Shown piece by piece: positions 1 through 64,000 of a stretch of 64,000 nucleotides of DNA; position 1 is the stretch's first letter, and the number at the start of each line of letters is the position of its first letter. The notes beneath the pieces are model-generated. The model made no database searches, was not told the DNA's origin, and saw only the letters and a list, made by a program, of their open reading frames with translations. The DNA lies in the NCBI RefSeq assembly GCF_964355755.1, contig NC_092672.1:22812501-22876500 (forward strand). Direction: 5' to 3'. Origin of the DNA: Antedon mediterranea. Taxonomy: Eukaryota > Echinodermata > Crinoidea > Comatulida > Antedonidae. A program made the translations under genes and the position numbers.

Positions 1-2
1 AC

Positions 3-194
3 ACAGACTATACAATCTCATGGCGCATCTTGACATCTACTAAAGCATATAGTAGCGCAAACAAAAAATGCAATCTCTGCCTCAAAGAGAAATTATTTAT
101 CATCCGCCACCCTGAATTATCGACATTAAACAAACGTAACGAACTTGTGTCCGCCTGCCGGCACAGAAAGAAAGCATTGTTACATAACAGCTGA
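3..194 (+). pseudogene. Penelope-like element, C-terminal end of the RT/endonuclease ORF (partial)
   Basis: An open frame enters from the left edge and ends at TGA 192-194, giving about 63 residues. It contains CNLCLKEKLFII, then LNKRNELVSACRH and RKKALL. The C-x2-C plus C-R-H arrangement and the LNKR-EL run are characteristic of the C-terminus of the GIY-YIG endonuclease domain of Penelope-like retroelements, where these residues form a zinc-binding tail. No frame break is visible in this piece, but the reverse transcriptase and most of the endonuclease lie outside the window, so integrity cannot be judged. The hammerhead ribozyme 85 bp downstream supports the family assignment. Whether the element lies upstream of, or in an intron of, the ankyrin-Roco gene is unknown. 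Family recognition is from motif memory, not a search. Confidence 0.8.
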
Positions 195-279
195 CATTCC
201 AAAACATATCACCTGTAAATGCTAATTCTACAAGTAAATGTGCTTATAAGCAGCGTTGTAATTGATTCTTCTCATTATA

Positions 280-328
280 GTCTCCTGATGAGTGAGTTGC
301 ACGACTCATGAAACAAGCCTGTAGAGAC
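280..328 (+). ncRNA. Hammerhead self-cleaving ribozyme (Penelope-associated)
   Basis: All hammerhead elements can be laid out. Stem I is GTCTC (280-284) with GAGAC (324-328). The core CTGATGA is at 285-291. Stem II is GTGAGT (292-297) with ACTCAT (304-309), closed by a 6-nt loop and containing one G-U pair. GAAA is at 310-313. Stem III is ACA (313-315) with TGT (320-322) around a four-base loop. The cleavage-site nucleotide is A323, predicting scission between 323 and 324. Every universally conserved core position is present. Hammerheads are known in Penelope-like elements, where they sit in the terminal repeats next to the ORF, so the position just after the endonuclease stop codon fits. The short stem III resembles retroelement hammerheads that may work best as dimers. 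Confidence 0.82.
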
Positions 329-344
329 CAAACTGTAGTTTTTA

Positions 345-1564
345 CTTCTTTTCCAGACTTAACGTATAAAAAAAAAATATATATATAATAAGAATAATAA
401 CGGGATTAAACCTCATTCTATCCTGGAGGAAGTACAATCATGTAATAAAAGGTATCGGAGACCACAATAATAGACCAAGTCATTGTCATTATTAGGTAAC
501 ACTGTTGCATAATAGTTTTGAATGTCAACGACATAACTTATACAATACACGTCTGTTCCCAGTGTAGATAATAAAACAATATATATTTCTGGAGATTTAT
601 TATCAATACCACTAGAAACTTTGACATGTTTTAGGTACTGAATGCATTGACAATAAAAGCATCAGAAGTTTATCATGATAAAATCATACTACAACACTGT
701 ATTTACAATACACAAGGGTGTTTTCAGGAAAGCTGGACATATTGTACAATAGTAATGAAACTATGTATTGGCATTTAAAACTATGCAAAAGATTGTTGTC
801 AAATTGTAGAAACAAACAAATAGATGATAGAATGAAGATCCATTATGAGTGCAATCGTGTCAGGATAATGATGTGTCATTGTTTTATATCATTATACTGG
901 CACCTGGAGGTGAAGATCCATTTAATGGAATCTATCACTTTTATTTTATTTTAAAAGACAGAAACATTTCGTTAAAAAGCATAAAGAGGAAAACGAATCA
1001 TGTAAAGTACCTTTTATCAGTTGAGAAACAAAATACAATTATTAAAATTAGAGTATTCCTTAAAATAAACGCCACCATTCCCTCAAATAGAACACCATGT
1101 GGAATAAACGCCCCGTCACGTCAACACATTTCATTAACTACCATAATCTACAATTTACCAAGCATTTTGACATAATTTTATCACTTTTTGATATTAATTG
1201 TGCAGTATTTTTTTACATCTAGGTGGTATTTATTTGATTATACATGTTACCATATTATACCCCAAATAAAGATGCCTCCTTTCCCCCTAAAAACCATTTT
1301 GAACAATAAATGCCTGGGGCGTTTAATCGGATACATATGGCAAGTTACTTCTAGCATTCTGAAAAGAACTGTTGAGCTTAACGTTTCTATCAAAATGTCC
1401 TCGGGGACAGCAATAACTAGTACTTGAAATTAAAACAATTTAAAGTATCAGTTATTGCATAACATTACTGTCTAAGGATAAGTTGTGTAGATATGTTTTT
1501 TGTTTGAAACATTAGTAAGAGTATTTCTGTTCATCTTTTAACCACATTTTCTATTACAATGAAT
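345..1564. other. Non-coding stretch after the Penelope relic
   Basis: The Penelope relic probably ends near the poly-A/TA tract at 369-390. Beyond it I see AT-rich sequence with no credible exon, RNA gene or terminal-repeat element. Short open frames at 718-1175 have no recognisable composition or motif and no splice-site context. Confidence 0.5.
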
Positions 1565-2163
1565 GTAAATATGTATATTTCGAACAATTTGATACCAAAT
1601 TTAAGTTTGTACGACCTGTACTTACAGAGATATAAAGATGCCCTGGTATGTGGGTCAAAGGTCAGAAATGGCATTTCTTATCATTTTTGACTAAAATGCC
1701 CCATTAGATGGAATATAAATGCATGCCTTCTGAACATTTGAGACCAAAATTGACTTGCTGCGACCAGTGGTTGCCGAGATAAAAGTACCTTTTTTTATTT
1801 GTTCAAATAACCCTTGACCTTGATCCTTTGACCTTTTGTAACATTTTTCAAAATGTGTAACAAATAACAAAACATATATTTCGAACAATTTAAAACCAAA
1901 TTCAAGTGTCTACGACCAGTAGTTACGGAGATATATACATGCCCTGGGTTGTGGGTCAAAGGTCATAAATGGCATTTCCGGTCATTTTTTACTAAAATGT
2001 CCCATTAGACTGAATATAAATGTATACCTTCTGATTAATTTAAGACCAAAATTACCTCGTTGTGACCAGTGGTTGTTGAGATTTAAGGACATATTTATGT
2101 TTGGTCTTATGACCTTTCACCTTGACCTTTTGACCTTTCGCCACATTTTCAAAATGTGTAACC
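1565..2163. repeat. Two-copy direct tandem repeat, unit about 300 bp
   Basis: Copy 1 (about 1565-1862) and copy 2 (about 1866-2163) align at an offset of about 301 bp. Shared landmarks include TTTCGAACAATTT (1579/1880), GTGGGTCAAAGGTCA, CCTTCTGA, GACCAGTGGTTG and CAAAATGTGTAA. The copies differ by many substitutions, so the duplication is old or two related repeats inserted in tandem. The TTGACCT-rich tail (1812-1835 and 2110-2138) is part of the unit. No coding potential is seen. Confidence 0.75.
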
Positions 2164-2812
2164 AAGCCAAATATGATTGTTTGACCACCCTAAACCAATT
2201 TCTGATGTCAAATTCTCTGGACCTCAAAGTGCATACGAAAGTTGATCTAGCTACTAGAGTATAAAATAATAGATTTTGCATTACATACAAAATAATATTC
2301 CATGTGCAAAGCTTCCAATTGAAATGAAAGTACCAAAGCAATCGATAAAATAGGATATGCTACACTCACAATAACTTGTACTAGCTAATGCCACCATCAC
2401 ACCATACGGCAATGAACTATTTCTTTGCTCTATGATCGCACAAAGGATAATTTAAATATATTGAAGTTTTAAACATGCCCCTGAAAGTAAAAGTTTATAC
2501 ACCAAACCAATCCAGTAATTTAATATTTAAACAATATTAAATTTAAAAAAAGTTAAATAATTTAAATACCAGGCAACAACATTTTTATGTAAAAACTGGA
2601 ATAATAATAAAAATGTATACAAAAGTAGAAATAAAATTTTAAAAAGCTAATTTGATAGTATTTGTGTGCATTGCGTATATGATCACACACACAGCAAATA
2701 CAAGTTACAAATTGAATTTGAAAATTGACACTTAATGGATGTTTAATTATATAAAATATTAATTAACCAATAAATATGTAAAAGATGTAACTTGTATGAT
2801 TTTATATTTTAG

Positions 2813-2911
2813 GATGGACGCTCAGCTTTGCATTTGGCAGCTAGGACAGGTCACTCAGCCTGCTGTAACCTGCTGGTTGATGCAGGGTCAGACATCAATA
2901 TCCAAGCCAGA
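2813..2911 (+). CDS. Ankyrin-repeat exon A (33 codons)
   Basis: This is a 99-bp phase-0 exon preceded by a TTTTATATTTTAG acceptor and followed by a GTAAGT donor. It encodes one complete ankyrin repeat, beginning DGRSALHLAARTGH, continuing CCNLLVDAGSDINI and ending QAR. The helix-turn-helix signature (ALHLAA, G-H, LL--AG-D-N) fits the canonical 33-residue ankyrin consensus closely. The exon boundary coincides with the repeat boundary, the usual design that allows exon duplication. Flanking intron sequence from about 2340 to 4255 is paralogous to that around the exon at 18142. It is the first recognisable exon in the window; earlier exons, if any, lie to the left. Confidence 0.9.
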
Positions 2912-3394
2912 GTAAGTTATACATTCTTTCATAGTCATATTTTTTTATATTTTGTATTTTAAATATAATGATCTTTTGAGTAATAATATCTGCATGTTAT
3001 AATGCTATTTAATGTTTTTATTTAACTGTATTGATGCTAGAATTGGCATTATTTGGAGTTTTTCAATATATTTTTTTCTCTGATATTTAGTTATAAAAAT
3101 TGCTATGACACTATACATTTTGTCATGTTTAAACATTTCCATTTAACTCTTTATAAAACAATGAAAACTACAGCAACATACTATTGAAATATAATCCTTA
3201 TTCCAAAGTGTAGATATACAGTAATTAAATCGGAATTATGTACACTTCTATTACACAAAACTTCAATTTTTTTTAGTTCATTTTCACAAAACTGTTTAAT
3301 AACTTTTGAAACACTATGATTTTACCTATATATCACATAGAGGTACAAATGATCAAAGATGCTAGTTGATAGACATATAGACTGTATTCATTTA

Positions 3395-3954
3395 TTACCT
3401 CCGCCAAGGAGGTTATGTTTTCACCCCTGTATGTTTGTGTGTGTCTGTGAACAGCCTGGAGGCCACAGTTTTTATCCGATTCTAACCAAATTTGGACACA
3501 ATGCTCTATGCCCAAAAAGCTCGGAGGAGTTTGAATTTGAGAGGGAAAGGTCATAGGTCAAGGTCACAACTAACAAAAAACTATTTTACTGCCTAGAGAC
3601 CACAGTTTTGATCCGATTCTCACCAAACTTAGCCACAATGATCAATGACACATCATATAATTGTGGTTCAATTTTGAAGGGTCAGGGTCAAAGATCAAGG
3701 TCCACAAAAAAAAAAAAATAAATAAATAAAAAAATAAAAAAAAAAAAAAAACCTCAGTGGGGCTTGAACCAGCGATCTCAACTGTGAGAGGCTGGATACA
3801 TAACCATTACACCACACTGTCATTCACAACTTTGTAGTGTGCAGTTAACATATTAACTAATAAAAAAAAATGTTTAAAAAAAAATATTCAGGGGGAATTT
3901 TATGTAGGGGAATTTTACAGTAGGCGGAGGTTTGTACTCTCGGAGTACCTTTAG
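3395..3954. mobile_element. Interspersed repeat with CTCCGCC inverted ends and a tRNA-like module
   Basis: The element opens with ACCTCCGCCAAGGAGGT and closes with GGCGGAGGTTTGTACTCTCGGAG, so the ends carry an inverted ACCTCCGCC. Two internal segments (about 3452-3560 and 3592-3700) repeat a motif with CCACAGTTTT-ATCCGATTCT-ACCAAA. After an A-rich tract (3709-3751), 3757-3822 reads on the minus strand as a degenerate tRNA with box A (TGGTGTAATGG) and box B (GGTTCAAGCC). The undisturbed paralogue at about 18769 reads straight through, giving the empty site. It closely resembles a repeat widespread in marine invertebrates, recalled and not searched. Transposition mechanism unassigned. Confidence 0.75.
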
Positions 3955-4403
3955 TTTTATAATTATTATCATACTCATTTGCCATACTCTTTATTCCTTT
4001 CAACAACATCACCACCAATCCCAAGAATGATGATGCAGAATTTGGTTGAGAGCTAAAGTGATCTTTTAATACACACCACGATTATAGTTCTTTGTTATTA
4101 GGTTGTAATTATTTTTTCCATATACAATATAAGATACAGATAGTATATCTGCCACATTCATTCTTTCTTTACCGTACCTAGTTTTTAACAAATCACCTTA
4201 CATAATAATTACAGTATCAAACCACTATTACAATGTCATACAAAATGTAACAAGAAATATTTCTTACAAAAAACGCTGCGTAACTTTTTGACTGGACAGT
4301 CTTCATTAATCTAATATAATAGGTCGGCCAATCAAAACGCAAGTGAACAATTGGGATTGATAGTATAGACAGAGCTTAAGGATTATATTTAAAAAATGTT
4401 TTC

Positions 4404-4628
4404 TTACATTTTGAAAAAAAGTATTTATTTGTTTATAAGCCCAATTTTCCAGTCTTAATTTTACATTTTGAAAAAAAAGTATTTTATTTGTTGATAAGCC
4501 CAATTGTGCAGTCTTATTTTACATTTTGAACGAAAGTATTTATTTGTTGATAAGCCCAATTTTGCAGTCTTATTTTACATTTTAAACGAAACTATTTATT
4601 TGTTGATAAGCCGAATTTCCAGTTTAAT
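4404..4628. repeat. Four-copy minisatellite, unit about 57 bp
   Basis: The unit contains ACATTTTGAA, AAGTATTTATTTGTT, GATAAGCCCAATTT and CAGTCTTA. Copies start near 4404, 4462, 4520 and 4576, with the last the most diverged. A further piece with the same unit and the same 3' flank (CCACAGTGC, then CATTTTACATGATATTGACC) recurs at 5215-5370, and a single degenerate unit lies at 5490-5540. The array lies wholly in DNA missing from the paralogous intron copy. Confidence 0.8.
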
Positions 4629-5017
4629 AATAATGACCTTCCACAGTGCTTATACCATATACATTTTACATGATATTGACCGTGGGTTCTTTACGCCTCT
4701 GATGCATTTGTTTTTATTGTAGCTTTTTAATAAATTATTATAATTATGTTTAGGCCTAATCACACCCAATTTAATGAAACGGTCAGATTCCGATTTCAAT
4801 TGAACAAAAGTAGTACTGTATTTATTATTCATTGATAAGCCAAGGGTCCCATGGCGTTAGCCGATATCTTGAGCATTTGACTCATGTGTCAACCTGTAAC
4901 ACAAATCATTCTTCAAAATCTAAAGAAAGAACCTCACACGTCTTTTTTGTGAGTGATACACTATGGATATGCCCACGGAAATAATATGTGGACATTGCAA
5001 ACAATCATAGGCCTACA

Positions 5018-5055
5018 GCAGGGAAGAGTTAAATTACAATTTAACTCTTCCCTGC
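5018..5055. repeat. Perfect 18-bp-arm hairpin
   Basis: The left arm GCAGGGAAGAGTTAAATT (5018-5035) is followed by a 2-nt spacer and its exact reverse complement (5038-5055). With a 2-nt spacer it would extrude as a cruciform or, if transcribed, fold into a hairpin without a workable loop. No neighbouring transposon ends explain it. Confidence 0.85.
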
Positions 5056-5214
5056 CTACAGTAACAAACATAACATGGCTAATAAGCATAAAATTCAGAC
5101 TTGTTTGTTTTCTAGTGGATTTTTATTTACTTTAGCATGTAGAATAAAACTAGTAACAGTGGCTATATTAATAATTATACTGATTATCCTTGATGTTAAT
5201 CGCGTCTAATAATA

Positions 5215-5370
5215 AAATGTTTTGTTGTTGATAAGCCCAATTTTTTAGCCTTGATTTTACATTTTGAACAAAAGTATTTATTTGTTGATAAGCCCAATTT
5301 TGCAGTCTTAATAATGACCCTTCCACAGTGCATTTTACATGATATTGACCGAGGGTTTTTACGCCTCTAT
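5215..5370. repeat. Displaced copy of the 57-bp unit and its flank
   Basis: Two units of the GATAAGCCCAATTT repeat lie here, followed by AATGACC-TTCCACAGTGC and CATTTTACATGATATTGACC, the same order as at 4560-4690. This marks a local duplication of about 150 bp with an offset near 700 bp. Confidence 0.7.
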
Positions 5371-5715
5371 AGCCACTGATCAATACCATAATTAATGTAC
5401 TTTTTTAAATGAATATTGAAATGTTTCAACATACCCAATTAAAAAAAACGGTCCGTTTTCGCATTCAATCTTTTAGAGAGGTTGGAGTTTCATTTTGAAC
5501 GAAAGTATTTATTTGATTGATAAGCCAAATTTCTAGTCCTAATGATTTGAGATTCAACGGGTTTTGCTTTCAATTGTATAATAACATAATTATATATTAT
5601 ATATAAACAAATCAGGCACAGAACATTAATTCTAAACCGCCCGGTGATATACTGAAATTTAATTAATTAATTTGTAACGATAAAGATGAGGAAATCTGTG
5701 AGAATGAGAAAAAGT

Positions 5716-5787
5716 CGCCCCAACCGAGACTCGAACTCGGACCGCCTGCTTGATATGCAGATGTCCTAACCATTAGACCACTGGGGC
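5716..5787 (-). tRNA. tRNA-like gene, anticodon ATC (nominally Asp), possibly a pseudogene or SINE head
   Basis: Read on the minus strand, 72 nt fold into a full cloverleaf. The acceptor stem is GCCCCAG with TTGGGGC (one G-U pair). The D arm is GTCT/GGAC with GG in the loop. The anticodon stem is TCTGC/GCAGG around ATATCAA, the variable loop has 4 nt, and the T arm is CCGAG/CTCGG with loop TTCGAGT. Box A and box B promoter motifs are intact, and a TTTTT Pol III terminator follows 2 nt after the discriminator base. Anticodon positions 34-36 are ATC, which would read GAU. Animals normally use GTC for aspartate, so the identity is suspect. No CCA is encoded, as expected in eukaryotes. Confidence 0.55.
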
Positions 5788-6189
5788 TTTCATGGTATTG
5801 TTCGAACTCGATTGGATAGCGACTCTTTAACATTCTCGGCGTGGTACGGCGGAACAGCACTAGTCCTCAGTTGTACGCACGCGCACCAGAGATCAAATTG
5901 ATACGCCCTCATCTTACAGTATTTTTATTCATGAGGCGGGATATATATATAAATATAATATTAAGTATAATTATGAATTCACCAACACTTTCAGGCCCAA
6001 TAACAATGATCCCGGGCCCGAGTTTTTGTAGACCGGACTTCCATGCAGAGCCACATGTTAAGGAATATGAATCTCTTTATGATTTTAATATGGTTCGAAA
6101 TGATATTACACAACAACGATTAGACAGCAACTGTGCAAGAGTCCAACTAATAAAATCGGAATGATCAATTAATTGAACATTTACAGCAT

Positions 6190-6537
6190 AAGGCCCATAC
6201 ACTAGGACGATAACGATCGACGATAAATAGACAAATGTGCATTTTTAATACATAAACCAAAAGAAATATAAACAATTCCTTTGATGAAAATTATATTTTC
6301 ACACGTCCAATCAAATGACGTCATGATTAGTAAGACCAATAATATCGTGACAATACAGCGATTTTATTGTTTTTATTTGATTGGAATTTGAAAAACATTA
6401 TTTTTATCAAAGAAAGCATAAATGATTATCCTATAGGTCTAGAACGAAAACCTTTCTAATTTCTTTTGGTTTATGTAAAAAAAATGAATGCTATATATTT
6501 ATCGTCCGTCGTTATCATCATAGTGTAATTGGGCCTT
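6190..6537. mobile_element. Foldback MITE of about 348 bp with long terminal inverted repeats
   Basis: The left end AAGGCCCATACACTAGGACG-ATAACGATCGACGATAAATA pairs with the right end TATTTATCGTCCGTCGTTAT-CATCATAGTGTAATTGGGCCTT. Complementarity continues inward through AAACCAAAAGAAAT (6255 side) with ATTTCTTTTGGTTT (6460 side) and CCAATCAAAT with ATTTGATTGG, so nearly the whole element is a giant imperfect hairpin. No ORF is present. I could not settle the target duplication, so the superfamily is left open. Confidence 0.8.
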
Positions 6538-7332
6538 TATACAAAAAAAAATAAATTGATTACGAAATTACATGTCATTTTCACCTATCACCAAAAAACT
6601 AACCTTTTCAACACTAATTAATTGTTACGAAGCCAATTTATATTATATATTTCATTAAAACTGAACTTTACGGTAAATGAAGAGTAAGTATCAGTTAATA
6701 TGAATAATATAACTAGTAGGTCTATGAAGTTGCGTCCAGACACAGAACTGTGACATTACTATCATAAATGTTGAAACCACTTATAAAACCTTTTTTTAAA
6801 GAAAATATAATTGTGTTAGGAGAAGGCTAATAAACAAATAGATAATGTACAAACCTTTTCCTGGATTAATTAATGGAGCAGGCGTTCCTAATAATCTGCT
6901 GCTGCTACCTAGACTGATTGTTCACCTTCTGACGATAATTGATTGGACCCCCCCCCCCACCCCCCACGGCATCTGATAACCAAAACAAAAAAATTTACCA
7001 GGACTGTTTCAATGATTTAATATCTGACGGCGTATTATTATAACATTGGTTATGATTATTTGACAGTGATTTATTATAATACCGGCCTGGTTGACAGCAA
7101 AAACGAAGTTATTATTTATTGAACAAGATTTTACAGATTTCCGTCTACATCTCAATAATAGAGAGTTTACGAAACACGACGGGAGCTTAGACAACGAGCG
7201 ATTGACAGTGATAGCCACGCCCACTGGCGACACTGCGCCTGCGTAAGTAATTTCACCAGTTGTCGTCTAGTAGCAGACAACTGCAAAATTGCTGTTTTGC
7301 AGTTCACAGTGCACGAAAAAAAAATACAAACA

Positions 7333-8518
7333 ATGACTTCTCAATTAGCTGCCCAAAGTATGTATATTTGGTTATGTTTATATTTAAAATGATCATCAAT
7401 TAAATAATGGGATCCTAAATAATGTTTGCATCGATTTCTGATTTATGACCTAATTTAATAATAGATAAAGTTATCACTTAAAATAAAGTGCCATTTGCTG
7501 CCTAAAAAAGTAGGCTAGAAAGAATAGGCCGCAGGTTGGCGCACCTAGGCTAGGCCTAATAGCTATTACTATCTAAGCTTAGGCTACTACTAGGCCTAAC
7601 TAAACTACGGCCTATTCTATGCCTAGTCCTCCTACATATACTAAGTCACTAACTAGGCCTAGCTAGGCTGGGAAGGCCCTCTATTTTTTTACCTCCTATT
7701 CATATTGCCACGCTGTGTAGGTAGGCCAGGCCTATAATAGGCCTAGGGCCTAGGCCTAGCTAGGCTAGACCTAGGCCTAATTGTTTTTTTTTAAATATAG
7801 GTAGGCCTAGGCTAGGCCTATATATTTTTGTGGCAATCCAAGTTGAATGTTTAGCCTGGCTAGCATTAGACTAGGCCTAGCCTCTAATGGTAGGCCACCT
7901 ACCTAGGTTGCCTACTACTGGCCCTAGCCTAGGCTAGGCCTAGTTAGTAGTATAGTACTAGCTATATGCTAGTAGGCTCGAGCAAGACACACAAATTTAG
8001 CTTTTGGCGCAACCCATCCTACTTCTAGAGACTAGCTAGGTCATACCAGTCATTTTTCATCCAGACCTGTCTACATTGGTTTACCTAGATTTGGTTTGAG
8101 GCCTAGCCTATAATATACTGAGCTATAACAACATCAATGACAGAATACTTTTATTCTGTAGTGTTATTGATTGATATTATACATACATTTTTTATCCTAT
8201 TTTAGCAAAAAAAATATCTCCAACTAAGAAGTGGTCTCCAGAAAAAGATGACCAGTTAGTGAAGGAAATGATACATTGGATCCTTTCCAGTACAGAGAAA
8301 GAAGGCAGCAACATGGAAAAGTATGGAAAGACATTGCAGGCAATCTTTCACCATCTTTCGACTTTAACTTAGATGGAAGAAATGTAAGGGATAGATGGAA
8401 TCTATTAAAGGACAAGTTGAGGGCAAAATTGAATAATGAGATAAGAGGGTCTGGTATCGCTCCATCAGCATTATCAGAAACAGAAGCTGCAATAGAAGAT
8501 TTGCTAAGTCAGGAGTAA
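7333..8518 (+). pseudogene. Harbinger Myb/SANT-like DNA-binding gene, two exons, one frameshift
   Basis: Exon 1 (7333-7357) starts at ATG, encodes MTSQLAAQ and ends at a GTATGT donor. Exon 2 starts at 8206 after a TTTTTATCCTATTTTAG acceptor and continues in frame with TKKISPTKKWSPEKDDQLVKE. Around 8262-8270 the reading must move by one base to continue as DPFQYRERRQQHGKVWKDIA, then NVRDRWNLLKDKLRAK, SGI and LSQE, ending at TAA 8516-8518. The W-P-E-D, V-WK-IA and VRDR pattern matches Harbinger Myb-like proteins, which import the transposase into the nucleus and bind the element ends. Neither frame alone spans the domain: the original frame runs out of homology and the second has a TGA at 8249. 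A single-base deletion or a sequencing error would explain this. Confidence 0.8.
7500..7990. repeat. Degenerate TAGGCC/CTAGGC-rich tract
   Basis: Dozens of overlapping TAGGCC, GGCCTA and CTAGGC words fill this stretch, forming many short self-complementary palindromes (CTAGGCCTAG and variants). It is in the intron of the Harbinger Myb-like gene. A weaker echo occurs at 10385-10460 in the same element. Isolated AGGCCTA words also occur elsewhere in the window. Confidence 0.75.
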
Positions 8519-8985
8519 AATGCCTTAAACATAAGATCAGAGAGTGGTGATGCAGCCACAGCACGAGCTGCAGGTGAAGAGGTCGTGAGGTGGTTTCCCG
8601 AATGATCGTAAAATCAAAACGGTACTGGGTATGACCAACTAGCGTTATTGTCACCGACTAGTCATCCATTCATATAAGTACTGATGTAGTAGCCTACCTG
8701 TACGGTGACCATATAATGTGACCCGAGGCATGACTAACTACGACTTTTAGTTGATAGAAGATTGAAAAAATTGTTAATAAGAGTTGTACTGTATGTGGAT
8801 GTTTAATGAAATTATGTCAATAATGTTTACACACTAGGCATATAAATAGGGATAAGAAATTGTATTTTTAGGTTTCTTCTATAGCCCTCTCTGTTTTTGA
8901 TAAAGGTGGTCTCCCATCTAACTTAAAACCATTAAAAGATTACTTGCTGAGTCCTTTAAAGTGTATATACTGTATAAGGTAATTA

Positions 8986-9273
8986 ATAATTGTGCAATAT
9001 TAAAAACAATGCAATATCAACAACTTTTAAAGTAAACATGCTTATGTATTCTGTAGTAACATTAATATATTTTAATGTTCAATATAAAGTTTAAACAGTT
9101 GAGTTCATAATATATTTTAACAAATTGAATACACTGTATTACACACGGTACAATATTAATTGTGCAATATTAAAAACAATGCAATATCAACAACTTTTAA
9201 AGTAAATATGCTTATGTATTCTGTAGTAACATTAATATATTTTAACGTTCAATATAAAGTTTAAACAGTTGAG
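8986..9273. repeat. Two-copy direct repeat, about 117 bp at a 170-bp offset
   Basis: AATTGTGCAATATTAAAAAC and the following run through GTTTAAACAGTTGAGTT occur at about 8989-9105 and 9159-9274 with only a few substitutions. It lies in the non-coding gap between the two convergent Harbinger genes and is likely a local duplication inside the transposon. Confidence 0.85.
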
Positions 9274-9448
9274 TTTATTTACAGTACTACTATAAATAAA
9301 ATTGCCCTGAGACTTTACAGTATACCTAACTTACGTGTATCAATCTGATTGTATAAATATGATCCAATGTATTACTGTATTAAAATTATTAACTTTTAAA
9401 AAGGTGTAAAATGATTTATTTTATAATTACTTGTATTGCCTGTATAAT

Positions 9449-10819
9449 TTATCGGAAATATTCCTCAAGGGCAGGCGGATCTAATTTAAAGGTTTTGGAT
9501 GTAATGTTGCCATAAAGACACGTGTGAGCATTTGTTAACAGACAACAAACTACATAGATCTTCCCAATTGCACTTAAGCCTATTTTTTGGGTTTTCTTGA
9601 AGTCCACAAATTTCCAATTTTCTATGATATCTCTGAATAGCCATTCAACAGACACCCTAGCCTGGCTCATGGATCTGTTAAAATCCTGTTGACCTTGTGT
9701 CAAGTTTCCTTTAAAAGGAGCCTGTAAATGGACACGAAGGGGATAAGCCGGGTCTCCATAAATGCAGAGAGGATCTCCATTTAGCCGTACGGCATAACGT
9801 TCTAACTGTTGTAATAAGTTGGATTCTCTTAACATGAAGGCATCATGGCGACATCCCTCTATTGGTCCGAACAGGTTTGCGATTAGTCCATTTGGCGTGA
9901 CAACTGACTGAAATTTTAATGAATGTACACGCTTATGGCCATTATATACAATTCTTTGGTGTTCACCAGGCCTACAAATTGGACGCACCGTCCCATCCAC
10001 GAACCCCCAACAATTGTCAATCGCAGCACCAGAATCATAGATTGCAGCAGCAAAACGTTCCATATTGCCAGGTGATAGCCAAGGCTGTCGAAAACAATTG
10101 CTAAACAGATGCTCGAATCCGTTATATATGTAATTCAGAGCCATATTCGTTATCATGCAGAGTTGGGGAATGGGCCTGGCAAACATTGGCACCATATCAA
10201 TGTACCTGCATGGATATGCAAACCTTTTCAGCAAAATGCACAAAGTTTCGATGCCAGTAACTTTAAGACCGTTAACACATTTAACATCATCCTCTATCTG
10301 TAGAGCTCTCTGCAGTCGATAAATGTCTTCTTTTCGAAATCTTTAAATAAAATTGAAAGCATGTGTTGTAACTAAACTAAGTTGAATACCTAGCCTAGCC
10401 CTAGTAGTATAAATAAGTAGCCTATATTGGCTATAAATCATGAATAGGCCTAGGCCTATAATAATATTAAAAATACTGTATTATAGACAGACCAACAATT
10501 TATTAAATCAACTTGGTGACAATAAATTAGCCAAAAAGATTAGCTCATAATTATGCCAGACAATACTACTTTCTCTAAAGCCTACCCTACTGTCTAACTA
10601 AGTCTTAGTAATATGATGAATGATTGGCTTGTGGGTGACTTATCCCCGGACTTACCTGAAAAACGTATTACATTCGTCGTCATTGTAAGATTCCAGATTA
10701 AATTTATTGTAATCATTGTACTGAACATTTAAATTATTTCTTTTATTAAGATTATATAAAAGCAAATATTCCTCAGGGTCAATTATATCTTCATTTAATG
10801 CATCTTGTACGAAAGCCAT
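9449..10819 (-). CDS. PIF/Harbinger transposase, two exons, catalytic triad intact
   Basis: Exon 1 runs from ATG at 10819 down to 10656, ending TTCAG before a GTAAGT donor. Exon 2 runs from 10340 to the stop at 9449, after an AAAG acceptor. Phase 2 joins cleanly to give about 351 residues with no stop, the usual size for the family. The DDE_Tnp_4-type domain shows D170 (in WGFVDGT), D251 (in YGDPAYP) and E287 (in SVEWLF). That leaves 35 residues between the second D and the E. The enzyme cuts the element at its inverted repeats and reinserts it at a TWA-type target. Compared with typical members the N-terminal region (residues 1-60) is variable, as expected. The Myb-like partner is on the opposite strand and is frameshifted. 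Intactness suggests recent activity; that is inference. Confidence 0.9.
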
Positions 10820-11179
10820 GATGATTGTTTACAAACATATCAAGCCGAGCGTGACGCGACGTCGTCGTCCCATCGCGTATCGTAAACGAACTTTTTAAAG
10901 TGGACGACAACCAGCTTTTCACGCATCAGCGCGCACTGGTAATCCGTCGTCGTCCCTCTCCGTCGTGTTTCGTAAACTCTCTAATACTGTATTATCAGCA
11001 AAGGCTTTCATATAGACTCTCTTCTCCCAGACGTTTTTTGGGTCCAGCAGCTACCTATAAATTATAGTCGAGTTTCCAAATTCACAAAACTGTCAGCCTT
11101 AGATACTAAAGCTACCGCTATGAAACAGCTTATTAATGAATGTGTCCTCCTGGGACATAGCTGGCTAGAGCCGCGGCGC

Positions 11180-12410
11180 GAAAATAAACAAATCATCATT
11201 AGCATGGTGATGATTGATCCATAGCAATATTTTTAGTCTATTTAAAAAAATGTTTATTTCTTAAAATTTATTTAGATATACATACACACATAGTAAATTA
11301 TAGTAAACAAAAAATAAATGGAAATTGTTTAACACTAAACAACCTACATTAGAGGTGAAATTATACCACTAAGAAACACAAGAAAGCTGAACTTAGACTT
11401 ATGTTCTACACAACTGTAACAAGTTCAGAGTGTATCCAGCATTTAACATTATGACATATTTTAGACCACTGACAATGGTGATCACCAGTGCTTCGCAAAG
11501 TCTGCAGTTGTACTTTATATCATGTTTTATTCATTCATATTTATCTCCATCATCCAACTTTATCAAACAAAACTTTTTTGAGAATAAACATACAGTAGCT
11601 ATATGTAAGGTTCAACTTTAATAATTTTAAAAAGTTTAACATTTTCTAACATTAATGTTAAAATATTACTTTTAAAAGAACTTATTATTATAATTTCAAT
11701 TTTCAGTACAAGCTATTTAACATTTTTTTTTAAATATATGCCAAGTTATTGTAGCATAACTTTATATTTTAATCAATGGATGTAAATGACTTTGCATTAT
11801 ATAAATGTATTACAATTGTTTATAAACTCTTCATTGTTGTAGATTCTATTTCAGTACAACCTTTTTTTAAAACTAATATTGACCTTGGTTCATCCTTGTT
11901 TCAGTGTGATGGTCCTACCTTTTCAATAGAATTACATTCATGTTCACAGAGTAAATTAAGATTTATCTCCTTTAAAATTAAATTCAATAAAACTATATCC
12001 CATAACAATTTTCCTTTGAATAAATAGATGGAATTATTCGTAGTTTATTGATTTGATTCAGACCAATTTCATACACATTTAGCAATATTTTTTTCATTTT
12101 TTAACTAATAATATGCATAGAAAATGTTTATTTTACAACTACAATACCTCATTAAGTAATTCATTTATTTACTTTTTTATGGCTTTAACTAGTTGAATTC
12201 TCTCATGGTACCAATATAAAGTCTTAATCGGCAATAAATTTCTATTAATCATACATTCTAATAATTTTAATATGTTTCATAATTTTTTGGATTTTATTGT
12301 GTTACAATAAAGGAAAAATAAACGGTGTGGGAAAAAACATTATCAGATGACTAAATATATGTAATATAACGTTTTAATACATTTCTGGTGTTTTTGTGCA
12401 ACTTCAAATT
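11180..12410. repeat. Paralogous intron block R, copy 1, 3' part
   Basis: Homology to the second copy resumes here. AAATAAACAAATCATCATTA is at 11184 and 19196, a shared GCTTCGCAAAGTCTGCAG/GCTTTGCAAAGTCTGCAG segment at 11491 and 19473, and ATGGATGTAAATGACTTTGC at 11776 and 20457. It ends near 12410 (21120 in the other copy). A single open frame over 11776-12027 reflects shared repeat sequence, not a recognised protein. Confidence 0.8.
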
Positions 12411-12545
12411 TTTATTTTTGTGCTATAGTTTAGTAGTAAACTAAATTTATCTTCCCATTTCCACCCTTTAAGACAGAATAGTCCAACTTCCCTTTCCCTG
12501 TAGTAGAGCACCATATCTTATTTTAATAATTTTTACGGTTAATTT

Positions 12546-12605
12546 TTATTTTCTATGAAAGACAAGAGAAATAAATGTTACTTTGATTTGATTTGATTTG
12601 ATTTG
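12546..12605 (+). repeat. Probable LINE 3' tail with (GATTT)n
   Basis: GAGAAATAAATGTTACTTTG is followed by tandem ATTTG/GATTT pentamers. This is the characteristic 3' end of several non-LTR retrotransposon groups, whose tails end in short tandem repeats. No recognisable ORF precedes it, so only the tail of a severely truncated copy is supported. A similar phrase occurs without the pentamers near 33960. Confidence 0.5.
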
Positions 12606-13879
12606 AAGAATGTTAAATAACAGACAAGGGACATAAAATTGCTTGTCTACATACACTTTATTCACAGTACACATATGGCTGAATGCACATAACAACATTA
12701 CTATAAGCCCAACAACTGGGAAACCTTTAACACGTGGCTTACCTTTCATCGGTCATGCTTTTTAACAACCTACCTTAAACCCCTGCGTTAGCGGCTAATG
12801 TAACACCAACCCAGCGAATGCTATGCAGTCCAAATAGATATTTATTGTACCCACATCTTCGTAAAATATCCTTAACAGCGTGAATAGGACATCTTTCTAG
12901 CATGTGGCTACTAGTTTATTTCACTGACTAAATAGTGCTATTGTGGTTCCATGCCTTAGTACTCTCTATATCAGCATGTATAAAGACCCAGGTATCTGTC
13001 TCCAACAATAATGTCCAACCACCAATAGTTCTTGATAGTTCAAACCCTGAATTATTTAATATTTTAAATAAACTAAAATTTACACTATGTAGTATTTTTG
13101 TAAAAAAAATAATAAAATATGCACTAAATGTTGATTTTTCTTTTACCTAAACCTTGTATTATTTTAGGTAAATACAGAATTTCATTTACAGTATTGTGGT
13201 ACAAAACTATGGTACAATCAAGTCCTTCTGTTTCTGAATTATTTCTTGTAACGTTAAATCTTTGATTAGTTTTACACCTTTTCACCTTCTGTCAATTATC
13301 AATTATTTAAGAATTACTGACATTCAGTGACTGAAGTTTCTCCTTCATCTAATGTTCAAGCAGTATTGTTATAATGTTTTTTTTATTGAGAATTGTCCTA
13401 TAATTTCACACATAAATTAATTATTCCCTGAGATTTGAAATCAAAATAAAATGTACATTGACTTATTTAATAATTGCCCTGATTTAATGCACAACTATTA
13501 ATTTAGATTGTATACTGGCTTTTTCTTTTTATCCAAATGTACATATGAAAAACATAAGCACTCATTTTGAGGGCTTGTGATGAGTTTAAAATCAAATAAC
13601 AATATTATCAAGTTAAAGTTCAAAACAATTTTTTTTGTAATGGTCAAATGAATACAAAACAGAAAATATATTTAGGTAACATTAATTTGTTTAAAAAGTA
13701 GCATGAAAATATAAAATAAATTACAGGAATAAAGGTAATAACTATACAGGAACCAAAACTTAAAATAAATAAATAAAATCAACAGAAATATAGACAATAG
13801 CATATTATTTTATCAGAAAAGTAGTTGGAGAGATAATGATTTTCAATTATTATATAAAAGTTTTTCTGATTAGAAACAA

Positions 13880-14075
13880 TGGTTAAATCAAGACTATTCC
13901 ACTTGTATTTGGGTTAAAACATCAATTTTTTGGTTAAAATAATTGCCAAATTCTGCAATCCTCCAAAAAACATAGCAAAACTCATTTAAAAAATAATTGC
14001 TAAACCTTTCACCCTCGGATTAGAGGGGGCGTAATTACCAGCCCAAACAATATTACAGTACTGTGTCAATCAATG
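13880..14075. repeat. Repeat shared with the DIRS-like relic at 22490-22800
   Basis: ATCAAGACTATTCCACTT, ATTGCCAAATTCTGCAATCC and TAATTACCAGCCCAAACAAT recur at 22500, 22556 and 22770 in the same order, with an extra stretch of about 120 bp in the second copy. It probably comes from the same retroelement whose RNase H lies at 21775-22139, on the minus strand. Confidence 0.65.
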
Positions 14076-15589
14076 AATTCTACTACAAATAGAAATATGT
14101 TGTAAATGCAATATTGTGGGCATGCAATGCATGGTGGTGGGACATTTACTCAAGGAAATAGTAGGAGGAGGGGGAGGGTTGTTTAATCCAAATGATTTTT
14201 CATGAGGGAGTTTATTCGTGGGGGATTATTCAAAAGAGGGTGTTTAATCAAATTGTCATCTATGTACCCAACCAGGTCCTCATCTCTGAAACCTATCAGC
14301 ACCACAACCACACAGGTTCAGTACATTTTCTAGTAAAACGACCCAGCGAATTGGCATTTGATATGGAACACAATCTAAAATGTTTGTCACCGAAGTTGAG
14401 CTTGAGTGACAGTCGATACTGAAACACACGTGGAATTTGATTTAGTGATTTGAATAAAATAAATTTAATTAATTTCAAACAATGACAATTTATTTAATTT
14501 ATTTAAAAATTGATATTAAAATATAAAGCATTTTTCATTTAATCTGGGGATGGCAATGGGGTAAAAAATAAATAATAATTTAAATATAAGCTAGTAAAAT
14601 AGTTTGTTTAGCAGAATTGCTATTGAAGTTTACTCAAGTTCTGCTGTTACCACTATTACATTCTTGAATGATTAATTAACACCAAACATGTTGAGTGCTT
14701 TCTGCCTTTTTAGCTTGCATACATGTTGCCATTTAGGTTAATATCAGGTGAATAGTGGCACCACCTGCAGTTGATTAAATGTATCAGTTAAATGTTCTTG
14801 ATTATAATTTCCAGGGGATAGACCTATAATCATTGATACAACTGAAGTATCTTAACCCTTATCTATCTTATCTAGTTTGTTAACTCTTCTCAAAATGAAT
14901 TAACAAGGTTCTTCTAGATAGTGTAGTGTTTTTTTCGTTTGTTTTTTTGATAATTTTAGGTCTTGAAATTTAAAAATGAATATTTGGTTGAAAGAAATGA
15001 AAAAATGATGAAAATGAGAGCCTCTGTTTAGGCTGTACACTTTTATGTATTTAACAGTATAGCTGTAAAACTAAATTTTCATGATAAATGGTTTATTACA
15101 TTTTATAGACTATTATGGCTAGTATGGCAGCTATTAATTATATAAACAGTTTAGTTTTCTAGTAATACCAAACATGTTGGATAATCATTTGACTAATATC
15201 AAAAAAAGTTTATTGTTTAATAATATTATGCTTTTATAAATAATCATAGTTTTACTAAATAAAATACCAAAAAGTAATTAATTTATTATTTAAAGTATTT
15301 ATTATTCTAATACACAACAAATTAGTTTTGCTTATTATTAGTCTGTGAATCTTTTTAGTTTCTTTGTAAAAATAGTTATTTCTTGTTTATATTGTTTTAA
15401 AAGTATTTGTACTAAAAAAATATTAGTTTAATATGTAGTATTTTTAATGATTTAATTAACACAGTAGGCTGTGAATCATTTTAGTTGTATGCCTAATTAC
15501 TGTAATAATATCACAAATTGTTCAATATTATCTTATAGTTTAAAAAGTATACTAAAATTTAAGAAATTAAGACTCTTTGTACACATTTT

Positions 15590-15840
15590 GTAGATCATTG
15601 ATTTTTTATACCATTGCCACCGCATTTTCGTTCTTTGAAATACCCATGTTTATACTGTTATATACATTAATATTTTTCTTTTTTAGTAAGTGCCCTCTAT
15701 GTTTTGATATTTTCCAAAAATGTTATAGTGCATGCTATTAGTGTGGACATACTATCATAAAACCTCAATATTTCATTTGTTCAAGTTGAGATGTCATACT
15801 TTAATTCATCGTTCACATCAGCAGTTGGTTGAATGTAATG
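15590..15840. repeat. Dispersed repeat also present at 47275-47480 and 55545-55740
   Basis: Shared landmarks in order are TACCCATGTTTA, TTTTTAGTA-G-GCCCT, GTATAG-TTGGACAT-like sequence, CATAAAACCTC and TTGTTGAGAGGTGA/TTGTTCAAGTTGAGATG. This copy is the most diverged of the three. Its function is unknown; it helps to date the intron duplications. Confidence 0.6.
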
Positions 15841-16678
15841 TTTAAATATTATCTACTCAACAAAAATATGTTCCATTTGTATAATGTACAGTAAGCATTA
15901 ATAAACTTTACATTATTTTTTCTTTGCGTATCTAAATACCCTATAAAGTATGAATACACATGTGGTTGATAACCATAATAAAATAAAATATAGATAAATT
16001 GGCCAGACAAATTGGTACGCATACTGGCCCACATCTTTCTGTTTCACTACATTATACTGGTACTGCCAGTAACTGCTGCTGCTAATAACTTGATCAATTC
16101 CAATAATTCAGACAACAATGAATACAAAAAAAAATTTCTTTTACCATAAAAAAGACTTTCTGAGATAACAGTTTTAATTATTGTTCTTTCTTCATTAAAT
16201 GATATTTTCTAAATTGATATTCTATTTAATAATTTAAGAAATAAAGATTTATTATCAATTATTTTTGTTTAAAAATCAGTTGTAAACATTTTGTGTAACA
16301 TAAATATAGTTTGAATTACTATAGACAATAGTACTATGCATATTCTGAGTGGCATTACTCCCTAAGGTTGGAGTGACCCACTCATACCCACAAACATTTC
16401 AGTGAACAAAACATATATAATTTTCCATGAGCCTTCATCGTACAACAGCCGCCGACAAACGTACTCACTAATCAAACAATTCCTCATCTATACACACCCC
16501 ATTCGGCAAAAATATTTGAACATTATTGGTATACCTGATAGTATTATACTCGACCTCTACGTTGAAAGCTGCATAGATATCTCATAGACTCTCTGTGTAC
16601 ATACTCAGTTTGAGTTTACAAATTATCATTTAGAATTATCATCCCAGACTTGCTTTGAGGTATCCACATGCCCAGTCC

Positions 16679-16713
16679 ATGGAGGTAAAAAATATTTTTT
16701 TTTTTACCTCCAT
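16679..16713. repeat. 14-bp-arm perfect hairpin
   Basis: ATGGAGGTAAAAAA (16679-16692) is exactly complementary to TTTTTTACCTCCAT (16700-16713) across a 7-nt T-rich spacer. No flanking element ends are evident. Confidence 0.8.
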
Positions 16714-18141
16714 TTCTTCTCCATGTTTCCAAATACACATTTTTCAGCCTTAGTAAACATTAAACATTTTTTTCCGCCTTAGTAAAAACTATAAGCTTTC
16801 CCATGGTAAATGTTTCCCAATACTTTCGTCCTTTTGAATATAACTGCCTAAAGGTGTGGCGCGAAAATTATTGTTTACTTTTTGAAAATTAACTTTTTCA
16901 TTTATTTCATTTACTGAAGTATAAAAAATGATGATGGGATAAGCATATAATTATGGAACATACAGCACTTTATTTGTTTATTGGTATACTCCTGGTGAGC
17001 ATGGTCTACTATGAAAGTTTTAGCCTCAGTGAATATTATTCACATCCTATACACAATGTATATCATTCCACTGTTTGTATTCAGTGTTCATTAAAATAAT
17101 ATATTAATATTTATTAGCTTGTTATAAAATCATTAGTTGTAGGATTTATATAGATACTTTTTAGTTCAATCTGTTTTAAATGTCGGTATATATACATGTG
17201 AATAAATAATGTTTATTTCTTTGTTATAATTACTGTATAATGATTTATTTCCAGTGATTTTTTTTATATCTTTGAATTAAAAAGAATAACAATTTTTATG
17301 AATTTGTTTTAATATAAATTTTATTAATTTTTTGTAAGTCAATTCAATAAGTATATAATATAACACAAATAATAAAGATCTTAAATTCTATTAAACTGTA
17401 TAAATGTTAAGTTTGCATTTCTTATGTACTGTATTGATTTTCAGATTCAATATTTTTCACATTGATATGATTTGTCACCCATTTTTATTCTCTGACAGGC
17501 TTGAGCTATCCAGGGAGGTATAAAAATGGTCATGGTGTTTCTATAACCTGTCCATTTGATCTAACAACTTTAAAAAATGAAACAAATATGGTTCAAAAAG
17601 ATGTCTACAATTAAATTGTCCATCTTCTTTTTTATCAGTTTCAATTCAAGATTAACATTGTTACAATCAATATTTAGACTAATATGCTACACTTGCTAGA
17701 ACTTGCTAAACTCAACCACCACACCATAGAGCAATGAACTATTTCTTTGCTCAATTAACATAATGAAGTTACTTAAACATGCCCCTGAAAGTAAAAGTTT
17801 GTATGCCAAACCTTAGATAATTTAATATTTAAAAAAATTTATATAAATAAAACTAAAATGTGATTGATAATTTAAATACCAGCAACAACATTTTGACATT
17901 AAAATTGAAATAATACAAAATTGTATAAAAGTATATAACATAATTATCATATTAATAAAAAATTGTATACAAAAGTAGAAATCAAATTCAGAAAACTAAT
18001 TTGACTTGGTTCATTGCGTATGATTATGCAGTAAATAGTTGCAAATTGATTTTTGTAAAGTAACCCTCTGTATAAATTACATAACAAATGAATATGTGTA
18101 CTGTAAGATATAACCAATATTGTATGTATTTCATATTATAG

Positions 18142-18240
18142 AATGGTTCGACAGCTTTGCATTATGCAGCAGCCTCTGGAGAAACAGACTGTTGCAGCCT
18201 GCTGGTGAATGCAGGAGCAGGTGTCAATGTATCAAACAAA
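18142..18240 (+). CDS. Ankyrin-repeat exon B (33 codons)
   Basis: This is a 99-bp phase-0 exon between a TATTATAG acceptor and a GTAAGT donor. It reads NGSTALHYAAASGE, then CCSLLVNAGAGVNV and SNK: one canonical ankyrin repeat (TALHYAA, LL--AGA-VN). Both flanks are paralogous to those of exon A, so the two exons descend from one ancestral exon-intron unit. The exons themselves have diverged strongly (many replacement differences), while the ankyrin consensus positions are kept, consistent with purifying selection on the fold and drift on surface residues. Confidence 0.9.
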
Positions 18241-19608
18241 GTAAGTCATCTTCATTATTATTCATTGTCATTTTTAAATATATAACATTTTATATTTTAA
18301 ACATAATGATATTTTGGGTAATAATATTTAATGTATAAAACTTCATTGATGCTGAAATTGGCATAATTTGAAGTTATTCAATATATTTTTTTTTTTATAT
18401 TTAGTCATAAAAATTGCTATGACACTACATTAACATTTTGTCATGTATTTCCATTGAACAATTAAAACAATGAAAATGATAGTGTCAATTTTACTTAACT
18501 AAACTACAGCAACATTCTATATGCACAATTGCAATATATCATCCTTATTCCAGTGTTGATATACAGTAATTTAAACAGTATTATGAACACTACAACTTCA
18601 CAAAATTTCAATTTTTCTTTAGATCATTATGATTTTGTATATCTTAAAAGTTCATTTTTTAACAATATTTTTTAATAACTTTTGAAACACTATGATTCTA
18701 CCTATATATCACATAGAGGTACAAATGATCAAAGATGCTAGTTGATAGACATATAGACTGTATTCATTTACTTTATAATTATCATCATACTCATTTGCCA
18801 TACTCTCCTTTATTCCTTTCAACAACATCACCACCAACTCCAACCACCTACTGGTTTTAGTCACCAAGGATGATGATGCAGAATTTGGTTGAGCGCCAAA
18901 GTGATCTTTTATTACACACCCACATTATAGTTCTTTTTTATTAGGTTGTAATTAATTATTTTTTCCATACAATATAAGATACAGTATATCTGCCACTTAT
19001 CTTTTATCTATCTTTATTTATTCTTTCTTTATACTCAGAATAACTTTTTTTAAATGACACATCTAAAAACAACAATAAAACTGAAATAGTGGTACAAATA
19101 TAATTTGTTTATTTACCGTACCTAGGTTTTAACAAATCACCTTACATAATAATTACAGTATCAAACCACCATTACAATGTCATAAAAAATGTGTAAAAAT
19201 AAACAAATCATCATTAGCATAACTAGGTGCAATATTTTTAGTCTATTGAAAAAAATGTTTCTTTCTTAAACATTTATTTAAATATACATACATGTCACAT
19301 AGTAAATTATAGTTAACAAAAAATAGTGACATTGTTTAACACTAAATAACTAAGAAACACAAGAAACCTGAACTAGACTTAAATGTTCATACAAACATGT
19401 AACAATTTCAGAGTGTATCCAACATTTAACATTATGAAATATTTTAGACCACTGACAATGATGATCACCAGTGCTTTGCAAAGTCTGCAGTTTCTGTAAT
19501 TATTCATTCATATTTATCTCCATCATCCAACATTATCAAACAAAACTGTTTTGAGGATAAGCATAGCTATATGTAAGGTTCAACTTTAATAATTTTACAA
19601 AGTTTTAC

Positions 19609-20331
19609 ACACAACACAAATAAGTAAAGCTTTCCCAGTTTATTCAAAGTATACATTTAACAATACATAATATTTAATTCTACTGATACTGTACAAGCAA
19701 TGCTAAATACTACTAAAGCTTAATAATAAACTACATTTGGCCTCTTGGGGCTACCACTCATATGATATCGCTGTATTAAAGGTCCAGTGTGTTGTCACAG
19801 GAGCCAGTAAATCAAATGGTTGTTATTAAGTATATCGGAAGGATGTAAGTGACATCCGTTAGGTAAATTGTGGAATTTGGGGGAAAAATAATTCCCCAGA
19901 ATTATACCAGCCAAATGAGCGAATAGCATGAGTAACATATGAGTTAGCGCCTGTGTTGAAGTTAGGTGTTGGATGATGGCGGGGGATGGCTGGGTGGGAA
20001 GATTGAAAAGTTTGTACAACTATTAAACGGCTAATTTAACAATGAAGTCTGCTATTATGCATCTTAGTAAACAACTAAAATACCCATTGGTTGCCAATTA
20101 GAAATTAGCCTATCCTACATTTTGTGGTTCCACTATTAGATATACCCGTTGGTCTATAGAAATACATTGTCAATTACTGTGGTTGGAACTTTAATTACCT
20201 GTAGAAACAATATACCATTCATCCTAACACTTCTGTAACTCTGAAATCTACCCACATTATATACCACATCCTTAGTTAAAAAGAAAGTACTTGTGCTGTG
20301 TATAAACTATAATTTATTACTTTAAATTTCC
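19609..20331. mobile_element. Unclassified insertion of about 720 bp in block R copy 2
   Basis: At 11625-11635 the first copy runs directly from TTTTAAAAAGTTTAACATTT into CTAACATTAA. Here the same position is interrupted after TTTTACAAAGTTTT and resumes at TTTAACATTTTCTAACATT. The inserted DNA is less AT-rich than its surroundings (for example 19780-20000) and non-coding. It could be a solo LTR or other non-autonomous element; clear terminal repeats were not found. Confidence 0.55.
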
Positions 20332-21654
20332 TTTAACATTTTCTAACATTAATGTTAAAATATTACTTTTAAAAGAACTTATATAGACAAATTTCAAATT
20401 TCAGTACAAGCTATTTAACTATTTAAAAAATAAATATGCCAAGTTATATTTTAATCAATGGATGTAAATGACTTTGCATTATATAAATGTATTACAATTG
20501 TTTATAAACTCTTCATTTTTGTAGCACAACTAATATTTGTTTCCTTGTTTCAGTTGGATGGTCCTACCTTTTCAATAGAATTACATTCATTTTCACAGAG
20601 TAAATTAAAATTTATCTCCTTTAAAATTAAATTCAATAAACTTTATCCCATAACAATTTTCCTATGAATAAATAGATGGAATTATTCTTAGTTTATTGAT
20701 TTGATTCAAACCAATTTCATACACATTTACACATCCAGCAATATTTTGTTCATTTTACTACTATTATACAATTCATTTATTAGCTTTGTTATGGGTTTAA
20801 CAAGCTAAATTCTGTCTGTCATATAATATAATAGTCAAAGGCAAAAAATGTCTTAATAGGCAAACAATTTCTATTAATCATACATCCTAATAATCTATCC
20901 ATAATTGTTTCATAATATCACATAATAATTTTGATTTTTATTGTGCTACAGTACAATAAAGTTCAAATTACACAGTAAAATCTCTATTCTTTTGTACATA
21001 AATGATAGAGAGGCACTTTAAACAAAAATTGGAAAAATAAACGGTGTTGTAAAGAATATTATCAGATGACTATAATATAGATAATATAACGTTACGTTTC
21101 TGGTGTTTTTATGGTCAAATTTTTATTTTTGTTTTATTGTTTATTGTGGCTAGAACTACACTGTTTCCTTCGCTAGGCTGATCCTAATGCTAATCCTAAT
21201 GCCCCTAATGTTCACATGATTATCATGGAACGATATGTCCCCCACCTTCAAATGAATAACCTTATTTTTTCTCATAAAACCAAATAAAGAAAGCACTAGA
21301 TCAAGCATTTAGTAAAAATTTTATACCTGCATTTTCTTACGCACAACGCCTTTGCACCTACGCTTAGCACCTTCCAATATCATGTGCAATTACACTTGAG
21401 TTATTGTCTTATTCTTCTAGACTGCAATCATGTTCCCATTTAATACTGAAATATGGAGATTCAATCCTGGAATAGCACCATTCACCATCACAACCAAATA
21501 CGACTTAGCATTTGTTCAACATTATCGACTCCATAACTCAATTAACCATTTAGTAGGTAGCCTAACCAATACGGTTCCTGCCACAATCATCCAGTTTATG
21601 GGCGCTTGGTCTGTGGCTGTAGCCATTCAGTTTTCCTTAGTCATTTGACTTAAC

Positions 21655-22139
21655 CATTCCCAATTGGCAATTGGTAAGCGTCTATACGCAAACAACACTG
21701 AGCTACTAAACCGAGGAATCTTAAAATTATCAAAAGTGAGTTGACCCCAAATGGCATTCCAAATAATAGAAAAATTTCATTCATAAAAATCTATCTCCCT
21801 GCTGAGCAGATCAGCCTCCCAATTGCGCTCTCTATACACCCATTGGACGTCTCTGAATAAATTTTTTCGCAAAGCTCTAAAGCCAACTGATTCAAGTCTT
21901 CATGCATGCTACCTTTCCTACAAATTGAAACAACACCTCTGTTGTCTGTAATTATTTTAATTTGTTTCTCTTTTAAGTTAGGAGCAAATGCTTGCAATGC
22001 CAATAACACACCTTTCAGTTCTCTCCACGTACAGCTTCTGACTGACTCATGCTGATTCCAGCCGAGACAAACTGCAAACGGTCATAGACCTCGCTCCACA
22101 ATTCACTCCACTAGCGTCAGTAAATGTAATTGAATAATC
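21655..22139 (-). pseudogene. DIRS-like retrotransposon relic: RNase H and downstream segment
   Basis: On the minus strand the pieces FTDASGVNCGA, then WNQHESVRSCTWRELKGVLL, then KIITDNRGVVSICRKGSM, then VYRERNWEADLLSREIDF appear in order but in three different frames. They give the RNase H catalytic residues D (FTDAS), E (WREL), D (TDN) and a final D (ADLLSR). The tail WGQLTFD-PRFSS resembles the post-RNase H segment of DIRS-type tyrosine-recombinase retrotransposons. At least two frameshifts and several stops make it non-functional. DIRS assignment rests on remembered motif spacing; another retroelement class with a similar RNase H remains possible. An open frame further upstream on this strand (22253-22573) may belong to the same element but is not recognisable. 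Confidence 0.65.
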
Positions 22140-22489
22140 AAAAAAATATTTTGCTTCCAGAAAAATATCTCCTCAATAACTAGACCCCCACTCGCTGTAG
22201 TAATAAAATGCCACAACTTGAGAAAGGGAAATTATCTTCCCCACTAGCCTCACTAAATCTCTGGACCTATATAGTGAGGGAAACCCTGATTGACCTCTAA
22301 TAAACCCAAACCAGCCATAGCCAGGTTACAACCGGACTTAGATCCTATATTGATTTTTTGACGTTTTAACAATGTTAGAGACTTTAGTACATGCGGCATG
22401 GGAACCTCTCTTACCAACCATCGTCCAAAAATACTAGGATCCAATACTTCACTAATAGGTGAAGAACCTTTATAAAATCCTTGAATACG

Positions 22490-22800
22490 ATAAATGGTTG
22501 AATCAAGACTATTCCACTTATATTTGGGGTAAAACATTATTTTTTTGTTTAAAATAATTGCCAAACTCTGCAATCCTCCAAAAACATAGTAAACCTCATT
22601 TAACCAACATAAAAGTGATTGAATCAGTAGTGCAAACTCACTTGGTTTGTCAATTAAAAAAAAACAATTTAAATATATTTTTTGTTTAACTAATTATTTT
22701 GCCATAAAGCATTATTGTTTGGTTTAAAAAAACAATTGCTAAACCTTCACTCTTGGATTAAACGGGACGTAATTACCAGCCCAAACAATGTTACAGTACT
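22490..22800. repeat. Second copy of the 13880-14075 repeat
   Basis: This is the upstream continuation of the DIRS-like relic on the minus strand, sharing ordered landmarks with 13880-14075. It is interrupted by about 120 bp (about 22612-22735) absent from the other copy. Confidence 0.6.
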
Positions 22801-23454
22801 GTATAATTAAAACATTTTATTTTAATTTCTTTAGAATACTAATATATTTAGATATTTTATTTGATAAAAATTGTTGGCAGCCAATAATCCAATTAAAGAC
22901 CAAGGAATGATACTTCACTTACTAATTTTCCATCAAAAAAAATATAACAATTGTTGTGTGTAAGTTTATATCTAATACAATTTGTTTTAACCGTATTAAT
23001 TAATAATTGGTTTGTAGTGAACCATTCACTAGCTTACTTAACTCTAAACTTAGTAAAAAGTTCAACAAGAAATCAATATTGTTATTAAAATAAAATAAAG
23101 TTGTATTGTATCATCTGCATAAAAAAGGTTGTCTGGAAGATTTACTAATTATTAATTTGAAATAATGGTTTCGGTCTGTAAAATAGCTTTAAACCAATCT
23201 AAGAAAAATACCATAGCGAAACAACTTGAAAATATCATGGTTAACAACATCAAAATGTTTTGATAAATCTAGAAAAGTACTTCATAAAATTAATTGTTTT
23301 CAAATGCAGTATTAACAGAATTAGTGAGTTCAAGAAAAGCATGACAAAAGTGGTATTGTATGCATACATTTTTCATTATTTTTTGAAAAATGGGTAAAAT
23401 TAAGATTGGTATAAAACTATCCGTTTTTAAATACAGGATTTACTTTTAATATGA

Positions 23455-25560
23455 TTAAGTCATGATATTATTTTATGCTCACAAAACTGAATTCAGAAAA
23501 ACATCAAACATATATTTATAAATAAAATTGAAAAAAAAATGAATTAGTAGTTTCTATAATTATAAATTGCTTAAAAAAATAATTTGGGATTTACACTACC
23601 CATCTGAATATCATACACCTTAATCTGAATACCTTATCAACATGAATCAGAACATTTTTATATTGTCCTTTATTAATAATTATAATATTGACAACCATTC
23701 TGATGTTTGTTCATGGTTGTGCAGAGCCATGATAAATACAATTGTCACAGCTTGAATAAGGTGACAGGGAGAAAATTAAATGAAAACTTTTCTCAATAAT
23801 ATTTCTCTGCTCAAATGCTGGATTGTAATGAGTTTTTAATAGTAAATGTGTCCATATAATTTATTTTTTTGTTAAGTAGCTGGTCTTTTACAACACTGAT
23901 GTTTAATGTGAAATGGTTAAATGTATTCAAAGTGAGATCTGACAATGCAAATTATCTTAATTAAAATCATTTATATTAAAAACTTTCAATTGTATTTATA
24001 TTATATTTTATTAATTTTAAGTGCTGTTTTTAAAATACAATTGCAGTCTACCAAATCATGGAGCTATAAAGCTCAATGAGACTAAACACTATTAACTTGT
24101 GATGTACACAGCCTATTTAATACTTAGTTGAAATGCCATTATTAGACATTTTTAATCATTGATTTATTTAGAGAAGTTAATAAAACTTCACCAGAAGTTT
24201 TAGAATGGTCATATCAGTTGTTTTGATTATTTATACTACTATAACAATATGTTCACATTTTGTAGTAATACACTACCAACATGTATAGATAGTATTTACA
24301 ATACCCATCTGAATAATTATACTACACCTTAATCTGAATACCTTATCCAATCTGAATACAGTGTTTAAACAGCGAATACTGTTTTGTAATTAATTCATTC
24401 CATAAGACCATAATTTAACATCAAATAAATAGTCATAAAATTAAATCTTCTTTATTTTAATATATTCCTCTTTTTGTTTTCTTTTGAAAAAGATTTTAAT
24501 ACACCAAAAAAAACAACACAAATATAAACATCTACCCTGTATACACATCGGGTCAGATCATTTTTCTATTTGACCTATTCGCTTCCCTTCAATATCTACA
24601 TCCGTCACTAGGACAGAATAATCTGGATTTTTTTGTTTTACATTAATCCAAGTTAATCAACTACCACACTCATTTATTTCAAATAATAACATTTTTTAGC
24701 ATAATTATTTTTTTTGTTAAATGACTGCATAATTAGTTATCCACACCTTGGCGGATAACTCCTTGTGATTGTATAAAATCATCATCAACTTTTTTTATCT
24801 GTATTATTCTTCTTTCATTCCATATTTCATAACTTTGTAAAGTTTTGTGCACCTCCTACTTTTTAAAAACGTCAGAGTTGCACAACATGACTTTCGCACG
24901 ATTTTATGAATTTAAATGATTGATCATAGATTAAAAACCAAACGTCATTTTGTATTGACACTTTTTAAATTTAAGTCATATCAAGAGTAACTTTCTGTGG
25001 ATTGAAAATGCCATGCTTCACACAAAGTTACGCGCACAAGATTTTTTCTTATAACCAACACCTGCAATTGCTGTAACTAATAATGCGTATTTTCATTATA
25101 AGCCTTAAAAGAATTGAAAAGTCAATTAAACCATATCAAATTTTAGTTTAATGATTTTACTGATTTTGATTTTAAATGTATTATGGCTACCCTTACAGTA
25201 CATGATGGCATTGTTAACCCTATTTCACATTGACCATTCTTATTATTTTAAATGCATAATTATGGCTACTCATACATGCTGATTGCATTCTTAACCCTAT
25301 TTCACATTGACTATTCTTTTTATTGTACAAGTTACTAAATGTTTTAGTTTACTTAATTCACTTCCCACAACCTTAATCAATAATCACCTTGACAAATTTC
25401 AATATAAATTTACCTCCTGGTTCATCCTGTTTTTCATCACTGTTTTCCTCCTTGTACTCTATTTGCACAAACATACTTTGCCTATTATATTATTCTTAAT
25501 AGTTGTTGTTTACTATGAAAATGAAAGCATTAATTTTGAAAATTTCTGTAATTTCGCGTG
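23455..25560. repeat. Paralogous intron block B, copy 1
   Basis: The part 23455-23970 matches 52430-53340: AAGTCATGATATT, TTTATGCTCACAAAACTGAA and TTGACAACCATTCTGATGTT recur. The part 24190-25500 matches 43205-44470: TGTAGTAATACACTACCAAC, CGTCAGAGTTGC and CTTCCCACAACCTTAATC recur. The TGGCTACTCATACATGCTGA phrase is common to all three (25262, 44208, 53367). The blocks therefore derive from one ancestral intron with different deletions. Confidence 0.8.
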
Positions 25561-26883
25561 GAAGTAATCATATTTATCTTAATTTATGTCATGTTCATCC
25601 CACCAAAATCTGATGATGAAAACAGTTACCATGAAATTAGATTCAGGGTTTAACAAAATATATGACATAATCAATTTTAACCGGCTGAAAACATCTATTG
25701 AAATCCTCCATACATTATGTAGAAGAGCTAACTATTGCAATATGCTTTATTAGTTGATGCCATTCCAAAAGATTGTAAGTATAATTAAGAATCATAACAA
25801 CAATATGTCTGTACATATTAAGGATGAATGTATTATAACAAATAACACATAACACATAACAGCAAAATGTATACTCATGCTTTAAATCAAAAGCTATTAC
25901 TTCTCGTGTTTTAAACAAATGGAATGTTGCTCTCAACGCCCAAAACATAAATCCGATAAAGAAGGTGAAAAATGAAAAAAATATACCATTATAAACCATT
26001 ACATAAAATTGTTCCAACTAACTTACAGCTGTATCTGGAAATTGAAAAAAATGAATGTTATATAATGTGTTATTGAAAATGAAAAGCATATGTTCTTTTA
26101 TATTGTATACATAACAAATTATGGAAAAATGTTGATAACATTTTTATAGGAATAGACAATAGCAGAAGTTCATTTAAAGTAGGGCCTACCTCTTTAATGC
26201 AGGCTCAGATTGTATACAGTATATACATGTATACAGTGCAATGCCAAGTATCTAATACCTTGCAATTGTATATTCTTTTAACAATCATAAATCATACAGG
26301 TTTGATAATGCATTTTTTCTCATATTTTAATAAAATAGGTGTTTATCAAGTCAATACTGTATTCAAATTTAGGAACAGCTTAATCACAAAATAATGGGAT
26401 AATTGTGCACTTTGTAATATTAATAATTCATTATAATGATGTATTGATACTTTAACACTTCTTTATTGTATCTTGAACTTTGTTGTTATCATTGATACAA
26501 TAATGCATGAATCAAGTGTCAACAATTATAGAGCATTCATATTAACAGTTAATGTTGACTGATATGATTTTACTGTACCTTTCATCTCATCTTGAAAATT
26601 AAAAAAGTAAATAAAAATTAATCAAATATTAAAAATAATACAAATATAAATAAGGCTGATATTGATGATATTGATTGCAATTTGCCTAATGAGGTTTGAT
26701 GATTAAAATGAGAAGGGTGAATTTTCAATACAAGATGTAGGCCTACTGTAAGTAATAATAACCTGTCATTCTTTTAAAATACAAAATAAATTGGCAAATT
26801 GATGGTAAATGCCACTTAAAAGAGTTTATATGAAAGTATTTGTATGAAAAAATTGAATTATCATATGCATTTATTATTTTTAG

Positions 26884-26982
26884 TATGGAAGCACACCTCT
26901 GATTAAAGCTGCATATAAAGGTTTTCATGAAGTCTGCTTGGTCCTTCTCAATAAGGGAGCTGATGTAAATCACCAAAACGAG
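26884..26982 (+). CDS. Ankyrin-repeat exon C (33 codons)
   Basis: This is a 99-bp phase-0 exon with a TTATTTTTAG acceptor and a GTACTT donor. It encodes YGSTPLIKAAYKGFHEVC, then LVLLNKGADVNHQNE, a full ankyrin repeat with the typical TPL--AA-KG-----VLL-KGADVN pattern. Its start falls at the same repeat boundary as in exons A and B. The donor GTACTT is weaker than GTAAGT, so skipping could occur without frame loss, but nothing here shows that it does. Confidence 0.9.
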
Positions 26983-29900
26983 GTACTTTCACACATTGTA
27001 TTTTAAACATTTTTAAATATAGGTGGCCAGTACAATTAAATTAATAATTTATGTTTTGTCATTGATACTGTGATTGTAGGATAATTCAAAGTTAGTACTA
27101 GTTCAAAATCTAGACTATTAGTATATTTAAATTTGTTTGAAAATGTATACCACAAATATTTTTTGACATGTGCACAACAAATAGTTTGTTTATTTTGCTT
27201 TGTTATCCTATTTTGTAAAGAAATTAATCAGAGCCTTATCATTAAAAGTTTATATTATTTATGCAGTATGTTTATTATTTACATATTTCTTGGTAGCAGA
27301 AATGAAGCTCACCTTATTCTGTCATGTACGATCCTCATAGGGGTTTGAATTCAGTACAGTACATTGCATTTCATATGCCATTTCTTATACCTTACTGTAC
27401 TGTATATTTCTCCCCCTTGACCATAACACATCTTTAAAACTCAATTTAAGAAAAAAATTTTGCTGTCTAGCTAGATAATTCTGAAGAATATTATTAGCCT
27501 AGACAAAGAGCGCACAGGAGAAATATTTGAATACTCATTTAACCAAGCGATTCCTATACTGTAATTTGAAAACAGTCCTGATAGTCTCTCCAAAACATTG
27601 GAGAATTTGTGTGTTTGAAAACTACTGAAAAGATGTTCAATTGCATTTTTTGATGACTATAAACCCTGCAACCAGTGCATCAGCAGAGCGAGAAAATTTA
27701 GCTCTAGAGACTGTAAAAAATTTTCTTTGAGGTACCATAATGGAAGATCGACTAAATGCATTGTTATTGATGTTTGTTCATCAGGACATTAAACTTAATT
27801 ACGATGTCATTTAAGTATGTGAATATGTATCCCCGTTGGATGAAGTATGTAGGCCTATTTTTATTTATTAAATTTACAGCATTATTATTACATGTTATTG
27901 TTAAGATAATAAAATTAATAAGCAGTATAGAGATTCAGCCACTGATTACCACAGCATTGTCATTTTTTAGTAATTTTCCTTTTGACCTTTTTTTAAATAA
28001 GATATAGGCCTATAGCCCTAAAATCCTAAAACACGCTCTTTCACTATGTATATTATTTAACATAACTAGGGCAATATGATAAATTTGAAGTCGTGTCATT
28101 TTTTTAAAATAGTTAATAGGCAGCTTTCGAAACACACGACGCAGCGATTATCGAGATAAAAAAGACTGAAATCCTACTGCGCATGCGAGAGCAAAGCCAG
28201 TTTGTTCGGCCTTCTCATCATGAGATGGGATTCGGCTGATTTGGCATATGCGTGGAAGACATGACTTGTACTACTGATTGTATTTTATTTAGAAAGATAT
28301 TTAAGAACTGTTGTGTGATGACAATGTGTTAAATTAGGCCTATAGACCCTAGTAGGGAAATGCGATCATCATCATGAATCATGGTGATAAGGATGGCGAT
28401 GGCAGGTGTTTTAGTATTAGCGATCATGTGACAATGACCTGATCGCGTTCTTATAAAATTGAAACAGTTTATAATTCGTGATGCGAAAGGCATTCAACGG
28501 TATCCATGGTTGACTGACTTCCGCGTCTCGCGTCGCCACTTTGAAAGCTCACTGTTATTGCCATACCGGAAGTACCTTTATCAGGGAATTCCCCCTGATG
28601 GTCACATTGAACGTGTGTTTACCAGCGGAATAAGAAGACTACGATCTTTTTACCAATTTTTAACACACTATGGGAGTGTCATTTCAGACCAACTATAGGT
28701 GCCATTTATCATAAATTTTACGTGCGGGAATACCATTTCTAACCGTCTAGGGGTGTCATTTAACAAAATTTGCTTCACCACAGGTCCCACCTGTGCCTCA
28801 TGTACTTGGTGACTGGTTGCGTCCCCTCTCCCCTTTACTAGAAGGCTGGATCCGCCCTTGTTTATGATGAGCAACAATGCCTGTTTTCTGTGTGGTGTAA
28901 TTAAAAAGAAGTAAATATGATTGCAACTTCATTCTCCTTGTACCTCATTTTACACCCATTGAAAATAAATTACATAAATGAATAATTAAATATGAAAATG
29001 AATAATTATAAACATAATGTAAGTCCATCATGTACTTCATATTTCATATCATAAAACGCTTCCACAGGCACTAATAATAGAATTAGAAGCCAGGCATATA
29101 CAGTAGGCACATTGGTGGGCTAGTTTGTCCTGTCACATCTGGACCGAATCGTCCTGAATTCAACTAGTTATAGTAGCCTAGGCAGTAAGTAACGTAATGC
29201 TAAACATAACCTAGTGTTAATTACATGCATTAGGTGTTTCAAGCTTATCTTTGGCAAGATCGGCGTACATGAGTTAGAAACATGAACAAACCATACTTAC
29301 CACCGATTCGAAGTTTGAAATGTGCGCTGAGCACATGCTATCTCTCAATATTTGCTAGCGATGACTTCTTAAGTGATTTGATTGTTACGCAAGATTTATC
29401 GAATGCAGCATTTGACAATTTGCAAATAAATTGGTCTAAAAACACATTTTTCGTAAAAATGTGCCGTTCTAACATCGATTAATAAATAAAAGGAACTAAA
29501 AGGTGTCCCAGCTCTAACGGCGCTAGCGGTTTTATTATATTAGGAGAAGATAGAGTAAATAGGCTTAATTGGTTATTGATTAGGCCAAATAAAACCTCCT
29601 TTTTAAAAAACTTTTTTTTGTAAAGTTGCCCAAGAAACACCACTGAGAAGATCATTTTTTACTTTTATAACTTAATTGCTAAATTGTGTGTGCGGCCAAA
29701 TATTATTTGAAAGGTATTAAATTTCTAGACTGGTATTTTGTTTGGATATCATAGATGAAACTACCCCTACAGCATCGCAAAGAAGAATAATAATAGTTCT
29801 GAAGACTTTTTTTGTAATTATGATTTTATATCATTAAGTATGTCACGGCAACATTGCCAGTGGGTTTGGTGTGTTGTGGAGGGTGGACTCAAGACAAGAA

Positions 29901-30753
29901 TAATATACATATAAAACACAAAATATTATATGTCCAGATTATCTACAGGTGAATTATCTTCATGAGTCCATTTCCAATTTTACGTCGAAATACAGTACTC
30001 TTTGTTCATGTCACTCCCATATTTCCACTCCATCTTATCCATAATTTCTTCGGTGATTTCTCTGATGTTTTCTAAGCTTAATCTAATTAATTTGGCACTT
30101 CTCTATTCTCAAGTGGCACTGTAACACAGACAAATATTACCGTAGTATACAGTTCATTTACGGTACCCTATAACATTCATTAGACCAACAATCTATTTTA
30201 TAAATATAACTATTCTACTTACAATGCAGCCTCGTACGCAAATCCCAATTTCATTGTCGTATGATGACAATGCTCACTCGCTCCCCGTTGTCTACAAAAA
30301 GACTGTATGCGCTACTCCGCAGTCTACACAAAACATCGTTATTCAAATAATTTGCTCATTACAATACCATAATTATAGTGATCACCTGTTGGATTATTAT
30401 TATTTTGTGACAAAGTAGTCAAACTTTGAAAAGCATATTTCACAGTTTAAACTTTTTAATCAAAAATACTATGTAGAAATGTTGTCATCAGTGACTTAAC
30501 TATCAATACTGTGCAACTCCTTTTCATAACTTTCTCAGTTGGGTTCACTTCCAGGATTCAACATTTTTTTAAATTACTACTTTTCTGAAATATGGTGAGG
30601 GACCTAAATGATGTATCTCTACAAAACATTAAAGACCCCCACCCTGCATTGAGTAACTCTTTTAGAACAATTCTGTCCTTAACATTTTATAGTATGCAAA
30701 TACAGGTTCCTGGCAAACCAGCATAAAAGTGGACGTAGTTGTGCAAACATTAA

Positions 30754-31224
30754 GGAGGTTTCGCAACACGGTTATGTCACACAAAATTATTCGTTTTCAT
30801 AAGCCAGTACAAATCTGTTTCGCATGGCAACAAAATATTGAGGGCGCCATCCAAAATCTGACTGCTGTAAATTTGAACGAAATGCAGGTACATGTTTCAA
30901 TGGTTGCCTATAGGCCTAGTGTAGCGAGAGAGGACTTTAAAAACTGCTATTTATCAAAATTGACTTGGCATTTTTACTAAATTACTTTCAATAAATTATC
31001 TATAATTATATTATAATCATGAATCATTTTTTATTCAATGCAAAGCGTGCAAAATAGATAAAAAACTATGACTGATGATTTTAAGCTATACTCGTTTTTT
31101 AGTTACGAATATGACTGGTGATATTCGTCAACACAAATACACTTTACGAATATCAGCTCAAAAGTTTAACAAATGTATGACCTATCCGTTTTCGTTATCG
31201 TATTCGTAAGGTTGCGAAACCTCC
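30754..31224. mobile_element. MITE-like element with 14-bp terminal inverted repeats
   Basis: GGAGGTTTCGCAAC at 30754-30767 is matched by its exact complement GTTGCGAAACCTCC at 31211-31224. Internally, CGAATA/TATTCG words near the right end also occur as inverted pairs. No transposase is encoded in the 471 bp. A target duplication could not be fixed with confidence (TAA precedes, ATA follows). Confidence 0.65.
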
Positions 31225-33825
31225 ATATTATTGGTGCCATCATATATCAACATCTTTATAGGCTATGTAGAATCTGTAGCAAGCATCGATATGGCTTTTA
31301 ATCCAATACTATAAAATGAAAATAGAGAATATTTAATATTCTTAATGAATCACAGGATCAAGTGTAAAATTGTATTCAGAGATTTATGGAAAATTATGGT
31401 TTCAATTAATGTTTACCCAATTTGTAATAATAACGCTATTAAACAAAATAGGGTGAAGTTTGAACAACTTAGTGTATAAGTCCTTTTTATACTGTATTCT
31501 AATTGATACTATTGTACCACGTCACAATGTTAGCAAACTCCCTGCTTTGTAGCCATACTACAGTTTTTTCATGAACATTTTCTGATTTTTGTAATACCAA
31601 TATAAACATGGTCAATTTATTTCATCTAATAGAGATCAATGAAAAAATTAAATAGAGATGTAAAACAACAGATGATCACATTTGTTGATTTTTTATTGTC
31701 TGCTTTACGGCATATTTAACTGTCTACTGACTGCATATTTAAACATTGATGATTGTTAGAATTCAAATTATTTTGCACTCAGATCTTTAAATCACTGGTG
31801 CTTAACTTGTACATATACCTAACAGTGGAAACAGGATGCTAATTTGTCAACTTATATTATCTCTAAAATACTTTGATAACAAGTAGTATATCAACACTGA
31901 AATATTATGAAGAGGGAAGCTTGAATCATTCCAAAATAGGGATAGGCTGCTGTGTAGTGTTCATATGACATGTTCAGTTTTGAAATTCACTAGTAAATAA
32001 TAAAACCTTACTTTCTGTCTATAATAGCATTACTCGTAATCATCATTAGCAAGTAAGGAGAAAAGAGGGACTTACACCTTCATTTTAAAATTAGTTTGTC
32101 ATATATCTATATATATACAGCCATGAAAAATAGGAATACCAATACCCAAAAATACAACAAGATGGGATTTGTAATTTAATGAATATTTGTTTTTGGTTAT
32201 GCATTTTGTTTAATACAATTCAATACCCACATTCTGGATTTCTGTAGTACATTTATCTTTTCAGTTCATATTTTATGCATACAAAATTGAGAACCACCAA
32301 TTCATCACCATTTCCACTTACATTAAAGCAATAATTAGTATTATAGTATTTTGTTATGATGAACTATTATAATTTTATTTAAAGCAATTTCAGATAAAAG
32401 CTCTGCATAGAAATCTTTTGAATTGCAATAAATAAACACATGACCTTTTTCTACGACAATTAAAAAAAGCATTATAGTGAACAAAAACTATGATTGTATT
32501 GTTTTTCTTGAAAAATCAGTAGATCAGAAATATTTAAAAAACAATAATTAAAATAAAGTTGCAACAATTTGAATATCATTTATTAGTATAGGAATGTACA
32601 AAAGCCCTAAACTCATACTTACAGTGAGAGCTCACACATTTCATTTTACATACACATGCACTTGAAAATGAAAGTTACACAATGATGGCACATTATCATC
32701 AAAACAAATGTAAATGTACTTTACATTAATTGTTTCTCCACTTAACTGTTTTCACATATTATCATTTATCATTTATATGGGACTGTTTTGTACTACAATT
32801 CTTTATGCTGTTATCAAAATGACTTTATACTATACTGCAATATTTACATTGATATTCTGTTCTGGTAAAGTAGACCCTTCATAGAGGCTTACACTATGTA
32901 TATCAAGGTCTACTCGCCCTAATTTGGCCAACATTTTCGGCAGTTAGAAATGTATTGGCCACGAAATATTTAATTACATTACTCAAAATTTGCGACACCT
33001 TAATTCTGTAGTATTTGTCCATAGTATTTCAAGAACGAATTCTGCTCATTATAATTTTTTTAATTCATTTCCACGTCTGTTCATAACTTGCCTCCAAATG
33101 TTAAAGATAGTCTATTTTTTTCCCTTTCTTCATATCATATATTCACTTAAGAAAAACTTGCCTCAAATACCTGTCTGAACTCAATGAAATGTGAAATGTT
33201 ATTTTAAACTGTTTTTCTGTATTTAAGTTTATTTAATTTTTACACTTTAGGGGGTCAGAGAGTCACTTGATAGTGTTTTGTTTCACTTTTTGACGATCCC
33301 GTCTACCCCCTGAAGTGCTCTGTACCTTGTGATTTTTATTATTTATAAAAGACGAAATAAATTAAATGCATAGATTATAAATAATTACAATATTGTTTAT
33401 CATGTGGATGGACGATTGTGTTTATAACCCTTTGATTAACCCCACACCTCATAGGATACATACAGTACAAAACAATTACCGCCTAGACTCTGCTTCTACA
33501 GATCATTTATTGAGACTATTCAGGCCACTGGTTCCTTCTAAGCATGCACAATACAATTGTGTCATCATCTCCATTGAATCCTTTGCTTACAAGTAATCAA
33601 AGTGGTGGTGAAGCAGGTTGATTTGACAGGTTTCCGTGTTATTTCATTGCCCCTTGCTTAGTCTCAGTAATATTTATTAGTATGTTAACACAACTTCTGT
33701 AACACAAGGCAAACTAGTGCTGGTCTATTGATACTAACACTAAGAAATCTTCTGACAGACCTAGAGCTATAGTTTATATCCATTGTTAATCTAATTTGTT
33801 TTAATTCTGAATTGTTTGACTTGGC

Positions 33826-33882
33826 ATAACCATCTGGTATGCAAATAACCATCTGGTATGCAAATAACCATCTGGTATGCAA
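33826..33882. repeat. Three perfect 19-bp tandem units
   Basis: The unit ATAACCATCTGGTATGCAA is repeated three times with no change. Each internal junction creates ATGCAAAT, identical to the POU-factor octamer. The third copy lacks the final T. The repeats lie about 240 bp upstream of exon D, within an intron. Confidence 0.85.
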
Positions 33883-34119
33883 ACACAATAATCAAAGGCA
33901 GTGTCCTCATTATCACATTACCTGTACAAATTGTTGTACTTTATTAAAAGGAATTTAAAAGAGAAATAAATGTTACCTTTGAGTTTGATTTTTAAATTAC
34001 AGTATAACAAAGTTTACTAAAAATAGAGTATGACTCTGAGAATAAGAACATGATATTTGGTATGATAATTATCTATATTATGTGAAATATAATAATCTCT
34101 ATGTGCTTAATAATTTCAG

Positions 34120-34218
34120 AATAAAAGAACACCTTTGTCTTATGCTGCCCAATTTGGTCACAGCAGCACATGTATGTGCCTGATTGAGGCAGGAGCAGAT
34201 GTGAATGTTGCAGACAAG
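34120..34218 (+). CDS. Ankyrin-repeat exon D (33 codons)
   Basis: This is a 99-bp phase-0 exon between a TAATTTCAG acceptor and a GTAAGT donor. It encodes NKRTPLSYAAQFGHSSTC, then MCLIEAGADVNVADK. The TPLSYAA, G-H and LIEAGADVN elements make it a canonical ankyrin repeat. The repeat ends in NVADK, as the neighbouring exons end in a polar residue just before the donor. It is followed by an intron of about 12.1 kb containing a more diverged remnant of block R (from about 39430). Confidence 0.9.
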
Positions 34219-37200
34219 GTAAGTCATGCACACTTGTATTTAAGTGTCTCAAGTAATTGTATAATTTTAACAAAATATTTAACTTTTTTTTCCAATTTAA
34301 ACATTTTAGATAAATTTTTCATAAAATCTACAAATTGGAGTAGTAAAGATCTTTAATGTAATATTATTGTTATTAAATATAATTGTGGCACATTTTAACA
34401 AATTCCCGCATATAATTACTGTAGATAAAACCTGTTTAAATTACATTTGCTCATAAGAGCATTATCGTTCTACGGAATGTGCATTGAAAGCTTTGGTCTT
34501 TGCTCTATCGTCCTTCTCTACCCCATCGCTTGTAGTATAATATCACACAACCCGGTCTTTGTTAAATATAAAGGCATCCATGTATTCTAATTCATATTAT
34601 ATTTACCTGTTTCAAATGAAAAAATGGATAAGCTAGATTGTTTTAAATTTAAAGAAATGCAGAGAATAATTTGCAAGCATATAATTATATTTGAACATAA
34701 TAAACAACTATCTAAAAGGTAGTCTTCTTTATTGTACCTTTTTAATATCCTAGATGTGGGTAAAGTACTTTAGAAGAATCCTTTCTCACTTCTCATCTGT
34801 TGTGCTGGCATACATATCTTATTTGTTTTATTCTTTGACTTCATTTATATATTATCTTTCATTTATGTAATTGTGAAACATTCTAAGCATGCCATTATTT
34901 TAAAATATTTTCTTATCTTATTTTATGCAATGTTATTATATTCTTCAATTTTCAACAGCAGCTAGCTATTTAAAAAGAAAGAAAGTTGATTGAATATAAT
35001 TGTATGTAAATTTTTAAGAAAATTCAGTCGATGATCACTGTTTAAAAAAAAAATATAAAATAAGAAATATTTAATGCAGTATTTAAAATGAATTAATGAA
35101 AACAATTATGCATTTCTTCAATGGCCGCAAATGGTAACTGTCTGCAGGCATTTTAATTTATTTTAAAGTCAGGTTTTTCAAAATTTACCCAACTTTGTCA
35201 ATAAAATGATCCAATATTGGGAAATAAGTAAATAATATTCTAATTTTAGCTATTAATTATGTGAAAATTATTAAATTTGAGACCTCTAATCAGTCTCATA
35301 CTTAGTAGATTTATTAAAACTAAAGACAAGGGTTGACATGATGATTTGTTTGTTGCTAGAGGATAACAGTGTATTACTATCAGCAAGTTAAAAGAAAAAA
35401 TAATGTTCCTCAAATTTTCTAGACTATAAAACATGTCCTACTATAACAATTTGTCATGATCCATTTTAAATTTGAGTGCTAAATAAAACAATTGTCTGCT
35501 AAATCTAAAACTTAGTTTTCTTTATCTTTCTGATTTGACAGTAAAACAAATGTAATGTCATTGCAAACCCTTGTTTATATCACCATGGTTAAGGACAGTT
35601 TTAAAGAAAACTGAATAGGCTAAATTGTTTTTGTTATGTTCCATGTCCAGGATTTGAAATTTGTATTTTTTATTTGAGAAATATGTGAAAGATGGTGTTA
35701 CAGTTCAGTTGTGTTACATACCTTAGAGTGTGTAATAAATGCTTTATTTTTATTTTTTTTATTACCATTAAAATACAATGTAGCTAATAGATTAAAAAGC
35801 CATCCATCTCAAAATTTGCTTATAAAGGAAATGTGAAACTAATTATTACATTTTTTCTTTATTTATTTTATCTTTCATATGTTATTACTCTATGATTTAT
35901 ATATACTACAGCTTGTGTATCTGTCAGTGTTCTTTCTTCTTTTTTTAATTAAAAAATGCCCTTTTGCAGCAATGTCAAATGATCAAAGCTAAACATAATT
36001 GTAAAAAATAATAATTATTCTTAATTACAAACTTTCTTATTTACAAATGCCGGTAAAATCATAACTAAGTTTGTTTACACTTGATATACTTACTTTCTGC
36101 AATGTAAATTATAATATTTTTAAAAAGTACTATGTTATTTCAAAATTACATGGATCAATAAAGTTATTGATTAATCATTAATACTCCTCACACTTTTTTA
36201 AAATTTTATTAATCAAATACTGTAATTTAATAATATTGATAATGTGCCAAATTGTTAAGTTAAATTGAGATTTGCTATTCTCTTAAAAACAAAAAACCAA
36301 TATATTCTTAGGCTAAATCTTACATAATTTATTTTAAATTGTATTTTTAAGTGTATATTGTCATTATTACAGTTATGATCATACTTCAGTTTAAAATAAT
36401 TTCCATTACACAATTCTATAAGAGAAGGAGCACAATACATGCAATAGCTTTCTTTAACTTACCAGTATTTTCAGTTAATTCATTGCAAATATATCCTGCA
36501 TTAATATCATTGCAATTATTATACTACTATATAATTTGTATTCAAGCAAATTATGTAGTTAGACAGGGGTAATAATGTCAGCTGCATTACATCAAATCAA
36601 GAAATTTTAATACAATTACACTGCTAGAAACAATGGTCAATCCAATTGTGGTCCCAATATGTCCTTCATAAAGAATGGGAAAATAATAATAATAATGGAT
36701 AAATAAATGACAAATATTGTTTATTATTATTATAACTTTAAAATCATAGCACATGGGCAGTACTCACCAATTTTCATATTTGTTGCTCATACCAAAATGT
36801 AAAACCATTAATGCTAGAGAATTTATTTGTTACAGACTTATGGCAAAATCAGCATTGTATTAAACTATCGCATGGAAGTTTTCAAATAATATATACTATG
36901 GCCCTGTTTCTTCTGCAAAGAATATACACACTGTATATTATTTTATATGGTATTTTTTGTGGCAGCAGAAATGGGTCTCATAAAAAATATACTGTATAAA
37001 TATACCGTATAATCTTGATCATTATCGATATCGTTATCTCTGACATTTTATCATACTGTATATTTCTTGCACCTTTCTGCTGCGTCATGAATATACCATC
37101 TATATTGTTCACCCATAACACAAGGTTTGTTGAGCATACCCTACTTAGAACAATTACTAAAATGTCACAGTGGACTGAAAATCTTAAGATATTTGCTCTA

Positions 37201-37551
37201 TTTAAATGTGATAGAACCGAGGTTTCAGGGTAATAGGAGATGTGGGGTTTGGTTGTCGTCAAAACAAGTGAATAGTAAGCAGTACAAAACAGCAATGGAC
37301 AATGACTGAAAGTTCGGTAGACACGGGGTTATCCGGTCCCATATGGGATTTTACGGGATCGAACCATAGCTATCTATTCCTCAATCCATATAATCCCACA
37401 AAGTAGTTTTCAAAGGAAACGGGTCACCGAATTATAATTCTAATATATTATTACGTTATGTTTATGCCGTACATATTGTAGCAGAAACAGGGCCTATCTT
37501 ACATTAATGGCTCATTGGGATGACTAAAGGTTGGTATTAATAGTAATACCT

Positions 37552-37731
37552 AAGGGTAGACTCACAGCGTTAGGTTTGTTATCCAACACAAGGTAATCCT
37601 CTCTTGCTAGGGTTCCTATTAACGCAAATGGCGAGGCGTAACAGCTTCCTAACGGTAATCTGCAGCTTAGTTCACATACAAAAGTATGTACACTGCTTAC
37701 ATAACGCCACCGTGAGTCTGAACATACCCTA
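37552..37731. mobile_element. Short MITE-like element with imperfect inverted ends
   Basis: The left end is AAGGGTAGACTCACAGCGTT. The right end ACGCCACCGTGAGTCTGAAC continues ATACCCTAAG, complementary apart from a 5-6-nt gap and a few mismatches. The 180-bp body is non-coding and less AT-rich than its surroundings. CTAAGGGTA at the left and TACCCTAAG at the right would place AA or TAA just outside the ends. Low-copy evidence only. Confidence 0.5.
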
Positions 37732-39119
37732 AGACACTGAACAGTACTATGTTTAAAAATAAAGGTGATTAATCAAAGGCTGATAACTCCTCCACATAAA
37801 ACTCCTAGAAAGTAGGAAGCCTTTTGTCCTCTTCCCTGACTGACTGAGCATATGATCTCTCTATTAATAATTTATATTGTAAACCTTATTATGTAAACAG
37901 AAATATCAATGAAAATTCTTCTTCACTAAAAAGTTTTTAAAGATATGCTACATTATTAGCAATTTACACCTAAATCCAGCCCTCAGTCTTAACCCTTTTC
38001 CAACATGCAATTTTTTTTTTGAGGATATAATTCACTACATTATTAGCAAATTACCCCCTAAATCCACCCTTTTCCAACATGGCTGTTGAAAAAGTGTGTC
38101 ATCCATTGGAATAGTTTTATTGCCAGTATTGTATGTCTGTGGATTTTCCATCTGAATTGACATAGCAGCAATCAATCATTGTGCCACTTATGAATTTCAT
38201 GTGTGAGAGCATTTCCGGCCATCTAGAGGTGTCATTTAACAAAATTTGCTTTAAATCCCGCTCCCTTTTCAGATCCTGGCTAAGGCCCTGGACATTTGGG
38301 CAATCCCCTTACGATAGTCCTGCTACCGCCCCTGTAAATAATTCTAAGCAGGTGAAACAAAATACTGATTATTGATTATTTGAAAGTGGATAATTTAAAA
38401 ACATAAAATATGTTGGTATCACATGGATGACACACACACAGAGTGATATATCACTTTGTTAGTTTTTCTGTCTTGTGCTGCTATCTGTATCATGGTATTC
38501 AAGCTTTAAAGTTTAAAAAAATTAAGATAAAATGAGTTGAATATTTATTATTGAAATGAGTAATTATTATTCAATTACATAATAAAAAATTAGTTTTGAT
38601 AGCTGAATTCAATTAGCTTGGTGTTTATGAACATTACTATTACTACATTAATACATAACTTGCTTGCTCATCTTGATTGTGCTAAATACTTATGCTAGGG
38701 TTTTATTTCTAGATTTTTCGTCCTCTTTTAATTCTATACAATCAAGTATTTTAATGAAATCAGTAAAACAGCTTAAAGAATAATAGGAACTAAAGAGAAC
38801 ACTAAAGATATTGTTAAAAGTGTAAAAAGTAATTATGTCGGATGAGTATCACCCTTCCTCACCATTATCTTGTCTTTAGTAAGTCAGGGCGTTTAATAAT
38901 TGTTGGTGTTCCACTTTAGTGCTTTTTGACAATTAGGCTTAAATATAGTTGTTACTGTGTGCAAAACAATATCAGTTTTTTGTGGCAACAGTGTACAGTT
39001 ATATGCTCTAATTTAAAATATAATCTTTAATGTGTATTATTATCAATACATAATGCTATACATTATGTTTTTTCACGCTATGGTCATAAATTTCCATTTG
39101 AAACACAGTATTTAATCAA

Positions 39120-39270
39120 TAGTATGTTATTTTGTAGGGTTTTAATAAAGTTACTGTAATTACTTCCGTAGAAAAAAAATGGTGTTTTCACTTATAAAAT
39201 GACAAATAAATGGTTAAATTCAACAAAAACCCATTGGCTGGCAGCCAATTTGAACATTTTTTCTTTAAAT
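39120..39270. repeat. Dispersed repeat, inverse copy at 58025-58145
   Basis: GTTTTCACTTATAAAATGAC, AATAAATGGTTAAATTCAAC and GGCAGCCAATTTGAACATTT read forward here. They occur as the reverse complement at 58030-58110, together with the ACTTCCGTAG-poly-A lead. The two are therefore in opposite orientation within the same gene. Confidence 0.8.
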
Positions 39271-40020
39271 TATTTATTTTGAAAATTTTTTTTCAGGGGC
39301 CATTGCATTTTAACAAAAAAACTTCAAAAACAAAAAAAATTTCACAAAGCTTCAATTGTTCTTACATGATTTTGTATTTTAAAAGCGCAATTTTTTAAAC
39401 AAGTCACTTAAATGCCCTATGATCCCTGTGTATTATAATGATCAAAGATGCTAGTTGTACTGAATATTTTAGTATGATTTATTCATCATTTTTAGTAATG
39501 CATTTTGCCATACTCTCTTTTATTGTCAACACACTACCAACTCCGTCCACCACCTCCTCCTCATTAAATAATGAAGAGCAATGATATTAAAGGATGTAAC
39601 ATATTAGACCCATTTTTAGTTTGTAATTATTTTTTCCATAATACATTACAACGGCCTATACATTTTATATTACACAGTGCCCTCGCTCATCATTTATTTT
39701 ACTTAAATTCTGTTTATATTGTTAGCACTTTCAGTACCAGTGTACTGTTCAATAAAAACCCAAAAATATGTACAAAATTTTATTTAATTTAATTTTTTTA
39801 GACCTTTTTTACAAAACAACTTTATTGAAATAGCATTTAAATAAAAAAAAACTATTACCAGCATTAAACTAGATGATGATTTCAATTCATTATTCGGTCT
39901 ATTTCAGTATATCCAAAAAAAATAAAATTGGGGAGACCAGGGTCAACCTAAGTGAACTTAATCACTGAGACTCTAAGCTCACTATGTCGGTCGGTAGGTC
40001 GGTCGGTAAACACTAACTCA

Positions 40021-40174
40021 AATTTGCACACGTGACTAAAGCCATGTATACGGCCTTGTTAATCATCTATTTAAATAATAATAAATACAACATAGTATAA
40101 AACTGACTCCAAATAACAATGATTCAACGTTTCAAACTTTATTTGATCATCATCAGGAATGATGATAAAATGTA
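40021..40174. repeat. Flanking direct repeat of the 5S-SINE, copy 1
   Basis: This 154-bp repeat runs from AATTTGCACACGTGACTAAA to GATGATAAAATGTA and is about 95% identical to 40615-40765. On the minus strand it carries CTGATGA and GAAAC boxes reminiscent of a hammerhead, but without a convincing stem II. Confidence 0.85.
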
Positions 40175-40613
40175 TTATTACTGGTCCTCAAGTTTAACTG
40201 GAAACTGAGGAAATTCGGATTAGGCCCTCCACGGACCCACTGCAGCCAGCAGTGCAGCGCCTACCAGATCAGCACACCGGGAGACGATCCCCTACTCTTT
40301 TCGAATAGTGTACCAAGTTCTTTAGCGTGCACTGTTAAGTACACGGGACCAACGGCTTTACGTCCCATCCGAAGGACGAGGCAATGAGAGTAAAGCATCT
40401 TGCCTAAGGATGCAATTAGTATGGTACAGATAACCTCGAACCCATGCCTATCACATGCTAGTTCGATATTACCTTTCCACCATCACTCTCTGGTGTATAT
40501 ACAGCACCCGCCGCTATTTCTAGACGGTCTCCCATCCAGAACGCAACCGGGCCCAACGTTGCTTAACTTCGGTGATCTGACGAGAACCGGTGTTTCAACG
40601 CAGTATGGCCGTA
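40175..40613 (-). mobile_element. 5S rRNA-derived SINE
   Basis: On the minus strand the head (40613 down to about 40500) aligns to 5S rRNA through TACGGCCATAC, CAGATCACCGAAGTTAAGCA, GGGCCCGGTTG and CTGGATGGGAGACCG, ending GGGTGCTGTA. These cover the internal Pol III promoter regions (box A, intermediate element and box C). After it comes a GGGTTCGAGG motif like a tRNA box B. Then comes a body with TCCTTCGGATGGGACGTAAA, CACGCTAAAGAACTTGGTAC and TCGAAAAGAGTAGGGGA, which resembles the conserved central domains of widespread metazoan SINEs (recalled, not searched). The element is non-coding and depends on a LINE or similar partner. 5S identity is clear; SINE subfamily is not. Confidence 0.8.
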
Positions 40614-40614
40614 T

Positions 40615-40765
40615 AATTTGCACACCTGACTAAAGTCATGTATACGGCCTTGTTAATCATCTATTTAAATAATATTTACAACATAGTATAAAACTGACTC
40701 CAAATAACAATGATTCAACGTTTCAAACTTTATTTGATCATCATCAGGAATGATGATAAAATGTA
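40615..40765. repeat. Flanking direct repeat of the 5S-SINE, copy 2
   Basis: This is the second copy of the 150-bp repeat, in the same orientation as 40021-40174. Transcribed on the minus strand it lies immediately upstream of the 5S head. The order is therefore repeat, 5S, body, repeat: either a truncated tandem dimer of one SINE family or an element with terminal direct repeats. Confidence 0.85.
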
Positions 40766-41339
40766 AGCATTATTGTTATTATTATGGAATGCTTTATTAA
40801 ATAGGTAACAGCAGTGAGCACCAGTGCTTTGCACAGTCTGTAGTATAATTAAAATTATTCCATCTTCTATCATTGTTATATTTATTCATCTTCTTCTTCA
40901 TTATAAGACAATAACAAACAAACTCGTTTAAATATAAATCTACCCACTGTAATGTTGGTGTTGCTACAGTTGTTCATACTTTAGAACAATGACAGATTAT
41001 CAATGCTTACTTTATAGCATTCATTCAAGTATAAGCAATAATGTCAACAGTATACTATTTGAAAATCACAAGACAAAAAGATCAACTTTATTATTATGAT
41101 TTTGTAAAGCTTAATATTTGTTAACATACTGTTCATTCTTTTAAATTCAAACTTTATTTATCCACAAAATATCAAAGATTAAAAATAAACTTGTTTCAAA
41201 AATGAAAAATTTTAAAACAGTGATCGTGCCTTTAGTTGCATGGTCATTGACACTATTTTAACTAAAATAACTAACTAAATTTAAAGTTTAGTTAGCAAAG
41301 TTCAAAAGGATGAATTAAAACACCTAATAAAATCCTTAA

Positions 41340-41424
41340 AAAGAGGCTACGAGGATGCTTGTTTTTCTTGTCTTACCATTATTGAATAAATGTTATTGAA
41401 TTGAAATTAAATTGAATTGAATTA
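41340..41424 (+). repeat. Probable LINE 3' tail with (ATTGA)n
   Basis: ACCATTATTGAATAAATGTT is followed by a run of TGAATTGAAATTAAATTGAA-like pentamers. Short tandem tails of this kind terminate many non-LTR retrotransposons. No coding remnant was recognised upstream. Confidence 0.45.
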
Positions 41425-42202
41425 ACAGCCACCACATATTATAATATACATTAATGACAAAATATGATGTTTTAATTAAGTTTAACTAAAAATGAAAAAC
41501 TACAATGTGTATTCCCTTTGCGTACTGATCAGCCATTTTTTATTGTTGCAAGGTTTCAAAATGATGCAATGAACTTTACTCCGTCCATTGGATTGAATGT
41601 TAAATCGACCAAATATAAGTCCTGATAATGAACAGAACAGAGTATGCTCAGTATAATGTGCATTAAGCATGCGCAGATTAATATTTTGTGTAGATTACCG
41701 TGATCCTTTCATCTACCGTCCACCTTTGTCTACCGTCCTGTCATAAAGTCACTAGTAGGTTTTATTGTAAATTAACAGCAACAGCTATACTAAATAGTAG
41801 TACTAATCATTGTCAGTATTTTCATGTTATTGTTAATTAATAGTCAACAGATACCTCTTAGAATCAGTCATCATCCACCCTTGAACAAAAATTTGGGACT
41901 TTTAAATTGTTTTTCTTTGCATCATATATATTCATTTATGACTGACAATTTTATACTTATAGTTTCATTCTACTGTAAAACAATAATACTCTCATTGTCA
42001 TTACATTCAGCCTCTTACATTAACATTCAAATTAATTCAGAATAAATACATTTGAATGATGAAGCCTAAAAAAACCAGAATAACTAAAATACAAATAAAT
42101 TGGTATATTTCTATACTATTGTACCTTATAACACAAGAATCTCCTGTTCGTTCGAAGCGCGTAACAATTTCGAAAGGCATTGTGAGATAGAATAGAGCTA
42201 AT

Positions 42203-42331
42203 GGGCGCCCTCATCTAATTAAAAAGTCAAAATCATAGAGGGGATCTGCTAATACTATAGAAGGGATAGAGTAATTGACTGAGCCCTCTATAGGAATTAA
42301 TAGTTTTGACTTCCTAGTTTGGAGGGGGCGC
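42203..42331. mobile_element. Small foldback element
   Basis: GGGCGCCCTCATCTAATTAA and AAAGTCAAAA on the left are matched imperfectly by TTTTGACTT and CCTAGTTTGGAGGGGGCGCTG on the right. About 130 bp forms an imperfect hairpin with a central loop. It is non-coding and of unassigned superfamily. Confidence 0.5.
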
Positions 42332-43199
42332 TGCTCCATGCTGTGAAATGGCATCGCCCAGTTTGACCTTTTAACCCTGTACTTCCGATACTGTATTTTG
42401 AATGCAAATTGAAGAACAGGAGATTCTTTTGTTATAAGTTCTTTGCTTTGATGGAGATGATGATACATAAAACTGTTATAAAGCCTATCAAACATACAGT
42501 AGTAAGTCAACCAGAAATAAAACTTGGTTTACTAAAGCTTTGGTTGTCAACACAATGTAGGCGCTGCGCAAGTGAGTTGACCAATAACAAGCAACAGTTC
42601 GGATAATCCATAACATTGTGATTGGTCAATTTGCTTGATTTAATTCACACAAAAATTGGATAGACTACAGACAAATGGACAGACTAAATGTTGGGACAAA
42701 CAAACTTATTACATGCAATTATTACTCAGTAATCACCTCTGTAGTCCCATGGGTTTTCTTTTAAATAGTTATTGATTACAGTGCCTTAAAATATTCTTTA
42801 AATAATAATTGTGTAAATGAATTTGACCAGAACCTTTACCATGCCAATCCATATCAATACTTTGAGTTACAATTGTAGATAATATATTGATATTCATGTG
42901 TAGCTATACACTAGGCTTCATTATCTTAAGATTATTAGAGTATGCGTAACAGCAGTTGACCATATGCACTGTTTATATTTTGTGTGGTGAAACGAGTACA
43001 GGGGTAGGCCTATAGCTACAGCAGTATCTATAAATTATGGTTAATTCTGACATAGGCGAGCACAATGCAAAAACTTCGGTACAAATCTCCGCCTTGGATA
43101 CCTACCTTATCTATCTGAGAGGTACCGCGAAACGTAGATTTGATAACATTAGTGTTCACAGCGACGCTATTGTTCCATATTTCTATCTTAGGAAGATGT

Positions 43200-44480
43200 T
43201 ATAATGTTAGAATGGTCATATCAGTAGTATTTTGATTATTTATACTACTATAACAATATATGTTCACATTTTGTAGTAATACACTACCAACATGTATAGA
43301 TAGTATTTACAATACCCATCTGAATAATTATACTACACCTTAATCTGAATACCTTATCCAACCTGAATACAGCATTTATACAGCGAATACTGTTTTGTAG
43401 TTTCATTCCATAAAACCATAATTTAACATCAAATAAATAGTCATAAAATTAAAATTAAATCTTCTTTATTTTAATAGATTCATCTCTTTGTTTTCTTTTG
43501 AAAAAGATTTTAATACACCAAAAAAAAAAAAAAAAAATAAATAAATAAACATCTACCCTGTATGTGATGATACACATGGGGTCAAATCATTTTTCTATTC
43601 GACCTATTCGCTAGGACAGAATAATCTGGATTTTTTTTTTTACATTAATCCAAGTTAATCAACTACCACACTTTATTTCAAAAGATAACATTTTTTAGCA
43701 TAATTATTTTTTTTGTAAAATGGCTGCATAATAGTTATCCACACCTTGGAGGATAACTCCTTGTGATTGTATAAAATGATCATCAACTTTTTTTATCTGT
43801 ATTATTCTTCTTTCATTCCACATTTCATAACTTTGTAAAGTTTTGTGCACCTACTATTTTTTAAAAACGTCAGAGTTGCGCAACATGACTTTCGCCCGAT
43901 TTTATGAATTTAAATGATTGATCATAGATCAAAAAACCAAACGTCATTTTGTATTGACACTTTTTTAATTTAAGTCATATCAAGAGTCAACTTTCTATGG
44001 ATTGAAAATGGCATGTTTCACAAAGTTACGCGCACAAGATTTCTTACAACCAACACCTGCACTTGCTGTAACTTAATGCGTATTCTCGGTTTGTGAACTT
44101 AATTCTCTTGAATTTTTCATTATAAACCTTTAAAGAATTGAAAAGTCAATTAAACCATATCTAATTTTATTTTAATGACTTACTGATTTTGATTTTAAAT
44201 GCATTATGGCTACTCATACATGCTGATTGCATTCTTAACCCTATTTCACATTGACTATTCTTTTTATTGTACAAGTTACTAAATGTTTTAGTTTACTTAA
44301 TTCACTTCCCACAACCTTAATCAATAATCACCTTTACAAATTTCAATATAAATTTACCTCCTGGTTCATCTTGTTTTTCATCACTGTTTTATGTATGTTT
44401 ACGTTTTTTCCCCTTGTACTCTATACGCACAAACATACTTTACCTATTATATTATTCTTAATGTATATATAGTATAAGCC
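43200..44480. repeat. Paralogous intron block B, copy 2
   Basis: It is colinear with 24190-25500, including AACATGTATAGATAGTATTT, the poly-A tract (here 43520-43537), CGTCAGAGTTGC and CTTCCCACAACCTTAATCAA. It precedes block C copy 1, which carries ankyrin exon E. Confidence 0.8.
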
Positions 44481-45406
44481 CTTAGAGTAATTTATAATTC
44501 TTCCGTAAGCTTCCTAATTACATGTAAAAATAATAAAAGAGTCACATTTTGTATCTTATTTGTTTTGTGTATTTCAGTTATTTTTTTGTACTGTACGGTA
44601 ATTATTAATTTAAATAATAATATTTATTATTTGCATATCTACGGACGTACCATCATTTTCAAAATTCTTTTCAATTCAATATGTTCTATCAATACTTTGG
44701 AATTCATAAATAAAGTGTACTTGCTTTTTGAACTTCAGATTAAGGACGATACCTAAACTTACAAGTGTATTTAAAATATACAGTAGTGTAAAATATTCTG
44801 TATTTATTTTTGTTACAATGAATGTTACTGACCGCAAACATTCATGCATAGCCTACTTATAATAAGCATTTAGCCTACCAGACGTATATGTTGAACTTTC
44901 TTTCAATCCTTTTGTAGTGAATATTTATCTTAGTTGGTTCGGAGCTTTCTCAGGCGTATATCCACTCGACGTACACTGCTGTCACTGAATGATAACTCAT
45001 ACAAAAAGTATATTTAACTCAACTAGAACTTTTATTCCTTGTAATTCGATTAATACATCTTTCTACCACTACCAGTCAAGCCTTAATATATTCTTTATCA
45101 TCTTTCTGTTTATCTACTCTGATCTTATTCTCTCTTCTCCCCTAATATCTATTACATTCCACTTTTATACTGGACATGCAAATTTTAGGCTTCAGAGGAG
45201 GATAACATTTTCTCTACAAAATGTATACGATTTTGATTGGCTAATAATATAAGGTGGACCTGGTCTAAAGCATCCTTCTCTAAACACAGAGAATCACAAC
45301 ATCAATAATATGACACCTTTGTATATCAATGGATTAAAACATAGAAAATGAGACTTCAATTGCAACTCTTGCATATAAGTTTAACTACGTCAACGTCGGT
45401 GAGGTT

Positions 45407-47960
45407 GAAATCTGTTTGTCAGTGGGTCTCACACCCAGCAAAGACGGGTACAGGTGCTAGTAATTTATATGATCAGATCATTTGATATCTGCTGCTTTAA
45501 AGTACAGTTTGATTTAATGTGATCACATCATTTCCCTATTATCATTTGATTTATAATTTTAGTTGTAGTTTTGTTGTTGTTGTCGTTGTGGTTTATATTT
45601 GTGAAACTAAACAAGATGAACGGATTAAAAAATAAAACATCTTACAGTGTTTCTATATTGTGTAGTGAATATTTTTCATCAAGATCAAATATGCATAAAT
45701 TAGAACTCAGAATTAGAATGCTCAGGATATTAATGAGTATCACTGAAATATTTATTAATAAATACAAATGTTGAATTGTGTTATCCTAATGTCTACTACC
45801 AACCTTCATTCAAAATCAATAATTTTTTTAGGTAGATCAAGATCAAATATAGTTCTGACTTATTAATGGTCACATGCCAGTATAGTTTATTTGGCTTGCC
45901 AGTGATAATGACAAAATATTTATTATTTTGGTCTACTATTACAGTAACACTTTTTATCAATTAATGATATAACATATCAGTGCAATGTCCACTATTGTAT
46001 TTTAAAAAATTAACAAATATATATATATATATGTTGTTTTTTTTATATTGAAACTGAGAAAGGCATATATTCCTGATCTAAAATTATTTTCACTTCGGGA
46101 TATTTTTGAAAATTATAATTTTCATAAAAAAATATTTAAAAAAGACATTGTATGTCCGAACATAGTATAAAAATGCACATGGTATAAATATATAATTTGT
46201 AAATGTGTCAGAAGTAGTATATTTACAAAAGTTAGTTAGTTTGTCAGTTTTTATGTCTGCTATAAAAGAGTTAGGAATAAAATTGTCATGTGACAGAATA
46301 CCAATGTATCATTTTTTCTTTAATCAGTATTTTAAAACCTGATGATTATGACCTCTTTCCAGGATGGAGACTCACCACTACATGCACATCTGGCTTATAG
46401 ATATAAGGATCCTACATTAGAAATGGTGACCTGTCTCATAAATAAGGGGGCGTCAGTGACATCACAAAATAAGGTAATATACAGACAATTTTCAGAAATA
46501 ATGTATGGCACAATCTTTCACCTACTCTAGTAAGTTATTCTATTTTTTTTTTTTTTATATCTGGTTCATCATATAATTAATAATAATGATAATTAATTAT
46601 TAAATTGTGTGGTTTTTTGTAGACCTATTTAAAAACCATTCCTTCAAAGATGACAATATCTACAATCACAGCGATTTTAAACTGATAGGAAGATTGTGGG
46701 TTGTATAATTTATGGTGAGATTGGACCTATCGGATATTTTGACATCATGAAGTAATGGTAGTGGGTTGAGATTATGTGCCCGTCCACACCCACCCATGCT
46801 TCATATAAGTTATTTAATAAGGGCGTGTAATCCTAAACCTATGCTTCATTATTATACTCTGTAGCCATCTCTATTTCAATACTGATCTACCCATGCACAC
46901 AGCTCGAATCTTAATTGAATGAAAGAAAGAATATTTTCCATAAATTTGTTATCCAATGAACCATATCATATTCTAACTTTGCTCAATTTTTCCCAAATTC
47001 AATCTGTTTCATAAGTAAATGTTATTTTTTTAACAGATGTCAGGATTATTCTCAATTTGTAATTCAATCTAGAAATTGACATTGAAATCTGAATCATTCA
47101 GTTAAATAACTTATAAAGAGCAGACCTCCCAACTATGCTGATAATGGCGAAAGCAATTTGGGATATACAGACAAATTTCCTGATATTTCTAATCTCTAAG
47201 ACTAAGAGGAAAAAGAAAATATGCTAAATATCCGCACAACGTTTGTAATAAATTCATGTATTGTTTAATAATTGAAATATTGTATTCTCCACCGTTTGGC
47301 ATACCCATGTTTACTATTATAAATACCAAAACCTTTACATTTTTAGTAGCGCCCTTTATGGTCTAATGTATTTTTCAAAATATTATGGCGCCCTGTATAG
47401 CTTGGACATGATTTCATAAAACCTCCCAATGTATCATTTGATTTGTTGAGAGGTGACAAACTTATAACAGCCGATTAATATAAATTGAATAACAATGTAT
47501 TTTACTTAAAATTAAGACACTACACATTAAACAATGATTCGATGAAGATTGAAATGTTGAATCATGAATTCCCTAATATTATTGTTGTTTTTGGCGTCTT
47601 TTCCACACCCAACATTTCCAGAAAAAAGGGTGAATTTTTGGTCAAAAATCACTCAAGCGTGACTTGTGTTTTTCACATGGTAATACATGAAATTTGATCA
47701 CTAAAATGCTTTAAATGTTGCCATTTGGGTATGAAAACATAGGGTTTGCCACAAAAATTGTAATGAATGGACTATTAGGTTAGGATATGTGAAAACATGG
47801 GTTTTATATTTTATTTGTGATTGTGTTGGAAAGAGATTAACATCGTTACCATTTTAAGATAGTTAAAACAAATTATTCTATCACATGTAAATTATGGAAT
47901 AATTTTTAAGGATAAGATAAATACAGCATCACATTTCACATTTTCACATTTCTTCTGTGC
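45407..47960. repeat. Duplicated block C, copy 1 (contains ankyrin exon E)
   Basis: Nearly colinear with 53470-56270 at an offset of about 8.28 kb near the exon. Long identical stretches include AAACTAAACAAGATGAACGG (45603/53687), TATGCTGATAATGGCGAAAG (47134/55401) and TGTTGCCATTTGGGTATGAA (47716/56026). The small number of substitutions and indels makes this the youngest large duplication in the window. Confidence 0.88.
46363..46473 (+). CDS. Ankyrin-repeat exon E (37 codons)
   Basis: This is a 111-bp phase-0 exon with a CTCTTTCCAG acceptor and a GTAATA donor. It encodes DGDSPLHAHLAYRYKDPTLE, then MVTCLINKGASVTSQNK. The SPLH-HLA start and the LINKGASV-SQN end are ankyrin-like. The repeat has four extra residues around KDPTLE compared with the 33-residue exons, lengthening the inter-helix region. 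It is a near-duplicate of exon F at 54638, in a duplicated block with matching introns. Because both begin and end in phase 0, either or both can be spliced in without changing frame. Confidence 0.88.
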
Positions 47961-48049
47961 CTGCCATCACAGAAAACCAATTTCACATTTTTATCTGTAA
48001 ATTACTGTAGCATTGTAAACTTCATGATTATGATTTTTTTTTACCACAG

Positions 48050-48127
48050 AATGAAAACACTCCACTACATGAATACCTGATTAGAACCCCCAACCCTACT
48101 TCTGAAATAGTGAATTGTCTCATAAAG
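48050..48127 (+). pseudogene. Decayed ankyrin exon (relic of the E/F type)
   Basis: After a TTTACCACAG acceptor the frame reads NENTPLHEYLIRTPNPTSEI, then VNCLIK. It matches the exon E/F pattern (NTPLHAHLA-R---PT-EMVTCLIN). The normal 3' part is damaged: a deletion after ATAAAG moves the frame, and a TAA follows at 48137. The ancestral donor (AAGGTAATA) is still visible at about 48152. If splicing instead used the GTACAG at 48128 the exon would be 78 bp and frame-neutral, but the ankyrin repeat would be incomplete. I judge it a dying exon; transcript data could overturn that. Confidence 0.65.
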
Positions 48128-48242
48128 GTACAGTATTAACATTGCCAACTAAGGTAATACAGACAATTGTAAGAAATAGCTTACAGAAACTAATGTAATG
48201 TAAGTATTTGAATAAACAAAATAATTAAAGCTTAATACCATG

Positions 48243-48371
48243 TTCTTAAAGAGGGTAAGCTAGTGATACAAGCCTACCCTGTTTAGTATCTAATCAGGGA
48301 ATTTATTATAAAACAACCATCTTAAAGAGAGTAAGCTAGTGCTACAAGCATACCCTGTGAATTTATTATAA
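48243..48371. repeat. Short tandem repeat, units of about 60-70 bp, split by a Helitron
   Basis: The unit ACCATCTTAAAGAGAGTAAG-CTAGTGCTACAAGCATACCCT plus AATTTATTATAA occurs at about 48243, 48310 and again at 49588-49650. The Helitron 48372-49583 lies between the second and third units. A further partial phrase (ACACCCTATAGTATCAGTGA) is at 50200. Confidence 0.75.
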
Positions 48372-49583
48372 CTAGCTGGTACGCTCGCTTCGCTCGCGTA
48401 GCCTACCATCTAGGTCGTGTCCACAGATGGTTCTCGAATACACAGTAATTTCAGCGTAAAAAAACTGCCCGATTTCAAATGTACGTACCGCAGGACTATA
48501 GTACATTGTCGTTTACAGAAACGAATAAATAGACACGATGATTTATGTAAAATTAGCACCCTGGGAATTAGGCCTTGTCTTAAAAAAATCCAAATTTTTT
48601 ATTTGAACTCATTTAAACAAACCCAATTTGTGTTTTGTATATAACATTAGAGTTGAGGGATGGGAAGAGGATGGGAAGAACAATTTTAAAATATATTCTC
48701 TATCCACTTAGTAACGAAATATTGTTTTAAATGTTGTATAGGCCTATTAATAATATACCACTAAACACAGTAAAACATTTACGATTTATAATACTTTTTT
48801 AAAACTGTCCCTGTTATAGTCGATTGAAATAGTAAAGTCCATGTAACGATACACCACTACAACGTTTTTATTTTTTATAATTATTAATTAATACAAACGT
48901 TGAAAAACAACTGTCAGTAATCTACCCACAGTCACAGTAATAAATGTTCTTTGTATATTTTGTTTGTAAATCAAACAGTAACCACATTCACAGTAAGACA
49001 ATTTCTATTCAAATGGCGACCAAAAATGGTTAATACATACAGTATTTATAATAATATTATTTTCAAAGTATTGCAATACTATATATAAATCTTATTCTCC
49101 AAGGCCCATAAATTTATCCACTTGTGTTAAACTGAGGGCTCATAAATTTACCTACAAACTGGGAGATTGGAATGTTCCATTCATCGCAAATCAATACATT
49201 TGCATAAGCGTATATTAAATCTATCAAAATAGTATTTTTTAAAGAAAATCGGCCTGTCTTCAACATTATGATGATGTACTCTAGCTGTTCAACCGGTTTT
49301 CAGCTATTAAAAACAATTATCGTAGGAGGAGATAGGAAAATGCGAAGCCTCCTCGCATTTTTGTGGCGGGTATTTTTCAAGATGGACATCCATTAGACAG
49401 TATATACCACGATCGGAAAACACCCCTATTTGGGGAAAATCGTTGAACCTAAATTCGTTTTAATCGTCAATAACTAATTATCTAACTTAATTTAATTAGT
49501 AAACAGGGTTACATCAGTTGGTTAAAATCAGTACCGAAAGTACGAATTACCGAATTTTGCCCTTACGTAAATTTATATATAGA
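48372..49583 (-). mobile_element. Non-autonomous Helitron (1.2 kb)
   Basis: Read on the minus strand the element starts TCTATATATAAATTTACG (5' TC, typical TCTA-TATA lead) and ends in a GC-rich hairpin region TACGCGAGCGAAGCGAGCGT followed by ACCAGCTAG, that is a CTAG terminus. It sits exactly between host A and T with no target duplication. The flanking tandem repeat gives a matching unoccupied site at about 48300 (TTATTATAAAACAACCATC). These are the diagnostic features of rolling-circle Helitrons. No Rep/helicase ORF is present; the interior is non-coding. Confidence 0.85.
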
Positions 49584-49780
49584 TACAACCATCTTAAAGA
49601 GAGTAAGCTAGTGCTACAAGCATACCCTAGTATCAGTGAATTTATTATAATAAAACCATATTTTTTATGCCTGCCATAACACAGTTGGTAATTAAATTGT
49701 CAGCAGGATGTAACAGAACATCAATTTAACATTCTTTTTTTAATCAATATTTTTAAACCTATGATTATGATTTCTTTCCA

Positions 49781-49823
49781 TGATGAAAACAAGGACAATG
49801 CAATATTGGCATCGCAAAATAAG
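49781..49823 (+). pseudogene. Ankyrin exon relic with internal deletion
   Basis: Upstream of this point ATGATTATGATTTCTTTCCA matches the branch/acceptor region of exons E and F, but the acceptor AG has become TG. GATGAAAACA then jumps directly to GGCATCGCAAAATAAGGTAA, the last codons and donor of the E/F exon. About 70 bp of the exon body is gone. It cannot encode a repeat. Confidence 0.7.
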
Positions 49824-50279
49824 GTAAGGAACAGTTGCAGAATTCTTTAGAACAATTTCTTTAGATGTGATTGCTATATATATGGAATTATTTTAAAAGT
49901 TTGTGTCACAATACAGCATCACATTTTTCCTATGATACAGATACATAATAATTATGATGCTGTAATATAATTTTTATCTAAAATATTTAACAAATTGTAG
50001 AATTACAAGAACAAACATGGTTTTCTCAGTTTAGTAATAACAACGAATTATTAATTGTTCTGATGTAATTGTTCTAATTAATGTGCGACTGATATTCAGT
50101 TACTGGTATTTGAGTTCTAAATCTCTTTTTCTCACTCTTACTCAATATTCCTACATACATTCACTTAATACATTTCCTAAGGTTCAACAACACCAAAGCA
50201 CACCCTATAGTATCAGTGAATATAATGCAGGAATCTGTAATCAATATTTGTATACTTCATGTAAACGTTTGATTTCATT

Positions 50280-50620
50280 CTTCTATTTGTCAGACTTTTT
50301 TAGTATTTTGCATTCGTTATTATAACGTTTTTTCTGTGTCTTTATGTAACGTAATTTCTTATAAACTGCAATGTTAAAAAATAATATTTTAAAATCGTTT
50401 TGAAAATATGATCACAACTGTCCTGAAAATTGGTAATTATTTTGTTATATATAACGTTCTGTAAACGTTTTGATGCAACGTTGTTCGATTATAAAATTTA
50501 TTTCTACACAGAAACGTTAAAAAAACGTTTTTAAAATGTTTTAGAAAAACCAAGCCTTAAAAAACCCAAATGCAAACGTTTCGATTACGTTTTACAAACG
50601 TTCTGTGTTTGCTGAGATGT
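50280..50620. repeat. AACGTT-rich tract
   Basis: At least ten AACGTT/AAACGTTT words occur in about 340 bp, several in the form of imperfect inverted repeats, ending with AAACGTTCTGTGTTTGCTGA. It probably belongs to an interspersed element of unknown class; boundaries are not determinable here. Confidence 0.45.
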
Positions 50621-52429
50621 AGCTGGGGTCCCGTTAGGCATTTGAAATCAGCATTGCTGACTCTTATGGCAGCCCTTGCATCTAGTATCTGCCTCAGACG
50701 TATTGGCCTATGCCTTTCCTCTGGTCGAGGTGGGCACTGGACGTGAGAAGCCCTTGATCAATGTTAGGATCAATCAAGGTGCTTCAATCAGTCCTGGCTT
50801 TGTTTGTATCAAACCTGTTAGGGCCGGTAATTATCGCTGTTGGTTTCGATTAAATAAAATAAATTTTTTTAAAAATTAATAATAATCACAATAACCAAAC
50901 AAATAAAGCAAACCATCTTCCCAAAGATGACAATTAAAGTGATTGTGTTGGAAAGATGTTAAATATTTACTGTTTTAAGATAGTTAAAACAAATTATTTT
51001 TTCACATGTGAATTATGGAATTATTTTGAAGGATAGGATAAATACACCATCACATTTTACATTTTTTTTCTGTGCCTACCATCACAGTGACCAATTTTTT
51101 TATTTTTTATTATTAAGAAAGAAAACAAATCAAATAGTTTATTCATATCGATATTGCAAAATTATATTACAACTCTTTATAGAGTATTAAAAAACTCATT
51201 TTCTGTGTGATCTATTAATCAATTCCTCTTGTTGACTTTTTTGGTCATTTTTAGATTTTATTTTGCATGTTTTATGCACACATTATGTTTGTGAACAAGC
51301 TCCATTACAAAAATGATTTTATTATTATTATTATATTATAACTTTATTATCAGGGTTCTTTTATTTTTGAATGAATCCCAAAAGTTTGAGATCTGTCAGT
51401 CTTTATAGTGTAAGAGCTGGGGTTAAGACAGAGCTAAAATCCTCTGGATAGGAAATAGGGTAGTAGAAACTCTTGAGATGGTGAAAAATGTTTGTAGAGC
51501 AAAGTTTCTAATGGAATTTTTATTTTATGACCCGACCCCCCCCCCCCACCCCCAACTAAAAAAAAGTTTTAGATTACATCGTTCTTCTTGAGTTTGAAGC
51601 ATGGCCTCCTGAGCTCAATTTGATTCTTTCAAAGTTAAAATAATATATATACTAAAAGGAAAATATTATGTGTTACTAAGTCACATATCCATGGTGATTG
51701 TGATGACAGGCCCAGACTCTATACTATACCTGATATTACGATACCATCTGAATTAAATATTCAGCCAGTGTGCAAAAACTTCTGGATACTATTTAAGTTG
51801 ATTATCAATGAAGCATTCCTATAATGCTAACACCTTTTTTATGTTTATTATATAATGCTTTGTTTTTTATATACACATTATTATACATGGATAAAAAGGT
51901 TAAAGAATAAACGAAAAAAGAAAGAAAAGGGGAGAATTATATTCGATAATAACAATTTAAACAGATTATAAAGATGCAGTATTTAGAACAACAACACATA
52001 TTGCGGATTGAATTGTGTCTTGTTGTGAATGAATTATTGTTGGTCTTTATTTTGAATATTATATTGATAAAGATATACAATAATTACGAAAAAAGGAGGA
52101 TTATATTGGATAACAATGATCAAATAGATTATGAAGATTGTAGATTTAGGACAACTACTGTATTACATACCGTATTACTGATTAACTTGTATTAATAATG
52201 TCATTGAATGAATGAACAACAGTGCTGGTTCAAGCCACAAAAGAGAAAAAAAAAAGACAGTGCTAGAACCCTAGTGAATTTAACATCGTGTATAAAGCAA
52301 TGAAAGAGTATAAGAGCATGATGTCAATACAGAGAAGAGATTAGTGGCTTTCTGTAGTTTGCAACGCCCTTTTCATTAATTGGGTACGCTGTGTGTTAAT
52401 AGAGCATTGTCACACATTGCATACAAAAA

Positions 52430-53480
52430 CAAGTCATGATATTTATTTTATGCTCACAAAACTGAATTCAGAAGAACATCAAGCATATATTTCTAAATAA
52501 AACTGAAACAAAATGAATTAGTAGTTTCTATAATTATTAAATTGAATTATGAAGAACATCAAACATATATTTCTGAACAAAACTGAAAAAAGGCAGTTTC
52601 TCTAATTATTAAATTGCTTTAAAAAATAATTTGGGATTTACACTACCCATCTGAATACACCTTAATCTGAATACCTTATCCAACATGATTACAGTGTTTA
52701 AACAGCGAATAATACTATGCCTTTGTAGTTTCATTCCATAAAAACTACAATAGTAGCATTATCGTATAACCTATAATTATAACCTACCACTTTTTTAAAT
52801 AGAATAAACCAAATGCTATCGTCTCTTTTTAAAACTATTTAATACACAATAACATCTACCCGTCTATGATAGTGCAGCGTGTCAATCACAGCTAAAGACA
52901 CCAGTTGTACACCTTTGTGTCTTATTATCCAATGCATTTAAACACAATGCTGCTCACACACCACCTTTATTATTCTACTTGAGTTTGCTAGATCATCATA
53001 TAAAAGTGCATTATGATGAGATCAGATTGTTTTTATATAATTGTCCTTTATTAATAATTATAATATTGACAACCATTCTGATGTTTGTTCATGGTTGTGC
53101 AGAACCATGATAAATACAATTGTCACAGCTTGAATAATAACATGGAGAAAATTAAATGAAAACCTTCCTCAATAATATTTCTCTGCTCAAATGCTGGTTT
53201 GTAATGAGTTTTTAATATTAAATGTGTCTATATAATTTATTGTTTGTTAAGTAGGTCTTTTACCACACTGATGTTTAATGTGAAATGGTTAAATGTATTC
53301 AGAGTGAGATCTGCCAATGTAAATTATCTTAATTAAAACTTTCTGATTTTGATTTTATTTGCATTATGGCTACTCATACATGCTGATTGCCTTTTTAACC
53401 CTCTTTCATATTGACTATTCTTGTTATTGTACAATTTACAATTTTGTTTTAGTTTACTTAATTCACTGAAATCTGTTCGT
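52430..53480. repeat. Paralogous intron block B, copy 3
   Basis: It matches 23455-23970 (TTTATGCTCACAAAACTGAA, ACCATTCTGATGTTTGTTCA) and the TGGCTACTCATACATGCTGA phrase. It joins directly to block C copy 2, whereas in copy 2 of block B about 900 bp of unrelated sequence intervenes. Confidence 0.8.
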
Positions 53481-56270
53481 CTGTAGGGCTCACACAAAGA
53501 CGGGTGCTGATGCTAGTAATTTATATGATCAGATCATTTGATATCTGCTGCTGCAGTTGAGATTCATACACTTTAAAGTTCAGTTTGATTTAATGTGATC
53601 ACATCATTTCCCTATTATCATTTGATTTATAATTTTAGTTGTTAATTTTGTTGTTGTCGTCGTTGTGGTTTATACAGTATTTGTGAAACTAAACAAGATG
53701 AACGGATTAAAGAATAAAACATCTTACAATGTTTCTATGTTGTGCAGTCAAGATAAACTCTTTTCAGTTCAATATTATAGTAACTATTTTTATCAAGAAA
53801 GAGACCATGCCCCGCTCTAAATAGAGATGCGGTTATGTTGGGGAGACAGAAAGAAAACTTTCCAACATTTATGAAGCTCATCTGAAAACACTGTTTTCAT
53901 CAAGATCAAATATGCATAAGTTAGAACTCAGAATTAGAATGCTCAGGATATTAATCACTGAAATATTTATTAATGAATACAAATGTTGTTGAATTGTGTT
54001 ATCTTAATGTCTACTACCAACCTTCATTTAAAATCAATATTTTTTTTAGGTAGATCAAGATCAAATATAGTTCTGACTTGTTAATGGTCACATGCCAGTA
54101 TAGTTTATTGGTCTTGCCAGTGATAATGACAAAATATTTATTATTTTGGTCTACTATTACAGTAACACTTTTTATCAATTAATGATACTGTATAACATAT
54201 CAGTGCAACCTCCAATATTGTATTTTAAAAAATGAACAAAAATATATATATATTGTTTTTTTATATTGGAACTGAGAAAGGCATATATTCCTGATCTAAA
54301 ATTATTTTCACTTTGGGATATTTTTGTAAATTACAACTTTCATAAAAAAATATCATTAAAAAAAAGACAACATTGTATGTCTGAACATAGTATAAATATG
54401 CACATGGTATAAATATATAATTTGTAAAATGCATCAGAGGTCGTACATTTACAAAATAAAAAGAAAAAAAGGAATTTACATATTTATTTTTATACAGAGG
54501 TAAGTGAGTGCCACTAGCCTTAGTCAGTGTAACTCTATAAATGAGTTAGGAATAAAATTGTCATGTGACAGAATACCAATGTAACATTTTTTCTTTAATC
54601 AGTATTTTAAAACCTGATGATTATAATCTCTTTCCAGGATGGAAACACTCCACTACATGCACATCTGGCTCGTAGATATAAGGATCCTACATTAGAAATG
54701 GTGACCTGTCTCATAAATAAGGGGGCATCGGTGACATCACAAAATAAGGTAATATATATACAGACAATTTTCAGTAATACTGTATGGCAACAATCTTTCA
54801 CCTACTCTAGTAAATTATTCTATTCTTTTTTTTTCTTTTTTTATATCTGGTTAATCATATAATTAATAATAATGATAATTATTATTAAATTGTGTGATTT
54901 TTGGTAGACCTATTTAAAAAACCATTCCTTCAAAGATGACAATATCTACTATCACAGCGATTTTAAACTGATAGGAAGATTGTGGGTTGTATAATTTATG
55001 CTGAGATTGGACCTATCGGATATTTTGACGACATGAAGTATATGGCAGTGGGTAGAGATAATGTGCCCGGCTTCATAAGTTATTTAATAAGGGCGTTTAA
55101 TCCTATAACCTATGCTTCATTATTATACTCTGTAGCCATCTGTATTTCAATACTGATCTACACATGCGCACAGCTCGAATCTGAATTAAATGAAAGAAAG
55201 AATATTTTCCATAATTTGTTATCCAATGAACCATATTTTTTTTTAACTTTCCTAGATTTTGTCCCAATTCAATCTGTTTCATAAGTAAATGTTATTTTTT
55301 GAACAGATGTCAGGATTCTCAATGTGTAATTCAATCTAGAAATTGACATTGAAATCTAAATCATTCAGTTAAATAACTTATAAAGAGCAGACCTCCCAAC
55401 TATGCTGATAATGGCGAAAGCAATTTTGAATATACTGATATTTCTAATCTCTATTAAGAATCTAAATAAGAAGAAAAAGAAAATATGCTAAATATTCGCA
55501 CAACGTTAGTAATAAATTCATGTATTGTTTAATAATTAAAATATTTGTATTTTCCGCCATTTGGCATACCCATATTTACTATTATAAATACCAAAACCTT
55601 TACATTTTTAGTAGCGCCCTTTATGGTCTAATGTATTTTTCAAAATATTATAGCGCCCTGTATAGTTTGGACATGATTTCATAAAACCTCCCAATGTATC
55701 ATTTGATTTGTTGAGAGGTGACAAACTTATAACAGCCGATTATATAAACTGAATAAAAATGTACCGTATTTTACTTTACTGTTAGTGTATTGTCAGTTAT
55801 AGGCCTTTTGCTTATTTCATAAGACAATACACATTAAACAATGATTCGATAAAGATTGAAATGTTGAATCATGAATTCCCTAATATTATTGTTGTTGTTG
55901 TTGGTGCCTTTGCCGCACCCAACATTTCCAGAAAAAAGGTGACTATTTTTAGACAAAAATCACTCAAGCGTGACTTGTGTTTTTCACATGGTAATACATG
56001 AAATTTGATCACTAAAATGCTTTAAATGTTGCCATTTGGGTATGAAAACATAGGGTTTGCCACAAAAATTGTAATGAATGTACTATTAGTTTAGGATATG
56101 TGAAAACATGGGTTTTATATTTTATTTGCATTCAAGTGATTGTGTTGGAAAGAGATTAACATCGTTACCATTTTAAGATAGTTAAAACAAATTATTTTAT
56201 AACATGTGAATTATGGAATTATTTTTAAGGATAAGATAAATACAGCGTCACACTTGACATTCTTCTTTCA
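53470..56270. repeat. Duplicated block C, copy 2 (contains ankyrin exon F)
   Basis: Counterpart of 45407-47960. Copy-specific indels include about 90 bp at 53790-53890, about 80 bp at 54440-54530 and about 55 bp at 55760-55830 present only here. After 56270 the two copies part company just where the other copy has its decayed ankyrin exon. Confidence 0.88.
54638..54748 (+). CDS. Ankyrin-repeat exon F (37 codons)
   Basis: This is a 111-bp phase-0 exon, acceptor CTCTTTCCAG, donor GTAATA. It encodes DGNTPLHAHLARRYKDPTLE, then MVTCLINKGASVTSQNK. It differs from exon E at three residues, all in the first 12 (D3N, S4T, Y12R); the remaining nucleotide differences are synonymous. NTPLH is the better match to the ankyrin consensus, so exon E is probably the more changed copy. 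It is followed after 2.75 kb by the bridging exon at 57501. Confidence 0.9.
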
Positions 56271-56339
56271 CAAAAAAAAATAATTTTTAACTTCATGATT
56301 GATTTTTGAAAGAATGCTTGTTTATACTAATAGCTATAC

Positions 56340-56770
56340 AACTGTTAACGTAGTAAAACCTCCAGCTAATGTAGAAACACTAACAGCTTATGTAGTAAAT
56401 AAAAAGTCAACACCAGCTAATGTAGAACGTCAACAACTAATGTAGTAACAAAAATTGCCTCACACTATCGCCAGCTAATATAGAAAATATATATTTTACA
56501 AACCTGTTTTTTTTATTTAGCTATCAGTCTATCCACTTTTGTAAACGACCAATTTTCTAAGACGACCATACATTGTAAGCAAACATTTCTCTTAAGAGAG
56601 CGCTTTTCATAATTGACTACCTCTTGTAAGGGATCACCTCCTCTCATAAAGGACTACTTCTTATAATCGAACACCTCTTGTAAACGACCACCTCTCTTAA
56701 AGAACACACCTCTCTTAAGTGACCACCTCTTTCAAGGGACCACAACCTCTCTCTTAAGGGACAACTTCAA
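56340..56770. repeat. Two degenerate short-unit repeat tracts
   Basis: At 56350-56480 the phrase CCAGCTAATGTAG(A/T)A recurs about five times with spacing of 25-35 bp. At 56540-56770 a unit near GACCACCTCTCTTAAGGGA recurs about ten times with heavy variation. Neither is coding. Confidence 0.65.
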
Positions 56771-56881
56771 CCACCACAAAAGGTAGGTTCATGGTGATCC
56801 AAATATACAATTGTAGGGGTTTTCTGTCAAAACAATTGATTAACAGTGCACTTTTATTTATTTATCAAATCCAAACATTTA

Positions 56882-57292
56882 AAAGCTCACTCATATTATG
56901 GGATAAAGAGGCCTACTTCCCATTATGGGGATAGTGTAGCATGTGGTGAAAATTAAACACAGGAAAGCTCACTCATATTATGGGGTAAATAGGCCTACTT
57001 CCCATTATGGGGATAGTGTAGTATGTGGTGAAAATTAAACACAGGAAAGCTCACTCATATTATGGGATAAAGAGGCCTACTTCCCATTATGGGGATAGTG
57101 TAGTATGTGGTGAAAATTAAACACAGGAAAGCTCACTCATATTATGGGATAAAGAGGCCTACTTCCCATTATGGGGATAGTGTATTATGTGGTGAAAATT
57201 AAACACAGGAAAGCTCACTCATATTATGGGATAAAGAGGCCTACTTCCCATTATGGGGATAGTGTAGTATGTGGTGAAAATTAAACACAGGA
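56882..57292. repeat. Minisatellite, five 82-bp units
   Basis: Units starting at GCTCACTCATATTATGGG recur at 56885, 56967, 57049, 57131 and 57213, exactly 82 bp apart, with only a handful of substitutions. Each unit contains ATTATGGG twice and AGGCCTACTTCC once. The array ends about 200 bp before the bridging exon. Confidence 0.93.
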
Positions 57293-57500
57293 GAGAATGC
57301 TATTCTTGCTTCTACATAATAAATAGATAAGTTGGTTTATCTGCCAGCAGTTTTTCTCATTGTTAGTATATTATTACTATTTACGTTTAGATTTATAGAT
57401 CTTGCCTACTACAGAACAGAGGTAGTGTTTTGGATCTGGGTGTCTATCAATTAATATGTCTTTGTAAATAGCTTGTTTAAGTAAATATTTTTGTTTTTAG

Positions 57501-57585
57501 GAAGGAAAGACGCCTGAATCTATTGTAGAAACAAATATGTACATAACGAAAAAAGGAAAAAATGTGATTTTAAATTATTTTGACA
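57501..57585 (+). CDS. Bridging exon: ankyrin stub and linker to the Roc domain
   Basis: This is an 85-bp exon entering in phase 0 after a TTTTGTTTTTAG acceptor and leaving in phase 1 at GTAAGT. It encodes EGKTPESIVETNMY, then ITKKGKNVILNYFD. GKTPESIV is the first half of a capping ankyrin repeat, and the lysine-rich helix after it leads into the Roc domain. It is the point where the phase-0 exon series ends, so ankyrin exon number can vary only upstream of it. Confidence 0.82.
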
Positions 57586-58024
57586 GTAAGTAAAGTTTAT
57601 AAATATAAATTATGCATTAATCTAAGATAGGTAAACACAGTGAAAAAGCTTTAGTGTGGTACAGGTGGTCATTTGAAATTATCAATGCTACTACTATAAA
57701 TTTTACAAAATTGTACTACAGAAACAAACTGTAAGGTGAATATTTTTAAAGCTGGCAGACCTTATTTTTCTGGTTCATTACAAATGAATAAAACTAAATT
57801 CTCTGGATCAGCCCAATCAATAGCATAATTGATATGTATGTACATGGTTGCCACTATTTTATTATATTAATTGAGAGTTGGTTTAATATATTTGTATTAA
57901 AGATGTGTCCCCCTGAAAAAATAATTCTTAACAAAATGTTTGTTGAATATGCCATTTTAATGTAACATAATAGTTATCCACATTTGACCAAAAATTGGAT
58001 CGGAGAAAAAACTTTAATTTAAAG

Positions 58025-58145
58025 CAAAAAATGTTCAAATTGGCTGCCAGTCAATGGGTTTTTGGTTGAATTTAACCATTTATTTTGTCAATTTATAAGT
58101 GAAAACATTATTTTTTTTTCATTTTTTTTCCTACGGAAGTGATTA
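58025..58145. repeat. Inverse copy of the 39120-39270 repeat
   Basis: The reverse complement of 39165-39265 is found here with few changes, including the ACTTCCGTAG end next to a poly-A/T tract. It is located in the 862-bp intron before the P-loop exon. Confidence 0.8.
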
Positions 58146-58447
58146 TCTTTATTAAAACTACAAAATAACATATTCAAAGTCTGATTTAATTAATCTTCAT
58201 TTTTCATGTTTTTGGGGGACAATACATCTTTAATATTATTGTATTGCTGGTACTCGAACATAATTTAATATTCTTATTTCCCATGGTTCAAGTTTACCGG
58301 AGGTATTATTAAAGTTGACGATAACTCTTGTACTGTATATGGGATGACATTTATTTTACTGTTTAATAACAAAATACTGATAATATCAAGCATTTTTAAG
58401 GCTTACAGAGGCAGAATGAGATAACAATTTATTTTTTGTCATAATAG

Positions 58448-58613
58448 AATTGTTAGTTCCTGCAGAGATACGTGCCAGGGGTAAACAAGCTATTAAAATA
58501 TATAAAGAAGAACTTAAAACGGGTAGCATGTCTGTTGTGAATTCAAGATGTATGTTTCTGGGAAAAGAAGGTGCTGGGAAGACTAGCTGTGTAAAGGCTA
58601 TGGTTGGAGAAAG
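58448..58613 (+). CDS. Roc GTPase exon 1: P-loop (G1)
   Basis: This is a 166-bp exon, phase 1 in and phase 2 out, acceptor CATAATAG and donor GTAAGA. It encodes KLLVPAEIRARGKQAIKIY, KEELKTGSMSVVNSRCMFLG and KEGAGKTSCVKAMVGER. The P-loop GKEGAGKTS (58561-58587) matches GxxxxGK(S/T) and follows a hydrophobic beta strand (CMFLG), the standard start of a Ras-like domain. The RARG-QAIK-Y-EEL-G lead-in is the type seen just before Roc domains in ankyrin-containing Roco proteins. This binds the phosphates of GTP. Confidence 0.9.
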
Positions 58614-59065
58614 GTAAGAAGTAAAATGGTATATTGTTTATATTACGGTATCTTGCTGTGTATTAACCATCAACCATTTTAGTGATCATTTTAAGATTTT
58701 AGGCATTCATAGTTTAAGCCTCTTAATAATCAGAATGCTAAGAAATGCTTTGTGAATGGTAAGCGAAGGCATTCAGCTTTGGTAAGGGAATGTTTAATTT
58801 GAATTATTATACACTAAAGGTAACATTGCAGTATTTTAAATTATGATTCTTATTAAATAATAAAAACGTTAATTTTATTCACTTTAATTTACTTTTAATT
58901 AACTTACTATAGATGTTCTATTTATTTAAAATTTATCAGTTGTTTTATGATTGGAATGTATATTTAAATGCAGTCTCCTTTTATGATTTAGTCATTTTAT
59001 ACATACTTTGTATGTGTCTAAAACGTACAATAAATGTTTAACTTTACTATACAATGTTATAATAG

Positions 59066-59166
59066 ATTCAATTCTGCAGAACAATCCACAGATGGAATCG
59101 TTACAACCACAGTTTTTCAAGCAAAGAAGGATTGTAGTCAATGGAAAAAGATAAAAGATGTAAATG
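59066..59166 (+). CDS. Roc GTPase exon 2: switch I (G2)
   Basis: This is a 101-bp exon with acceptor TTATAATAG and donor GTGAGA, entering in phase 2 and leaving in phase 1. It encodes FNSAEQSTDGIVTTTVFQ, then AKKDCSQWKKIKDVN. The STDGI motif (59085-59099) is the switch I signature of Roc domains, supplying the Mg-coordinating threonine. The preceding F and following beta strand agree with family spacing. A tryptophan and lysine-rich tail then leads into an insertion relative to compact Roc domains. Confidence 0.88.
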
Positions 59167-59521
59167 GTGAGAAAAGCAACTGAAAATGTTAAATTTTAAT
59201 TATTCATAATTTTGCTATAATTTTAACTTTAATTTATTTTTGGTAAAATAATACTAATATTTAAATAAAAACATTCTTAAATGTATAATATAATGCCATT
59301 TACACATTGGCTATACAACAAATAACAATTCAAAATTCATTTGGCTAAGTAACCATTACGTCTTGGTCTTACATTTTCAATGAGGTGATTGAAATCACCT
59401 CAGATACCAGGAATTGGAAAATTACTGTCAATGTTCAGAATATTGCTTATCATTGTATTCCTCTCATCCCATACAACACATTGGTTTCCTAATCTAATTG
59501 TCCATTTCTTGCTTTGTATAG

Positions 59522-59590
59522 GTATTGACCTATCAGAGCAAATTCGTTCACATGCTTTAGGAGAAAAGGTTGATAAAAGGTTACAAGAAG
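59522..59590 (+). CDS. Roc GTPase exon 3: insertion between switch I and G3
   Basis: This is a 69-bp exon (acceptor CTTTGTATAG, donor GTAGGT), phase 1 in and out. It encodes IDLSEQIRSHALGEKV, then DKRLQE, predicted to be helical and charged. Because it is a multiple of three with matching phases it could be skipped, shortening the loop between switch I and the G3 motif by 23 residues. I recognise no separate domain in it. Confidence 0.82.
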
Positions 59591-59701
59591 GTAGGTACAG
59601 ACTAATAAAGCTTTTATAACATTTAAATCTGCATAAAAGATGTATAATGATATCGATCAGTAACACTGTTATATTGGTTTTGTTTCTGTAATTTTTTGTA
59701 G

Positions 59702-59832
59702 AAGGCAATGTTGGAACCTGGGCTAAATTTAAGAATGGTATGTATAAGATGGTAAGAAGAAAAGAAAAAGTGAGTGACATAACTAGTGTATGGGACTACG
59801 CTGGTCAACTAGACTACTATATAACGCACAGG
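59702..59832 (+). CDS. Roc GTPase exon 4: G3 motif WDYAGQ
   Basis: This is a 131-bp exon with acceptor ATTTTTTGTAG and donor GTATGT, entering in phase 1 and ending in phase 0. It encodes GNVGTWAKFKNGMYKMVRRK, EKVSDITSVWDYAGQLDYYI, THR. WDYAGQ (59791-59808) is the DxxGQ G3 motif, and AGQ-xxYY-TH is the hallmark continuation in Roco proteins (usually WDFAGQ). The catalytic-position Q is present. The next exon, carrying the rest of switch II and the G4 motif, is not in the window. Confidence 0.9.
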
Positions 59833-61681
59833 GTATGTTTTCATTATTGTATTATAAATATCACATGTATTCTAAGAGTCATATTTAAAACAAATATTAT
59901 TTTAATTGGGTTCAGAAATAATAAAATTTGAAGTTCTTAAATACTAATAGACCTTTTGTATTGATTAATTGTTGATTAAAATAAGAAGAACAGACTTTCC
60001 TTTTCTTTTTACATGATGTGTTCTTATGGTATTTTGCCAAGAACATTTTTAACAGGGTTATTTTATCAATGTGCAACTTTTTTTTTAGACTATGCTATGT
60101 TTTTGTTGGTTTTTCTAGTTCCATTGATCTTACATGTTTCAATTACTGATTTTTTTTTATCACAAGTTTTCATATAAAACACCACCAGGGGCTGATCCAG
60201 GGGAGGGGACCACAGGGCATTTGTACCTGTCAATATTGTCAACAGTAAAAAGAGAGGGCGGAGTGGAGTAGATGTGGGAATGAGAAGGTTAAATATATTA
60301 TTTAAACATCGTCAGTAAACAAATTAAAACAACCTCAGAATACCATACCTCCACCAATTATACCAGGCCTTTCTTTCTTTCTCTTTTGTTCTTATTTCAT
60401 GCAATAATGCGATGTTGAATAAAGATCAATAGGTGATCTACAATAAACAATGCTAAAATAAATACTTTACACATACTAATTCACAATCTAAATACAACAA
60501 ATACTATTCCTGATCTAAAAAGGAAGAAGGTCGTAAGACTCAATAATAAATGCAAATCACTATCCAAATGAAAAAGTAAACAGAGAGGTATCACTTTTGA
60601 AATAATATCAACAATTAAATAAGTAGTATTACTGTGATGGTATTTAATGAAATTGTATTAAATCGTAATTTACACTTACAACATTTATATTGTTTGTTTC
60701 AATCTATGCATAAGTGTTTTTATGATTAAAATCAATGTATGCAGAGAAAATGTGATTTTAAAACTGTCCTAAAATCCCACTGAGCCGAATTCCACTCGTT
60801 CAAAACATCATCGGAAAACATATATCAATGAAATATACACTATATTTTAACACATAAAACAATGAATTGTACAAGTTAAACTTGAGAAGGAATTCTTTTT
60901 CGTTTAGAGTTGTACTTTTGTGGAATGGTCTTTCTGACTATGTTGTTTCAGCTAGTTCTTTAAATTTGTTCAAAAATAGACTAAATGAGGCTTGGATAAA
61001 CCATCCATTAAAGTTCACACCGTTTGTACAATATGACATGATAACTGCGAGGGGCTTACAAGCAATATGCTTCGCCTCAATTTCCCTCTATTCATACGAC
61101 TACAAGGGATTACAAGTAAACAAGTAAAAGTCATTGTAATCAAAAAAGCTTTGAATTTAACTGCAAAAAAACACAATTTCCAACCAAAAATTGTATATTT
61201 TTTAATACTTAAAGAACTTGAACCGATACTTGGATTTCAGTCATTTAAATTGCAAAATGATAAACATTAATTTTTTTTTTGGTTAACTGAAAGAAAAGTG
61301 AAATGATTAATAAATGACTAAACTTGACCTACACGCATGCACCAGTGACCTCCTGCGAGGTGAACAATGGTTGTGTAAATTCCATTTGATGTAGTACACG
61401 CACCCCTCTTGTAAGAATTACAACATGTATCAATGCAAGCTGAACGATGGTGGAAAAACATGCATCCCTCTCCCTGTTCCTGCCTGCATTAATGGTATCT
61501 GTTCCGATTTACAATCATATTGTTATGTATCACTCTGGCCTAGTCAATGACGACAATACGACAGGCTCATGTGTATACCAACAATGAAATTGCGCTATAT
61601 TTAGACATTGACAGGGTTTGCTCACAAGTAGGTTAGACCTATTAGCCAATGTTTTTGAAATGATCATGACAACATAACATA
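59833..61681. other. Roco intron, proximal part
   Basis: After the G3 exon no further exon with Roc G4 (NKxD/TKxD) or COR character is visible to the end of the window. The stretch holds a short repeat-like patch (60180-60260, CAGGGGCTGATCCAGGGGAG) and the LINE remnant at 60867-61127. Region 61130-61680 shows nothing assignable. Confidence 0.6.
60867..61127 (+). pseudogene. Non-LTR retrotransposon (LINE) C-terminal ORF fragment
   Basis: The frame contains LRRNSFSFRVVLLWNGLSDY, then VVSASSLNLFKNRLNEAW. The R-F-R-V--WN-L---VV-A-SLN-FK-RL pattern is the conserved end of the reverse-transcriptase ORF of many LINEs, after the RT domain. Frame continues to a TAA at 61125-61127 but the codons after NEAW no longer resemble the family. 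No RT motifs lie upstream, and TAA at 60855 closes the frame, so the copy is 5' truncated, as is usual for LINEs. Clade not assignable. Confidence 0.7.
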
Positions 61682-64000
61682 CATACATAGCAATACACAT
61701 CATGTCAAGTTAGTTCCCACAACATAGGAACCACAGTCCTTGTAGGGGTCTGGTATCACAGTGTATAAGACATACATAGCAATACACATCATGTCAAGTT
61801 AGTTCCCACAACATAGGAACCACAGTCCTGGTAAGGGTCTGGTATCACAGTGTAAAAAACATACATAGCAATACACATCATGTTAAGTTAGTTCCCACAA
61901 CATAGGAACCACAGTCCTGGTAAGGGTCTGGTATCACAGTGTAAAAAACATACATAGCAATACACATCATGTCAAGTTAGTTCCCACAACATAGGAACCA
62001 CAGTCCTGGTAGGGGTCTGGTATCACAGTGTAAAAAACATACATAGCAATACACATCATGTTAAGTTAGTTCCCACAACATAGGAACCACAGTCCTGGTA
62101 AGGGTCTGGTATCACAGTGTATAAAACATACATAGCAATACACATCATGTCAAGTTAGTTCCCGCAACATAGGAACCACAGTCCTGGTAAGGGTCTGGTA
62201 TTACAGTGTAAAAAACATACATAGCAATACACATCATGTCAAGTTAGTTCCTGCAACATAGGAACCACAGTCCTGGTAAGGGTCTGGTATCACAGTGTAA
62301 AAAACATACATAGTAATACACATCATGTCAAGTTAGTTCCAACAACATAGGAACCACAGTCCTGGTAGGGGTCTGGTATCACAGTGTATAAAACATACAT
62401 AGCAATACACATGTCAAGTTAGTTCCCGCAACATAGGAACCACAGTCCTGGTAAGGGTCTGGTATCACAGTGTAAAAAACATACATAGCAATACACATGT
62501 CAAGTTAGTTCCCGCAACATAGGAACCACAGTCCTGGTAAGGGTCTGGTATTACAGTGTAAAAAACATACATAGCAATACACATGTCAAGTTAGTTCCCG
62601 CAACATAGGAACCACAGTCCTGGTAGGGGTCTGGTATCACAGTGTAAAAAACATACATAGCAATACACATCATGTCAAGTTAGTTCCCACAACATAGGAA
62701 CCACAGTCCTGGTAGGGGTCTGGTATCACAGTGTAAAAAACATACATAGCAATACACATCATGTCAAGTTAGTTCCCACAACATAGGAACCACAGTCCTG
62801 GTAAGGGTCTGGTATCACAGTGTATAAAACATACATAGTAATACACATCATGTCAAGTTAGTTCCCACAACATAGGAATCACAGTCCTGGTAGGGGTCTG
62901 GTATCACAGTGTAAAAAACATACATAGCAATACACATCATGTCAAGTTAGTTCCCACAACATAGGAACCACAGTCCTGGTAAGGGTCTGGTATTACAGTG
63001 TATAAAACATACATAGCAATACACATCATGTCAAGTTAGTTCCCACAACATAGGAATCACAGTCCTGGTAGGGGTCTGGTATCACAGTGTAAAAAACATA
63101 CATAGTAATACACATCATGTCAAGTTAGTTCCCGCAACATAGGAACCACAGTCCTGGTAGGGGTCTGGTATCACAGTGTAAAAAACATACATAGCAATAC
63201 ACATCATGTCAAGTTAGTTCCCACAACATAGGAACCACAGTCCTGGTAGGGGTCTGGTATCACAGTGTATAAAACATACATAGTAATACACATCATGTCA
63301 AGTTAGTTCCCGCAACATAGGAACCACAGTCCTGGTAGGGGTCTGGTATCACAGTGTATAAAACATACATAGTAATACACATGTCAAGTTAGTTCTCACA
63401 ACATAGGAACCACAGTCCTGGTAGGGGTCTGGTATCACAGTGTATAAGACATACATAGCAATACACATCATGTCAAGTTAGTTCCCGCAACATAGGAACC
63501 ACAGTCCTGGTAAGGGTCTGGTATCACAGTGTATAAGACATACATAGCAATACACATCATGTCAAGTTAGTTCCCGCAACATAGGAACCACAGTCCTGGT
63601 AGGGGTCTGGTATCACAGTGTAAAAAACATACATATCAATACACATCATGTCAAATTAGTTCCCACAACATAGGAACCACAGTCCTGGTAAGGGTCTGGT
63701 ATCACAGTGTAAAAAACATACATAGTAATACACATGTCAAGTTAGTTTCCGCAACATAGGAACCACAGTCCTGGTAAGGGTCTGGTATCACAGTGTATAA
63801 AACATACATAGCAATACACATCATGTCATGTTAGTTCCCGCAACATGGGAACCACAGTCCTGGTAAGGGTCTGGTATCACAGTGTATAAAACATACATAG
63901 CAATACACATCATGTCAAGTTAGTTCCCGCAACATAGGAACCACAGTCCTGGTAGGGGTCTGGTATCACAGTGTAAAAAACATACATAGTAATACACATG
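61682..64000. repeat. Minisatellite, 26 full units of 86-89 bp, running off the right edge
   Basis: The unit begins CATACATAGCAATACACATC, contains TCAAGTTAGTTCCCACAACA, TAGGAACCACAGTCCTGGTA and GGTCTGGTATCACAGTGTA, and ends in AAAAAA or TAAAA. Units are 89 bp, with an 86-bp variant lacking CAT in ACACATCATGTC. I counted 26 occurrences of the AGTCCTGG block (the first is AGTCCTTG) and a partial unit at the edge. Recurrent variants (CCCGCA/CCCACA, AAGGGT/GGGGGT, AGCAA/AGTAA) are shared among scattered units, which suggests gene conversion or unequal exchange. It contains no open frame through the array, since 89 is not divisible by 3. It is located in a Roco intron. Confidence 0.95.

Follow-up and report, generated by a model that had tools for sequence, protein, structure and literature searches.

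The window is a stretch of 64,000 nucleotides (C3:22812501-22876500) of the Antedon mediterranea genome (354 Mb, 18 contigs); bases 1-368 contain the 3′-terminal part of a plus-strand retroelement. An ORF in the frame of base 3 contributes its last 63 codons and stop codon (3-194, stop at 192-194), the end of a putative endonuclease with 59% identity over 61 aa to a protein of locus L098 (E 3.5e-18), which belongs to the related element family F2. The upstream remainder of this ORF lies outside the window, at L011 6627-9095, and is broken. After a spacer of 85 nt (195-279; direct reading, ORF coordinates) follows a plus-strand sequence that can be folded as a minimal type I hammerhead ribozyme (280-328). 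The element then continues through 329-368 to a short 3′ end (...CCAGACTTAACGTATA), defined by comparison of genome copies; the long tail is absent here. An A/TA-rich flank (369-403), seen by direct reading and copy comparison, is the presumed insertion target.

On direct reading the hammerhead core is complete, with CTGATGA (CUGAUGA in RNA) at 285-291, GAA at 310-312 and A323 as H17, so that CUGANGA ... GAA(A) ... UH is arranged between three helices and is open at stem I. Stem I joins GTCTC (280-284) to GAGAC (324-328) in 5 bp. Stem II with its loop occupies 292-309 and pairs 292-297 with 304-309 in 6 bp, including a G292-T309 wobble (U309 in RNA), and a seventh pair, U-G, is possible. Stem III (313-322) consists of 3 bp, ACA/UGU (313-315 with 320-322), around an AGCC loop; A313 we take to be base 15.1 of this stem in hammerhead numbering. 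Placing the cleavage position between 323 and 324 assumes the hammerhead convention, and self-cleavage there is a predicted activity. The base pairs, core nucleotides and cleavage site given in the initial annotation were all correct. The ribozyme as a whole was assessed by direct reading, genome copies, covariation, dimer folding and a held-out covariance model, stem I by direct reading and covariation, and stem II by direct reading and genome copies. When 280-328 was folded alone, the minimum-energy structure kept stems I and II without the hammerhead stem III, and its energy was ordinary relative to shuffled sequences (z -0.96).

We searched the genome for copies with the 49-mer of 280-328 carrying C at 309, allowing up to 3 mismatches. 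This gave 67 matches, 34 of them exact, and 0 with the reversed control. T309 was seen only in the window copy; because the other 66 matches all have C309, the G292-U309 wobble is private to it. This pair, which we take to be 10.1/11.1, adjoins the core and presumably weakens the ribozyme. In a count by eye, core positions were changed in 8 of the 67 copies of this family (F1), and about 10 of the 42 mismatches overall would be expected by chance on the 12 core positions of 49. Core changes are thus about as frequent as chance predicts, which suggests that inserted F1 copies decay freely, with no sign of selection after insertion.

A looser pattern, CTGANGA-gap-GAAACA-gap-TGTA, had 350 matches in the genome versus 15 for its reversed control, and the matches listed (up to C3:30.8 Mb) included F1, F2 (CTGAAGA...ACAAATTTGTA), F2b and F3. 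A family F2c was found in L009/L013 and a family F4 in L041. Loci with further hammerhead families in the same genome are L009, L013 (2798-2851, minus strand), L046-L052 and L098-L102. The F2 post-cleavage sequence alone occurs at 183 genome places, and many of those listed are head-to-head pairs. The F4 hammerhead (L041:838-882, plus strand) has C as its cleavage-site base, and its stem III element is a perfect palindrome of 10 nt.

We aligned six sequences for covariation, namely F1, the window form of F1, F2, F2b, F2c and F3, with F4 left out. Base pairing held in 96.1% of 77 cells. Of the 13 pairs, 5 had changed on both sides; stem I accounts for four of them and stem II for one. The covariation score was 0.467 compared to 0.175 for shuffled alignments (0 of 500 reached it) and at most 0.109 for slid alignments, and these data show helices of a type I hammerhead kept by compensatory change. 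Stem III is invariant across the aligned families and uninformative on compensation. Lack of compensatory change in stem II among genomic copies had been named at the outset as grounds for abandoning the hammerhead; such change was present between families, the comparison that this test covers, F1 copies being too alike internally.

A strict structural finder (5/5/3 bp) gave one match in the window and one in total over 100 first-order Markov windows of equal length. With Rfam, cmscan of positions 1-1200 reported no hammerhead even at E <= 10, and none appeared over the whole window at gathering score. A search of the whole genome with RF00163 gave 0 matches, as did its 14 controls, so this search was uninformative. 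We then used a covariance model trained on three sequences only, F2, F2b and F2c, which represent another family lineage of the same genome. This held-out model detected 280-328 at 36.8 bits with E = 3.8e-8 (E-values of this search are rough) as the sole significant match in the window, the next having E = 0.16. It also recovered untrained copies, namely further F1 copies, L052 and two F3 loci (E 0.00038), and it has limits of its own, as it missed the F4 ribozyme at L041:838-882. The covariance-model search proposed in the initial annotation was therefore negative with the Rfam models and positive with the held-out model, and because the latter succeeded we do not take the silence of Rfam as refutation. 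In excerpts of two reviews, PLE hammerheads are described as minimal variants without helix III (PMC6155905, PMC7761336), and for this reason the curated Rfam models may be too demanding. Rfam thus overlooks this short-stem ribozyme, and a model derived from related families of the same genome picks it up. Weak matches of the held-out model (14.6 bits, E 0.16-0.17) at window 30803-30862 and L011:1062-1121, both on the minus strand, come from near-identical repeat copies that include a hammerhead-like 3′ half.

To the left of the window, L011 carries RT-like and putative endonuclease ORFs spread over several frames. Its segment 8007-8318 is missing from L004 and L010, which points to about 312 bp of inserted DNA in the window copy. 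With this insertion and its frame breaks, the window copy reads as a broken insertion of the element. Some copies look intact; the frame of L031, for instance, stays open over at least 597 aa. The F1 and F2 proteins share 54% identity, and the F2 ribozyme of L098 begins 83 nt after the stop codon, compared to 85 nt in F1. Among the 76 places with an F1 3′ end, 45 extend into the ORF end, to window 158 or beyond it on the left. The association of ORF and ribozyme, which had been proposed from one copy, is thus confirmed in many copies and in a second family.

Profile searches supported RT weakly and the endonuclease not at all. RVT_1 matched one L011 piece at E 0.0014, which is below the Pfam cut-off, and one of four aligned proteins at 0.017, and it was not found in the L031 or L098 proteins; a DUF6483 match in L011 passes its cut-off. 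The endonuclease had no profile or PDB match among the element proteins searched, PDB likewise gave nothing for the RT part, and a profile of the F1, F2 and F3 proteins gave 0 matches against PDB. By eye we read the RT motif YRDD and an endonuclease motif VIYQATV...ETYIGLTE...RYRNH, which we take to be that of GIY-YIG endonucleases. It is from these motifs that the ORF would be identified as encoding RT and a GIY-YIG endonuclease. The assignment of the element as a putative endonuclease-bearing PLE is supported mainly by its layout (3′ ends, truncation, head-to-head copies and TA-rich targets). Because RVT_1 is missing in two proteins and the endonuclease is unnamed by profiles, we lowered our confidence in the preferred explanation set out below. 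Separately, L027, L028 and L029 (C1, 6.6-7.1 Mb) share a common element fragment and similar neighbouring ORFs and probably belong to a duplicated gene region.

F1 copies end either at ...AACGTATA (window 368) or about 63 nt later, after a tail that is present in 38 of 76 copies, and TA-rich DNA follows. The sequence TATTGAGCACT is common to the tails of F1, F2 (L047, L098), F2b (L101) and L052, and in F4 GAGCACTCT lies behind the ribozyme. Two alternative 3′ ends are a tail signature tied to two RT start sites (PMC11167929). Besides these ends, we found 5′ truncation (36 mapped 5′ ends) and head-to-head F1 pairs (L017, L018, L041), all as in PLEs. The hammerhead also lies in terminal sequence, as in PLEs, here on the 3′ side (67 matches).

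At the other end of the element, the 5′ part of the ORF was matched at 10 places, 3 of which reach the ATG. The starts of L030 and L032 are only a few bases from AATAAACCGCTATG, and L031 extends about 20 nt further upstream, up to an abundant repeat of another kind. No ribozyme or tail was found upstream of the ORF at any of the 10 places (1.5 kb, element's strand), and no direct repeat (pLTR) before the ORF was seen at these places; PLEs typically have one, although a single or truncated copy may not. At the edge of L035, 34 nt of pre-ribozyme sequence on the opposite strand mark the start of a head-to-head copy. In the 9.2 kb to the left of the window ribozyme (L011), the held-out model found nothing at E <= 0.01; besides the window ribozyme, L011 has only a weak minus-strand match (E 0.17). 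The idea of a tandem terminal repeat, with a second ribozyme upstream of the ORF, was therefore unsupported at the 10 places and in L011. A 5′ pLTR in the sequence upstream of the L031 ORF was likewise unsupported, as about 75 nt of the query belong to this abundant repeat (of 580 candidates, 40 matches were scored). The approximately 20 nt before the ORF leader there (L031:1480-1500) contain GAGCACTCTAC, an echo of the tail motif.

Minimal hammerheads in PLEs are already known in print, and 280-328 adds a member that is real and correctly read. Minimal type I hammerheads of Penelope-like elements are reportedly the subject of work by Cervera and De la Pena (2014) and by Lunse, Weinberg and Breaker (2017). 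As far as excerpts of the reviews show, these ribozymes have a weak or absent helix III, lie in PLE terminal sequence and are reported to cut as dimers (PMC6155905, PMC7761336). The ribozyme described here agrees with them in being type I, in its weak helix III, in its position in PLE terminal sequence and in dimer cutting, which in our case is a prediction. It differs in lying only behind the ORF in the copies sampled, in a stem III of 3 bp and in the presence of several families in one genome. PAc, a Poseidon PLE of Anolis (PMC11167929), likewise combines a hammerhead with an RT and endonuclease ORF, whose domains were here read by eye, and it shares the two alternative 3′ ends (tail), the AT-rich targets and a template that need not be cleaved. 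In PAc, however, the ribozyme overlaps the ORF start, whereas we sampled a 3′ part that lacks the ORF start and saw no tandem units. The Penelope families of Adineta vaga (PMC3846280) resemble the present element in head-to-head inverted copies, 5′ truncation, microhomology junctions and an optional tail. Their tail is 31 bp, compared to about 63 nt here, and the present element differs further in that no direct pLTR was seen before the ORF at 10 places.

The very short stem III had led to the suggestion of a weak monomer that may need a dimer, and folding prediction supports this. In 6 of 7 sequences a structure other than the monomer hammerhead had the lowest energy. The stem III element is self-complementary at 8 of 10 positions in F1, 10 of 10 in F2, F2b, F2c and F4, and 8 of 9 in F3; in the window, 8 of the 10 bases of 313-322 would pair between two copies of the element. 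The nearly self-complementary stem III in each family makes a double-hammerhead dimer likely. Such a dimer was the computed minimum for 3 of the 7 sequences (F2, F3 and F4); for the other 4, F1 included, its energy exceeded the dimer minimum by 1.0 to 3.2 kcal/mol. For F1 the double hammerhead was at -30.3 versus a dimer minimum of -32.1, and two monomer hammerheads sum to -23.2; for the window form the values were -25.9 and -29.1. The predicted dimer fits the claim, reportedly made in one paper's title, that PLE hammerheads cleave as dimers.

Taken together, these data make it quite probable that 280-328 is the 3′-terminal hammerhead of an endonuclease-bearing PLE, family F1, which would act as follows. 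The transcript would span the ORF, the ribozyme and then 45 to about 108 nt more. Judging from copy ends, reverse transcription would have two alternative start sites in this 3′ part and would usually pass through the intact ribozyme. Two ribozymes, whether on separate RNAs or within a single multi-unit RNA, may pair via the self-complementary stem III element and a shared stem I, and the predicted double hammerhead would cleave 3′ of A323. The template could be made without need of cleavage, and the likeliest use of cleavage would be the trimming or separation of element units in longer transcripts. In the window, the ribozyme is probably weakened by G292-U309.

At least 59 of the 67 ribozyme copies extend past the cleavage site, which suggests that the copied RNA is usually uncut there, and on this ground we rejected a cleavage footprint as the main mechanism. 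A weaker form, in which cleavage sometimes makes the template, RT runs off the cut 5′ end and some copies start exactly at G324, could be examined because several ribozyme families in one chromosome-level genome allow copy 5′ ends to be compared with the cleavage site. For F1, all 76 places were mapped and 36 ends kept. We excluded 31 ends that reach the limit of a locus or the start of the window, L005 (at 8, out of range), L080, L055 and L065 (locus edge), and L010 and L025 (changed internally). Where copies share their flanks (L067/L068; L027-L029) they were counted once, and the arms of L017, L018 and L041 were counted apart. Across window 100-340, 24 of the 36 ends fell at 100-279, 12 at 280-324 and 0 at 325-340. 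Those of L040 and L023 were exactly at 324 and that of L042 within 322-324, all at or within two bases of the predicted cleavage site. The chance of two ends at one named place among 12 is 0.016. Against this, only 2 of the 36 ends are exactly at 324, points 282 and 313 hold 2 each as well, L042 and L023 have microhomology, and L025 (junction 327) was set aside as an internal deletion.

For F2, 100 of the 183 places were listed; the selection passed over 22 on C1-C3 that adjoin a ribozyme, and 7 on C7 were left out. In all 74 rows were mapped, among them 3 of those 22, which lay inside fetched stretches. The 50 rows taken without that selection had 13 ends at 0-58 and 10 at 59-160. A base-exclusion pattern for the F2 footprint gave 2 matches, of which L096 is a 3-nt deletion and L097 fits; in this head-to-head pair the first base of both arms lies directly behind the cleavage site or one position earlier. 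The corresponding F3 pattern gave 0 matches. A start at the cleavage site was nevertheless found in only 1 of the 74 F2 rows, and offset 20 holds 5. The combined chance for F1 and F2 is about 0.03 when all positions are treated as equally likely. We regard the excess of ends at the cleavage site as a hint, part of which could be explained by microhomology with TA-rich targets and a general excess of short copies. It is rather unlikely that cleavage now and then supplies the template, and we give equally little weight to the corresponding statement that a minority of new PLE copies was made from hammerhead-cut RNA and left genome footprints at the exact site. If true, these would be evidence from genome copies for in vivo cutting by the PLE ribozyme and for its involvement with the template of retrotransposition. 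This first 5′-end map points to mostly uncut templates, with a weak hint of cut ones.

The many copies made from RNA uncut at the site also fit a role in which the ribozyme fold is retained because it offers the element protein a landing or priming structure near the RT starts, with cleavage of little or no importance, and ribozyme mutants of the Anolis PLE insert normally in vitro (PMC11167929). However, the core bases persist between families even though stem I has changed in most of its pairs and stem II in one, and CUGANGA...GAA...UA would be superfluous for a mere hairpin; we consider this role improbable, to about the same degree as occasional cut templates. A motif that is a passive fossil, its copies alike only from recent common descent, is much less likely still. 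The frame breaks, the insertion of about 312 bp and the private G-U of the window copy, as well as the by-eye count of core changes in F1, agree with decay, but this would hold for the window copy and not for the motif, given the compensatory changes between families and the long open ORF of L031. Least likely, and barely credible to us, is a retrozyme, a small non-autonomous hammerhead repeat, lying beside the PLE by coincidence. Many animal type I hammerheads sit in retrozyme repeats, according to an excerpt of PMC7229834, yet here the ORF end and the ribozyme travel together (45 of 76 copies), and the two smallest same-strand spacings among the 67 ribozyme matches are 901 and 2261 bp. Metazoan retrozymes form ORF-less tandem repeats of 150-450 bp, and no such array was seen among these matches. 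The 3′-terminal PLE hammerhead, with trimming as the likeliest use of its predicted cleavage, thus remains our preferred reading.

Elsewhere in the window, Rfam matched a tRNA at 5716-5787 (minus strand), probably the head of a tRNA-derived repeat; a near-identical sequence lies beside element copies in 9 of the loci retrieved (two overlapping). A 5S rRNA match of 73.8 bits (Rfam) lies at 40496-40616 on the minus strand, and an exon at 2813-2912 on the plus strand (DGRSALHLAARTGHSACCNLLVDAGSDINIQAR) was labelled ankyrin-repeat-like by eye.
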